DNA of 49,341 bases, taken from Parvibaculum sp. GTDB taxonomy: Bacteria; Pseudomonadota; Alphaproteobacteria; Parvibaculales; Parvibaculaceae. Positions 1-49,341 of the stretch are shown here, piece after piece. Location: NCBI RefSeq assembly GCF_002684405.1, contig NZ_NYVD01000075.1, forward strand, positions 1 through 49,341, written 5' to 3'. Made by a program: the position numbers and the translations under genes. Each line of letters starts with the position of its first letter. The first letter of the stretch is position 1. The notes below the pieces were generated by a model that was not told where the DNA came from, made no database searches, and was given only the letters and a program-made list of their open reading frames with translations.

Positions 1-15
1 ACGACGACAGAGTGC

Positions 16-1473
16 TTACCACCCCGGCGGGGCTCTGAACCCGCCGAGGATTTCCTCCAGCATGCCGGCGACCGCGATGGGGGTCTTGTCTTCCAGATGC
101 GGGCCGACGATCTGGATGCCTGCCGGAAGACCTTCCGACGTAATGCCCACAGGGGCGACGCTGGCGGGGAGATAGGAAACAACTGCCGGGCCCGCCCAGA
201 GCAGCACGTCGATATATTCCCGCTCGATGCCGTTCACCGTCAGCTTGCGCTTCGACCAGTCGGACTGCTGGTCGTGCTTGAAAGCGGTGCGCATCAGCAC
301 AGGCGACAGCACCACATCGTAATCCTTGAAGAACGCGGCCCATTTGTGCCGGAGCTGCGCCTGACGCTCTTTCCACTGCATGCGTTCGGCGACGGTCATC
401 GTGCCGCCGCGCGCCTGGAGAATGGCGTGGGACTTGTCGTCGGGCGATGCGGCTTCCTTCATCTGACGCCAGCGCTCCTTGACCTTGTCCGGCATGCCGG
501 CGCCGGTCTGGGAGTGGAGAAGCATGAGATAGACCTCGGTGCTCTCGGCAAAGGAGAAGGCAGGCCGGGCTTTCCAGTCCACCTTCGCGCCCGCATCCGC
601 CAGCGCATGGGCCGCCTGCTTCAGAAGGGCGGCCATTTCCCGGTCGACGTCGCAGAAGGGCTCGTCGATCCAGACAGCGACGCGCAGCTCCTTCGGGCTT
701 TTCGCACGGGCGGGCGGCAGGTCGAGCTTCCAGCCTGGTGTGTTGGTCCAGTTCGGCCCCGCCGCGATATCGAGCAGCATCTGCAGATCTTCCGCGCTGC
801 GGGCAAGCGGCCCGGCGACGGAAAGATCGCCCTCCGAAAGCCAGCCGGGCGGCGGGCCGAGATGGCCGCGCTTGGGCACGATGCCATAAGTCGGCTTGTG
901 GCCGAAAACGCCGCAGAGATGCGCGGGCGTGCGGATGGAGCCGCCAATATCGGAGCCGAACTCGGCCGAGGTGAAGCCCGCAGCAAGCGAGGCCGCCGAC
1001 CCGCCGGACGAGCCGCCGGGGCCGCATTCCAGGTTCCACGGATTGTTCGTCGTGCCGTAAATGTCGTTGTAGCTCTGCAGGTCCGCCGACATGAAAGGCA
1101 CATTGGTCTTGCCCATCACGATGGCGCCCGCATCCTGAAGCCGCTGGATCGGGTCGGCGCTCGTCGCGGGGACATTGTCTTTCCAGTCCGGCACGCCGCC
1201 GGTGGAGACCATGCCCTTTACCTCATAGGCATCCTTGATGGTGAAGGGGAGGCCGTGAAGCGGGCCCTTGTCCTCGCCCTTCGCCAAAGCCTCATCCGCG
1301 TCCTTCGCCGCTGTGCGGGCGCCGTCGAAGTCGCTCGCTACCACCGCGTTGATCTTTGGATTGTGCTCTTCGATGCGCGAAATGTAGTGATCGGTCAGTT
1401 CCGCCGAGCTGATCTCGCGAGCGCGCAGCATCCGGCCAAGATCGGATGCGGAGCGGAAATGAAGCTCCTCCAT
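16..1473 (-). CDS. Amidase signature family hydrolase
   Basis: 485 residues. An amidase of the Ser-cisSer-Lys family, which hydrolyses amide bonds through an acyl-enzyme on serine. The signature stretch GGSSGGSAASLAAG spans residues 153-166 and is followed by DIGGSIRTPA at 175-184. By alignment in my head with GatA and fatty-acid amide hydrolase, the triad is Lys80 (in FTIKDAY), cis-Ser155 and nucleophile Ser179. The length is normal for a stand-alone amidase. No signal peptide is visible, so it is probably cytoplasmic. The start ATG lies just downstream of an AAGGGGAA-type ribosome site on the minus strand. There are no gatB or gatC neighbours, so it is unlikely to be the tRNA amidotransferase subunit. 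The natural substrate cannot be read from sequence. It is transcribed away from the acyl-CoA ligase gene that follows. Confidence 0.9.
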   Translation of the reverse strand: MEELHFRSASDLGRMLRAREISSAELTDHYISRIEEHNPKINAVVASDFDGARTAAKDADEALAKGEDKGPLHGLPFTIKDAYEVKGMVSTGGVPDWKDNVPATSADPIQRLQDAGAIVMGKTNVPFMSADLQSYNDIYGTTNNPWNLECGPGGSSGGSAASLAAGFTSAEFGSDIGGSIRTPAHLCGVFGHKPTYGIVPKRGHLGPPPGWLSEGDLSVAGPLARSAEDLQMLLDIAAGPNWTNTPGWKLDLPPARAKSPKELRVAVWIDEPFCDVDREMAALLKQAAHALADAGAKVDWKARPAFSFAESTEVYLMLLHSQTGAGMPDKVKERWRQMKEAASPDDKSHAILQARGGTMTVAERMQWKERQAQLRHKWAAFFKDYDVVLSPVLMRTAFKHDQQSDWSKRKLTVNGIEREYIDVLLWAGPAVVSYLPASVAPVGITSEGLPAGIQIVGPHLEDKTPIAVAGMLEEILGGFRAPPGW

Positions 1474-1607
1474 GGAATTCCCCTTTTAGTATTGATTGCT
1501 TTGACCGCATTAGACGGTGTCGGGCACGGCCAAGGCAAGTGAAAGCGGGGCAGGAGAAAATCCCAGCGTCGGCCGGGGTTTTTAGAGCGGTGGCGAAGGG
1601 GAAATTA

Positions 1608-1672
1608 TTGTGACATGGCGCCTTTCCCACTAGACTTCGCCCAAATGAAAAATCCGGTCATTCCCTAGGGAA
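1608..1672 (+). promoter_or_regulatory. Likely promoter and 12-bp palindrome ahead of the AlkK-like ligase
   Basis: TTGTGA at 1608-1613 and TAGACT at 1631-1636 are separated by 17 bp, a good sigma70 spacing. Downstream lies a perfect 12-bp palindrome TTCCCTAGGGAA at 1661-1672. It falls in the early transcribed region, where a repressor could block elongation or initiation. The promoter call is inference from spacing. No regulator is known for this palindrome from the window. Confidence 0.4.
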
Positions 1673-1732
1673 AAGATCGGCGGAGCAAGCCGGCTCGAGG
1701 GCCGGTTCACGGGGATTGAGAGAGGAACATCC

Positions 1733-3373
1733 ATGAAGGGCTTGATGCAGGACTGGCCGCTGCGCGTGACGACCATTATCGATCATGCTGCGCGGTTCCA
1801 TGGCGACCGGGAAGTCGTGACGCGCACCATCGAGGGGCCGATCGCACGGACCACCTATTCCGAAATTCACCTGCGCGCGCGCAAGGCCGCACAGGCGCTG
1901 CAAAAGCTCGGCATCGAAAAGGGCGACGTGGTGGCGACCATGGCCTGGAACACGGCCCGCCATCTGGAAGCCTGGTACGGCATCATGGGCCTCGGCGCCG
2001 TCTGCCATACACTGAACCCGCGCCTTTTTGCCGAACAGCTCATCTACATCATCAATCACGCCGAGGATAAGGTCATCTTCCTCGACCTCACCTTCGTGCC
2101 GATCCTGGAAGGCATCAAGGACGAGCTGCCCAAGGTGAAGGCCTATGTGGTGATGACGGACCGGGCGCATATGCCCGAGACGAGCCTGCCCAATGCGCTT
2201 TGCTACGAGGAGATCGTCGAGGCGGAGAACGGCGAGTTCAAATGGGCCGAAGGCGACGAAAACGATGCCTGCGGCCTCTGCTACACCTCCGGTACGACGG
2301 GCAACCCGAAGGGCGTTCTCTATTCGCACCGCTCCAACGTGCTGCATGCGCTGGCCGTGAATATGGGCGATGCGCTCGGCATGAAGTCGACGGATGCGAT
2401 GCTGCCGGTGGTGCCGATGTTCCACGCCAATGCCTGGGGCATCTCCTTCGCCGCGCCGGCGGTGGGCGCAAAGCTGGTCATGCCCGGCGCCAACATGGAC
2501 GGCGAAAGCATCTATGAACTGCTGAGCACCGAAAATGTGACGGCGACGGCGGCGGTGCCGACAGTCTGGCTGATGCTTCTCCAGCACCTGCAGAAGAACA
2601 AGCTCGAACTGCCGCATCTCGAACGCGTGGTGATCGGCGGTTCCGCCGCGCCGCGGTCGATGATCGAGGTGTTCGAGAAGGATTACGACGTACAGGTGTT
2701 CCACGCCTGGGGCATGACGGAAATGTCGCCCATGGGCACGCTGGGCAGCCTGAAGGCGGGCATGGAAGACTGGCCGCTCGACAAGCAGATCGATGTGAAG
2801 GTCAAGCAGGGCCGCGCCATCTACACGGTGGAAATGAAGATCACCGACGATGACGGCAATGAACTGCCCTGCGACGGCGAAGCGTTCGGCCATCTGATGG
2901 TGCGCGGACCGGCCATTGCCGGCGCCTATCTGAAGGGCGAGGGCGGCAACATTCTGGATGAGGATGGCTGGTTCGATACCGGCGACGTCGCCACCATCGA
3001 CGAGTCCGGTTACATGCAGATCACCGACCGGGCCAAGGACGTGATCAAGTCGGGTGGCGAGTGGATTTCGTCGATCGAACTTGAAAACCTCGCCGTCGGC
3101 CATCCCAAGGTTGCCGAAGCCGCGGTCATCGGGATCGCGCATCCCAAATGGGATGAGCGCCCGCTGCTTATCATCGTGAAAAACGAAGGCGAGGACGTCA
3201 GCAAGGAAGACATCCTCGACTACATGGAAGGCAAGATCGCCAAATGGTGGATGCCGGACGATGTGGCCTTCGTCGATGAAATTCCGCATACGGCAACCGG
3301 CAAGATCCAGAAGCTCGAACTTCGCAAGATGTTCAAGGATTATACGCTGCCCACCGCGCAGGCCGCCGAATAG
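1733..3373 (+). CDS. Medium/long-chain acyl-CoA ligase, AlkK-like
   Basis: 546 residues. An adenylate-forming ligase that activates fatty acids with ATP and CoA. The ATP/AMP P-loop [11 protein letters not shown] is at about 184-194. The N-terminal stretch with AWNTARHLE and [12 protein letters not shown] strongly recalls AlkK-type medium-chain ligases. The C-terminal catalytic lysine is Lys524 in [20 protein letters not shown] near residue 420 is the conserved hinge-side aspartate region. The start is supported by a GAGAGGA ribosome site about 8 bases upstream. The protein is full length with no signal peptide, so it should act in the cytoplasm to feed beta-oxidation. AlkK in other bacteria serves alkane and medium-chain fatty acid use. 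Whether this one prefers medium or longer chains is not decided by sequence alone. Confidence 0.88.
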
Positions 3374-3417
3374 AAAGGCGCGCCGGGCAGGGCAACGCCG
3401 GTCACATCGCAGGATAG

Positions 3418-3439
3418 CGCGGCGGACGGATCCGCCGCG
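3418..3439 (+). other. GC-rich hairpin between ligase and DUF1499 gene
   Basis: A 9-bp perfect stem (CGCGGCGGA, 3418-3426; TCCGCCGCG, 3431-3439) with a 4-base loop. No T-run follows, so it is not a clear intrinsic terminator. It may be a processing or attenuation structure ahead of the DUF1499 gene. Confidence 0.35.
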
Positions 3440-3466
3440 TCTCCATCAGACGGAAAGGCATCGGGT

Positions 3467-4216
3467 ATGGCGGCGCGTTCGGCAACGGCGGCCTGGGGAC
3501 TTCGGTTAGGCGTTCTCGGGCTCGTTCTTCTGGCAGCGGGCGTGGCGGTAAGCCGCCTGGCCCCGGCTTCATTCCAGATTGCGCTGGGCGCCGTCGCACT
3601 CGGTGCGCTGGTGGGCGTTCTGGCGATACTGGTTTCGGCTGCCGGCCTGCTGGTGGCTCTCGTCTCCGGACGCAAGGGCGCGCGCAAGGCGATTATAGGC
3701 CTCGTGCTCGGGCTCGGCCTTGCCGCACCCGTTGCGCAAGCCGTGATCGTGGGGTCCCAGGTGCCGCGCATTCACGACATCACGACCGACCTTGCCAACC
3801 CGCCGCAATTCGTGGCGCTGGCGGGCAATCGCGGCGATTATGCCAACCCGCTCGACCGGACATTGCCTGCCGATCTCGGGGCGTTGCAGGAGAAAGCCTA
3901 TCCCGACATCCAGACGGTAGCGATCAACCTGGCCCCGGCCCGAGTGTTCGAGGCCGCACTGGCCACCGCCCGCGATATGGGCTGGGAGATCGTGGAGACC
4001 GATCCCGAAGCCGGGCGCATCGAGGCAACGGCGACGACGCTTGTCATGCAGTTCCGCGACGATGTGTCGATCCGCATTACCCCGACGCCGGGGGGCGGCA
4101 GCGCGGTCGATATGCGCTCCGTCTCACGTGTGGGCGAGAGCGATCTTGGTGCCAATGCCAACCGCATTCGCACCTTCATGGTGGCGCTGAAGCAGAAGCT
4201 CGGCTTCCAGGAATAA
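3467..4216 (+). CDS. DUF1499 membrane protein
   Basis: 249 residues. The N-terminal part holds three hydrophobic helices (about residues 10-30, 35-57 and 67-92). A soluble DUF1499 domain follows from about residue 98 (RIHDITTDLANPP) to the C-terminus. The hallmark sequence VDMRSVSRVGESDLGANA lies near 218-235. DUF1499 proteins are widespread in proteobacteria and have no settled function. The layout suggests an inner-membrane protein with the conserved domain on one face. It starts 93 bases after the acyl-CoA ligase and could be cotranscribed with it. It converges with the downstream hydrolase with only 17 bases between them. Confidence 0.85.
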   Translation: MAARSATAAWGLRLGVLGLVLLAAGVAVSRLAPASFQIALGAVALGALVGVLAILVSAAGLLVALVSGRKGARKAIIGLVLGLGLAAPVAQAVIVGSQVPRIHDITTDLANPPQFVALAGNRGDYANPLDRTLPADLGALQEKAYPDIQTVAINLAPARVFEAALATARDMGWEIVETDPEAGRIEATATTLVMQFRDDVSIRITPTPGGGSAVDMRSVSRVGESDLGANANRIRTFMVALKQKLGFQE

Positions 4217-4233
4217 GCGAATGCCGGCCGTCG

Positions 4234-5133
4234 TCAGGCGAGCGAATAGCTGCTCGACAGCTTCGGCTCGCCCTCGCAGGTGACGCGGCCGGTTTCCACC
4301 AGATGTTCCACATGCGCAAAGACCGAGCGCGCGGCGGCCGGGTGAAGGCGCTTGTCCACCGCCGCATACATGACCGGCACCATCTCTGCGATGGTGTGGC
4401 GTCCTGCTTCAAGCTGCTCGACGATCTGCTTCTCGCGGTCTTCGCGATGGGCGATGAAGGCACGCACGAAGGGTTTGGGGTCGGTAATGGCGGGACCATG
4501 CGTCGGCCAGTAGACCTCGTCGTCGCGCTCCAGCAGCAGCTTCAATGAGTCCATATACTGCTTCATGTTACCGTCGGGCGGGCTGACGACGCTGGTGGAC
4601 CAGCCCATGACGTGATCGCCTGAGAAGAGAACCTTTTCCTCCTGCAGGGCGAAGCACATATGGTTGGAGGTGTGGCCGGGCGTATGCAAGCATTCGACGG
4701 TCCAGCCATCACCCTCGATGATGTCGCCATGCGAGACGGTCACGTCGGGCACGAAATCCATATCGCCGTCTTCTTCCACCTTCACTTCCGCGCCGCCGCC
4801 GGATCCGTGCGGTCCGAACGCATAGGTTTCGGCCCCGGTGAGTTTTTTCAGCGGCGCCGCGGCGGGCGAATGATCCGTATGCGTATGGGTGATGAGGATA
4901 TGGGTGACGGTCTCGCCTTCGAGCGCCTTCATCAGCGCATCGATATGCTCTTCAACCAGTGGCCCGGGATCGACCACCGCGACATTGCCCCGGCCGATGA
5001 TATAGGTGCCTGTCCCCAGAAAGGTGAAGGCGGAGGGGTTGCGCGCGACGACGCGACGGATCAGCGGCGATAGCTCGTCGCATTCGCCATAGTCGAAGGT
5101 GATGTCGCGCACGAATGGTATCTGAACGGCCAA
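4234..5133 (-). CDS. Metallo-beta-lactamase-fold hydrolase (glyoxalase II/LACTB2-like)
   Basis: 299 residues using a TTG start at 5131-5133. That start is chosen because AGGGAGGA sits 5 bases upstream and the resulting N-terminus MAVQIPFVRD suits the family. An in-frame ATG at 5259 would add 42 residues of poor quality overlapping the emrB gene. The metal-binding motif is THTHTDHSP at 82-90 (His83, His85, Asp87, His88). Further ligands lie in HTPGHTSNH and SGDHVMGW, and the late histidine in PTHGPAI. The family hydrolyses thioesters, phosphodiesters or nucleic acids. The LACTB2/glyoxalase-II-like arrangement points to a small-molecule thioester or an RNA substrate but does not choose between them. 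It is probably cytoplasmic. Confidence 0.85.
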   Translation of the reverse strand: MAVQIPFVRDITFDYGECDELSPLIRRVVARNPSAFTFLGTGTYIIGRGNVAVVDPGPLVEEHIDALMKALEGETVTHILITHTHTDHSPAAAPLKKLTGAETYAFGPHGSGGGAEVKVEEDGDMDFVPDVTVSHGDIIEGDGWTVECLHTPGHTSNHMCFALQEEKVLFSGDHVMGWSTSVVSPPDGNMKQYMDSLKLLLERDDEVYWPTHGPAITDPKPFVRAFIAHREDREKQIVEQLEAGRHTIAEMVPVMYAAVDKRLHPAAARSVFAHVEHLVETGRVTCEGEPKLSSSYSLA

Positions 5134-5203
5134 GATGTCCTCCCTTTTCACCGAACATGGCGTCTGCGCGGCCCCGGCGCAAGATGCATCTGCCTGCCGG
5201 ATG

Positions 5204-6763
5204 TCAGTGCATGACCTCCGCCATTTCGCTTTCCTGTTCGGCCACCTCGTCGCCATCATGCGGCTTGGTGCGCAGGAAAACGAGCAAGGGGAGAGCGAGC
5301 AGCGTCATATACATCATCATCCGGAAGTCGTTCAGATAGGCGATCGTCGCCGCCTGCCGCGTCACCTCCCCATTGACCATGGCGAGGGATTCCGGCGTGG
5401 TGAGGCTCCAGAGCGGGTTCGTCGTATCCCGTATCGCCGGATTGAGCGGCGACACATGGGCTGCGAGTTCCGCATGGTTGTATTGCGTCATATAGGCGAT
5501 GAAGGTTTCGGAAATCGAGATGCCGACACTGGACCCGACATTCCGCAAAAGGCTGAAGAAACTCGTACCTTCCGTTCGCAGGTCGGGGGCCAGGGTGGCA
5601 AAGGTGATCGTCGTCAACGGTGCGAAGATGAAGCCGAGGCCGAAGCCCTGAACGATACCCGTTTCGATGATCGTCCACTGATTGACCTCGAGATTGAACT
5701 GAGCCATTTCCCACAGCGAGAGGCTTGCCAGGGAAAGCCCGAAGGCGATCATCAGCCGCATATCGACCTTGCTGGCGATACGCCCGGCAATAAGCATGGC
5801 GAGCATGGTGCCAGCGCCGCGCGGCGCGAGCACGAGACCGGCCAGCGTCACCGGGTATCCCATCAGCGTTTCGAGGAAGGGCGGCAGCAGCGCCATCGTC
5901 GCATAGAGGATCATGCCGACGATGAAAATGATGACGAGACCGATGGCAAGGTTCCGGTCCTTGAAGATGCGCAACTCCACGAACGGGTTTTTGACGGTCG
6001 CCGCGTGGTAGACGAAGAGATAGAACCCCACCACGGCAAAGGTCGCCTCCAGAACGATTTCCGTGGAGGAAAACCAGTCCTGATGATTGCCGCGGTCGAG
6101 CATGATCTGCATCGCGCCGATGCCGAGACTGAGAAAGGCGAATCCGAACCAGTCGAAGCGCCGTGTACGGTCGAGATTGGTGGTGGGAACGCTTGCCAGA
6201 ATGCCGATCAGCGCGGCAATGCCGAAGGGGACATTGATGTAGAAGACCCAGCGCCAGTTATAGACGTCGGTCAGGTAGCCCCCCAGAGCGGGGCCGACAA
6301 TGGGCCCGACCATGACGCCCACGCCCCACATCGCCATGGCGGAGGCGCGCTGTTCGAAAGGATAGATGTCGAGCAGGATCGACTGGGCAAGCGGGACGAA
6401 GGCGGCTCCCGAAAGCCCCTGCAGGACGCGAAACAGCACCATTTCCTCGAGCGACGTGGCGGCGCCGCACAGCATGGAGGATAGGGTGAAGCCGATCACC
6501 GCGCCTGCCAGCAGGTTCTTGCGGCCGAAGCGCCCGGCAAGCCAGCCGGTCGCGGGCGTGGCGATGGCGGCCGCCACGATATAGGAGGTCAGCACCCAGG
6601 CCGTCTGTTCCTGGGTGGAAGAAAAGGAGCCCTGCATATGGGGCAGCGCCACATTGGCAATCGTGGAGTCGAGCGTCTGCATGATCGTGGCGACCATGAT
6701 CGAGCCCGTCACGACCTTGCGCTGCATCCCGTCCAATGCGAGAGGGGCGTCCTGCTCGCTCAT
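5204..6763 (-). CDS. emrB: DHA2-family MFS multidrug exporter (EmrB-like)
   Basis: 519 residues with about 14 predicted transmembrane helices, as expected for the DHA2 family. Motif A appears as AGRFGRKN near residues 75-82, and antiporter motif C as GPIVGPALGGYLTD near 152-165. The C-terminus is a charged cytoplasmic tail. EmrB works with the adaptor EmrA and an outer-membrane TolC-type channel to expel hydrophobic drugs by proton antiport. The gene starts within the last codons of emrA (4-base overlap), so the two are translationally coupled. A MarR regulator heads the operon. No TolC homologue lies in this window. Confidence 0.92.
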   Translation of the reverse strand: MSEQDAPLALDGMQRKVVTGSIMVATIMQTLDSTIANVALPHMQGSFSSTQEQTAWVLTSYIVAAAIATPATGWLAGRFGRKNLLAGAVIGFTLSSMLCGAATSLEEMVLFRVLQGLSGAAFVPLAQSILLDIYPFEQRASAMAMWGVGVMVGPIVGPALGGYLTDVYNWRWVFYINVPFGIAALIGILASVPTTNLDRTRRFDWFGFAFLSLGIGAMQIMLDRGNHQDWFSSTEIVLEATFAVVGFYLFVYHAATVKNPFVELRIFKDRNLAIGLVIIFIVGMILYATMALLPPFLETLMGYPVTLAGLVLAPRGAGTMLAMLIAGRIASKVDMRLMIAFGLSLASLSLWEMAQFNLEVNQWTIIETGIVQGFGLGFIFAPLTTITFATLAPDLRTEGTSFFSLLRNVGSSVGISISETFIAYMTQYNHAELAAHVSPLNPAIRDTTNPLWSLTTPESLAMVNGEVTRQAATIAYLNDFRMMMYMTLLALPLLVFLRTKPHDGDEVAEQESEMAEVMH

Positions 6764-7836
6764 AGATGCTGTCCGTTCGCTTTGCCGGAGGCGGTGTCGA
6801 TCTCGACCTCGCAGCTCATGCCCGCACGGATCGGCGGGTCGTTCTTCTCATGCTCGATTTCGATGCGTACCGGGATGCGCTGCACGACTTTCACCCAGTT
6901 GCCGGTCGCATTCTGCGCGGGCAGGACCGAAAATTCCGATCCGGTGCCCTGTGCGATGGACGCGACATGGCCGTGCCATTTGCGGTTGGGATAGGTGTCG
7001 ATGGTTACGGTGGCATCCTGTCCGGGACGGACGCCGGTGAGCTGCGTTTCCTTGAAATTCGCTTCGACCCAGACATCGGACGTGGATATCAGCGAGACGA
7101 CCGGCGCGCCTTGCGCAACCGCATCGCCGACCTGCGGCTTCTTGCCGAGAATGCCGGCAAAAGGCGCGTGCACCGTGGTGCGTTCCAGATTGAGGGCCGC
7201 ATTGTCGCGCGCCGCTTTGGCCGACTGATAGGCGGAATGTTCTTCGACCGGCGCGTCGGGCGCACCGTCGAGGCTCGCGACAATCTCGCCCATGCTGGCG
7301 GCAAGCACCTTGGCCAGATGGCGCGCCGTGTCGAGATTGTGCCTGGCCTCGTCGAGCTTCTGCTGGCTGGCATAATCATGCCGCGCCAGTTTGAGCTGGC
7401 GGTCGAACTCGCGCTGGTAGTATTCCGCGCTGCTCTTGGCGAGGTCCATCTGCTCCAGCGTCATGCGATAGCGCGCCTGCTGGCCTTTCACCGTTGCGGC
7501 GGCCTGTTTGAGCTGCGAATCCGCCTCCTGAAGCGCGATGCGGTAGTTTTTCGGATCGATCTGGAAAAGCGGGGCGTCCTTTTCGACCTGCTGGTTCTCA
7601 TGCACATAGACCTGCGTGATCTTGCCCGATACTTCCGGGCTGACCGCCACCATGTCCGCCTTCACATAGGCATTGTCCGTGCTCACATAGCGGCCCGACA
7701 GAAAATAGATCGCCGCGCCGACAATAAGGACGAGGGCAGGCAGTCCGAGGAAGAGGGCCATGCGCATGCGGCGGGGGGCAATGGAACGCAACCAGCCTGG
7801 CCGGGTCTCGCCCGCGCCACTTGTACTATCCGACAT
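6760..7836 (-). CDS. emrA: HlyD-family membrane-fusion protein (EmrA-like)
   Basis: 358 residues from the ATG at 7834-7836, preceded by AAAGG. A TTG at 7876-7878 would add 14 residues and overlap the MarR gene, and cannot be excluded. A basic N-terminal tail is followed by one membrane anchor (about residues 25-47). Next come the lipoyl half-motif around YVSTDNAYVKADMVAVSPEV, a long alpha-helical hairpin (about 95-210), and the second lipoyl half with HAPFAGILGKK and VGDAVAQGAPV. This is the classic EmrA order. The protein bridges EmrB in the inner membrane to an outer-membrane channel. It overlaps emrB by 4 bases and lies directly after the MarR gene. Confidence 0.9.
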   Translation of the reverse strand: MSDSTSGAGETRPGWLRSIAPRRMRMALFLGLPALVLIVGAAIYFLSGRYVSTDNAYVKADMVAVSPEVSGKITQVYVHENQQVEKDAPLFQIDPKNYRIALQEADSQLKQAAATVKGQQARYRMTLEQMDLAKSSAEYYQREFDRQLKLARHDYASQQKLDEARHNLDTARHLAKVLAASMGEIVASLDGAPDAPVEEHSAYQSAKAARDNAALNLERTTVHAPFAGILGKKPQVGDAVAQGAPVVSLISTSDVWVEANFKETQLTGVRPGQDATVTIDTYPNRKWHGHVASIAQGTGSEFSVLPAQNATGNWVKVVQRIPVRIEIEHEKNDPPIRAGMSCEVEIDTASGKANGQHL

Positions 7837-7855
7837 TGTTTTTGCCTTTGGTGGT

Positions 7856-8359
7856 TCAGGATTCGTGACGCTGTCCAAGGGTCAGCGCGTCTTCATCCGG
7901 GGCCTGGGTACTCGGATGGCGCGGCGTTTCCTGGGCGAGATTGGCGCGGATACGGACAAGGGCGCTCATCAGCTGAGCGGCTTCCTCGTCGGTAAAGCTG
8001 CGGAAGGCGATCTGATAGACCTCTTCGGAGGTTTCCCACATCTGGTCGATGCTCGGCATCGCCTTTTCGGTGAGATAGAGCTTTTGGGCGCGGCGGTCGG
8101 TGGGATCCTGGCGGCGCTCGACCAGCTCCAGTTCCGCGAGCTTGTCCACGAGCCGTGCCACCGTGATCGGCTGCACTTCCAGAAGTTGCGAAAGACCGAC
8201 CTGGTTGATCCCCTGATGCCGGGAGATGTAGGCAAGCGCGCGCCACTGGGCCTGCGTCATGGAACCCGGATTATGCCGGTCAGTGAAAATACGCCGGATC
8301 AGGCTGGTGCATTCACTGAGCAGAAAACCAAGGGTGCGATGCGGATTGGGGCTGTCCAT
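7856..8359 (-). CDS. MarR-family regulator of the emrAB operon
   Basis: 167 residues. A winged-helix MarR fold. The DNA-recognition region is around GINQVGLSQLLEVQPITVARLVDKL (about 50-74), and the wing carries DPTDRRAQKLYLTEK (about 85-99). Family members repress efflux operons and are released by phenolic or hydrophobic ligands. The position as first gene of an emrAB operon suggests autorepression, as with EmrR/MprA. The upstream region 8360-8430 is very AT-rich for this genome (ATATAATATAT around 8398-8408) and probably contains the promoter and operator. The start ATG is preceded by AGGTG-type bases, close to the minimal ribosome-site distance. Confidence 0.88.
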   Translation of the reverse strand: MDSPNPHRTLGFLLSECTSLIRRIFTDRHNPGSMTQAQWRALAYISRHQGINQVGLSQLLEVQPITVARLVDKLAELELVERRQDPTDRRAQKLYLTEKAMPSIDQMWETSEEVYQIAFRSFTDEEAAQLMSALVRIRANLAQETPRHPSTQAPDEDALTLGQRHES

Positions 8360-8426
8360 AGGTGAACTTTGCTATCTCTGTTATCGAGTGCAGGAGATAT
8401 AATATATGTAGCTTATTATTGGCAGT

Positions 8427-8462
8427 AAAAAAATCGCGAGGCCGGTTTGAAGGGCCTCGCGA
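8427..8462 (-). terminator. Intrinsic terminator of the 72-residue protein gene
   Basis: A perfect 10-bp stem (TCGCGAGGCC, 8434-8443; GGCCTCGCGA, 8453-8462) with a 9-base loop. On the minus strand it is followed directly by seven T residues (complement of 8427-8433). It lies 32 bases past the stop codon of the small gene. Confidence 0.9.
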
Positions 8463-8494
8463 CATGATCGGTGGACGAGCTGCGTTCAGGCTGC

Positions 8495-8713
8495 TCAGAA
8501 GTTGCTAAGTACCTGAACGACAATGGCAATCGCATAAAGCGACAGGATGGCATAGCCCGCGGCGATCACAGCCTGATCGACTTTGATGCCGGCCTTGTCG
8601 CGGGCGATCTGCTTGCCGGAATCGAGCGCCTGCTGAGCCTTGACGGCGATGTCATGGCCCACAGAGCCCATCCGGGAAGCGGCCTGGTTGGCGATTTCTT
8701 GAGCGGTAGACAT
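8495..8713 (-). CDS. Small single-helix membrane protein, unknown
   Basis: 72 residues from the ATG at 8711-8713, which has AGAGG 6 bases upstream. A longer reading from 8827 exists but its extra 38 residues are low-complexity basic sequence without a ribosome site. The first 45 residues are hydrophilic and probably amphipathic helix (AQEIANQAASRMGSVG, KAQQALDSGKQIARDK). The last 25 or so form one hydrophobic helix ending VVQVLSNF. I do not recognise the family. It has its own promoter region with paired palindromic sites and a strong terminator, so it is a stand-alone, regulated transcript. A regulatory or stress-related membrane microprotein is possible, but no function can be assigned. Confidence 0.7.
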   Translation of the reverse strand: MSTAQEIANQAASRMGSVGHDIAVKAQQALDSGKQIARDKAGIKVDQAVIAAGYAILSLYAIAIVVQVLSNF

Positions 8714-8813
8714 TCTGAACCTCTTGGATCGAACGGTTGGCGTAGCCTGTCCTGCAGGTTTCCGTCGGGTGGCCTCAGGGCGATTCGCCATTGGCCTTGT
8801 TCGAGCCAAAGAT

Positions 8814-8870
8814 ATGTTGCAATGCACAAACTGACAAGATATCAGCGCAAATATTTTTGCAATGCAACAT
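8814..8870 (-). promoter_or_regulatory. Paired TTGCAATGCA operator-like sites
   Basis: TTGCAATGCAA at 8857-8867 is an 11-bp palindrome. TTGCAATGCAC at 8817-8827 is the same site with one change, 40 bp away centre to centre (about four helical turns). Together they form a larger inverted repeat (arms 8814-8826 and 8858-8870, 12 of 13 matching). Between them lies CTGACAAGATATCAG, another partial dyad. The block sits about 100-160 bp upstream of the small membrane protein gene. The regulator is unknown. Confidence 0.5.
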
Positions 8871-8896
8871 GAGGCTGAATGTCGCAGAAATCGGCG

Positions 8897-10444
8897 CTAA
8901 ATCTGCCGCCCGGCGGCCTCCCAATAAGGTTCGCGCAGCTTGCGCTTGAATATTTTCCCGGAATCCTCGCGCGGGAGCTCGGTTTTGAACTCCACGGTGC
9001 GCGGCACCTTGAAGCCCGCCACGCGCTCACGCAGGAAGGCCCGCACATCGTCCTCGCCGATGTCGGCGCCCGTCCGGCGCTGAACGACGGCGCAAAGCGC
9101 TTCGCCGAATTCCTCGTTGGGAATGCCGAAGACGGCGCAGTCCTCCACCCCCGGCATTTTGTGAAGCTCGGCCTCGATCTCCGCGGGATAGATGTTCACG
9201 CCGCCCGAAATCACCATGTCCTTGGCGCGGTCGCAGAGATAGAGAAAGCCGTCATCGTCCAGATAGCCGATATCGCCCAGCGCGATCAGGCCGCTCTTCT
9301 CCGAGCGCCGCCGCTTCTCGTCGTCGCCGTGATAGGTGAAATCGGGGATGGTGTGCATGCGGCAGACGATTTCGCCGGTCGCGCCCTGTGACAGCTCCTT
9401 GCCGTCATCGTCCAGCACACGAATGTCGGCGCCATTGAATGCCTTGCCGACCGTACCGGGATGCGCGAGCCATTCTTCGGAGTCGCAAAAGACGACGGCG
9501 CCCGTTTCCGTCCCGCCGTAATATTCGTAGATCACCGGCCCCCACCATTCGATCATGGCCTGTTTGACATGGACGGGGCAGGGGGCGGCCGCATGCACCA
9601 CGAAACGCAGCGAGGAAAGGTCGTATTTCGCTTTCACCTCGTCGGGCAGTTTCAGCAGGCGGACGAACATGGTCGGCACCATGTGGAGATGGGTGACGCG
9701 CTCGCGCTCGATCATCTGCAAAAGCTCTTCCGAGTCGAAGCGCGGTTGAAGGATGATGTTGGCGCCATAGCGCAGCGCGAAAAGCCCATAGGCGTTGGGC
9801 GCGGAGTGATACATCGGCCCGGTCACCACGGTCACCGACGCTTCGGGCGAGGCGACATTGGCATTGAACCCCATCACCTTGCCGACGATTTCCTGCCAGA
9901 CGACAGCCTCCTCGGCGGTGGGCGGATTGCGCCGAACGCCCTTGGGATGGCCGGTCGTGCCGGAGGTGTAGATCATCGAGCCGGGCGGCTCGTCCGGCGG
10001 CGCGGCGACGGGATCGAAGCCTTCAAGCCAGGCGCCCCATTCGGTCGTCCCCTCGGGAAGCGAACCTTGCGCCGGATCGAGACCGTAGGCGGCGCAGATT
10101 TCAGGCGGGGTCTCGACGACGAAGACCGGCACGTCCGCCGGCAGTGCGCTTTCGATACCGCGATAGAGATCGGCATGGATCACGATCGCCTTGGCGCCGG
10201 AGTTGGAAAAGATGTAGCGCGCTTCCTCCGGCGTGTAGTGCCAGTTCACCGGCGTGTTGTACGCGCCGCAAAGCCCTGCTGCGACGGAGGCTTCGAAGAA
10301 GGGAAAGTCGTTTCTGAGATAGACGGCGACGACATCGCCCTTGCCGATGCCGAGGCTTTTGAAACCGCTTGCTGCGCGCGCGGCCCGTTCCTGAACGGAC
10401 GCCACCTCCACGGCCCGTGAGCCGGATCTTAACTTCGTGCCCAT
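8897..10444 (-). CDS. Acyl-CoA ligase (AMP-forming)
   Basis: 515 residues. The P-loop IYTSGTTGHPKG is at about 158-169, the hinge-side ALGDIGYLDDDGF near 392-404, and the catalytic Lys497 in EDSGKIFKR. The N-terminus starts directly in the substrate domain, somewhat shorter than typical FadD. The start is well supported by GGGAGGA 3-4 bases upstream of ATG. It should join a carboxylic acid to CoA in the cytoplasm. The tryptophan and tyrosine richness of the pocket region (NTPVNWHYTPEEA) resembles the FadD3 and FadD13-like group, but chain preference is not decided. It lies 82 bases downstream of the sphingosine-phosphate-lyase-like gene on the same strand, so a joint transcript is likely. Confidence 0.87.
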   Translation of the reverse strand: MGTKLRSGSRAVEVASVQERAARAASGFKSLGIGKGDVVAVYLRNDFPFFEASVAAGLCGAYNTPVNWHYTPEEARYIFSNSGAKAIVIHADLYRGIESALPADVPVFVVETPPEICAAYGLDPAQGSLPEGTTEWGAWLEGFDPVAAPPDEPPGSMIYTSGTTGHPKGVRRNPPTAEEAVVWQEIVGKVMGFNANVASPEASVTVVTGPMYHSAPNAYGLFALRYGANIILQPRFDSEELLQMIERERVTHLHMVPTMFVRLLKLPDEVKAKYDLSSLRFVVHAAAPCPVHVKQAMIEWWGPVIYEYYGGTETGAVVFCDSEEWLAHPGTVGKAFNGADIRVLDDDGKELSQGATGEIVCRMHTIPDFTYHGDDEKRRRSEKSGLIALGDIGYLDDDGFLYLCDRAKDMVISGGVNIYPAEIEAELHKMPGVEDCAVFGIPNEEFGEALCAVVQRRTGADIGEDDVRAFLRERVAGFKVPRTVEFKTELPREDSGKIFKRKLREPYWEAAGRQI

Positions 10445-10526
10445 CGTCTCCTCCCAAAGTTCGACGGTTATGTCTTTGGGAGGAGTGTAGCAGGCGGAAG
10501 AATGCCGAAAAGGGGGTGCCGCAGGG

Positions 10527-11759
10527 TCAGCTGTAGCGGGCTTCGCGCTTTTCTCCCTTATTGCCGGATTTTACCTCGCCAAGCGCCCATTCGATGTCGG
10601 CGAGATAAGTGTCGGCCACCTGCGCATGGAAAGGCGAGAGCATCAGGTGAAGGCCTTTCGGCTCCGTCGACACGGAGGTGAACCAGCCACGCTCGAACAT
10701 CTTGCCCCAGACGGCCATGGGGTCGACCTCGTCATGGCCGAAGGCGACGATGCCGAGTTGCGGCGCGCCGAGGATATGAAAGCCGAGCTTTTTGACGCCC
10801 GCCTCGATTTTCTCGCGCGCATCGGTGACGAGCTTGTGCTTGGCGCGATAGCCCTCGACGCCGAGGAAATTCATCACCGCCCAAGCCGCCGAGATGGCGC
10901 CGCCCGGCCGGGTGCCGGCAAGCGTCGGCGTGACCATGCGTCCGCCCGGCCAGTTGTCGCAATCGAAAATCATGTAGGACCGCAGCTCGTCGGAGCGATA
11001 CAGGACAGTCGAGGCCCCCTTGGCGCAATAGCCGTATTTATGCAGATCGGCGGACATGGATTTGACGCCCGGCACTTCAAAGTCGAACGGAGGAATATCA
11101 CCGCCATTCATCCGCACGAAAGGCGCGATATAGCCACCGACACAGGCATCGACATGCAGCCAGACATCCTTCTCCTCGGCAAGCTTGCCGAGCGCCTCGA
11201 TCGGATCGATGAGGCCGTAGGGAAAACAGGGGGCCGACCCGACCAGCATGATCGTGTTGCCGTCGATGGCCTCGGCCATCGCCGCCACATCGGCCTTGAG
11301 GTCGTCGCCAACGGGCACACGGCGGATTTCCAGTTCCATCATCTTGGCCGCCTTGTCGAAGGCGGGATGCGCCGACCATGGCGCAACGATATTGCAGGTG
11401 CCCTTGATGCCCTTGACCTGCCGTCCGAAATCCCGCGCGGCCTTGACCGCCATGTTGATGCTGTCGGTGCCGCCCGACGTGATGTTGCCGGCAGCGCCCT
11501 CTGGGCCGTGCAGCAGGCCGAGGCCCATGGAGATGACCTCGTCCTCCATCTGCTTCAGGCTGGGAAAGGCGAGGGGGCCGAGGCCGTTCTCGGACATGTA
11601 CATGGTGTAGGCCTCTTTCTGGACCTGCGACACGTCTTCACCGGCGTTGAACACATAGACAGCGGTCTTGCCCTCGCGCCATTTCACGTCGTTCTTGCCG
11701 CGTTCCAGCATTTCCTGGCTCAGCACGTCCCAGGCGGTTCCATGTTCGGGCATTCCCAT
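10527..11759 (-). CDS. PLP-dependent lyase resembling sphingosine-1-phosphate lyase
   Basis: 410 residues. A fold-type I PLP enzyme of the group II decarboxylase superfamily. Signature elements are ITSGGTDSINMA at 93-104 (phosphate-binding loop), HVDACVGGY at 202-210 (Asp204 for the pyridine nitrogen) and SADLHKYGYCAKGAS at 236-250 with PLP-binding Lys241. PTLAGTRPGG follows near 276-285. These blocks match, in order and wording, those I recall of eukaryotic sphingosine-1-phosphate lyase more closely than glutamate decarboxylase. That enzyme splits a phosphorylated long-chain base into a fatty aldehyde and phosphoethanolamine. The eukaryotic N-terminal membrane helix is absent, so this protein is probably soluble. 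The start ATG has AAGGGGAA upstream. The next gene on the strand is an acyl-CoA ligase. The function is inferred and other amine or amino-acid substrates are possible. Confidence 0.8.
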   Translation of the reverse strand: MGMPEHGTAWDVLSQEMLERGKNDVKWREGKTAVYVFNAGEDVSQVQKEAYTMYMSENGLGPLAFPSLKQMEDEVISMGLGLLHGPEGAAGNITSGGTDSINMAVKAARDFGRQVKGIKGTCNIVAPWSAHPAFDKAAKMMELEIRRVPVGDDLKADVAAMAEAIDGNTIMLVGSAPCFPYGLIDPIEALGKLAEEKDVWLHVDACVGGYIAPFVRMNGGDIPPFDFEVPGVKSMSADLHKYGYCAKGASTVLYRSDELRSYMIFDCDNWPGGRMVTPTLAGTRPGGAISAAWAVMNFLGVEGYRAKHKLVTDAREKIEAGVKKLGFHILGAPQLGIVAFGHDEVDPMAVWGKMFERGWFTSVSTEPKGLHLMLSPFHAQVADTYLADIEWALGEVKSGNKGEKREARYS

Positions 11760-12018
11760 GTCCCAGTTCCCCTTTGTCTTGGCTCTTGTTGCCGCCGATT
11801 ATGAGGGGTGCCTGAAGGTGCGGCAAGAAAAGCGTGAATAGGATTCACATTCCTGCATGGCCATGGGACGGCTTTTTCTCCGAAAGGCCACTTGTCCGCC
11901 TGCCTTTCGCCCCGATTGGCGGTCATCAAGGGCGGTATCCGCGCCGCAGAATGGGTATGCGCGACGGAAATCACATTTCAGGCCGTATCGGAAACGGTCG
12001 ATCGAAAAGCTTCGGGGT

Positions 12019-12315
12019 ATGGCGATGAAAGCGCTGCTCGGCAAGTCCACCATTTCCATCATGGCCGGTCTGTTTCTGTTGCTGGCCGCCGCAAGTGCCG
12101 CAAAGGCCGATACGCATGCACAGATCCGCCAGACCTGCCGGGCGGATATCGAGCAATATTGCCGGTCCGCCATCGGCGGCGGGAAAGAGAAGATGCGCAG
12201 CTGCATTCGCGAAAATGCTCCGCGTTTCTCCCGGCCTTGCCGCGATGCGCTGCGGGCCGCCTGGTCGGCGCGTGCCGCACAACAGGCAAGGGACACGGCG
12301 CAGGATGCCGAGTAA
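12019..12315 (+). CDS. Small secreted cysteine-rich repeat protein
   Basis: 98 residues from ATG 12019 (an alternative ATG is two codons later). A clear Sec signal peptide covers residues 1-30 (GLFLLLAAASAAKA, cleavage after KA). The mature part of about 68 residues has four cysteines in the order C-x7-C-x13-C-x10-C within QTCRADIEQYCRS and SCIRENAPRFSRPC. This resembles the cysteine-rich GLG1 repeat (Cys-rich FGF-receptor-type motif), present as short periplasmic proteins in many alphaproteobacteria without known function. The four cysteines could form two disulfides or bind a metal. The C-terminus is alanine- and arginine-rich. The gene stands alone, divergent from the PLP lyase, and is followed closely by the crotonase gene. 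Confidence 0.75.
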   Translation: MAMKALLGKSTISIMAGLFLLLAAASAAKADTHAQIRQTCRADIEQYCRSAIGGGKEKMRSCIRENAPRFSRPCRDALRAAWSARAAQQARDTAQDAE

Positions 12316-12388
12316 TCCGCCCCATCGCGGCTTCATATCTCGCGCGCTATAGTTCCCCTCACAAGAATGACATGAGGGAGGAACGACG

Positions 12389-13234
12389 ATGGCTACCTAT
12401 GAGGACGTCCTCTATGAGGTGAGGGACGGTGTGGCGGTGGTCACGCTCAACCGGCCGGACAAGCTGAATGCCTGGACCGGCGCCATGGAGAAGAGCGTGA
12501 AGGCTGCCATGGCCGAAGCCAGCGCGGATAAGAAAGTCCGCGTGATCGTGCTGACCGGGGCCGGGCGCGGTTTTTGCGCCGGTGCCGATATGGATCTTCT
12601 CCAGAAGATCGAAGCGGCGGGCGGCGAAAAGCGCGAGCAATCCGACGGTAAAGACGCAGAGGCCGCGTTCAAGGCCGCCGTGGGCCCCGATCTCGAGGGC
12701 GCCTATGGCGGTCGCTTCGGCTTTCTGATGGAGGTGCCCAAGCCCGTTATCGCCGCGATCAACGGGCCTGCCGCCGGGCTCGGTCTCGTCGTCGCGCTTT
12801 ATGCCGATATGCGCTTTGCCGCGGCGGATGCGAAATTCACCACAGCCTTTGCGAGCCGTGGGCTCGTCGCCGAACATGGCGTTTCATGGCTGTTGCCGCA
12901 TCTGGTGGGGCCTGCGCATGCGATGGACCTTCTGATGTCGGCGCGCAAATTCGACGGGCGCGAGGCCGAACGCATCGGTCTCGTCAATCGCAGCTTCGAC
13001 GCCCAGCATTTCATGGACAATGTGATGGACTATGCCCGCACACTCGCGACGAGCGTGTCGCCGCGGTCCATGACGGTGATGAAGCGGCAGGTCTGGAAAG
13101 CGATGTTCCAGGATTTCAATACCGCGCTCGCCATCGGCGACGATGAAATGCAGAAGAGCTTCGCCAGCGAGGACTTCAAGGAAGGCGTCGCGCATTTCGT
13201 GGAAAAGCGCGCGGCGAATTTCACAGGCCGCTGA
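12389..13234 (+). CDS. Crotonase-family enoyl-CoA hydratase/isomerase
   Basis: 281 residues. Crotonase fold with oxyanion-hole loops GRGFCAGADMD (60-70) and NGPAAGLGL (125-133). The residue aligned with rat hydratase Glu144 is Val134, and the position of Glu164 is Phe154, so both classical hydratase acids are missing. Instead Glu162 (in GLVAEHGVSW) occupies the position of the catalytic glutamate of ECI2-type delta3,delta2-enoyl-CoA isomerases. This suggests an isomerase or a related acyl-CoA activity rather than hydration. An insertion near residues 75-100 lengthens the protein. The ribosome site GAGGGAGGA precedes the ATG. The gene converges with the TonB receptor gene at a shared terminator. 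Confidence 0.88.
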   Translation: MATYEDVLYEVRDGVAVVTLNRPDKLNAWTGAMEKSVKAAMAEASADKKVRVIVLTGAGRGFCAGADMDLLQKIEAAGGEKREQSDGKDAEAAFKAAVGPDLEGAYGGRFGFLMEVPKPVIAAINGPAAGLGLVVALYADMRFAAADAKFTTAFASRGLVAEHGVSWLLPHLVGPAHAMDLLMSARKFDGREAERIGLVNRSFDAQHFMDNVMDYARTLATSVSPRSMTVMKRQVWKAMFQDFNTALAIGDDEMQKSFASEDFKEGVAHFVEKRAANFTGR

Positions 13235-13253
13235 ATCCCGGACAGAAAGAAAA

Positions 13254-13280
13254 ATGCCCGCCCCAACAAGGGGCGGGCAT
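13254..13280. terminator. Bidirectional intrinsic terminator
   Basis: A perfect 11-bp stem, ATGCCCGCCCC (13254-13264) and GGGGCGGGCAT (13270-13280), with loop AACAA. On the minus strand it is followed by TTTTCTTTCTG, so it mainly ends the TonB receptor transcript. It also lies 20 bases past the crotonase stop codon on the plus strand. Confidence 0.92.
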
Positions 13281-13304
13281 AGTCGTGTTTGGGGCGACGT
13301 GCCG

Positions 13305-15278
13305 TCAGAAGGAAACGGTCACGCCTGCCAGCGCTTCGATGCCCGGGGCCTGGAAGCCGTGCGCGGGCTCGTATTTCTGGTCCAGCAGATTGTTCACCCG
13401 CGCGGTCAGCGTCACATGATCGCTCAGCTTCTGCGATCCGGAGATGTTGACGATCGTGTAGGGCGCCGGATTGACGTAGAAACCGAAGCCGTCTCGCGGA
13501 ATGTCGCGATAGGGATCGATCCACTGAATATCCGTCGCAAGCGATGTGCCCTCCATCGGTTGCCAATTGGCGGTCAGGCCGATCTTGTGACGCGGCCGCC
13601 GCGCAAAGGCCGACTGATAGCTGTCGGTCTTCAAAAGCGTGTAGGTGTAGTCGATCCGGGCCGACACGTTTTGCATCACGTCGAAACTGACGAATGCCTC
13701 GATCCCCTTGGCGGTAAAGCCGGGATCGTTTTGCGTCGTGGTGCCTGCCGAATTGGTCACGATCGGATCGTCGATCTGGGTCTGGAACCATGTGACGCCG
13801 GTCACAAGGGCATGATCGAAGAAGCCTTGCTCGATGCCCGTTTCCCAGCCGCGGCTCTTCTCGGGCTTCAGATTGGGGTTGCCCCGGAATACGCCGAAGC
13901 TGTTCGTTGAGAAACCATGGAGCTGATAGAGCGATGGCGTTTTGAAGCCTGTGCCATAGCTCGCCGTGAAGCGTGTATCGCTATCGGGCAGATAGTAGGC
14001 AGGCGCGATAGTGAAGGAGAAATGGTTGTCGTAGTCCACCGGCATGTCGTAGCGCAGATTGAGGTTCAGGAAGAGCTGATCGGCAAAGTTCAGATGCTCG
14101 CCCGCATAGACCGCAAACTGATCTCTGTCCGCTTTGCTTTGTTCATTGATCCGGTAGGTGGGACCGAAATCGCGGAAACCATGGGCTTCGTACTTTTCGT
14201 GCCGGTAGGTGGTGCCAAAGGAAAGCGTGTTCCAGTCAAGTAGATCATAGCTGTTGTCGAATGCGGCGTTGAGCGTTTCCGACGTAAAGGTCACGTCGTT
14301 GGAATAGATGGAGCCGCCTGCATCGGGCTGATCCTTGTTCTGGCCCTGCTGATGTAGATAACCGCCGGTCAGCGTCGGACGCCATTTGCCGCCGAAGAAT
14401 TTTCCCGAGAGCTTGCCCGATATGAGCAGTTTTTGCTGGTCATAGGTGCTGTTCGGGTTGTCGTAGAAGGGTGTGAAGGAGGCGTTCGATCCGTCTTCAT
14501 CCGTATCGACCGAGCTGTCGACGAACTGCGCGAAGATGGAGCCTTTCACATTTTCGCCGAAACGCTGGCCGATATTGCCTGAGATGGAGGTGGTCTCGTT
14601 GCCGTCCTTCTCCTCAGGCTGTGTGCCGCGTATGCGGGCAGGCGTGATGTCGGAGCCGTCGGTCCGTTCATGCGAGGCGGCAAAATAGTAGTTGGTCGAG
14701 CCGAAACCGCCGCTCACCGAGCCATTTGCATTCAGTGTGCCCAGCGTGCCGCCTTCGATGCTGGCGTGTGTGGACAATGCGCCTGTGCCGGATTTTGTGA
14801 TGATGTTCATGACGCCGCCGATTGCCTGGCTGCCATAGACGCCGCTTTGCGGACCGCGCACCACTTCGATGCGCTCCACATCGCCAAGCGAGATATTGGA
14901 GATCGAAGCCGCGCCGCTGGGAGAAGACGGATCTTCTAGCGGTAGCCCGTTCATCATCACAAGCGTTTGGTTGGAATTTGATCCCCGCATGAAAATGGAC
15001 GTCTGGGCGCCATGCGGACCGCTCTGCACCACATTGAGGCCCGGCACGGTTTTCAGCGCATCGGTGAGGCGGAGATATTGATGCTCCTCGATGTCTTTCG
15101 CGGTGATGATCGTGTAGCTCGAGGTGACTTCCTTGGTGGGAAGCGGTTCGAGATTGCCGGTAATCAGGATGCCGTCGGAAATCCTGTCCGTTTCGGCATG
15201 AGCGCTGGTGGCGAAAGCAGTCGCGGCACTGGCGGCGACGGCAAGAAAGGCGATAGATCGCCGGTCGAATTTCAACAT
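13305..15278 (-). CDS. btuB: TonB-dependent vitamin B12 receptor (BtuB-like)
   Basis: 657 residues from ATG 15276-15278. A Sec signal peptide covers about residues 1-27 (AFLAVAASAATAFATSAHA). A candidate TonB box GILITGN follows, then the plug domain (TSSYTIITAKDIEE to GVMNIITKSG) and a 22-strand barrel ending in aromatic ...GVTVSF as outer-membrane proteins require. The plug motif VERIEVVRGPQSGVYGSQAIGGV is typical of BtuB and siderophore receptors. The assignment to cobalamin rests on the riboswitch directly upstream. Transport depends on TonB-ExbB-ExbD, which are not in the window. BtuFCD partners are also absent here. The start with MLKFDRRS is chosen over a longer reading that would run back towards the riboswitch. 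Confidence 0.88.
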   Translation of the reverse strand: MLKFDRRSIAFLAVAASAATAFATSAHAETDRISDGILITGNLEPLPTKEVTSSYTIITAKDIEEHQYLRLTDALKTVPGLNVVQSGPHGAQTSIFMRGSNSNQTLVMMNGLPLEDPSSPSGAASISNISLGDVERIEVVRGPQSGVYGSQAIGGVMNIITKSGTGALSTHASIEGGTLGTLNANGSVSGGFGSTNYYFAASHERTDGSDITPARIRGTQPEEKDGNETTSISGNIGQRFGENVKGSIFAQFVDSSVDTDEDGSNASFTPFYDNPNSTYDQQKLLISGKLSGKFFGGKWRPTLTGGYLHQQGQNKDQPDAGGSIYSNDVTFTSETLNAAFDNSYDLLDWNTLSFGTTYRHEKYEAHGFRDFGPTYRINEQSKADRDQFAVYAGEHLNFADQLFLNLNLRYDMPVDYDNHFSFTIAPAYYLPDSDTRFTASYGTGFKTPSLYQLHGFSTNSFGVFRGNPNLKPEKSRGWETGIEQGFFDHALVTGVTWFQTQIDDPIVTNSAGTTTQNDPGFTAKGIEAFVSFDVMQNVSARIDYTYTLLKTDSYQSAFARRPRHKIGLTANWQPMEGTSLATDIQWIDPYRDIPRDGFGFYVNPAPYTIVNISGSQKLSDHVTLTARVNNLLDQKYEPAHGFQAPGIEALAGVTVSF

Positions 15279-15498
15279 GGGTGGACCCCCCGTAACATGA
15301 TCGCGGCAGACCCCGGCCGCAGGAACCGGTGGAGAGCGCGTATTTACGGGAAGCGAGAGAGAGCCGCTTGTCGGAAAACGCGGCAGGCGGCAGGCTGTCG
15401 GGAAAGGGGCCCGGCGACGCGCATCGACCTGACGCGTCACCATAAGCGGAAATCACCGCCCCGTTGGCACACCCCGGCCACCGGCAGATGACGCGCTT

Positions 15499-15712
15499 TC
15501 TGGCAGGTCTCCTGGCTTACGGGTCGTCGGCGGCGTTTCGCCTTCCCGGCCGATCCTGAAAAAGGACCAATGGCCAGTGGCATGTCATGAAACGCAGCCT
15601 CACCGATCACAGTTGCGGGGGCAGCCTGGGAATTGACGTGCATAGGCACGCCGCACCCTGTTCCCTCTTGCCTCTTCCTTCCGCCTTTCGGCTTGCGTGA
15701 AGAACCATGAAA
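15499..15712 (-). ncRNA. Cobalamin riboswitch
   Basis: Read on the minus strand, the conserved blocks appear in order: GGCAAGAGGGAACAGGG, then GCTGCCCCCGCAACTGTGAT, then the B12-box core GCCACTGG (complement of 15574-15581), and finally AAGCCAGGAGACCTGCC near 15501-15520. This is the standard adenosylcobalamin-riboswitch layout of about 200 nucleotides. The ends are approximate. About 220 bases separate it from the btuB start; this leader must hold the expression platform, but I cannot pick out a clear anti-terminator pair. Binding of cobalamin is expected to turn receptor synthesis off. Confidence 0.95.
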
Positions 15713-15738
15713 GCGAGCGGCACTATAGGGGCGTGGTT

Positions 15739-16275
15739 TTAGGTGTCAAATGAGGGAGAGGCCGTGGCAATCCACACAAGCCCTCGCCACATGCCGCCAT
15801 TATGGGGTTCCTCATAATCGAGTGAGGGGACGCGGATGAGGCCGAGCCGTTCCATCACCGCCTGCGACCGGAGATTGTCGGGCGCGGTATAGGCCAATAC
15901 CTTTGTCAGGCCGCAACGCGCAAAGCCGTCCGCAAGCGCGGCCGACGCGGCTTCCGTTGCATATCCGTGCCCCCATGCTTCGCGTTGCAAGCGCCAGCCG
16001 ATCTCGGTGTGCGGACCGAGAGGATGTCCCGGGCGCGAGGGCATGATGCCCGCATAACCGAGAAAATTGCCCGCAAAGGTTTCAATCGCCCAGCGGGTGA
16101 AGCCATGTGTCTCGTAGGCCATGACATAGCGATCGAACTTTTCATCGCTCGAACGCCTGTCGATAGGGCCACCAAGATCATGCATGACCTCTGGATGAGC
16201 GTTAAGGGCGGCGAACGCGTCCCGATCCGGTTCGCGCCACTGCCGCAGTCTTGTCCGGGCTGTCTCGATCGGCAT
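15739..16275 (-). CDS. GNAT acetyltransferase, RimJ/RimL type
   Basis: 178 residues. A GNAT-fold N-acetyltransferase. The N-terminus TARTRLRQWREPDRDAF is typical of RimJ/RimL-like enzymes. The acetyl-CoA pyrophosphate loop is LQREAWGHGYATEA (about 94-107). The later segment NLRSQAVMERLGL (about 130-142) is the conserved Asn/Val-Met-Glu-Arg-Leu-Gly stretch at the cofactor site. The family acetylates ribosomal proteins, other N-termini or small molecules, and the substrate here is unknown. It begins 29 bases after the GST stop codon on the same strand, so both may share a transcript. Confidence 0.85.
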   Translation of the reverse strand: MPIETARTRLRQWREPDRDAFAALNAHPEVMHDLGGPIDRRSSDEKFDRYVMAYETHGFTRWAIETFAGNFLGYAGIMPSRPGHPLGPHTEIGWRLQREAWGHGYATEAASAALADGFARCGLTKVLAYTAPDNLRSQAVMERLGLIRVPSLDYEEPHNGGMWRGLVWIATASPSFDT

Positions 16276-16304
16276 GACGGTACACGCTCATTTTGGGCCT
16301 ACGG

Positions 16305-16940
16305 CTATGCCTTAGCGCTGGGCCTGGCCGAAACCGCCGCGTGCCAGCGCTTGAGGTCTTCATGCTCGGGCTTGGGTTCGTGCTTCACCCATTTGGCGAA
16401 ATCCACGCAGACGAGCGCTGTGATGTCGGCAAGGGAGAAACTGTCGACGGCGATATAGTCCCGGCCTTTCAGGCGCTCGTTCAGGACGTCGAAGAAACGG
16501 GTGAGTCGTACAGACCCGCGCTCCGCGAGTTCAGGAATCTGCGCAAGATTAACGGGGCCGGGCAAGGCGCGGTCCGCCATGCCCTTGGAGGTGTTGCGCA
16601 GAACCTCGGCGATGGGCATCAAGCCTTCGAATTCGATCCGCGCATTCCAGCCCATCACCAGACCTTTTTCCTCCGGGGTGGTGCCCAGAAGCGCCGGCTC
16701 CGGCTTCACCGCTTCCGCCCAGGCCGCGATACCGAGATTTTCCGTGAGGATGGTGCCGCTTTCGAGCTTCAGCGCCGGGACGGTGCAGGCGGGATTGATC
16801 TTCTTGTACGCGTCGGAAAGCTGCTCGCCCTTGGTAAGGTCCACCTGCACGTTTTCATGCTCGATGCCCTTTTCGGCGAGCAGGATACGCGCGCGGCGCG
16901 GGCTCGGCGCGGCTGTGAAGTCGTAAAGGACGGGTTTCAT
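16305..16940 (-). CDS. Glutathione S-transferase family protein
   Basis: 211 residues from ATG 16938-16940, with GGAG 6 bases upstream. The N-terminal thioredoxin-like domain begins [23 protein letters not shown]. The cis-proline region is [11 protein letters not shown] and the glutathione gamma-glutamyl site is TILTENLGI. An all-helical C-terminal domain follows, with [17 protein letters not shown] as the N-capping/hydrophobic-staple motif. Serine in APSPRRAR is the likely activating residue, as in bacterial beta-, theta- or Nu-like GSTs. It is cytoplasmic. The electrophile substrate is unknown. Confidence 0.88.
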
Positions 16941-17075
16941 GCTTTTCTCCCTGAAGGCCGCTTGTCTGCGCGGATTGCCATGGGCGACATGATCCACATC
17001 CCGGCTGGCGATGCAAAGACACATCTGCGCGAGGGAGCAGGCAATTTGCGGGCAAGGGAAGGGGAAAACAGAGAA

Positions 17076-17152
17076 TGGTCGGAGTGAGAGGATTCGAACC
17101 TCCGACCCCCTCGTCCCGAACGAGGTGCGCTACCAGGCTGCGCTACACTCCG
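17076..17152 (-). tRNA. tRNA-Pro (anticodon CGG)
   Basis: On the minus strand the acceptor stem CGGAGTG pairs with CACTCCG. The anticodon stem CCTCG/CGAGG encloses the loop TTCGGGA, giving anticodon CGG for proline codon CCG. The T-loop GGTTCGAATCC is present, the discriminator is A, and the CCA end is encoded in the DNA. Confidence 0.97.
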
Positions 17153-17286
17153 ACGTTCTCTGGAGGCGGGTTTATATCGCCTGTACGCGTACGCCGCAAG
17201 GCCGGATTCCGTGCTTTTCCGGGGCTCGTCGCAAGCGCCGCCGCTTGCGCGAGCAAAGCCATGGGGCTATGTTCCGGCCCTCTTTT

Positions 17287-17361
17287 TGGGGCGTAGCCAA
17301 GCGGTAAGGCAACGGGTTTTGATCCCGTCATGCGCAGGTTCGAATCCTGCCGCCCCAGCCA
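17287..17361 (+). tRNA. tRNA-Gln (anticodon TTG)
   Basis: The acceptor stem TGGGGCG pairs with CGCCCCA. The anticodon stem ACGGG/CCCGT encloses TTTTGAT, giving anticodon TTG for glutamine. The D-loop contains AGCGGTAAGGC and the T-arm GCAGGTTCGAATCCTGC. The discriminator is G and CCA is encoded. It is divergent from tRNA-Pro, 134 bases apart. Confidence 0.97.
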
Positions 17362-17548
17362 CTCCGGTTCCGTGCCGGGTCAGTTCCGGATCCGCATCGG
17401 GCCGCTCCGGCTAAATCATCCCAATCCGTCATGAAAATCAGCCGTCGCCGGGCTCCCTCGGCCGCGGTTTTCTGTATATGACGCAATGCTTTGAGAGCTG
17501 CCCGTTTCTGCGTTGCAGTCAAGTGTGCTCATCCGCTCAAGATGCTAT

Positions 17549-17563
17549 TGCAAATGACTCGCA
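17549..17563 (+). promoter_or_regulatory. Fur-like palindrome upstream of hemP
   Basis: TGCAAATGACTCGCA is an imperfect palindrome of the form TGCRA-N5-TYGCA. The symmetry extends outward (TAT on the left at 17546-17548 is partly matched by the bases around 17564-17566). The arms resemble alphaproteobacterial Fur/Mur boxes. It lies about 87 bases ahead of the hemP start and would give iron control of the whole haem locus. A 16-bp perfect palindrome TGGATCCCGGGATCCA follows at 17614-17629, 20 bp before the hemP start. The Fur assignment is inference. Confidence 0.4.
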
Positions 17564-17649
17564 GTAACGATACAAGGTCCGCAGTTACGAAGTCGGGGCT
17601 TTAGCCCGTTTTCTGGATCCCGGGATCCAAGCGGATTGTGCAGGGGCGG

Positions 17650-17820
17650 ATGAGTAAGACAGAAGGAGCAGGGCCGGTGGATCGGCAAGAGCGGACGGCA
17701 ACGCCCGTCATCCGTTCGGAAACCCTGCTTTCGACGCGCAAGGAAGCTGTGATCGAGCATCGTGGCGAGCACTACCTCTTGCGTGAAACCTCGAAGGGCA
17801 AATTGATCCTGACCAAGTAG
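17650..17820 (+). CDS. hemP: Hemin uptake protein HemP
   Basis: 56 residues from ATG 17650 (AGGGG upstream; a GTG at 17638 would add four residues). The core pattern is RSETLLSTRKEAVIEHRGEHY followed by LRETSKGKLILTK, matching the HemP family with its conserved LILTK end. HemP is a very small cytoplasmic protein encoded at the head of haem-uptake operons. In Burkholderia and rhizobia related proteins act as activators of receptor expression. Here it directly precedes the haem receptor with 139 bases between, which supports the same role. It is too short to hold an enzyme domain. Confidence 0.88.
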   Translation: MSKTEGAGPVDRQERTATPVIRSETLLSTRKEAVIEHRGEHYLLRETSKGKLILTK

Positions 17821-17959
17821 AAGACCGGGCGCCGCCTGTACTCCGGACGGCGCTTCATCAATCGACAGTATCTCGTCCGAGCCAGCCACTGCCGGTCGCG
17901 CCTGCCGCGACAGATGTGCTCAGCCAGCCAGGACCTTTCCACCAGTGAAGGGGGCATCC

Positions 17960-20080
17960 ATGTCTGGCAGCAGTCCGGCAGAATTTTTGAAGAAGCTTGC
18001 AACAAGTACCGCGCTTTGCAGCGTCGCGGCGATGGGGCTCGCCGCGCCGGCGATGGCGGAAGACGCCATCACCGCGCCGATCACCGTGACGGCGACGGGC
18101 AGCGGCATCACCGCCTATGAATATCCGGGCATGGTGACGGTCATCGACAAGGACGAGATCGACCTCAAACAGGCCTCCACGCCGGACGACATTCTGCGCG
18201 ACGTGCCGGGCGTGATGTTCACCGGCGGCCCGCGCCGCACTGGCGAAGTGCCGTCCCTTCGCGGTTTTTCGGGCCCCGATGTGGTGATCCTGATCGACGG
18301 CGTGCGCCAGAATTTCAGCTCCGGTCATGATGGCCGCTTCTTCATCGACCCCTCCGTGGTGAACAGCGCCGAAGTGCTGCGCGGTCCTTCGTCGTCGCTC
18401 TATGGCAGCGGCGGCATGGGCGGTGTGATCGAGTTCCGTACCATCGACCCGCTCAAGGCGCTCGCCGCAGGCGAAACGCAGACCTCGTTCGGTCTGGGCG
18501 GCCAGACGGCCAACCGGGAATATCACGCCACGGCAACCGCCATGTCGCGACCCCTGGACGGTCTGGGCATCGTGGGCAGCCTGACGAAGCGTGAATCCGG
18601 TTCGATCGAACTCGGCAGCGGCTCGGAACTCGAATCGGATGACGACATCCTGTCCGGCTTCCTCAAGGGCTCCTACGACGCCGGCGGCGGACACAAGTTC
18701 ACGGCAAGCTTCCTGCGCTTCGACAATGATGCCATCGAGCCGAATAACGGGCAGGCCAACGGCAACGATTATGCCGACAAAAACCTTGTCTCGGACACCT
18801 ACCGCCTGGGGTACGACTTCAATCCGGCCAGTGCCTGGGTGGACCTGAAATCGATTGCCTACTATCAGAGCTTCAAGGCCGACGAACTGCGCCTCGACAA
18901 TAATGGCGTGGGGCCTGCGGGCGAGCTGCTGAAGCGTGACGTGGATACCTATGGTTTCCGGGTCGACAACCGTAGCCGCTTTTCTCTCACCGAGGATATC
19001 TTCACGACACTGACAATCGGTGCCGAGGGATACCACGACGAGCAGGAAGGAGCTGCGGGAGGCGGCGTACGCGGCGGCGTGCCCGATGCGGAGGACAGCT
19101 TCATCGGCGGTTTTGCGCAGGCGGAAATCAACTGGGCCAGGCCTTTTGGCTTCCTGCCGGGCGACCTCTATGTCGTTCCAGGTCTCCGTTACGACAGGTT
19201 TGAAAGTGAATCCTCTCAGGCCGGTGTAGACAATCAGGACAGCGCCTGGTCGCCACGCATCGGCGGGAGCTATATGCCCGTCGAATGGCTGAACCTGTTC
19301 GGCAGCTATTCGGAAGCTTTCCGGGCGCCGACGATGGATGAACTCTACAGCACCGGCGTGCACTTCACGTTTGCACCGGGCGACCTCGGGCCGGGAACGG
19401 CCGGTCATACCAACCGCTTTACGCCGAACCCCAATCTGAAAGCCCAGAAGACCGATACGTTTGAATTCGGCGCAGGTGTGACCTTCGACGATGTGTTGGA
19501 GGAAAATGATCGATTGGAGATCAAGGCGTCTCGCTACTACACGGACGGCGAAAACTTCATCGATCTGCAGGTGAACCAGCCGGCACCTTACGCGGCTTGC
19601 AGCCCCTTCGTACCGGGTGCGTGCGACGGCACCACAACCAGCGTCAATATTGCCGATGCCGAGCTTGATGGCGTCGAAGCCGAGGCACACTACGAGAATG
19701 ACCGTATTCGGGTGAAAGTCGGCTTCTCCAACGTCGATGGCAAGAACAAGGCGACGGGTGAAAAGCTGGGTGTGCTGACGCCCGCCATGGGCACGCTCGA
19801 CGCGGCGATCAAGCTGCCCGAAACCCATTCGATCATCGGGTGGCACGTGATCGCGGCCGATGAATTCGACAAGGTCAACAGCGTCGCGGACGAACGGGAC
19901 GGATATGTCGTGCACGGCGTTTATTTCGCCTGGACAGCCAGCGAAGGCCCCCTGAGCGGCCTTCGCCTCGACCTTGGCATCGACAATATTTTCGACAAGG
20001 CATATGCGCGTGCTTACGCGTCCTCATACGAAACGGGCCGCAATTTCAAGGGCGGTATCCGATACACCGTGAACTGGTAA
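17960..20080 (+). CDS. hmuR: TonB-dependent haem/haemoglobin receptor
   Basis: 706 residues from ATG 17960, with AAGGGGG 6 bases upstream. A Sec signal peptide ends at AAPAMA (about residue 33), followed by a TonB box ITVTATGS. The plug covers TSTPDDILRDVPGV-like sequence up to about residue 160. The haem-receptor hallmarks FRAPTMDELY and NPNL (in RFTPNPNLKAQ) are both present in the barrel, with histidines between them. The barrel ends in GIRYTVNW, terminating on an aromatic residue. This is the TonB-dependent haemoglobin/transferrin/lactoferrin receptor class, placed directly before hmuS-hmuT-hmuU-hmuV with an 11-base gap. It takes up haem across the outer membrane, powered by TonB. Confidence 0.93.
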   Translation: MSGSSPAEFLKKLATSTALCSVAAMGLAAPAMAEDAITAPITVTATGSGITAYEYPGMVTVIDKDEIDLKQASTPDDILRDVPGVMFTGGPRRTGEVPSLRGFSGPDVVILIDGVRQNFSSGHDGRFFIDPSVVNSAEVLRGPSSSLYGSGGMGGVIEFRTIDPLKALAAGETQTSFGLGGQTANREYHATATAMSRPLDGLGIVGSLTKRESGSIELGSGSELESDDDILSGFLKGSYDAGGGHKFTASFLRFDNDAIEPNNGQANGNDYADKNLVSDTYRLGYDFNPASAWVDLKSIAYYQSFKADELRLDNNGVGPAGELLKRDVDTYGFRVDNRSRFSLTEDIFTTLTIGAEGYHDEQEGAAGGGVRGGVPDAEDSFIGGFAQAEINWARPFGFLPGDLYVVPGLRYDRFESESSQAGVDNQDSAWSPRIGGSYMPVEWLNLFGSYSEAFRAPTMDELYSTGVHFTFAPGDLGPGTAGHTNRFTPNPNLKAQKTDTFEFGAGVTFDDVLEENDRLEIKASRYYTDGENFIDLQVNQPAPYAACSPFVPGACDGTTTSVNIADAELDGVEAEAHYENDRIRVKVGFSNVDGKNKATGEKLGVLTPAMGTLDAAIKLPETHSIIGWHVIAADEFDKVNSVADERDGYVVHGVYFAWTASEGPLSGLRLDLGIDNIFDKAYARAYASSYETGRNFKGGIRYTVNW

Positions 20081-20091
20081 GGAGAAAAGCG

Positions 20092-21174
20092 ATGTCTATG
20101 AGCGTTGCAGGTGAAGAAGGCGCGACGAGCCCGGCGGAGATTGCCCGGCGGCTCGCGGCGCTGAAGGACACATCGCCGAACATGCGGGCGCGCGATGCGG
20201 CCCGGGAACTGGGTGTGTCGGAGGCGGAGCTTTTGGCCGCCCGACTGGGAGATGGCGTGACCCGCCTCGACCTTCGTCCGAAACAGCTGGTGGAAGATCT
20301 TGCCGGCGTCGGCGATGTGATGTGCCTCACCCGCAACGAACATTGCGTACATGAGCGCAAGGGCACCTTCGAAGGCATTCACCTGTCGGATAAGGGCGGC
20401 GTGGTGCTCGGCCCCGATATCGACCTGCGGATATTCTTCGCGCATTGGCATGTCGCTTTTGCCGTGAGCGAAGAGGTCCGCTCGGGGCTCCGTCACTCGA
20501 TCCAGATTTTCGACACGGATGGAACCGCCACGCACAAGATCTATGCGGTGGAGGCAACCGACATGGACGCCTTCAACGCACTGATCGAGAAATACCGCGC
20601 GGAAGAGCAGTCGCCCGATCTGGCGTTGCGTCCGGCCGAACCGAAAGCGGCGGATCTTCCCGATGAGGAAATCGACCGTGACGGATTGCTGGAACGCTGG
20701 GGCGCGCTGAAGGACACGCATGACTTCTTCCCCATGCTGAAGGCGGTGAAGAGCGGTCGACTTCAGGCGCTGAGGCTGGCGGAAGGCACATGGACAGAAC
20801 GCACCCCGCTCGATGCCTTCAAGACGGGACTGGAAAAGGCAGCGGCGGCGAAGCTGCCGATCATGGTCTTCGTGCCCAATCCCGGCGTGATCCAGATCCA
20901 TACCGGCCCGGTGGAAAGCCTGAAGGAGATGGGTCCCTGGTTCAACGTCCTCGACCCGCGTTTCAATCTGCATCTGCGGATGGATGCGATTGCGGAAAGC
21001 TGGGTCGTAACCAAGCCCACCGAGGACGGCCCGGTAACGGCGCTCGAAATCTTCGATGCCGACGGCAATCAGATCGCCTGGATGTTCGGCGAACGCAAAC
21101 CCGGCCAGCCGGAACTCGAAGAGTGGCGCAAACTCGCCCTTTCGCTCTGCGGTAACGCTGCGAGGGCCTCATGA
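20092..21174 (+). CDS. hmuS: Haem-handling protein HmuS/HemS (ChuS-like)
   Basis: 360 residues, preceded by AAGGAGAAAAG. The protein consists of two similar halves (about 15-175 and 185-350), each with a DLR-F-HWHVAFAV-like or LHLRMDAIAESWVV strand pair, as in the duplicated HemS/ChuS fold. The first half carries HWHVAFAVSEE. The likely haem-ligand histidine lies in the NEHCVHERKG to LRHSIQIFD region, but I cannot fix it without alignment. HemS-type proteins receive haem in the cytoplasm and store or degrade it. The last four bases (ATGA) overlap the start of hmuT, so the two are translationally coupled. Confidence 0.92.
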   Translation: MSMSVAGEEGATSPAEIARRLAALKDTSPNMRARDAARELGVSEAELLAARLGDGVTRLDLRPKQLVEDLAGVGDVMCLTRNEHCVHERKGTFEGIHLSDKGGVVLGPDIDLRIFFAHWHVAFAVSEEVRSGLRHSIQIFDTDGTATHKIYAVEATDMDAFNALIEKYRAEEQSPDLALRPAEPKAADLPDEEIDRDGLLERWGALKDTHDFFPMLKAVKSGRLQALRLAEGTWTERTPLDAFKTGLEKAAAAKLPIMVFVPNPGVIQIHTGPVESLKEMGPWFNVLDPRFNLHLRMDAIAESWVVTKPTEDGPVTALEIFDADGNQIAWMFGERKPGQPELEEWRKLALSLCGNAARAS

Positions 21175-22094
21175 GGGCGGTGGGCAATCGGGGCGAACTG
21201 CACTTTGAAATGAAGCGGATCGTCCCGGCGCTTCTTCTCGCGATGCTGGCAAGTCTCTGGGCTGCGCAATCTGCCCGGGGAGAAGAGCCTCAACGGATCG
21301 TATCGCTCGGCGGTGCGGTGACCGAGACCGTTGCGGCGCTGGGCGCAGCGGACCGGCTGATTGCCGTGGACCTGACGAGCAAACCGCTGCCCGCGGGCGC
21401 GGATCTGCCCAGCGTCGGCTATTACAGGCAGCTTTCCGCCGAGCCGGTGATCGCGCTCGGGCCGGATCTCATTCTGGCGGCGGAAGGCGCGGGGCCCGAT
21501 ACGGCGCTTGAACAGATCGGCGCGACCGGCGTGAGGGTGGTGCATGTGCCTGAATCGCATTCGGCCGCGGGCGTGGTCGAAAAAGTGCGCGTGATTTCGG
21601 AGGCGCTGGGCCGCAAGGAACAGGGTGCAGAACTGATCGCGAAAATTCAGGCGGGCTTCGACGAACTCGATGCTGCGCTGGCTGGCATCGAGCGCCCGCG
21701 CGTGATGCTTCTCCTTTCCGCAGGCCGGGGCGCTCCCCTGGCGGCCGGGCGCGATACGGCGGGCGACGCCATCGTCAAGATGGCGGGCGGCGAGAATGTT
21801 ATGACGCAGTATGGCGGATACAAGCCGGTGTCGCCGGAAGCCATTGTCGGCGCCGCGCCCGATTTCATCGTCCTGCCGAGCCATGTGGCGGAGGCAATGG
21901 GCGGCGCGAAGGCGCTGGCCAAACTGACGGGCTTTGCCGATACGCCGGCCGTGCGGAACGGGCATGTGCTGACGATGGATTCCCTTTTGCTGCTGGGGTT
22001 CGGCCCGCGTACGCCCGAAGCGGCGGCTATGCTTGCCGCGCTGCTTCACCCGGACCGGGACATTCCGCAGCCGGCATCTTCGATGGAGCACTGA
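21171..22094 (+). CDS. hmuT: Haem ABC transporter substrate-binding protein
   Basis: 307 residues from the ATG overlapping hmuS. An internal ATG at 21210 starts exactly at a clean signal peptide (KRIVPALLLAMLASLWAAQSARG) and may be the true start, but it has no visible ribosome site. The mature protein is a class III periplasmic binding protein. Its two lobes are joined by a long helix; RIVSLGGAVTETVAALGA opens the first lobe and PRVMLLLSAGRGAPLAAGRD opens the second. GGYKPVSPEAIV is a conserved linker. Family members bind one or two haem molecules through tyrosine (Tyr in GYYRQLS is a candidate) and deliver them to HmuUV. Confidence 0.92.
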   Translation: MRAVGNRGELHFEMKRIVPALLLAMLASLWAAQSARGEEPQRIVSLGGAVTETVAALGAADRLIAVDLTSKPLPAGADLPSVGYYRQLSAEPVIALGPDLILAAEGAGPDTALEQIGATGVRVVHVPESHSAAGVVEKVRVISEALGRKEQGAELIAKIQAGFDELDAALAGIERPRVMLLLSAGRGAPLAAGRDTAGDAIVKMAGGENVMTQYGGYKPVSPEAIVGAAPDFIVLPSHVAEAMGGAKALAKLTGFADTPAVRNGHVLTMDSLLLLGFGPRTPEAAAMLAALLHPDRDIPQPASSMEH

Positions 22095-22097
22095 GCC

Positions 22098-23189
22098 ATG
22101 GCCCTCGCCGCGACCGCGCATATCGGTGACTGGCTGGAAGGACGCAAGCGTCGTCAGCGCCTCGCGCTCGTCGTCAGCGCCTTGTTGCTGGTCGTGGCTT
22201 TTCTCGCGGCGGCCGGGCAGGGCGCCATGGCGCTTGGGCCGCTCAAGATCGTCTCGATCCTGCTGCATGCCGTGGGGCTGCCGGGGATTGTCGATGTAAC
22301 GCCGGTAGAGGCCAATGTGTTCCTCTCCATCCGCCTGCCGCGCGCCTGCCTTGCCGTATTGAGCGGGTCGGCATTGGCGGTGTCGGGGGCGGCGCTTCAG
22401 GGGCTCTTCCGCAATCCGCTGGCCGATCCCGGTCTCATCGGCGTTTCCAGCGGGGCGGCGATCGGCGTGATCGGCGTCATTCTGTTCGCGTCGGCGCTGG
22501 GTGCGGTATTGCCGCATTTTCTTATGGCCTGGCTCGTGCCGCTGGCCGCCTTCTCAGGCGCGGCGGTAACGGTCCTGCTCGTTTACCGGATCGGGGCCAT
22601 CGGTGGACGGATCAACGTGGTGACGATGTTGCTCGCAGGCATCGCCATCAATGCGATGGCGGGTGCGGCCATCGGGCTTTCCGTCTTTGTCGCCAGCGAC
22701 GAGCAGCTGCGCGACCTCAATTTCTGGATGCTGGGAAGTCTTGCCTCCGCGACATGGGAAGCGGTTTTGTTCGCCGCGCCATGTGTCCTCCTGCCGGCGT
22801 TTGCTTTCATCGCGCTTGCAAGGGGGCTCAATGCCTTGCTGCTGGGCGAAGCGGAGGCGAGACACCTGGGCTTCGATGTGGAGCGCGCCAAACGGTTGGT
22901 CCTGGTCTGCGCCGCGCTTGCCACGGGCGGCACGGTTGCCTTTACCGGTATCATCGCGTTTGTGGGGCTGGTGGTGCCGCATATGATCCGGCTCGCTCTG
23001 GGCCCCGACCATCGTCAGCTTTTGCCGCTGGCGGCCATGGGCGGCGCATCGCTTCTGCTTGTCGCCGATCTGGCCGCGCGGCTCATCGTGCTGCCGGCGG
23101 AGCTGCCCATCGGTGTCATCACCAGCGCCGTCGGCGGACCTTTCTTCATCTGGCTCCTTGTACGCCAGCAGGGCCGGGGAGGTTTGTGA
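22098..23189 (+). CDS. hmuU: Haem ABC transporter permease
   Basis: 363 residues, FecCD/BtuC family, with about nine or ten membrane helices. Conserved blocks are RLPRACLAVLSGSALAVSGAALQGLFRNPLADP near 75-107 and the cytoplasmic coupling region near GEAEARHLGF. The segment GLVVPHMIRLALGPDHRQLLPLAAMGGA lies in the C-terminal half. It works as a homodimer with two HmuV ATPases to import haem from HmuT. The gene follows hmuT with 3 bases between, and its TGA stop overlaps the hmuV start (TGATG). Confidence 0.94.
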   Translation: MALAATAHIGDWLEGRKRRQRLALVVSALLLVVAFLAAAGQGAMALGPLKIVSILLHAVGLPGIVDVTPVEANVFLSIRLPRACLAVLSGSALAVSGAALQGLFRNPLADPGLIGVSSGAAIGVIGVILFASALGAVLPHFLMAWLVPLAAFSGAAVTVLLVYRIGAIGGRINVVTMLLAGIAINAMAGAAIGLSVFVASDEQLRDLNFWMLGSLASATWEAVLFAAPCVLLPAFAFIALARGLNALLLGEAEARHLGFDVERAKRLVLVCAALATGGTVAFTGIIAFVGLVVPHMIRLALGPDHRQLLPLAAMGGASLLLVADLAARLIVLPAELPIGVITSAVGGPFFIWLLVRQQGRGGL

Positions 23190-23971
23190 TGCTGGAAGCG
23201 CGCGGCCTGACGGTGATACGGGGCGGCAAGACCATTCTGGACGATGTGTCGCTCCAAATGCGCCCGGGCGAATTTCTGGCTGTGATCGGGCCCAATGGCG
23301 CAGGCAAGACGACGCTGATTTCGGCACTTGCAGGTACGCTGTCGCCCGATGCGGGGGAGGTTTATCTCGACAATGTGCCGCTTGCCGCGCATGACGCGGC
23401 TGCGCTGGCACGCCGCCGTGCCGTGCTGCCGCAGCAATCGGAGCTGAGCTTCGGGTTCGATGTCATGGATGTCGTGCTGATGGGACGAAGCCCCCATATC
23501 GGCAGGACCGAAGAAGAGGAAGATGTCAGTATCGCGCAGGCCGCGCTCGATGCGGCAGGCGTCGCACATCTGTGCGAACGGCAATATACGACACTGTCGG
23601 GCGGCGAACGCCAGCGCGTGCAACTGGCGCGCGTGCTGGCACAGATATGGCCCTCACGCGCCAACGAGCGGACCCGCTACCTGCTGCTCGATGAGCCGAC
23701 AAACAATCTCGACCTCACCCATCAATACCATATCCTTGCCCGCGCCAGAGCGTTGAACGGGGACGGCGCGTCGGTCTTTGCCATTCTGCACGAGCCGAAT
23801 CTCGCCGCCTTCCATGCCGATCGCGTCGCCATTCTCGACAGGGGACGTATCGTCGCGGAGGGAACGCCGCGCGAGGTGCTGACCGAAGAACGGCTCAGTG
23901 CGCTTTACGGAATCGATCTGCGCGTACTCGAGCATCCCGCGCGGGGCTGTCCGCAAATCTTCGTGGCCTGA
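23189..23971 (+). CDS. hmuV: Haem ABC transporter ATP-binding protein
   Basis: 260 residues. Walker A is GPNGAGKTT at 34-42, the Q-loop is around VLPQQSELSFG, the signature is LSGGERQRV, Walker B is YLLLDEPTNNLD, and the switch histidine is in ILHEPNLAAFHADR. The start ATG at 23189 shares its A with the stop of hmuU and follows GGGGAGG. The NERTRYLLLDEP spacing, with an inserted arginine-rich stretch, is typical of HmuV/BtuD-type ATPases. It powers haem import at the cytoplasmic face. It is the last gene of the operon, and only 4 bases separate it from the convergent gene that follows. Confidence 0.94.
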   Translation: MLEARGLTVIRGGKTILDDVSLQMRPGEFLAVIGPNGAGKTTLISALAGTLSPDAGEVYLDNVPLAAHDAAALARRRAVLPQQSELSFGFDVMDVVLMGRSPHIGRTEEEEDVSIAQAALDAAGVAHLCERQYTTLSGGERQRVQLARVLAQIWPSRANERTRYLLLDEPTNNLDLTHQYHILARARALNGDGASVFAILHEPNLAAFHADRVAILDRGRIVAEGTPREVLTEERLSALYGIDLRVLEHPARGCPQIFVA

Positions 23972-23975
23972 ACGG

Positions 23976-24434
23976 TCAGGGATTGTAGGCGCGTAATTCG
24001 ATGACGGCGGCGCGATAGGCCTCGCCTTCCTGCACCACGGTCTTGCCCGTCATCCGTTCTCCTTTGGCGCCATATTTTTGGAACACGATGGCCGGTTGCT
24101 CGCGTTCGGGCAGCATGGTCTGAAAATGGATGTCGGTTTCGATCTCACCGGTCGGCCAGCCATGAATGTTCACCTGCGCGGAAAACCGGCCGTTCTTCAC
24201 GAGCATATAGCTTCTCTTGCGGATACGCGGTTTCTCGACCGAATAGGTCGCGAAGATCAGCCATGCCCCGTCTGGGGCCGATGTCTCGCCGGTAATGGTG
24301 AGGTCGTCGCCGTCAATGGCGCTGTAGCCGTTCAACGTGACGGGAACGCCGGGCGTTTCCGCGTCCGCGACAGAGGCGAATATCGCAAGTCCTGCGATCA
24401 GTAGCGCCGCGGCATAGCCTGTCATTCTTTTCAT
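23976..24434 (-). CDS. Small secreted protein of unknown function
   Basis: 152 residues from ATG 24432-24434, with AGGAAGGA 7 bases upstream. A Sec signal peptide covers residues 1-25 (AALLIAGLAIFASVADA). The mature protein of about 127 residues alternates polar and hydrophobic residues with many beta-branched ones (DDLTITGETSAPDGAWLIFAT, KNGRFSAQVNIHGWPTGEIETDIHF). That suggests an immunoglobulin-like beta sandwich. It has no cysteine and no catalytic motif that I recognise. It is periplasmic or secreted. It converges with hmuV with a 4-base gap and may depend on read-through for termination. Confidence 0.7.
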   Translation of the reverse strand: MKRMTGYAAALLIAGLAIFASVADAETPGVPVTLNGYSAIDGDDLTITGETSAPDGAWLIFATYSVEKPRIRKRSYMLVKNGRFSAQVNIHGWPTGEIETDIHFQTMLPEREQPAIVFQKYGAKGERMTGKTVVQEGEAYRAAVIELRAYNP

Positions 24435-24520
24435 GCGCCGATCCTTCCTCTTGTCATCGAGGTTAGCAGCATGGCGCGTCGGAAGGAATGCAAAGGGAAG
24501 GGGGCGTGGAGGGGGTAGAA

Positions 24521-24587
24521 CGGGCGGATCCCGCAAAAGGGGGAGAGGGGGGATCCGCCCGCTCATGCTCCGCGAGGGAGCGGAGCA
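24521..24587 (-). terminator. Double hairpin after the RND pump gene
   Basis: Directly past the stop codon on the minus strand come two hairpins. The first has an 8-bp stem (TGCTCCGC, 24566-24573; GCGGAGCA, 24580-24587). The second has a 12-bp perfect stem (CGGGCGGATCCC, 24521-24532; GGGATCCGCCCG, 24550-24561) with a 17-base purine-rich loop. Only a short TTCTA follows, so termination efficiency is uncertain. The structures may also protect the transcript's 3' end. Confidence 0.55.
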
Positions 24588-24589
24588 AT

Positions 24590-27500
24590 TCAGACGTCGG
24601 GTTCGGCACCCGGAACCGTTTCCATGCCGGGTTTCCAGCCGCCGAATTTCTCGCGCCATTGCTGGAAGGTGTGGAAGAGAAGCGGGATAAGAAGCATCCC
24701 GAAGCTCGACGCGAACAGCATGCCGAAGAGAACCGGCACACCGACCGCGACCATGGCGCCCGCGCCGGGACCGGACGCCGTAGCGAGCGGCACAAGCCCC
24801 ATGATGAAGGCAAAGCTCGTCATCATCACCGGGCGGAACCGCATCTCTGCGCCATGCGTCGCCGCATGGTCGAGATCGGCGCCGGACGAGCGTTGCTCCA
24901 GCGCGAAGGTGTTGACGAGGATGGCGTTCTTTGCCGCCAGCGCCACCAGCACCACGATGCCGATCTGGGCATAGAGGTCGAAACTGAGCCCTGCGATCCA
25001 GATGCCGAACAGGGCACCGAGCACCGCGACGACCACCGACGACAGCACAGCGGCGGGGATCACCCAGCTTTCATAGAGAGCGACGAGGAAGAGATAGGCA
25101 AAGACGAAGGCAAGGCCGAGCACCAGGCCCGTCTGGCCGGCCGCTTCCTGCTGCTGTTTGGCAAGGCCCGTCCACTCATAGGCATAGCCGGAAGGCAGCG
25201 TTTCGGGGCTGATCTTCTCCATCGCAGTCATGGCCTCGCCGAGACCGTATCCCGGCGCTGCTGTGCCGTTCAGGGAGACGGCGCGATAATTGTTGTATCG
25301 CGTGATCTGGCGCGGGCCGATATCGAGATGCGTCGTGGCGAAGCTCGAGATCGGCACCATCTTGCCTTTGTCGTTACGTACCTGAATGGCGTTGATGTCG
25401 TCGATACGCGATCGATATTCCTTCGCCGCCTGCAGATAGACCGTCCAGGTGCGGCCGAACAGGTTGAAGTCGTTGACGTAGTAGCCGCCCAGCTGCGATT
25501 GCAATTCGGTAAAGACATCGCTGATGGTGATGCCGAGCGTTTGCGCCTTGTCTCGATCGATGTCGAGGCGCACCTGCGGCGTCGACGCGTCGAATGTGGA
25601 AAAGAGTGAGCCGATTTTGGGCTGCTGATTTCCTGCGACCATGAGGGCGCGCGTGACGGCAGCCATGTCCGTCGGCGACTGGCCTTGCAGCGCTTCCAGA
25701 ATGTATTCGAAGCCGCCGGCCCGGCCCATGCCGTTGATCGCGGGCGGGTTCAGCGGAATGAAGTTCGCGCCGGGAATGGCCATGAGCTGAGGCGTCAGGC
25801 GACCAAGAACCGCTGGCGCATACAGGTCGGGCGAGCGGCGTTGCGCATAGTCCTTCAGCTTGACGAACATCACGCCGGCATTGGGAGCGGAGCCGCCGCC
25901 CAGAATGTCGACACCCGCTACGCGGACTACATTGTCGACTGCCGGGTCCTTGCGGATGATGTCCACGGCCTTGTCGCCGATGGCAATGGTACGGTTGAGC
26001 GATGCGCCTGCCGGAAGCTGATAAATGGCAACGACGTAGCCCTTGTCCTCATCGGGCACGAAACCGGCCGGCGTATAGCGAATGGCTAGGAAGGCGAGGA
26101 TCGCGATCACCACCACCGCGCCGAGAGAGACGGTTGCGACATGCACGAAACGGCCGATGAAAGCGGCATATTTCCCAGCGGCCTTGTGAATGAAGGCAGA
26201 GACCGGACGCATGAAGCTCGCCGGTTCGCCGGGCCGCAGGAACATGGCGCATAGCGCGGGCGTGAGCGTCAGCGCGTTGATGCCCGAGATCACCATGGCG
26301 GCGGAAATTGCCACGGCGAACTGTCGGAAGAGCACGCCAGACGAGCCGGGGAGGACGGCCACGGGGATGAACACCGCCAGCAGCACGAGCGTGATGGCGA
26401 TGATGGAGCCGGCGATTTCGCTCATCGCCTTATGCGCGGCTTGTGCGGGCGTGAGGTCCGGCTCTTCCTCCATCACGCGCTCGACATTCTCCACCACGAT
26501 GATTGCATCGTCGACGACGATACCGATGGCGAGCACCAGGGCGAGCAGCGAGATCGTATTGGCCGAGTAGCCGAAAGCGAGAAGAACCGTAAAGGCGCCT
26601 ATAATCGCGACCGGCACCGCGAGCAGCGGGATGATGGTCGGGCGGAACCGGCCCAGAAATACGAAGACGACAATGGCGACAAGCGCGAAGGCTTCCAGAA
26701 GCGTATCGGCAACCTTGGAGATCATCTCGTTCACGAAGTCGGCGCCGTCGATCATCTTCGTGTAGTGGAGGCCCTCGGGGAAACGCTTCGCAAGTTCCTC
26801 AACTCGTGCCTGCACGGCTTCGGCCGTCGTCACCGCATTGGCGCCGGACGCCAGATTGATGGCCAGCGCCGCCGACGGCCTGCCGTCAAGCGTCGCGTTT
26901 TCGCCGAAGGATTTGGAACTGAGCTCGACGCGCGCCACATCCTTGAGCCGGACGAACGAGCCGTCGGGCTCGGCCCGGACGACGATATTGCCGAATTCCT
27001 CAGCTGTCTTGAGGCGCCCCTTGGTGCGGACCGTCAACTGAAGCGACTGATCGTCGGAAAGCGGCGCGGCGCCCAGTGTACCCGCAGGCGCCTGCACGTT
27101 CTGGTTCCGGATCGCCTGGATGAGGTCCTGATTGGTGAGCCCCAGATTGGCGAGCAATTGCGGATTGTCGATCCATATGCGCATCGAATAATCGGCGGCG
27201 CCGAATATCTGCGCATTACCCACACCATCGACGCGCTTCAATTCGTTCAGCACGTTCAGCGTCAGATAGTTGGACAGGAACAATCGGTCGAACTTGTCGC
27301 CGGTCGTATAGAAACCGTAGAGCTGAAGGATGTCGTCGGACTGCTTTCTGACAGTGACGCCCGTCCGCTTCACATCTTCCGGAAGGTTCGCTTCCGCCTG
27401 CGCCGCCCGTGTCTGCGTGTTCATGGTCGCAAGATCGGGATCGGTCCCGACGGCGAAGGAAATGGTAAGCGAGTAGGAACCGTCCGCGTTGGATGCCGAC

Positions 27501-27739
27501 TTCATGTAGATCATGTTGTCGACGCCGTTGACCGCATCTTCCATCGGCTGGGCGATGCTCTCTTCCACCACTTGCGCATCGGCGCCGGGATAGTTCGCGC
27601 TGACCGAGACGGTGGGCGGAGCGATGTCGGGATATTGCGAAACGGGCAATACCTGCAGCGACAGGATACCTGACAGCGTCACCACGATGGAAATCACCAT
27701 GGCAAGCCGGGGGCGCTTGATGAAGAGGTCGTAGATCAC
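24590..27739 (-). CDS. RND multidrug efflux pump (AcrB/MexB type)
   Basis: 1049 residues, the usual size for HAE1 pumps. Two repeats of six membrane helices flank large periplasmic loops. The N-terminus FIKRPRLAMVISIVVTLSG is typical. The proton-relay pair is Asp-Asp in GIVVDDAIIVVENVERV (about 400-416). GGSSVLF-type sequence follows (PGSSGVLFRQFAVAI), and the second-half relay lysine region is around LVALAAKNAILVNTFA. The start overlaps the adaptor stop by four bases (ATGA). It exports amphipathic drugs, bile-like compounds or solvents from periplasm or membrane using the proton gradient. A TolC-type outer-membrane partner is not in the window. Confidence 0.95.
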   Translation of the reverse strand: MIYDLFIKRPRLAMVISIVVTLSGILSLQVLPVSQYPDIAPPTVSVSANYPGADAQVVEESIAQPMEDAVNGVDNMIYMKSASNADGSYSLTISFAVGTDPDLATMNTQTRAAQAEANLPEDVKRTGVTVRKQSDDILQLYGFYTTGDKFDRLFLSNYLTLNVLNELKRVDGVGNAQIFGAADYSMRIWIDNPQLLANLGLTNQDLIQAIRNQNVQAPAGTLGAAPLSDDQSLQLTVRTKGRLKTAEEFGNIVVRAEPDGSFVRLKDVARVELSSKSFGENATLDGRPSAALAINLASGANAVTTAEAVQARVEELAKRFPEGLHYTKMIDGADFVNEMISKVADTLLEAFALVAIVVFVFLGRFRPTIIPLLAVPVAIIGAFTVLLAFGYSANTISLLALVLAIGIVVDDAIIVVENVERVMEEEPDLTPAQAAHKAMSEIAGSIIAITLVLLAVFIPVAVLPGSSGVLFRQFAVAISAAMVISGINALTLTPALCAMFLRPGEPASFMRPVSAFIHKAAGKYAAFIGRFVHVATVSLGAVVVIAILAFLAIRYTPAGFVPDEDKGYVVAIYQLPAGASLNRTIAIGDKAVDIIRKDPAVDNVVRVAGVDILGGGSAPNAGVMFVKLKDYAQRRSPDLYAPAVLGRLTPQLMAIPGANFIPLNPPAINGMGRAGGFEYILEALQGQSPTDMAAVTRALMVAGNQQPKIGSLFSTFDASTPQVRLDIDRDKAQTLGITISDVFTELQSQLGGYYVNDFNLFGRTWTVYLQAAKEYRSRIDDINAIQVRNDKGKMVPISSFATTHLDIGPRQITRYNNYRAVSLNGTAAPGYGLGEAMTAMEKISPETLPSGYAYEWTGLAKQQQEAAGQTGLVLGLAFVFAYLFLVALYESWVIPAAVLSSVVVAVLGALFGIWIAGLSFDLYAQIGIVVLVALAAKNAILVNTFALEQRSSGADLDHAATHGAEMRFRPVMMTSFAFIMGLVPLATASGPGAGAMVAVGVPVLFGMLFASSFGMLLIPLLFHTFQQWREKFGGWKPGMETVPGAEPDV

Positions 27740-28854
27740 TGCTGTCCCTCCGCCCCTTTGGCTTCATGGGCGGAGACGGTCATACCGGGCTGTACATTTT
27801 GCTGGCCGACCGTGATGACGCGGTCGCCTTCCGCGAGGCCCTTGGTGACGACGATGTCCTTGCCGATTTGTTCGCCTGTCTCGATCCGGCGGATCTCCGC
27901 CTTGCTGTCTTTGTCGACCACCAGCACATAGGCGCCCTGCTGATCGATCTGGAGCGACGCCTGAGGCACGGTGATACGCGGTTCGCCCTTGCGGTTCTCG
28001 ATGATGACAGTCACGAGCTGCTGGTCGACGAGGAGCAGGTCGGGATTGGGGAAGGACGCGCGCACCGTGATGGTATTGGTGGATTCATTTGCGCTGGGTT
28101 CGGCATAGAGAATGGTGCCATCGGGCCCGTATTCCGTTCCATCCGGCAGAAGGAGCTTCACCCTGACGCTCTCTTTCTTCGCGCCGTCTTTCACCAGCTC
28201 CGTATATTGGCGCGACGGCACGGGCCAGGTGACGTCGATGGGATCCTGCGCGACGAGAAGCGCCAGCGATCCGGAAGAGGGGCTTACATATGCGCCCTTG
28301 GAAAAGGAGGCCTTGCCGATGCGGCCGTCTATCGGGGCCTTGATGTCCGTATAGTCGAGATTGAGCTGGGCCAGCGAGACGGAGGCCTCCTGCGCCTGCA
28401 CGGCGGCTTTCGCCTTTTGCAGATTTGCCGTCGCATCGTCGAGCTGCGATTGAGCCACCGCCTTGCGGGCGACGAGCTTCCGCGCACGCTCATAGCTCGT
28501 CGTTGCAAGCCGTGCTTCCGCCTTCGCGCTGGCCAGATTGGCTTCGGCTTCCTTCAGGTCGGCCTGGTAGCGATCCTTCTCGATCACGAAAAGCAGATCG
28601 CCCTGCTTGACCCGGCTGCCTTCTTCATATTGAAGCGGGCCGAGATACCCCTCGACGCGGGCGCGGATTTCGACTTTCTCGGTCGCTTCGATTCGGCCGT
28701 TGAATTCCTGTCGGTTCCGCACGGCGTGCTGCTGGACCGAGACAACCTCGACTGCCGGAGCACCACCGCCCGGCATCTGCTGGGCAGACGCCGGTGACGC
28801 TACGGAAAGCCCAGCGGCGCAGAGAATAAATGCAGCGATGGGGAGGTGACGCAT
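27736..28854 (-). CDS. RND efflux periplasmic adaptor (AcrA/MexA type)
   Basis: 372 residues from ATG 28852-28854 with AAGGAAA upstream. A signal peptide covers about 1-24 (FILCAAGLSVASPASAQ). It has no lipobox cysteine, so it is not lipid-anchored in the way MexA is. Order of domains: membrane-proximal strand (EFNGRIEATEKVEIRAR), lipoyl half (VEGYLGPLQYEEGSRVKQGDLLFVIE), helical hairpin (about 95-165), second lipoyl half (YTDIKAPIDGRIG), then beta-barrel and membrane-proximal domains. It links the RND pump to an outer-membrane channel. Its promoter is shared with the divergent MarR regulator and contains a 24-bp palindrome. Confidence 0.93.
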   Translation of the reverse strand: MRHLPIAAFILCAAGLSVASPASAQQMPGGGAPAVEVVSVQQHAVRNRQEFNGRIEATEKVEIRARVEGYLGPLQYEEGSRVKQGDLLFVIEKDRYQADLKEAEANLASAKAEARLATTSYERARKLVARKAVAQSQLDDATANLQKAKAAVQAQEASVSLAQLNLDYTDIKAPIDGRIGKASFSKGAYVSPSSGSLALLVAQDPIDVTWPVPSRQYTELVKDGAKKESVRVKLLLPDGTEYGPDGTILYAEPSANESTNTITVRASFPNPDLLLVDQQLVTVIIENRKGEPRITVPQASLQIDQQGAYVLVVDKDSKAEIRRIETGEQIGKDIVVTKGLAEGDRVITVGQQNVQPGMTVSAHEAKGAEGQQ

Positions 28855-29001
28855 ATAGTTTTCCTTGGTCCAGGGTGCCTTTTGGGGGCCGAGATATGCC
28901 TTTATGCAGGGCGGCAGACAGGCGCGCCGGGCAGGCAGGAAGGCCGCAGAACTTTGGGGGGCGGCGAAGGGCCGGCAAAAGGAGCTATTGCCAGCCGCCA
29001 A

Positions 29002-29055
29002 TTCAACTTTAAAATGCTTGCAAGAAAGCTTTCTTGCAAGTGAAATTTAGTTGAA
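29002..29055. promoter_or_regulatory. MarR operator: 24-bp perfect palindrome in a larger dyad
   Basis: 29017-29040 is a perfect 24-bp palindrome built from three adjacent 8-bp palindromes: CTTGCAAG, then AAAGCTTT, then CTTGCAAG. Outer arms TTCAACT (29002-29008) and AGTTGAA (29049-29055) extend the symmetry to 54 bp. TTGCAA on either strand could serve as a -35 element for the adaptor gene or the MarR gene, with AT-rich sequence at the -10 distance. It sits between the two divergent genes and is a strong candidate for the MarR repressor site. Confidence 0.7.
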
Positions 29056-29078
29056 ATTAGAGGGAGTGCAAGAGGGGC

Positions 29079-29591
29079 GTGAAGGAAAATAGGGAAGATA
29101 CGGAAACGCTGCTGAGCGAGCAGGCCTCGAATTGGCCGGAGGTCGACACGCCCGCGCACAGGCTGGTGATCCGGCTTTTGAGGCTGCAGGGCCTTATGCG
29201 GCAGGTTGCCAATGTCCAGATCCGTAAATTCGGCCTTTCCGGCGTCGAGGTCGATGCGCTGGCCACATTGCGCAAGATGTCCACGGACGAGCCGGTTCGG
29301 CCTTCTGTCCTGTCCCGTCATCTTCTGATCACCTCGGGCGGTATGACGCGGGCCCTGAAATCCCTTTCGGAGAAGGGACTGATCGAGCTTATGCCGGATG
29401 CGGAGGACAAGCGAGGCAAGAACATCCGCCTCACTGAAAAGGGCAAGGCGCTAAGCGAAGATGTGATCCACGCGATTCTGGAAAGTCAGGGCAAGCTGTG
29501 GAAGCAATCCGGTGCGAATGAAAAGCAGATCAGGAAGCTCGACGACGCATTGAAGTCCATGCTCTCCAACATTGAAGCTTCGGATGGGTGA
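29079..29591 (+). CDS. MarR-family regulator of the RND pump
   Basis: 170 residues from a GTG start with AGAGG close upstream. A MarR winged helix: helix-turn-helix around VRPSVLSRHLLITSGGMTRALKSL (about 73-96) and the wing with DAEDKRGKNIRLTEKG (about 107-122). The N-terminal 35 residues are a polar extension that may contribute to the dimer. It is divergent from the adaptor-pump operon and has the palindrome at 29017-29040 about 50 bases ahead of its start. It is expected to repress both itself and the pump, with release by a ligand. The family would fit sensing of phenolic or hydrophobic compounds. Confidence 0.86.
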   Translation: MKENREDTETLLSEQASNWPEVDTPAHRLVIRLLRLQGLMRQVANVQIRKFGLSGVEVDALATLRKMSTDEPVRPSVLSRHLLITSGGMTRALKSLSEKGLIELMPDAEDKRGKNIRLTEKGKALSEDVIHAILESQGKLWKQSGANEKQIRKLDDALKSMLSNIEASDG

Positions 29592-29709
29592 AAAATCCAT
29601 CGGTTCCGGATCATTCTCCCGCCCCACAACGGCACATTCGGCATGAGCGGGCCTGCGCCTGCGTGATAGACCTGTCGCGATGAGAAACACGGCGACGGGA
29701 GCGGCCTGA

Positions 29710-30573
29710 ATGGTGCAAGACACGGAATCCAGAACGGCCCGGCCACGGAAAAAGGCGATGCGCGTAAAGCCGCAGTTCATCGGTCTCGCCGGGCTGATGG
29801 CGGTCATGGTGATCGGCGCCGCCGCATTCGTCGGATACAACTCCGCCGACGCACAGAAAGTTTCCGACCGCAGCAGTGCCCTCGCGATGACGGCAGCGAG
29901 CGGGGCAGGGCAGCAGGCGCAGCCCGCGACAACAGCAAGCGTCTATGGTTTCCGTTCCGCCGAATTCGGCGACGACGAGAAGGCGATCCGTGCGGCGATC
30001 AAGAAGGATTTCGGGATCGGCCAGGACAAAATCCTTGTACGGGACAATCTTGCCACCGGCACGCGCGCGCTCGTGATCCGTACCGAAAACCTCTTGCCGG
30101 ACACCGGCGCCGCCCGGATCGGTTACATCATCGGCTACAAGTCCAAGGGTCTGACCCAGGTGAATATCATCTGGGGAACGCCGGTTTCAGCCCAGGCGAA
30201 AGGCATGCAGGTCGCCAAAACGGCAGTGATGCTGAAATCCTATTTCTCGAAACTCGGCTTCGACCCGAAACGACAAGTGGCCGACCGCCGCTTGCGCAAT
30301 GGCGGCATCCTCGTCTTCCGTGCAACCGACACGAAGAACCGTCTGGTGCAGATCGTCTATCGCGAGGCGGATACCGAGAACCGCGCGGCCGCAAGCGATG
30401 CGAAGAAGGGCGATCCCGTCTCGGCGGCGAAGGCCGCAGAAGATGAAACCGACGAACCGGCAACGATCGGCGACGGCAAGGGCGGGACGAAGAAAGCCTA
30501 TATTCTGAGGCTGTCCTACGTACTCGATCCGCAGCGCCCCGATGTCATGCGCATCGAAAAGGGTGCGTTCTGA
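29710..30573 (+). CDS. Membrane-anchored periplasmic protein, unknown
   Basis: 287 residues. A basic N-terminus (RTARPRKKAMRVK) is followed by one hydrophobic helix (about 23-45, ending GYNSADAQ), acting as an anchor or uncleaved signal. From about residue 80 a folded domain begins (YGFRSAEFGDDEKAIRAAIKKDFGIG). It includes alternating strand-like segments (TRALVIRTENLLP, RIGYIIGYKSKGLTQVNIIWG) and a helix (QVAKTAVMLKSYFSKLGF). The C-terminus is rich in Lys, Asp and Ala, then strand-like (YILRLSYVLDPQRPDVMRIEKGAF). I do not recognise the family. It stands alone between a MarR gene and the convergent ABC exporter genes, with only 9 bases to the latter. Confidence 0.75.
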   Translation: MVQDTESRTARPRKKAMRVKPQFIGLAGLMAVMVIGAAAFVGYNSADAQKVSDRSSALAMTAASGAGQQAQPATTASVYGFRSAEFGDDEKAIRAAIKKDFGIGQDKILVRDNLATGTRALVIRTENLLPDTGAARIGYIIGYKSKGLTQVNIIWGTPVSAQAKGMQVAKTAVMLKSYFSKLGFDPKRQVADRRLRNGGILVFRATDTKNRLVQIVYREADTENRAAASDAKKGDPVSAAKAAEDETDEPATIGDGKGGTKKAYILRLSYVLDPQRPDVMRIEKGAF

Positions 30574-30582
30574 GCGCCGGTC

Positions 30583-32478
30583 CTAGGCCTCGCCGCTGAC
30601 ATCCTGCACCTGAAGTTCGTAAAGCGTCTTGTAGAGACCGCCCAGCGCCATGAGTTCCTCATGGCTGCCGATCTCGCGCACTTCGCCATGGGTGAGCACC
30701 ACGATCTTGTCGGCCTCCCGGATCGTCTGCAGGCGATGCGCGATGATGATAGAGGTGCGCCCGCGCGTCAGTTCGCGCAACGCATCCTGAATGACGATCT
30801 CCGTTTCCGTGTCGATGCTCGCCGTCGCCTCGTCGAGGATCAGGATTTCCGGGTTCATTGCCAGCACGCGTGCGAACGCCAGAAGCTGGCGCTGGCCATG
30901 GCTGAGATTGCGCCCGCGCTCCGTCAGCACCGTGTCGTATCCCTGCGGCAGGGCGCGGATGAAGGGATCGGCATGCACCATCCGGGCCGCGCGTTCCGCC
31001 GCTTCGCGCGTGATGGCTGGATGTCCGAGTGCGATATTCTCGTAAACGCTGCCCGAAAAGATATGGAAGTCCTGCAAAACGACGCCGATCCGCGTTCGGA
31101 TCTCGGCAGGCAGGACCTGCATGATGTCTATTCCGTCGATCAGGATCGATCCTGGCGTCACATCGTAGAAGCGGCAGAGCAGCCGGATAAGGCTCGTCTT
31201 GCCCGAGCCCGTGGGGCCGACGATCGCAACCTTCTCGCCCGGCTCGATGGCGAAGCTGACATCCTTGAGGATCGTGTTGTCGGGTGAGTAGCCGAAAGTG
31301 AGATGATCGAAAGTGACGCGGCCCTCGAGCTTTTCGGGAAGATGCCGGGGCTTCGACGGTTCAGCCAGCGCCTCGTCCCAGTCCAGCGCCTGGAAGATGC
31401 GCTCCGAACTCGCCATCGCCCGGAAAAGTACGTTCCATTGTTCGCCCATGGCGACGATGGGCCGAAACATCATGTCGGCAAATTGCGCAAAGAGGACGAC
31501 GCTGCCCAGCGTGGCCGTTCCGCCCAGCACATGATGGCCGCCGAACCAGATGATCATCGACATGGCGAGAAAGGCCATGCTGTCCATGGTCGGGCCGTAA
31601 AAGCTCTCGATCAGGATTGCCCGGTTTTCCTGTCCCCGATTGTCGCGATTGATGGAGGTGTAGTGATCGTAGTTGAGCCGCTCGCGTCCATAGAGCTGCA
31701 CGACTTCGATGCCGGAAAGGTTTTCCTGCATGTTCTCGTTAAGGCGCGAAAGCGAGGACCGGATCGCCCGATAGACACGCCGTGACGCGACCCGGAAGAC
31801 ATAGGTGGCGACGGCGGCAATCGGCAGCAGCACCATCAGTTCGCCGGTCAGCACCGGATCGAGCGCAAGCATGACCGAGACGGCAACGAAGAAGGGCACG
31901 AATTCGCCCAGGAGCACGCCGAAGCCTGCCAGCAATTCGAAAAGCGTCTCGATGTCGTTGGTCAGGCGGGTCATCACCCGGCCCACGGCGACGCGGTCGT
32001 AGAAGCTCGAGGGCAGCCGCTCCAGATGTGCGAAGAGATCGCGCCGGAGATCGCGCAGCGCATGGAGCACGGTGCGCGCCAGCATGATGCGGAAGCCATG
32101 GCTGAACACGGCCCACAAGACTGTCCACACAGCAAAGAGCATGCAGGCGGTAATGAGCGGATGAAGCGAGAGCGACGACGCGAGGAAACCGTTCAGCGCC
32201 TTCTGGCCGAAATCGGGGGCGGTCGTGCCGGATTCGGGCAGCAGGATGCCGTCCACCACAACGCGGCTGATGACGACGGGAGCAAGGACCGCGGCGCTGG
32301 CAGACAGCAGCACCAGACCGATGGCAATGAAGCCTTGCGTCCGATAGGGCTTCATCCAGCTGAAAAGCCGTTTCAGCAAGGCAAAGTCGACGCCGGTCGT
32401 TTCGATATCGTCTTCGAAGACGGAATAGTCGCGCTTGGGCTTTTCCTGTTCCGGCGTCATCCGGTCGACCGTACTCAT
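30583..32478 (-). CDS. ABC exporter half-transporter, MdlB-like (canonical Walker B)
   Basis: 631 residues. Six membrane helices (about residues 45-330) are followed by a nucleotide-binding domain. Walker A is GPTGSGKTSL (about 417-426), Walker B ILILDEATAS with the catalytic glutamate present, and the switch histidine is IIIAHRL. The signature is NLSHGQRQ instead of LSGGQ, so the signature is degenerate. With its partner it should form a heterodimer with one active and one degenerate ATP site, as in MdlAB or TM287/288. The start overlaps the stop of its partner by four bases. It exports an unknown lipid or drug substrate. It ends 9 bases from a convergent gene with no clear terminator between. 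Confidence 0.9.
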   Translation of the reverse strand: MSTVDRMTPEQEKPKRDYSVFEDDIETTGVDFALLKRLFSWMKPYRTQGFIAIGLVLLSASAAVLAPVVISRVVVDGILLPESGTTAPDFGQKALNGFLASSLSLHPLITACMLFAVWTVLWAVFSHGFRIMLARTVLHALRDLRRDLFAHLERLPSSFYDRVAVGRVMTRLTNDIETLFELLAGFGVLLGEFVPFFVAVSVMLALDPVLTGELMVLLPIAAVATYVFRVASRRVYRAIRSSLSRLNENMQENLSGIEVVQLYGRERLNYDHYTSINRDNRGQENRAILIESFYGPTMDSMAFLAMSMIIWFGGHHVLGGTATLGSVVLFAQFADMMFRPIVAMGEQWNVLFRAMASSERIFQALDWDEALAEPSKPRHLPEKLEGRVTFDHLTFGYSPDNTILKDVSFAIEPGEKVAIVGPTGSGKTSLIRLLCRFYDVTPGSILIDGIDIMQVLPAEIRTRIGVVLQDFHIFSGSVYENIALGHPAITREAAERAARMVHADPFIRALPQGYDTVLTERGRNLSHGQRQLLAFARVLAMNPEILILDEATASIDTETEIVIQDALRELTRGRTSIIIAHRLQTIREADKIVVLTHGEVREIGSHEELMALGGLYKTLYELQVQDVSGEA

Positions 32479-34346
32479 GACGGTTCCTCCCCTTCCTGCC
32501 GGCCAAGGTCGTCTTCAAGCGAGGCGCGCTGTCCTTGCGCACGTTCGAGCGCGGCATATAGACCGTTGCGGGCAAGAAGCTCGCTATGCGTACCGGTCTC
32601 CGCGACGCGGCCATCCTCGAGCACAACGATGCGGTCCGCATGGCGCGCGGTGGAAACGCGGTGCGATACCATCATCGTGGTGCGGCCTTTTCTGAGTGTC
32701 TTCAGACGGGAGAGGATGAACTCTTCCGTCTCGGTATCCACCGACGAGAAGCAATCGTCGAGCAGAAGCACCGGCGTTTCCCGGATCAGGCCGCGGGCCA
32801 GGCTTGCGCGCTGCTTCTGTCCGCCCGACAAGGTGACGCCGCGCTCGCCGACCATGGTTTCGAGCCGCTCGGGAAAGCGCTTGATCGTGGTTTCGAGATC
32901 GGCCGCTTCCGCCGCGCCCCATACCGCCTCGGCTTCTCGCGAGGGATTGTCGTAGGAAATATTCTGCTGCAGATGCGCGGCGAAAAGGAACGGATCCTGC
33001 GGCACCAGAGCGATCTGGCTGCGTAGCTGCGTCAGCGGCAGCATGCGGATATCGCGCCCGTCGAGATAGACCGTGCCCGGTGGCGGGTCGAGCAGGCGGA
33101 CGAGACAGCGCAGCAGGGTGGATTTGCCCGAGCCCACGCGGCCCAGTATCGCGATCATCTCGCCCGCTTCGATATTGAGGGACACGTCGTTGAGCGCCGG
33201 CCAGCCATCCGGTGCGTCGCCGGAGGACGATGGATGCCGGTAGGAAAGCCCGTTGACGGTAAGCGTTCCGCCGATCCGGTCGAGCGGGGCGGCATCGGGT
33301 TCGTCGCGGATTTCCGGACGATGGTCGAGAATCTCGAAAATGCGCGCCGCAGCCGACCCGCCACGCTGAAACAGCGTGACCATAATGCCACCTTCCTTGA
33401 TCGGCGCCAGCATCATGGCGAGATAGAAGATGAAGGCGGTGAAGGTGCCGATACTGATACCGCCCGACATGACCAGATGGCCGCCATAGCCGACCACCGC
33501 GAGCGTGGTGAAGCCGGTGGCGACCAGCATGGTCGAGGTGAGCGCCGAATTCAGGAACATCAGCCGGTAATAGTCCCGTGCATAGGTATCCGACGTCTTC
33601 TCGAAGCGGTCGATCTCGCGGTCTTCCTGGGCGTGGGTCTGGATGGTGCGGATGCCGTTCAGGTTTTCCTGCACTTGAGCCGACAGGATGGAAAAGCCCT
33701 GTTGAACCAGCATGGACTGGCCGAAGATGCGCTTTGCAATGAGCCAGCCCGCCACGCCGAAGACAGGAAGCGCCGGCACCATCAGCAGCGTCAGCATGGC
33801 CGATTGATGGAACATGAAGGCAAAGGCGATGATTCCGGAGAAACCCAGGACGAAAAGAAGCCGGGTGCCGAGCCCCACCATCTGCCGAATGAGGGTGATG
33901 TCATTGATCGCCCGCGCCATCAGATCGCCCGTGGTGAAACGCGAGAAGAAACGCGGCCCCTGAAGTTCCAGATGCCAGTAAAGGCGTTGGCGCAGCTCAT
34001 AGGCGACTTCGACCCCAACCTCCCGGACGAAACGCCGCCCGAAGCTGAACGCGATATAGCGAAGCACCATCAGTCCCAATATGGCGAGCGCGGGCAGGGC
34101 AAGGGCGTAGCTGCCTGCCGCGATCCGGTCGATGCCCTCTTTCAGGAAGAGCGGCATGAAGGCTTCCAGAAGCCGTCCCAGATTGATGAGCGACATGCCC
34201 CCCCAGAAGCGCCATTTGTGACGCTGCACGAAGGGGATAAGCCGCCTGAGCGGATGGGCTCCTTGCATGTCATCGGATGATGCCGGGGCCGCAGCCGGGA
34301 TCGGCTCGGTCTCTGGATCGGGGCTGGATGTCGCGGATAAGGCCAT
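32475..34346 (-). CDS. ABC exporter half-transporter, MdlA-like (degenerate Walker B)
   Basis: 623 residues. Six helices, then an NBD with Walker A GRVGSGKSTL (about 393-402), a full signature LSGGQKQR, and Walker B VLLLDDCFSS. In Walker B, aspartate replaces the catalytic glutamate. The switch histidine is present in MMVSHRVSTARHADR. The pairing of a good signature here with a good Walker B in the partner gives one complete composite site. The degenerate signature of the partner faces this Walker B. The N-terminus has an unusually acidic, proline-rich extension (PDPETEPIPAAAPASSDD). It is the first gene of the two-gene operon. Confidence 0.9.
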   Translation of the reverse strand: MALSATSSPDPETEPIPAAAPASSDDMQGAHPLRRLIPFVQRHKWRFWGGMSLINLGRLLEAFMPLFLKEGIDRIAAGSYALALPALAILGLMVLRYIAFSFGRRFVREVGVEVAYELRQRLYWHLELQGPRFFSRFTTGDLMARAINDITLIRQMVGLGTRLLFVLGFSGIIAFAFMFHQSAMLTLLMVPALPVFGVAGWLIAKRIFGQSMLVQQGFSILSAQVQENLNGIRTIQTHAQEDREIDRFEKTSDTYARDYYRLMFLNSALTSTMLVATGFTTLAVVGYGGHLVMSGGISIGTFTAFIFYLAMMLAPIKEGGIMVTLFQRGGSAAARIFEILDHRPEIRDEPDAAPLDRIGGTLTVNGLSYRHPSSSGDAPDGWPALNDVSLNIEAGEMIAILGRVGSGKSTLLRCLVRLLDPPPGTVYLDGRDIRMLPLTQLRSQIALVPQDPFLFAAHLQQNISYDNPSREAEAVWGAAEAADLETTIKRFPERLETMVGERGVTLSGGQKQRASLARGLIRETPVLLLDDCFSSVDTETEEFILSRLKTLRKGRTTMMVSHRVSTARHADRIVVLEDGRVAETGTHSELLARNGLYAALERAQGQRASLEDDLGRQEGEEPS

Positions 34347-34942
34347 GAATACGGACCGGGTTCGGCTGGGAAGGCACAGAAACCCCGTCCCCGGCGCAAG
34401 CCCGGAAGACAGGAAACGGTCCGCCTGCCGGAAGATGCCTCCTCCTCCCTTCCCGCAGCGTCGGGCTCACTCTAGGGGGGCTTTGTGTGATTCGGAAGAT
34501 AGGGGTGAGATTCGGCTGGAGCCGTCGAAAAACGAGCGGTCACGGGCCGGGGAGGGGGAATGCGCGGCCCGCGGTCGGCGCGCTGTGGAAAATATTCAGT
34601 AGGGGAACTAAATAAGGTTCGCCGCGTGCGATCGAGCGCAGTTATTGCGTAGCCCGGCTACGGAGTAGGCATTCTGAGTTATCGAATGTCGAGCTATGTA
34701 ATCCGAATACATGAAAATTGCGACGAGGTTGAGTTGACGTGAAAGAGCTTTGTAATCGAACAGGCATTTCATCTTCACCTCTTGGCCTCACTGCCTAAGG
34801 TCCCGTGCAGGGATCCTGAACTGGCACGCGTTATGGCGATGGGGGATGCGGCTGCAGGAGGCGGCCACATGACATGACGCATGCCGGTTGGCGCCTGCGC
34901 GTGGCGGGCGAAGGGTCGATAACAGTATGGGGAGGTCCCGTA
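34347..34942. other. 596-bp intergenic region with divergent promoters
   Basis: This gap separates the minus-strand ABC operon from the plus-strand DUF1329 gene. A possible sigma70 promoter for DUF1329 is TTGAGT at 34729-34734 and TGTAAT at 34751-34756, 16 bp apart, in an AT-rich block (34680-34770). That would give a leader of about 180 bases. A small palindrome GTAGCC-C-GGCTAC lies at about 34650-34662. I see no gene with a ribosome site and no tRNA, CRISPR or repeat family. The short reading that would extend DUF1329 upstream from 34874 has no ribosome site. Confidence 0.4.
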
Positions 34943-36304
34943 ATGAAGTATCTCAACGGCGCAGTTGCGTCGGTTATCGCGTTGTCGCTGGGCGTTGCCG
35001 TGGCGCATGCCGATGTTCCGCAAGCGCAGGTCGATCGGCTTGGCAGTGATCTGACACCGGTCGGCGCGGAAAAGGCGGGTAATGGCGACGACATACCGGC
35101 CTGGACCGGCGGTCTGCAGACCATTCCGTCCAATGTGGCTTACAAGGATGGCGAGCATCTGAAGAACCCGTTCCCGGACGACAAGGTGCTCTACACCGTC
35201 ACCGGTCAGAACAAGGATCAGTACAAGAAGTATCTGACGCCAGGCCAGGCGGAGATGCTGAGGCTTTACGATGACTACAAGCTGAATGTCTATAAGACCC
35301 GCCGTACCTGCGCAGTGCCGGACAATGTCTATGCCGCGACAAAGCGCAACGCCAAGGTCGCTCAGCTGGTGGGTAACGGAAACGGCGTCGCCAAGGGCAT
35401 CATGGGCTTCCCGTTCCCCATACCGAACAATGCATATGAGATCATCTGGAACCACACGCTGCGTTATCGTTCCTTCAAGCTGATCCGTCAGTTCGCAGCC
35501 ATGCCGGTGACGAGCGGTGGCGGCTATACGCCGATCATCGTTCAGGACCAGGCCATTCTCTGGTGGTCCGATCCGTCGAAGCGGAACGCGGAGGAGCTGG
35601 ACAACACCTCCATATACTACATCGCCCGCACGCTTGCGCCGGCCCGTGCCGCCGGCAACATCGTGCTGGTTCACGAAGCGATCAACTCCGCCAAGAAGCC
35701 GCGCCAGGCATGGCAGTACAGCCCCGGGACGCGCCGCGTACGCCGCGCTCCCAATATCGCGTTCGACAATCCGGGCGTGAATACGGACGGACTTTCCACC
35801 GCCGACAGTTTCGACGGATACAACGGGTCGCTGGAGCGCTACACCTGGACCGTTCTCGGCAAGAACGAGCGTTTTGCCGCGGAGAACAACTACGATATGG
35901 CGCTCGCCAAATATAAGGACCTCATCAAGGCGCGCCATCTCAATCAGGATCTTCTGCGCTACGAAAAGCGTCGTCTCTGGGAGATCGAGGCGGATCTGAA
36001 GTCCGACACGCGCCATGTCTATCATCGTCGCGTCTTCCATATCGACGAGGATTCCTGGCAGATCGCATCGGCGGAAATGTATGACGGGCGCGGCGACCTC
36101 TGGCGTGTCGAGGAACTGCAGGGGACGACCGCCTACAACGTGCCTCTGTGCGGCTATGCCGGTCAGATGGACTACGACCTCAAAGGGAGCCGCTACCTGG
36201 CCTCGGCCCTCAATAATGAGGAGCCGATGGTCAATTTCTTCGCCGATGAACTGAAGGCGAACGACTACACGCCCAGCTCCATCCGTCGGATGGGCTCCCG
36301 CTAG
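34943..36304 (+). CDS. DUF1329 periplasmic/outer-membrane-associated protein
   Basis: 453 residues from ATG 34943, with GGGGAGG 7 bases upstream. A signal peptide covers about 1-23 (VASVIALSLGVAVAHA). The mature protein begins DVPQAQVDRLGSDLTPVGAEKAGNGDDIPAWTGG-like sequence, the classical DUF1329 N-terminus. The body contains RTCAVPDNVYAAT, IMGFPFPIPNNAYEIIWNH and QAWQYSPGTRRVRRAPNIAFD. These lipoprotein-carrier-like proteins are common near RND/MmpL-type hydrophobic exporters in Pseudomonas and related bacteria and are thought to handle hydrophobic compounds, but no reaction is established. Only two cysteines are present. It is followed by a strong terminator, so it is monocistronic. Confidence 0.88.
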   Translation: MKYLNGAVASVIALSLGVAVAHADVPQAQVDRLGSDLTPVGAEKAGNGDDIPAWTGGLQTIPSNVAYKDGEHLKNPFPDDKVLYTVTGQNKDQYKKYLTPGQAEMLRLYDDYKLNVYKTRRTCAVPDNVYAATKRNAKVAQLVGNGNGVAKGIMGFPFPIPNNAYEIIWNHTLRYRSFKLIRQFAAMPVTSGGGYTPIIVQDQAILWWSDPSKRNAEELDNTSIYYIARTLAPARAAGNIVLVHEAINSAKKPRQAWQYSPGTRRVRRAPNIAFDNPGVNTDGLSTADSFDGYNGSLERYTWTVLGKNERFAAENNYDMALAKYKDLIKARHLNQDLLRYEKRRLWEIEADLKSDTRHVYHRRVFHIDEDSWQIASAEMYDGRGDLWRVEELQGTTAYNVPLCGYAGQMDYDLKGSRYLASALNNEEPMVNFFADELKANDYTPSSIRRMGSR

Positions 36305-36371
36305 GCGGTTTCGCAAAATCGCAATCCGGGCCGCCCGCCCTGGCGGGACCTCCACCGGCACCGGACAAAAG

Positions 36372-36403
36372 GCCCCGGCACGTATGTATGATCGTGCCGG
36401 GGC
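36372..36403 (+). terminator. Intrinsic terminator after DUF1329
   Basis: An 11-bp perfect stem, GCCCCGGCACG (36372-36382) and CGTGCCGGGGC (36393-36403), with a 10-base loop, followed by TCATTGTTT. It lies 68 bases past the DUF1329 stop and insulates the following btaA promoter. Confidence 0.85.
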
Positions 36404-36440
36404 TCATTGTTTCTGGGGCGGTCCGGGCTCCGTCTTTGAA

Positions 36441-36474
36441 GCGTCACATCACTTTCATCGTTTGCCGGTACTAG
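36441..36474 (+). promoter_or_regulatory. Putative Pho box and -10 element ahead of btaA
   Basis: GCGTCAC (36441-36447), four bases, then CTTTCAT (36452-36458): two direct half-sites at an 11-bp period. They compare with the PhoB consensus CTGTCAT-N4-CTGTCAT at 4 of 7 and 6 of 7 positions. TACTAG at 36469-36474 follows 10 bases later, exactly where a PhoB-activated -10 element is expected. Betaine lipids replace phospholipids during phosphate starvation, which makes PhoB control of this operon sensible. The site call is inference from spacing and match. Confidence 0.55.
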
Positions 36475-36525
36475 CAGGACAGGTGCACTCACCTGATTCC
36501 ATCAGTCCGAAAGGAACCGGCTGCC

Positions 36526-37767
36526 GTGTCAGATCCTGCTGTCGTCGTCGAATACCGCAATCCCAAGGAGCGGCTGGGCCATGCCGTGCATCGCCACAAG
36601 CCCGTGTCGCGCGAAGGTTTGACCGAGCGGCTCTTCACGCTTCTCTTCACCGGTCTCGTCTATCCCCAGATATGGGAAGACCCGGAAGTGGATATGGAAG
36701 CGATGGCGATCGAGCCGGGACAGCATGTCGTGGCGATCGCATCGGGTGGCTGCAATGTGATGTCCTATCTCGCGGCAGACCCCGGACGCATCACCGCGCT
36801 CGATCTCAATCCGGCCCATATCGCGCTTAACAAGCTGAAACGCGAAGCGGCTCTTCGTCTGCCGAGCTATGAACATTTCCGCCGTTTCTTCGGCGATGCC
36901 GATAGCAGCGAGAATATCGGATTCTACGAGACCTTCCTGCGCGACAATCTCGACCCCGAGACAAGGCGCTATTGGGAAAAGCGCTCGATTTCGGGCCGCC
37001 GTCGCATCTCTCTTTTCGCGCGCGGTTTCTACCGGCACGGGCTTCTGGGCTCCTTTATCGGCGCGGCCCATCTCGCTGCGAAAGTCTACGGCGTGAAACT
37101 TGCCGAGATCCTCGACCTGAAATCCATGGAAGAGCAGCGGCGCTATTTCGACGAGAAGCTCGCGCCGCTTTTCGATCGCAAGCTCGTGGCCTGGATCACC
37201 TCCAAGCCGGCCTCGCTTTACGGTCTCGGTATTCCGCCCTCGCAATATGAGGCGCTGGCGGGTGGCCGTGAAATGCGCGAGGTCCTTCGCGAGCGCCTCG
37301 AAACGCTCACCTGCGATTTCCCCATCGCGGACAATTATTTCGCCTGGCAGGCTTTCGCGCGGCACTATGGCCCCGATAGCGCGGGCTCTCTGCCGCCTTA
37401 CCTCAAGCGGGAAAATTTCTCCGCCCTGCAGGCGCGGGCCGAACGTGTGGACGTTCTGAACAAATCCTTCACCGAGTTCCTGCGTGCCGAACCCGATGCC
37501 AGCGCCGACCGATATGTCCTGCTGGACGCGCAGGACTGGATGACGGACGAGCAGCTCAACGACCTTTGGGAGCAGATTACGCGCACCGCAAAGCCCGGCG
37601 CACGGGTGATCTTCCGCACCGCCGCCGAACCGACATTGCTGCCGGGTCGTGTCGCCGACGATATTCTGTCTCGCTGGCACTACCGCGAGGCGGAGTCGGC
37701 CCGCTTCACCAGGCAGGACCGGTCTTCGATCTATGGCGGGTTCCATCTCTACGAGCTGGAGAGCTGA
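36526..37767 (+). CDS. btaA: BtaA, SAM:diacylglycerol 3-amino-3-carboxypropyltransferase
   Basis: 413 residues from a GTG start with AAGGAA 9 bases upstream. DUF3419/BtaA family. The N-terminal block LVYPQIWEDPEVDMEAM (44-60), the SAM-related glycine stretch IASGGCNVMSYL (71-82) and DLNPAHIALNKLK (93-105) are characteristic. VLLDAQDWMTDEQLNDLW in the C-terminal third completes the family pattern. It moves the 3-amino-3-carboxypropyl group of S-adenosylmethionine to diacylglycerol, giving diacylglyceryl homoserine, the first step to the betaine lipid DGTS. It acts at the inner membrane. Three bases separate it from btaB, so the two enzymes are made together. Confidence 0.95.
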   Translation: MSDPAVVVEYRNPKERLGHAVHRHKPVSREGLTERLFTLLFTGLVYPQIWEDPEVDMEAMAIEPGQHVVAIASGGCNVMSYLAADPGRITALDLNPAHIALNKLKREAALRLPSYEHFRRFFGDADSSENIGFYETFLRDNLDPETRRYWEKRSISGRRRISLFARGFYRHGLLGSFIGAAHLAAKVYGVKLAEILDLKSMEEQRRYFDEKLAPLFDRKLVAWITSKPASLYGLGIPPSQYEALAGGREMREVLRERLETLTCDFPIADNYFAWQAFARHYGPDSAGSLPPYLKRENFSALQARAERVDVLNKSFTEFLRAEPDASADRYVLLDAQDWMTDEQLNDLWEQITRTAKPGARVIFRTAAEPTLLPGRVADDILSRWHYREAESARFTRQDRSSIYGGFHLYELES

Positions 37768-37770
37768 GCC

Positions 37771-38448
37771 ATGACCGGCCTGTCGCTTCATGATGGAGGC
37801 GTGCCGCATGACGCCTTGATGGACAGCGTCTATCGCCGTCAGCGGCACTTCTACGACGTCACCCGGCGCTACTACCTTCTCGGGCGCGACCGGTTGATCG
37901 AGGACCTCGCGCCGCCCCGAGGCGGTTCCGTGCTCGAAGTAGGGTGCGGGACGGGCCGCAATCTCATTCTGGCTCGCGAAGCGCATCCGCAGGCGGATTA
38001 CTACGGCTTCGATATTTCGAACGAGATGCTGGAGCAGGCCCGCCTCTCTGCCCGCCGGGCCGGACTGGGCGGCGACCTGACATTTGCGCAGGGCGATGCG
38101 GCCGATTTCGATCCCGCCGGCGCTTTCGGTGTGCCGCAATTCGACCGCGTGTTCATGTCCTATACCATCTCCATGATCCCGGTCTGGGAAGACGCAATCG
38201 TCCATGCGGCGACGCTGGTGGCGCCGGGCGGCCGGCTTCACATCGTCGATTTCGGCCAGCAGGAGCGTCTGCCGCGTGTCTTCCGGGCGGGGCTGCATCG
38301 CTGGCTCGCCGCCTTTCATGTGAGCCCTCGTGCCGAGCTGGAGATGTATCTGAATGACATCGCCGCATGGCACGGCGCCAAGCTGCGCTTCGAGCGGTTG
38401 CACCGCGGCTATGCGTGGTATGCCGTTCTGGACTTCGCCCGCGACTGA
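37771..38448 (+). CDS. btaB: BtaB, N-methyltransferase for betaine lipid
   Basis: 225 residues. A class I SAM methyltransferase: motif I VLEVGCGTGRNL (54-65), motif II region YYGFDISNEMLEQAR (about 74-88), and VFMSYTISMIPVWEDA as the motif IV region. The N-terminal segment with HFYDVTRRYYLLGRDRLI is typical of BtaB and PmtA-like lipid methyltransferases. It methylates the amino group of diacylglyceryl homoserine three times, giving diacylglyceryl-N,N,N-trimethylhomoserine. The ribosome site lies inside the btaA end (GGAGAGC). It ends the operon; the next gene starts about 95 bases later without a clear terminator between. Confidence 0.93.
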   Translation: MTGLSLHDGGVPHDALMDSVYRRQRHFYDVTRRYYLLGRDRLIEDLAPPRGGSVLEVGCGTGRNLILAREAHPQADYYGFDISNEMLEQARLSARRAGLGGDLTFAQGDAADFDPAGAFGVPQFDRVFMSYTISMIPVWEDAIVHAATLVAPGGRLHIVDFGQQERLPRVFRAGLHRWLAAFHVSPRAELEMYLNDIAAWHGAKLRFERLHRGYAWYAVLDFARD

Positions 38449-38543
38449 GCGATCCCCATGATGCGTGGCGCGACGGATTGCGTCAGTAAAACCCGGCCCG
38501 CCTGTGCTAAGTGTCGGTGAACGGCAAACTTGGAAGCAGGCTG

Positions 38544-40085
38544 ATGGTCCGGCAAAGCGCAATTTTCGCTTCAATTTTCGTTATCTGTCTGGCGGGGGCG
38601 GGAGAGCTTCGCGCGGCGGAAAACCGCTGTGCGATGACACCGCAGCGGATCGAGCAAGTTGCCGCCCGCCTGCCGGAAGACATCAAGATCGATTTCCTGC
38701 GGGTGCGGGATTTCTATGCGCTGGAAAATAACGGCTGCGTCTGGACGGCGCACCGGCGCGATACCTTGCTCGAGATGCTCGGACGGGTGTGGAGCCACGG
38801 CCTGTCGCCGTCATTATTCCATCTGGAAACCCTGAAACAGCTCACGCGCGGCAGCGACATGTCGGAATTGCTCATGACGGATGCCGCGCTGCGCTATGTC
38901 CGGGTGATGACGGCAGGTCGCGTGCCGCCCGCCGCGCTCGCAGAGGAAGTGTCGGTGCCGCCCTTGAAAATGGATGCGGCGGGCGCGCTCGCGGCCGGGC
39001 TCCATGCGCGCGATTTTGCGGCCTGGCTCGAAGAATTACCGCCGCGGGACCCGGCCTATAACCGGCTGCGCTTTGCCTATGAAGCCTATCGGACAAAGAT
39101 GGAAGAGGCGTTTCGCCCCCTGTCGCTCGAAGGCGAGAGGGCGCTGCATCCGGGCGACCGATCTCCCGCCGTCCCGCAACTGGCCGCCAGGCTTATCAAG
39201 GCCGGAGACGCAAGCCGGCTGCCTGCCGGAACGCTCTACACGCCGGAAATGGAAGCTGCGGTGCGTCACTATCAGGCGCGGCATGGGCTGGAGGTCGATG
39301 GCGTGGTGGGACGCAACACGCTGGCGCAGCTCAATACGCCGCCTGCCCGGCGCGTCGAGCAGATTGCCCTCAATCTGGAACGCTGGCGCGTGCTTGCCCA
39401 TGCGTTGCCGCCCACCCGTATCGAAGTGAATGCGGCGGCGGCGCAGTTGAAGCTGATCCGGGACGGACGGACGGAGCTTTCCATGCGCGCCATCGTCGGT
39501 GCAAAGAAGACCCAGACGCCGATCATTGTCAGCCGGGCTCAGGCCGTCATCGCCAATCCGCCCTGGAATGTGCCGTCCTCCATCACGAAGAACGAGCTTC
39601 TGCCGAAGATCGCAAAAGACGACACCTATATGGACCGCAAGCATATGGAATGGGTGGATGGCCGCATTGTCCAGTCACCCGGCGAGCACAACTCGCTGGG
39701 GAGGTTGAAGATCGATTTCCCGAGCCCCTACGCCGTCTATATGCACGACACCAATGCGCGCTCGCTCTTCGGACGCGACTATCGCTGGCTCAGCCATGGC
39801 TGCATACGCCTCCAGAAACCGCGCGAACTTGCGAATATACTTCTTGGGGGAGGCGATGCGCGCGAGGAGATCGACCGGCTGATTGACGAGGAAGAGACGG
39901 TACGCGTGCCTGTCACGGAACAACTGCCTGTCGCGGTCGTCTACTGGACGGCTTTCGTCAGTGAGGACGGGGCGATGAATTTCCGTAATGACGTCTACGG
40001 ACGGGACGATCGGTTGAAAGCCGCGCTTCGGGGCGCCGGCGGGTCGGACGAGCCGGCCCGGCCCGTGGAGGCTTGCGGCATGTAG
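38544..40085 (+). CDS. L,D-transpeptidase, YcbB/LdtD-like
   Basis: 513 residues from ATG 38544 (GGAAG upstream); GTG codons at 38511 and 38517 would add up to 11 residues. A signal peptide ends near ELRA (about residue 25). A peptidoglycan-binding domain follows (LAARLIKAGDASRLPAGTLYTPEMEAAVRHYQ with YQARHGLEVDGVVGRNTL, about 205-265). The YkuD catalytic domain holds MHDTNARSLFGRDYRWLSHGCIRL with nucleophile Cys420 and His418. The order signal - helical scaffold - PG-binding - YkuD is that of YcbB. The enzyme forms 3-3 cross-links between diaminopimelate residues, or attaches proteins to peptidoglycan, in the periplasm. The next gene is another cell-wall peptidase-like gene. Confidence 0.9.
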   Translation: MVRQSAIFASIFVICLAGAGELRAAENRCAMTPQRIEQVAARLPEDIKIDFLRVRDFYALENNGCVWTAHRRDTLLEMLGRVWSHGLSPSLFHLETLKQLTRGSDMSELLMTDAALRYVRVMTAGRVPPAALAEEVSVPPLKMDAAGALAAGLHARDFAAWLEELPPRDPAYNRLRFAYEAYRTKMEEAFRPLSLEGERALHPGDRSPAVPQLAARLIKAGDASRLPAGTLYTPEMEAAVRHYQARHGLEVDGVVGRNTLAQLNTPPARRVEQIALNLERWRVLAHALPPTRIEVNAAAAQLKLIRDGRTELSMRAIVGAKKTQTPIIVSRAQAVIANPPWNVPSSITKNELLPKIAKDDTYMDRKHMEWVDGRIVQSPGEHNSLGRLKIDFPSPYAVYMHDTNARSLFGRDYRWLSHGCIRLQKPRELANILLGGGDAREEIDRLIDEEETVRVPVTEQLPVAVVYWTAFVSEDGAMNFRNDVYGRDDRLKAALRGAGGSDEPARPVEACGM

Positions 40086-40188
40086 GCCTCTGGTGTCCGG
40101 TCTTTTGGTATGATCCAAATCATATTGGCAAAGCCGCAGGACAGGTTAGATTGATTGCGACTGGGGGCAATCAGTCGAGAGGTCAGAA

Positions 40189-40824
40189 GTGTCAGTACAG
40201 ATTTCCCGCCGGGGACTTATCGGCGGTCTAGCTGCGTTATCGACCATGGCGGCGGTGGAGCCGGCAAGCGCTGCCTTGCGCCTGCCGATGGCGCGCCCGT
40301 CCGGTCTGGTAACCTCATCGCCGAAATCCGCACCCGAAGCCGACCTTCTCGCGGCGGCCGGCGATGCGCGCACGCTCCGTCTCTTCAATACGCATACCGG
40401 CGAGCACGCCAAAATCACTTATTGGGCCGAAGGCAAATATGAGCCAGAGGCGATGACGGAGATCGATCACATCCTCCGGGACCATCGTGCCGATGAAGCC
40501 TACCGGATGGCGCCGGACCTCTTGGATCTGATGTATGCGATGCAGTTGAAGCTCGACACCAGCGAAGAGCTCAACATCATTTCGGGCTACCGCTCGCCGC
40601 AGACGAATGCGTCATTGCGCGCCAAGAGCAAGGGTGTGGCCAAGCGCTCCTACCACATGAAAGGCATGGCGGTGGATATCCGCGTACCGAACCGCAATGT
40701 CGGCAAGGTCTACGATGCGGCGATGGATTTGCGCGTCGGTGGCGTCGGCTATTACCCGCGCTCCGATTTCGTGCATATCGATGTCGGCCCGGTACGCCGT
40801 TGGGGCGCCGCGCGCCACGTCTGA
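40189..40824 (+). CDS. DUF882 (YcbK-like, M15A) periplasmic metallopeptidase-like protein
   Basis: 211 residues from a GTG start with GAGAGG 6 bases upstream. A twin-arginine signal SRRGLIGGLAALSTMAA (6-22) suggests Tat export, common for this family. The DUF882/peptidase M15A domain holds the zinc ligands His156 and Asp163 (SYHMKGMAVDI) and His196 (FVHIDVG), with ISGYRSPQTNA at 131-141. This is the same fold as D,D-carboxypeptidases that trim peptidoglycan. In E. coli ycbK lies directly after ycbB, and the same pairing is seen here. It is likely a cell-wall enzyme or regulator, though the exact bond is not known. Confidence 0.9.
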   Translation: MSVQISRRGLIGGLAALSTMAAVEPASAALRLPMARPSGLVTSSPKSAPEADLLAAAGDARTLRLFNTHTGEHAKITYWAEGKYEPEAMTEIDHILRDHRADEAYRMAPDLLDLMYAMQLKLDTSEELNIISGYRSPQTNASLRAKSKGVAKRSYHMKGMAVDIRVPNRNVGKVYDAAMDLRVGGVGYYPRSDFVHIDVGPVRRWGAARHV

Positions 40825-40844
40825 TTTCGGCATTCGATGCACGA

Positions 40845-40872
40845 AAAAGGCCGGCAGCGATGCCGGCCTTTT
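40845..40872. terminator. Bidirectional terminator after the DUF882 gene
   Basis: A 12-bp perfect stem (AAAAGGCCGGCA, 40845-40856; TGCCGGCCTTTT, 40861-40872) with loop GCGA and T-run on the plus strand (and A-run giving U's on the minus). It separates the convergent DUF882 and glutaryl-CoA dehydrogenase genes. Confidence 0.92.
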
Positions 40873-40894
40873 CCAACTGGATACCGCGGCTGGA

Positions 40895-42130
40895 TCAGCT
40901 GAACGCCTGGATGCCCGTCTGTTCGCGGCCGAGGATCAGCGCATGGACGTCATGCGTACCCTCATAGGTGTTCACCGCTTCGAGATTCATCACGTGACGG
41001 ATCACATGATACTCGTCGGAGACGCCGTTGCCGCCATGCATGTCGCGCGCGACGCGGGCGATGTCGAGCGCCTTGCCGCAATTGTTCCGCTTCATGAGCG
41101 AGATGGCTGCCGGGGCGGCCTTGTTCTCGTCGAAGAGGCGGCCGAGTTGCAGGCAGCCCTGCAGGCCGAGCGTGATTTCGGTCTGCATGTCGGCGAGCTT
41201 TTTCTGGACGAGCTGGTTTGCAGCCAGCGGACGGCCGAACTGGGTCCGGTCGAGCGTGTACTGCCGCGCCGCATGCCAGCAGAATTCCGCAGCGCCCATC
41301 GCGCCCCAGGCAATGCCGTAGCGCGCCCGGTTGAGACAACCGAAGGGGCCGGCAAGCCCGCGCACATGCGGCAGAAGGTTTTCGTCGGGGACGAACACAT
41401 CCGACAATGAAATCTCGCCGGTGATGGACGCGCGAAGCGAGAACTTGCCTTCGATCTTGGGCGTCTCGAAGCCCTTCATGCCGCGCTCGACGATGAAGCC
41501 GCGGATGTTGTCCTTGCCGTCTTCCTCGAGCTTGGCCCACACCACGGCGATATCGGCGATGGGGGAGTTGGTGATCCACATCTTCGCGCCATTGAGGATG
41601 TAGCCGCCATCCACCTTTTTTGCCCGCGTCTTCATGGAGCCTGGGTCGGAGCCATGGTCGGGCTCGGTGAGGCCGAAACAGCCGACGAATTCGCCGCTGG
41701 CAAGTTTGGGCAGGAATTTCTGCTTCTGCTCCTCGGTGCCATAGGCATTGATCGGATGCATGACGAGCGAGGACTGAACGCTCATCGCCGAACGATAGCC
41801 GCTGTCGACGCGTTCCACCTCGCGGGCGACGAGCCCGTAGCAGACATAGGAAAGCCCGGCGCAGCCATAGTCTTCCGGCAAGGTGCAGCCCAGCATGCCC
41901 TGCGCACCCATTTCGTTCATGATCTCGCGATGGAAGACCTCGTTGCGATTGGCTTCCTTCACGCGGGTCATGAGCTTTTCGTCCGCATAGGCGCGCGCGC
42001 TGTCGCGCACCATCCGCTCTTCCTCGGTGAGCTGCTCGTCCAGCAGCAGCGGGTCTTCCCAGTTGAACGGGGCAAGCGGGGGATTGGGGTTTCCGGCGGT
42101 AGCCGATGCGCTCTTGGCGGCTTGCGACAT
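40895..42130 (-). CDS. gcdH: Glutaryl-CoA dehydrogenase
   Basis: 411 residues. An acyl-CoA dehydrogenase of the glutaryl-CoA group. The substrate-carboxylate arginine is Arg113 in [12 protein letters not shown]. The catalytic base is Glu390 in [16 protein letters not shown]. The FAD-contact segments include [14 protein letters not shown] and [17 protein letters not shown]. The enzyme oxidatively decarboxylates glutaryl-CoA to crotonyl-CoA in the breakdown of lysine, tryptophan and related aromatics. It is cytoplasmic and linked to the electron-transfer flavoprotein. It has a GAGGA ribosome site 9 bases before the ATG. It is single on its strand, next to a LysR gene that may or may not control it. 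Confidence 0.93.
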
Positions 42131-42222
42131 GAAAATGGGTCCTCAAGCTGAGATACGAGAGATTTGGCAGTGATATAGCAGCCGGATGCTCTCAGGGCGA
42201 GAGGGGGGCGGAAGACGCTGCG

Positions 42223-43134
42223 TCAGGCCTTGCGGGCAGGGCGTCCGGCGGCCTTGGCATAGGCTGCCAATGTCTCGGCCAGATGGTCGAATATCAGCCT
42301 CATCCGGCGGTTTCCGCGCAGATCCTCATGCATGACGATCCAGATATCGAGCGGGAAGTCGAATGCATCGGGCATGAAAGAGACGAGCCCATCCCGTGCC
42401 CCGAGGGGATATTGGCAGACACCAATGCCATATCCCGCTTTCAGCATGGCGTATTGAGCGACATCGCTGTCGCAGCGATAGGAGAAGAAATCCCGCGTAA
42501 GCTCGATGCCCGACAGGTTGAGCCGCCGGATGGAAGCGTTCCGATCGTAGCCGATCACCGGGTGTTCGCGCAGTTCCTCCAGGCTGGAGGGGAGGCCGTA
42601 TTTTTCGATATAGGCGGGATGGGCATGGAGGCCGAGATGCACCGTGCCGACTTTCTTTGCCACCAGCGCGCTTTGCGTCGGCTGTGCCATGCGGATTGCG
42701 ATATCGGCCTCACGCCTGAGAAGATCGCTGTTCCGGTTGGAGATCATCATTTCGATCTCGATCAGCGGGTGCTTTGCCCGGAACGAGGTGAGCATGGAAG
42801 GCAGCACCTCGGTGCCGATGATTTCGCTCGCGGTGAGGCGGACCGTGCCGCGATCCTCGTCTGCCGTGCCGCTGGCCGCGCGCTGGAGCGCCTCCGCCGC
42901 GCTCGCCATGGCCTCGGCATGGGGCATGAGGGAGAGCGCGCTATCGGTCGGGGACAGCCCGTTTTGCGAGCGCATGAAGAGACTGATGCCTAGCGCATCC
43001 TCCAGCGCGTCGACATGGCGTCCGACCGTTGGCTGGGTGAGGCCCAGCAGGCGCGCGGCGCCCGACAGGCTTCCCTCGCGCATCACCGCAAGGAAGGAGC
43101 GGTAATATTCCCAGCCTGGGTCCGGTTTATTCAT
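42223..43134 (-). CDS. LysR-family transcriptional regulator
   Basis: 303 residues. The N-terminal winged helix (residues 7-66) includes SLSGAARLLGLTQPTVGRHVDALEDALGISLF. The periplasmic-binding-like effector domain follows (about 90-295). No ribosome site is visible ahead of the ATG, which itself lies inside an inverted repeat (43129-43146), so translation could be leaderless or weak. The gene is divergent from an NAD(P)-binding oxidoreductase, the usual target layout. The effector is unknown. Confidence 0.87.
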   Translation of the reverse strand: MNKPDPGWEYYRSFLAVMREGSLSGAARLLGLTQPTVGRHVDALEDALGISLFMRSQNGLSPTDSALSLMPHAEAMASAAEALQRAASGTADEDRGTVRLTASEIIGTEVLPSMLTSFRAKHPLIEIEMMISNRNSDLLRREADIAIRMAQPTQSALVAKKVGTVHLGLHAHPAYIEKYGLPSSLEELREHPVIGYDRNASIRRLNLSGIELTRDFFSYRCDSDVAQYAMLKAGYGIGVCQYPLGARDGLVSFMPDAFDFPLDIWIVMHEDLRGNRRMRLIFDHLAETLAAYAKAAGRPARKA

Positions 43135-43189
43135 ACGAATATGAATATCAGATAGAGAGATAAAGGCAATTCATATTCAAACATGAATA
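43129..43189. promoter_or_regulatory. Two LysR-type palindromes between divergent genes
   Basis: ATTCATA-CGAA-TATGAAT at 43129-43146 and TATTCA-AACA-TGAATA at 43174-43189 share the half-site TATTCAT and a 4-base spacer. Their centres are 44 bp apart, about four helical turns. The first overlaps the LysR start codon, indicating autoregulation; the second sits just upstream of the oxidoreductase gene. This is the usual two-site LysR arrangement. Confidence 0.65.
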
Positions 43190-43226
43190 GGACACCTTCG
43201 CCTCATCAACAACGGAGGTGATCCCC

Positions 43227-44252
43227 ATGACCGATAAATCTCAGAAGACAGCCCTCATCATCGGCGCCACCGGCGGTATCGGCGGCGCCGTTACCAGGGC
43301 GCTGGCCGCGCGCGGCTGGAATATCCGCGCGCTCAATCGCAACCCGAAAGCCGCCGCGAAGGCCCATGCCGCGCTCGGCCCCGTCGAATGGGTGAAGGGC
43401 GACGCCATGAACCCCGCCGATGTGATCGCCGCGGCACAGGGCGTCGATCTCATCTTTCACGGGGCGAACCCACCCGGCTATCGCAACTGGAAGGGGCTGG
43501 CGCTCCCCATGCTCGAAAGCACCATCGCCGCGGCGAAGGTGAGCGGTGCAATGATCGCCTTTCCCGGGACCGTCTATAATTTCGGTCCCGATGCCGGGGC
43601 GTTCATTGCGGAGGAGGCGCCGCAGAACCCGAAAACCCGCAAGGGCCGCATCCGCGTGCAGATGGAAAACCGGCTGCGCGAGGCGGCGCAGGAGGGCACC
43701 CGGGTATTGATCGTCCGCGCGGGCGATTTTCTCGGCGGACTCTCCGGAAGCAACTGGTTCGCCGCTGCGGTCGTGAAGCCGGGCAGGAAGCTTCGCCGCA
43801 TCGTTTATCCCGGAAAGCCCGATGCCGGCCATGACTGGGCCTATCTGCCCGACCTTGGCGAGACCTTTGCGCAGCTTGTCGAGCGCAGGGACGATCTGGC
43901 GCCCTTCGAGCGGTTCCATTTCGAAGGCTTCTGGTTCGAGCGCGGGATCGATCTGGCGCATGCAACGCGCCGCGCGGCGGGCAATGAAAAGCTCCCCATC
44001 CGCCGCTTGCCCTGGTGGGCGATCCTCCTTGCGTCGCCCTTTGTGGAGATGTTCCGCGAGATGCTGGAGATGCGCTACCTCTGGCAGCGTCCCCTCCGTC
44101 TCGACAACGCAAAGCTTGTCGCCTTTCTCGGCGAAGAACCCCGCACGCCCGTCGAAACCGCCTTGCGCGACAGCCTGATCGAACTCGGTTGCATCAAGCA
44201 TCCGCAGGTCAAGGCGCTCGCTGCCTCGCGAAAAAACGCGGCCACCGCGTGA
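43227..44252 (+). CDS. NAD(P)-binding epimerase/reductase-like protein
   Basis: 341 residues from ATG 43227, with GGAGG 8 bases upstream. An atypical short-chain (extended) dehydrogenase with the cofactor loop GATGGIGG at 15-22 and the acidic/basic cofactor residue region LNRNPKAAAK. AFPGTVYNFGPDAG holds the YN-F motif instead of a clean YxxxK, suggesting an NmrA/isoflavone-reductase-like or sugar-epimerase-like role. The C-terminal part has a hydrophobic stretch (WWAILLASPFVEMF) that may contact the membrane. It is under control of the divergent LysR. A 36-residue membrane peptide follows in the same transcript. Confidence 0.82.
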   Translation: MTDKSQKTALIIGATGGIGGAVTRALAARGWNIRALNRNPKAAAKAHAALGPVEWVKGDAMNPADVIAAAQGVDLIFHGANPPGYRNWKGLALPMLESTIAAAKVSGAMIAFPGTVYNFGPDAGAFIAEEAPQNPKTRKGRIRVQMENRLREAAQEGTRVLIVRAGDFLGGLSGSNWFAAAVVKPGRKLRRIVYPGKPDAGHDWAYLPDLGETFAQLVERRDDLAPFERFHFEGFWFERGIDLAHATRRAAGNEKLPIRRLPWWAILLASPFVEMFREMLEMRYLWQRPLRLDNAKLVAFLGEEPRTPVETALRDSLIELGCIKHPQVKALAASRKNAATA

Positions 44253-44283
44253 CCGCGCAACCCATGGCAATGGAGAGAAGGAA

Positions 44284-44394
44284 ATGAACCCCTTCAGAAA
44301 AGCCGAAGCGATCGTTTATCTGATGGCCGTCGCCATCCTTTGGACTTATGTCTTCACGCTCACCGTGTTCGGCCTCGGTCCCTATGTGGTGTGA
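44284..44394 (+). CDS. 36-residue membrane microprotein
   Basis: 36 residues: a short polar N-terminus (NPFRKAEA) followed by one hydrophobic helix (about 9-32) with aromatic residues, ending GPYVV. The ribosome site GAGAAGGAA is strong and the start ATG is 31 bases after the oxidoreductase stop. A terminator follows the stop codon by two bases, so the operon is oxidoreductase plus microprotein. The near-absence of other coding possibility at this place supports it. Its function is unknown; a membrane partner or anchor for the oxidoreductase is one idea. Confidence 0.6.
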   Translation: MNPFRKAEAIVYLMAVAILWTYVFTLTVFGLGPYVV

Positions 44395-44395
44395 C

Positions 44396-44430
44396 GAAAA
44401 GGGGCCTGGCACCGGTCCGGGCCCCTTTTC
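44396..44430. terminator. Bidirectional terminator after the microprotein
   Basis: An 11-bp perfect stem (GAAAAGGGGCC, 44396-44406; GGCCCCTTTTC, 44420-44430) extended by two further pairs inside. It lies between the plus-strand microprotein and the convergent GST gene, ending both transcripts. Confidence 0.9.
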
Positions 44431-44437
44431 ATCCGTA

Positions 44438-45049
44438 TCAGGAAGGAACGGGACCGTCGATTTCCGCCACTCGCTTGCAGGCGGGCCTTTCATTGAGGTG
44501 GGTGCAATAATCGATAAAGGCCTGCCGTTTCTCGAACGCGCCGCTATGCATTGCCCAGTCTATCTGGAAGGCGACATAGACATCGGCCGCCGAGAAGCGG
44601 TCGCCGGCAATGTAGCGCTTGCCCTTCACGGCTCCTTCGAGAGCGTCGCTCACCGCAGCCAGGCTGCCATAGCCGACCATGCGCTCCTGATCGGCGGTGG
44701 GCTTGACGCCGAGGGAGGCATCCGCAAGCACGGCTTCCACCGGGCCCGCGGCAAAGAACAGCCAACGATAATAGTCCGCCCGATCCTGCGGGGCGGGGGC
44801 AAGCCCCGCTTCGGGAAAGGCATCGGCGAGATAGGCGCAGATCGCCGCGCATTCCGTCACGACCCTGTCGCCATGCTTGATGGCAGGCACCTTGCCCATC
44901 GGGTTGATGGCCAGATAGTCGGCGTCTTTCATCGTGGTGCCGTAGTCGAGAATTTCGGTGCGATAGGGGGCGCCGACCTCTTCCAGCATCCAGCGCGTGA
45001 TGCGCCCGCGAGACATGGGGTTTGTGTAGAAAATCAGTTCTTCCGACAT
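44438..45049 (-). CDS. Glutathione S-transferase family protein
   Basis: 203 residues from ATG 45047-45049 with AGGGAG upstream. The thioredoxin-like N-terminal domain includes TNPMSRGRITRWMLEEV, with a serine in MSRGR as the likely glutathione-activating residue. MGKVPAIKHGDRVVTECAAI contains the cis-proline and gamma-glutamyl sites. The C-terminal helical domain has RFSAADVYVAFQIDWA. It is similar to the bacterial YfcG/YghU-neighbour type GSTs, cytoplasmic. The substrate is unknown. The nitronate-monooxygenase-family gene lies 108 bases upstream on the same strand, but a terminator sits between them, so the GST probably has its own promoter. Confidence 0.86.
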   Translation of the reverse strand: MSEELIFYTNPMSRGRITRWMLEEVGAPYRTEILDYGTTMKDADYLAINPMGKVPAIKHGDRVVTECAAICAYLADAFPEAGLAPAPQDRADYYRWLFFAAGPVEAVLADASLGVKPTADQERMVGYGSLAAVSDALEGAVKGKRYIAGDRFSAADVYVAFQIDWAMHSGAFEKRQAFIDYCTHLNERPACKRVAEIDGPVPS

Positions 45050-45104
45050 GAATGGCTCCCTTGACAGGAGTGAGTACATATCAGGAACATTTGAGGCGGT
45101 CAGC

Positions 45105-45135
45105 ACAAAAAAGCCCCGGCCGGGAAGGCCGGGGC
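45105..45135 (-). terminator. Intrinsic terminator after the first nitronate-monooxygenase-family gene
   Basis: A 9-bp stem (GCCCCGGCC, 45113-45121; GGCCGGGGC, 45127-45135) with loop GGGAA. On the minus strand it is followed by TTTTTT. It lies just past the stop codon at 45158. Confidence 0.9.
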
Positions 45136-45157
45136 CACATTTTTCAGGCCGTTACAA

Positions 45158-46165
45158 TTACTCAGCCGCAGCCTTCAGACCCTGAAGCGCTTCCGCCGGC
45201 ATGCGCTCGGCGAATTCGCGGCAGGCCTGCACATATTCGCTCTTCAACCGGTCGATGAGCTCGCCAACAGGGGGCGCATCCTTGATCTGGCCGATGCCCT
45301 GGCCGGAACCCCAGATGTCCTTCCAGGCCTTCTGCTTCATGTTGCCGCCGGAGCCGAAATTCATCTTCGACTTGTCGGCTTCGGGCAGATTGTTGGGATC
45401 GAGCCCTGCGGCGGCGATGGAGGGCGCAAGGTAGTTGCCGTGAACGCCGGTAAAGAGGTTCGAATAAACGATGTCCTCGGCGCTGTGCTCGATGAGGTTC
45501 TGTTTGTAGGCGGCATCCGCATTCGCTTCCTGCGTGGCGACGAAGCGCGTGCCGAGATAGGCAAGGTCCGCGCCCATGGCGAGCGCGCCGGCGACGCTCC
45601 AGCCGTCGGACATGGCGCCCGACAGGATCACCGTGCCGTCGAACCACTGCTTCACTTCACGAACGAGCGCAAACGGCGAGAGCGTGCCCGCATGGCCGCC
45701 GGCGCCCGCGCAGACGAGGATGAGCCCGTCGACACCCTGTTCGGCGGCTTTCTTCGCATGTTTTACGTTGATGACGTCGTGAAAGACCTTGCCGCCATAG
45801 GAATGCGCGCCCTTTACCACTTCTTCCGGCGGGCGGAGCGACGTGATGATGATCGGCACTTCGTGCTTCACGCACATTTCCATGTCGTGTTCGAGGCGAT
45901 CGTTCGAGGTATGACAGATCTGGTTGACCGCGAAGGGCGCGACCTTCTTGTCCGGATTGGCGGCCTGATATTCGGCCAGTTCGCTCTTGATGCGGATGAG
46001 CCATTCTTCCAGCACATGGGCCGGGCGCGCATTGAGCGCGGGAAACGAGCCCACGATTCCCGCCTTGCACTGGGCGATGACGAGTTCGGGACCGGAAACG
46101 ATAAAGAGCGGCGAACCGATCACCGGCAGTTCCAGCCGGCCTTTGAGACTATCGGGCAGGGCCAT
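45158..46165 (-). CDS. Nitronate monooxygenase family flavoprotein
   Basis: 335 residues from ATG 46163-46165, with GGAGG 5 bases upstream (a GTG four codons earlier is less likely). A TIM-barrel FMN protein of the nitronate monooxygenase / 2-nitropropane dioxygenase family. ELPVIGSPLFIVSG begins the barrel, ILVCAGAGGHAGTLSPFALV holds the phosphate and nitronate-site loop, and LSGAMSDGWSVAGALAMGADLAYLGTRFVAT the later barrel strands. The family oxidises toxic nitronates or acts as an NAD(P)H:quinone/enoyl reductase. It is cytoplasmic. The promoter region contains a 15-bp palindrome at 46241-46255. Confidence 0.85.
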   Translation of the reverse strand: MALPDSLKGRLELPVIGSPLFIVSGPELVIAQCKAGIVGSFPALNARPAHVLEEWLIRIKSELAEYQAANPDKKVAPFAVNQICHTSNDRLEHDMEMCVKHEVPIIITSLRPPEEVVKGAHSYGGKVFHDVINVKHAKKAAEQGVDGLILVCAGAGGHAGTLSPFALVREVKQWFDGTVILSGAMSDGWSVAGALAMGADLAYLGTRFVATQEANADAAYKQNLIEHSAEDIVYSNLFTGVHGNYLAPSIAAAGLDPNNLPEADKSKMNFGSGGNMKQKAWKDIWGSGQGIGQIKDAPPVGELIDRLKSEYVQACREFAERMPAEALQGLKAAAE

Positions 46166-46240
46166 GTTTTCCTCCACATGTGGATTTGTTGGAGGAGACT
46201 ATGGACCGGATTTTCTTCCCGCGCATGTTCTTGGATGAAG

Positions 46241-46255
46241 AACTGACAGTCAGTT
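46241..46255. promoter_or_regulatory. 15-bp palindrome ahead of the nitronate-monooxygenase-family gene
   Basis: AACTGACAGTCAGTT is a perfect palindrome around a central A. This form (ACTGAC-N-GTCAGT) is typical of TetR-family operators. It lies 76 bases upstream of the flavoprotein start and just past the LysR stop. No TetR gene is in the window, so a distant regulator would be needed. Confidence 0.5.
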
Positions 46256-46280
46256 TTTGAACAGAGGGAATGTCGCAGCG

Positions 46281-47186
46281 TCAGCTTTTGCCTGAAAGGC
46301 GGTCTCTGTCGACCTTTGCCTTCTCGGCAATGAAATCGAGGACGGCGCGCACGGGCGCGGTGTCGCGCAGGTCGGGATGGGCAAGCAGCCACATATCCGT
46401 CCCGTTGGCCAGCTTGTGCGGCGCGATACGCACCAGGTCGTCATAGTGGTCGCCGGTGATGCAGACGAGCGTCGATATGCCGATGCCGGCACGAACCGCC
46501 TGCACGAGATCGGCATCCGCCACGCAGCGCAGCGCGGTCTTCCCGCCCTCGGTGACATGGGCAAGCCATTTGGCAAGCTCCACCTCCGCCGCAACGCCGC
46601 CGAAGGAAACGATACGGTGGTCCTGCCATTCCTCGCGGCGCGAAGGCAGGCCATGCGTTTCCGCATAGGCCTTGCTGGCATAAAAGCCGACACCGATGCG
46701 GCCGATCTTGCGCCCGACCACATTCTCGCGGCCCGGCCCATAGGGACGGATCACGACGTCGGCGTCGCGCCGTTTGACCGAGACGTGCCCAATTTCGTTC
46801 ACCAGTTCGATTTCGACACCGGGATGCCGCTCCGCGAGTTCGCCGAGATAGGGCATGAACCAGTAGCAGGCGAGGCTGTGCGGCATGGCGACCCGGACGA
46901 GCCCTTGCGCCTCGCCATCCGCGCTGTTGGCGGCATGGAGCGCGCGCTCGGCGGCCAGCGCCATCGGCTCCACTTCCGCGCGCAGCCGTTCGCCCGCGCC
47001 GGTGAGGGCATAGCCGGTCTGTTCGCGCACGAAAAGCTTCGTGCCGAGCTGCGTTTCGAGCGCCGAGATGTGGCGGCCCACGGTGGCGTGGCTGAGGCGC
47101 AAACGCCGTCCGGCGGCGGAAAGACTTTGCGTCTCCGCCACGGCGAGAAAGATCCTATAGGCGTCCCAGCTGGCATCGTTGTTCAT
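46281..47186 (-). CDS. LysR-family transcriptional regulator
   Basis: 301 residues from ATG 47184-47186 (an upstream ATG at 47201 adds five residues). The winged helix is at about 6-65 (SLSAAGRRLRLSHATVGRHISALETQLGTKLF) and the effector domain at about 92-290. Cysteines in the effector domain (LRCVADAD, LVCITGDHY) are worth noting for possible redox or electrophile sensing. It is divergent from the second nitronate-monooxygenase-family gene, which is the likely target. The start codon lies inside the inverted repeat TGTTCA-TACC-TGAACA (47180-47195). Confidence 0.86.
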   Translation of the reverse strand: MNNDASWDAYRIFLAVAETQSLSAAGRRLRLSHATVGRHISALETQLGTKLFVREQTGYALTGAGERLRAEVEPMALAAERALHAANSADGEAQGLVRVAMPHSLACYWFMPYLGELAERHPGVEIELVNEIGHVSVKRRDADVVIRPYGPGRENVVGRKIGRIGVGFYASKAYAETHGLPSRREEWQDHRIVSFGGVAAEVELAKWLAHVTEGGKTALRCVADADLVQAVRAGIGISTLVCITGDHYDDLVRIAPHKLANGTDMWLLAHPDLRDTAPVRAVLDFIAEKAKVDRDRLSGKS

Positions 47187-47195
47187 ACCTGAACA
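47180..47195. promoter_or_regulatory. Inverted repeat at the LysR start codon
   Basis: TGTTCA-TACC-TGAACA covers the ATG of the LysR gene. The position and spacing resemble an autoregulatory LysR site. A TTGACA at 47287-47292 upstream of the divergent gene could be its -35 element; the -10 is unclear. Confidence 0.4.
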
Positions 47196-47265
47196 TATCA
47201 TCGATTAATCCCGAATAGGCAACCCGACACCTTTCCCTCGCGTTTTCAAGGTCTTAGAGGCTTGA

Positions 47266-48390
<1,125 letters not shown>

Positions 48391-48413
48391 GACGCGGACA
48401 ATCGAACAAGATG

Positions 48414-48443
48414 AAGGCGCGTTCTCCGGAACGCGCCTTTTTT
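48414..48443 (+). terminator. Intrinsic terminator after the PA1024-like gene
   Basis: An 11-bp perfect stem (AAGGCGCGTTC, 48414-48424; GAACGCGCCTT, 48429-48439) with loop TCCG, running into six T residues (48438-48443). Confidence 0.95.
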
Positions 48444-48447
48444 CGTC

Positions 48448-49140
48448 TCAGTCGCGATCGCCTTTGCGCCGTCCCGTTGCCGCCAGCCGGGCTGGGTCGA
48501 GTATCTCCAAGCTCTTGTAGCCGGTCGCCAGAAGACCGTCCTTCTCGAAACCCGCTAACGCGCGGTTCACCGTTTTGCGGGACAGGCCCGTCATTTCCGA
48601 CAGTTCGTCCTGTGTGACCGGCAGATGGGGCGAGGGGCTGAACTGCGTGGCAAGCAATCGCAAATGGATGGCGAGGCGTTGTGTCGCCGGGCGTGTATTC
48701 GCGACCGCAAGCCGGAAGCCCGCAACCACATGAAAACTGGAAAGCTCCGCAAGCCTGACCCAAAGGTCCGGCATTTTTTGGGCAATGGCCTCAAGCCCGC
48801 GTTCGGGCAGATAGAGCAGGGTGGTGGGCTCGCGCGCCACGGCGGTCGCAATCCGCCGCCCGCCAAGAAAGCGGCCCGTATAGCCGAAGATATGGCCGGG
48901 TCCGATAATACTGACCAGCGCGGGTTCTTCGTTCTCGAGCCCGATATGCATGGCAATGGACCCCGAGAGCGTGCCGTAGAGCCCGCTCGCGCTTTCGCCC
49001 GCGTCGTAAATCCAGTGGCCCGCACCGGCACGAACCTCCTGCGCCTCGGCAACCAGCGCGGCGCGCAGGTTCTCGGGCTGGCGCGAGAACCAGGGGTCGG
49101 GCGCCAGAATTTTCGAGATATCGGCCTTGGAAAGGGGCAT
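48448..49140 (-). CDS. Crp/Fnr-family regulator with altered recognition helix
   Basis: 230 residues. A cyclic-nucleotide-binding-like beta barrel (about 20-125) is followed by a long helix and a winged helix (about 160-215). Cysteine is absent, so it cannot carry an FNR-type iron-sulfur cluster. The barrel lacks a clear cAMP-binding arginine-serine motif. The recognition helix reads GLSRKTVNRALAGF. Compared with CRP (SRETVGR), Arg180 and Arg185 are kept but Glu181 is lysine; compared with FNR (VETISR), Glu209 and Ser212 are not kept. The predicted half-site is therefore neither TGTGA nor TTGAT. It is divergent from a TauD-family gene with a palindrome between them. Confidence 0.85.
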   Translation of the reverse strand: MPLSKADISKILAPDPWFSRQPENLRAALVAEAQEVRAGAGHWIYDAGESASGLYGTLSGSIAMHIGLENEEPALVSIIGPGHIFGYTGRFLGGRRIATAVAREPTTLLYLPERGLEAIAQKMPDLWVRLAELSSFHVVAGFRLAVANTRPATQRLAIHLRLLATQFSPSPHLPVTQDELSEMTGLSRKTVNRALAGFEKDGLLATGYKSLEILDPARLAATGRRKGDRD

Positions 49141-49155
49141 GCCTGAGGAATGTTA

Positions 49156-49177
49156 TATTGTTACCTTTGTAACAATA
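49156..49177. promoter_or_regulatory. Operator of the Crp/Fnr-like regulator
   Basis: TATTGTTAC, spacer CTTT, then GTAACAATA: a perfect 22-bp dyad. A third half-site ATTGTTGC lies at 49180-49187. It sits 16 bases ahead of the regulator's start and 85 bases ahead of the TauD-family start, fitting autoregulation and control of the dioxygenase. Confidence 0.65.
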
Positions 49178-49261
49178 CCATTGTTGCGGGCGTCTATCAT
49201 CATGGCAATGGGAAAAGCTGGGAATCCGGCAGAAGCGGCATAGAAGTCGCGGGAGGAATAC

Positions 49262-49341
49262 ATGACGACGAGCGCAACCCTTCAAATGAAGAAGGTCTCG
49301 GCAGGCTGCGGGCTGGAAATCCACGGCGTGGACCTCGCCCG
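49262..49341 (+). CDS. TauD/TfdA-family dioxygenase, 5' part only
   Basis: Only the first 26 complete codons lie in the window. The start ATG follows GGGAGGAA by 4 bases. The reading ends CGLEIHGVDLA, close to the N-terminal GAEIHGVDLS block of TauD and TfdA, which are iron(II)- and 2-oxoglutarate-dependent dioxygenases acting on taurine, alkylsulfonates or 2,4-D-like acids. The active-site HxD and arginine lie beyond the window end. It is divergent from the Crp/Fnr-like gene. Confidence 0.7.
   Translation, partial: MTTSATLQMKKVSAGCGLEIHGVDLA

Follow-up and report, generated by a model that had tools for sequence, protein, structure and literature searches.

A putative Pho operator upstream of the betaine-lipid genes btaA and btaB in Parvibaculum

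Two adjacent genes in a Parvibaculum genome, predicted to encode BtaA and BtaB, raise the question of whether this organism makes the betaine lipid DGTS under the control of the phosphate regulator PhoB. BtaA and BtaB make DGTS from diacylglycerol and S-adenosylmethionine (SAM) (PMC3972451). In Sinorhizobium meliloti, PhoB activates both DGTS synthesis and plcP (PMC3972451), phosphate stress induces btaA and btaB (PMC8829014), and the gene pair is placed in the PhoB regulon by Geiger 1999 and Lopez-Lara 2005, as cited in PMC3972451 and PMC8829014. In Phaeobacter sp. MED193, DGTS accumulates at phosphate depletion and plcP is required (PMC4796936). A PhoB-controlled DGTS arrangement is already known, then, in Sinorhizobium and related bacteria and in Phaeobacter; for Parvibaculum, we found no report of a betaine lipid in the literature searched, the coverage of which left out most subscription journals.

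The window analyzed here, by which we mean the whole stretch of DNA of 49,341 nucleotides, is contig C75 of a draft genome of 3.42 Mb that is 92% complete. Taken together, the evidence set out below makes it highly probable (roughly 0.92) that the btaA-btaB operon is directly and positively controlled by PhoB, with DGTS made at phosphate starvation.

The btaA-btaB operon and its upstream region

Table 1. Features of the btaA-btaB locus and of a PlcP-like gene elsewhere in the genome (positions in the window unless a contig is given).
Feature	Position	Strand	Remarks
G+C-rich hairpin, short U-poor tail	36371..36404 (about)	+	probably terminates the DUF1329 gene before it
Distal degenerate third Pho half-site (putative) CCGTCTT	36430..36436	+	box 36431-36448 top-ranked in window; sequence shared with G019 begins here
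Pho half-site (putative) GCGTCAC	36441..36447	+	class motif; pstS/plcP-like matrix
Pho half-site (putative) CTTTCAT	36452..36458	+	11 bp after GCGTCAC; pstS/plcP-like matrix
-10-like element TACTAG	36469..36474	+	TA at same distance in class btaA motif
Perfect inverted repeat CAGGTG-CACT-CACCTG	36480..36495	+	near expected transcription start; 5 of 6 pairs kept in G019
btaA	36526..37767	+	GTG start; predicted S-adenosylmethionine:diacylglycerol 3-amino-3-carboxypropyl transferase (DUF3419); PF11899
btaB	37771..38448	+	ATG start; predicted SAM-dependent N-methyltransferase completing DGTS; methyltransferase domain
PlcP-like metallophosphoesterase (L196)	G000:C34:23780-24763		tandem Pho boxes upstream

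The product of btaA matched the DUF3419/BtaA family (PF11899) over its full length in a profile search (E 1.2e-114; 383.9 bits, cut-off 28.2; positions 5-384 of the 385 in the profile), and by family it is predicted to be a SAM:diacylglycerol aminocarboxypropyl transferase; a search for solved BtaA structures found none. BtaB matched general methyltransferase domains (E 6.6e-18), and no BtaB-specific model gave a match in the profile libraries searched. The two genes are separated by the 3-base gap that had been read from the sequence at the outset, and each of the 109 related loci has a btaB homologue directly downstream of btaA and in the same orientation.

The original prediction described two half-sites, GCGTCAC and CTTTCAT, at an 11-bp period and a TACTAG exactly 10 bases past the second, and all of these are present as described. 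It overlooked CCGTCTT, a weaker half-site one 11-bp period upstream of GCGTCAC. In other bacteria, promoters activated by PhoB dispense with a -35 element: PhoB sits on tandem half-sites in its stead, and the -10 element follows about 10 bp further on. The btaA upstream region has this Pho-promoter geometry, with tandem GTCA-type half-sites, an 11-bp period and a -10 element after 10 bp. A sigma-70 promoter scan of the region found none, as expected for a Pho promoter, which has no -35 element. The boxes are weaker than the pstS boxes of many relatives in that the proximal half-site reads TTTCAT instead of TGTCAT and the third half-site is degenerate; TTCA at the CTTTCAT position is common within the genus. 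The degeneracy of single half-sites is what one would expect if they were chance matches or decayed relics, with btaAB expressed constitutively and DGTS a standing membrane lipid, a reading against which the empty sigma-70 scan already counts.

Comparison with the nearest relative, G019, whose BtaA is 98% identical, bears on the same point. The two sequences are near-identical between CCGTC (36430) and the start codon, and the DNA further upstream cannot be aligned. Conservation thus sets in just where the three-half-site operator has its upstream edge, which argues against a constitutive promoter. The inverted repeat within this conserved stretch could serve as the site of a second regulator or, as a 5' mRNA hairpin, tune message stability, making PhoB one of two inputs; this is compatible with PhoB control. 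The repeat is perfect, sits at the expected transcription start and is nearly intact in G019, but chance alone can produce arms of six bases, the closeness of G019 leaves their conservation there with little weight, and no comparable repeat was evident by eye in the listed sequences of more distant genus members. We consider such a second input unlikely.

The operon had also been described as insulated upstream by a strong terminator. The hairpin is real, and the 76 nt around it fold at -42.1 kcal/mol (z -4.2), with no shuffle folding as well, but a simple scan for terminators passed it over, the U-run after it is weak (CAUUGUUUCU), and G019 lacks it. Insulation of btaA by a terminator is plausible and would be confined to this lineage. 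The neighborhood itself varies. In most other genus members the ABC transporter gene (32475-34346 in the window) lies directly upstream of btaA and divergent from it, and among the genomes examined only that of the window and G019 carry the DUF1329 (LolA-like) gene (34874-36304) between the two. G019 has in addition a divergent open reading frame with a signal-peptide-like start (L127:6057-6581) between btaA and the DUF1329 gene, and this is not present in the window.

Conservation of the operator and matrix tests

An exact search for GTCAC-N6-TTCAT-N10-TA gave a single occurrence in the 3.42 Mb genome, at the btaA promoter, a result that serves as a rarity check only since the pattern was derived from the btaA site itself. 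Motif discovery was carried out from random seeds on btaA upstream regions of 50 non-redundant loci outside the family. The motif that emerged was CCGTCAT-CAAA-CTGTCACC with a TA some 10 bases later, at Pho-promoter spacing and with an estimated presence in 94% of the regions. This TA ranked with the strongest positions of the motif, which had been found without supervision, and including the family gave the same motif. The spacing of GTCA/TTCA half-sites showed a sharp peak at 11 bp, found in 31 of 96 btaA promoters on the forward strand versus 5 on the reverse. The half-sites are thus conserved in relatives across the class with the same geometry, in line with the original prediction and again contrary to a chance origin. 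The number of tandem GTCA-type half-sites before the -10 element differs among relatives, being three or four in some (L084, L096, L085) and two in others.

When the window btaA promoter was held out and scored with the out-of-family matrix, it reached 7.8 bits, a value attained by 5 of 1000 dinucleotide shuffles (p ~0.005), and in a first scan with this matrix the site ranked third on the + strand. Low scores from the same matrix at the btaA promoters of some genus members are the other point in favor of constitutive expression.

A second matrix, specific to the genus, was trained on pstS and plcP-like promoters only; it contained no btaA sequence and nothing from the window genome or its nearest relative. 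Among 98,648 window positions, it ranked 36431 first (10.2 bits) and 36442 second (7.8 bits), two overlapping boxes that both fall at the btaA promoter. Across 96 btaA promoters, it gave at least 7 bits at 66, compared to 4 on the reverse strand. Scoring the btaA upstream region with an alphaproteobacterial PhoB matrix had been proposed as a check on the original prediction, and a matrix built from pstS and plcP-like promoters does pick out this promoter. We regard the ranking by a btaA-free Pho matrix as the most decisive line suggesting that the putative operator is more than chance. On the strength of this rank, the conservation in G019 and the class-wide geometry, we rejected chance half-sites in front of a constitutive promoter, which we judge very improbable.

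PhoB and the Pho regulon in the genome and genus

Direct control by PhoB requires the regulator, and one protein in the genome scored above the curated PhoB cut-off (TIGR02154, 363 bits versus 296). About 30 other response-regulator-like matches were found, eight of them full-length and PhoB-like but under that cut-off, and one of these OmpR/PhoB-family proteins might in principle read 11-bp GTCA half-sites and drive the operon under another stress. Only a single protein passes as PhoB, however, and the same motif stands upstream of pstS and of the plcP-like gene, which are expected PhoB targets; of the alternatives weighed here, a different regulator seems to us the least probable.

Control by PhoB also fits what lies elsewhere in the genome. 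It encodes three PstS-like proteins, and the btaA-derived matrix found a box upstream of pstS on contig C58 (12.6 bits) and another at the Pst locus on contig C80 (20.0 bits). Across the genus, too, this matrix placed boxes in front of pstS, its background rate being 0.026 matches per kb and strand at more than 9 bits. The PlcP-like gene is preceded by three GTCA/GTCG half-sites at an 11-bp period. Its homologues occur in 26 of 27 genus genomes; of 17 loci scanned, 16 had Pho boxes and the other one is situated at the edge of its contig. The protein is LpxH-like, well under the LpxH cut-off, and the PlcP-like label denotes general resemblance together with the Pho boxes.

A search for the OlsB-type domain of ornithine-lipid synthesis (PF13444) found none in this 92% complete genome, suggesting that DGTS may serve as the chief substitute of the amino-lipid kind. 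An intact btaA match was absent from three rather complete genus genomes (G013, G017 and G026), all of which have a strong box at pstS (L166, L172 and L167, respectively) and keep the PlcP-like gene. Their retention of both suggests that btaAB was apparently gained or lost within a stable Pho regulon.

A proposed mechanism and its meaning

From the sequence, we infer the following course of PhoB binding, induction, enzyme activity and DGTS build-up. At low phosphate, phosphorylated PhoB would occupy the three tandem half-sites, which are spaced at an 11-bp period and end 10 bp before the -10 element. There it would stand in for a -35 element and position RNA polymerase at TACTAG, so that the transcript would begin near 36480. 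BtaA would then transfer the aminocarboxypropyl group of SAM to diacylglycerol, and three methylations of its product by BtaB would yield phosphorus-free DGTS. The diacylglycerol would probably come from phospholipids cut by the co-regulated PlcP-like phospholipase encoded on another contig. The original prediction held that PhoB switches this organism from phospholipid to betaine lipid. The conserved operator, the Pho matrix result and the presence of PhoB, Pst and a boxed PlcP-like gene support the betaine-lipid half of that switch; for the phospholipid-breakdown half, the PlcP-like protein is a candidate only.

The proposed system most resembles that of S. meliloti in having the same gene pair in the same order, Pho control (here deduced from the operator) and, as a candidate, a Pho-controlled PlcP-type partner, but differs in that the Parvibaculum operator consists of three weaker half-sites with a proximal TTTCAT and that no OlsB-type domain was found. 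Phaeobacter sp. MED193 likewise has DGTS genes with putative Pho boxes; its plcP, however, lies upstream in the btaA-btaB cluster, whereas the Parvibaculum plcP-like gene is on another contig with Pho boxes of its own. Rhodobacter sphaeroides has, by published description, the same two pathway-defining enzymes (Klug and Benning 2001, cited in PMC3972451).

More tentatively, and at odds that we would put somewhat below even, Pho control may be near-universal among the alphaproteobacterial btaAB operons sampled, with genera differing in the number (up to four) and quality of half-sites and these setting the depth of phosphate shortage at which DGTS takes over from phospholipid; Parvibaculum, in which the proximal half-site often reads TTCA, would then respond late or in a graded manner.

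These results would add Parvibaculum to the bacteria with a phosphate-saving membrane switch of this known type and indicate that a Pho operator at btaA is widely common to the class. Because the operator appears class-wide, finding DGTS in environmental samples may more safely be taken to signal phosphate stress in alphaproteobacteria that carry a Pho operator at btaA.
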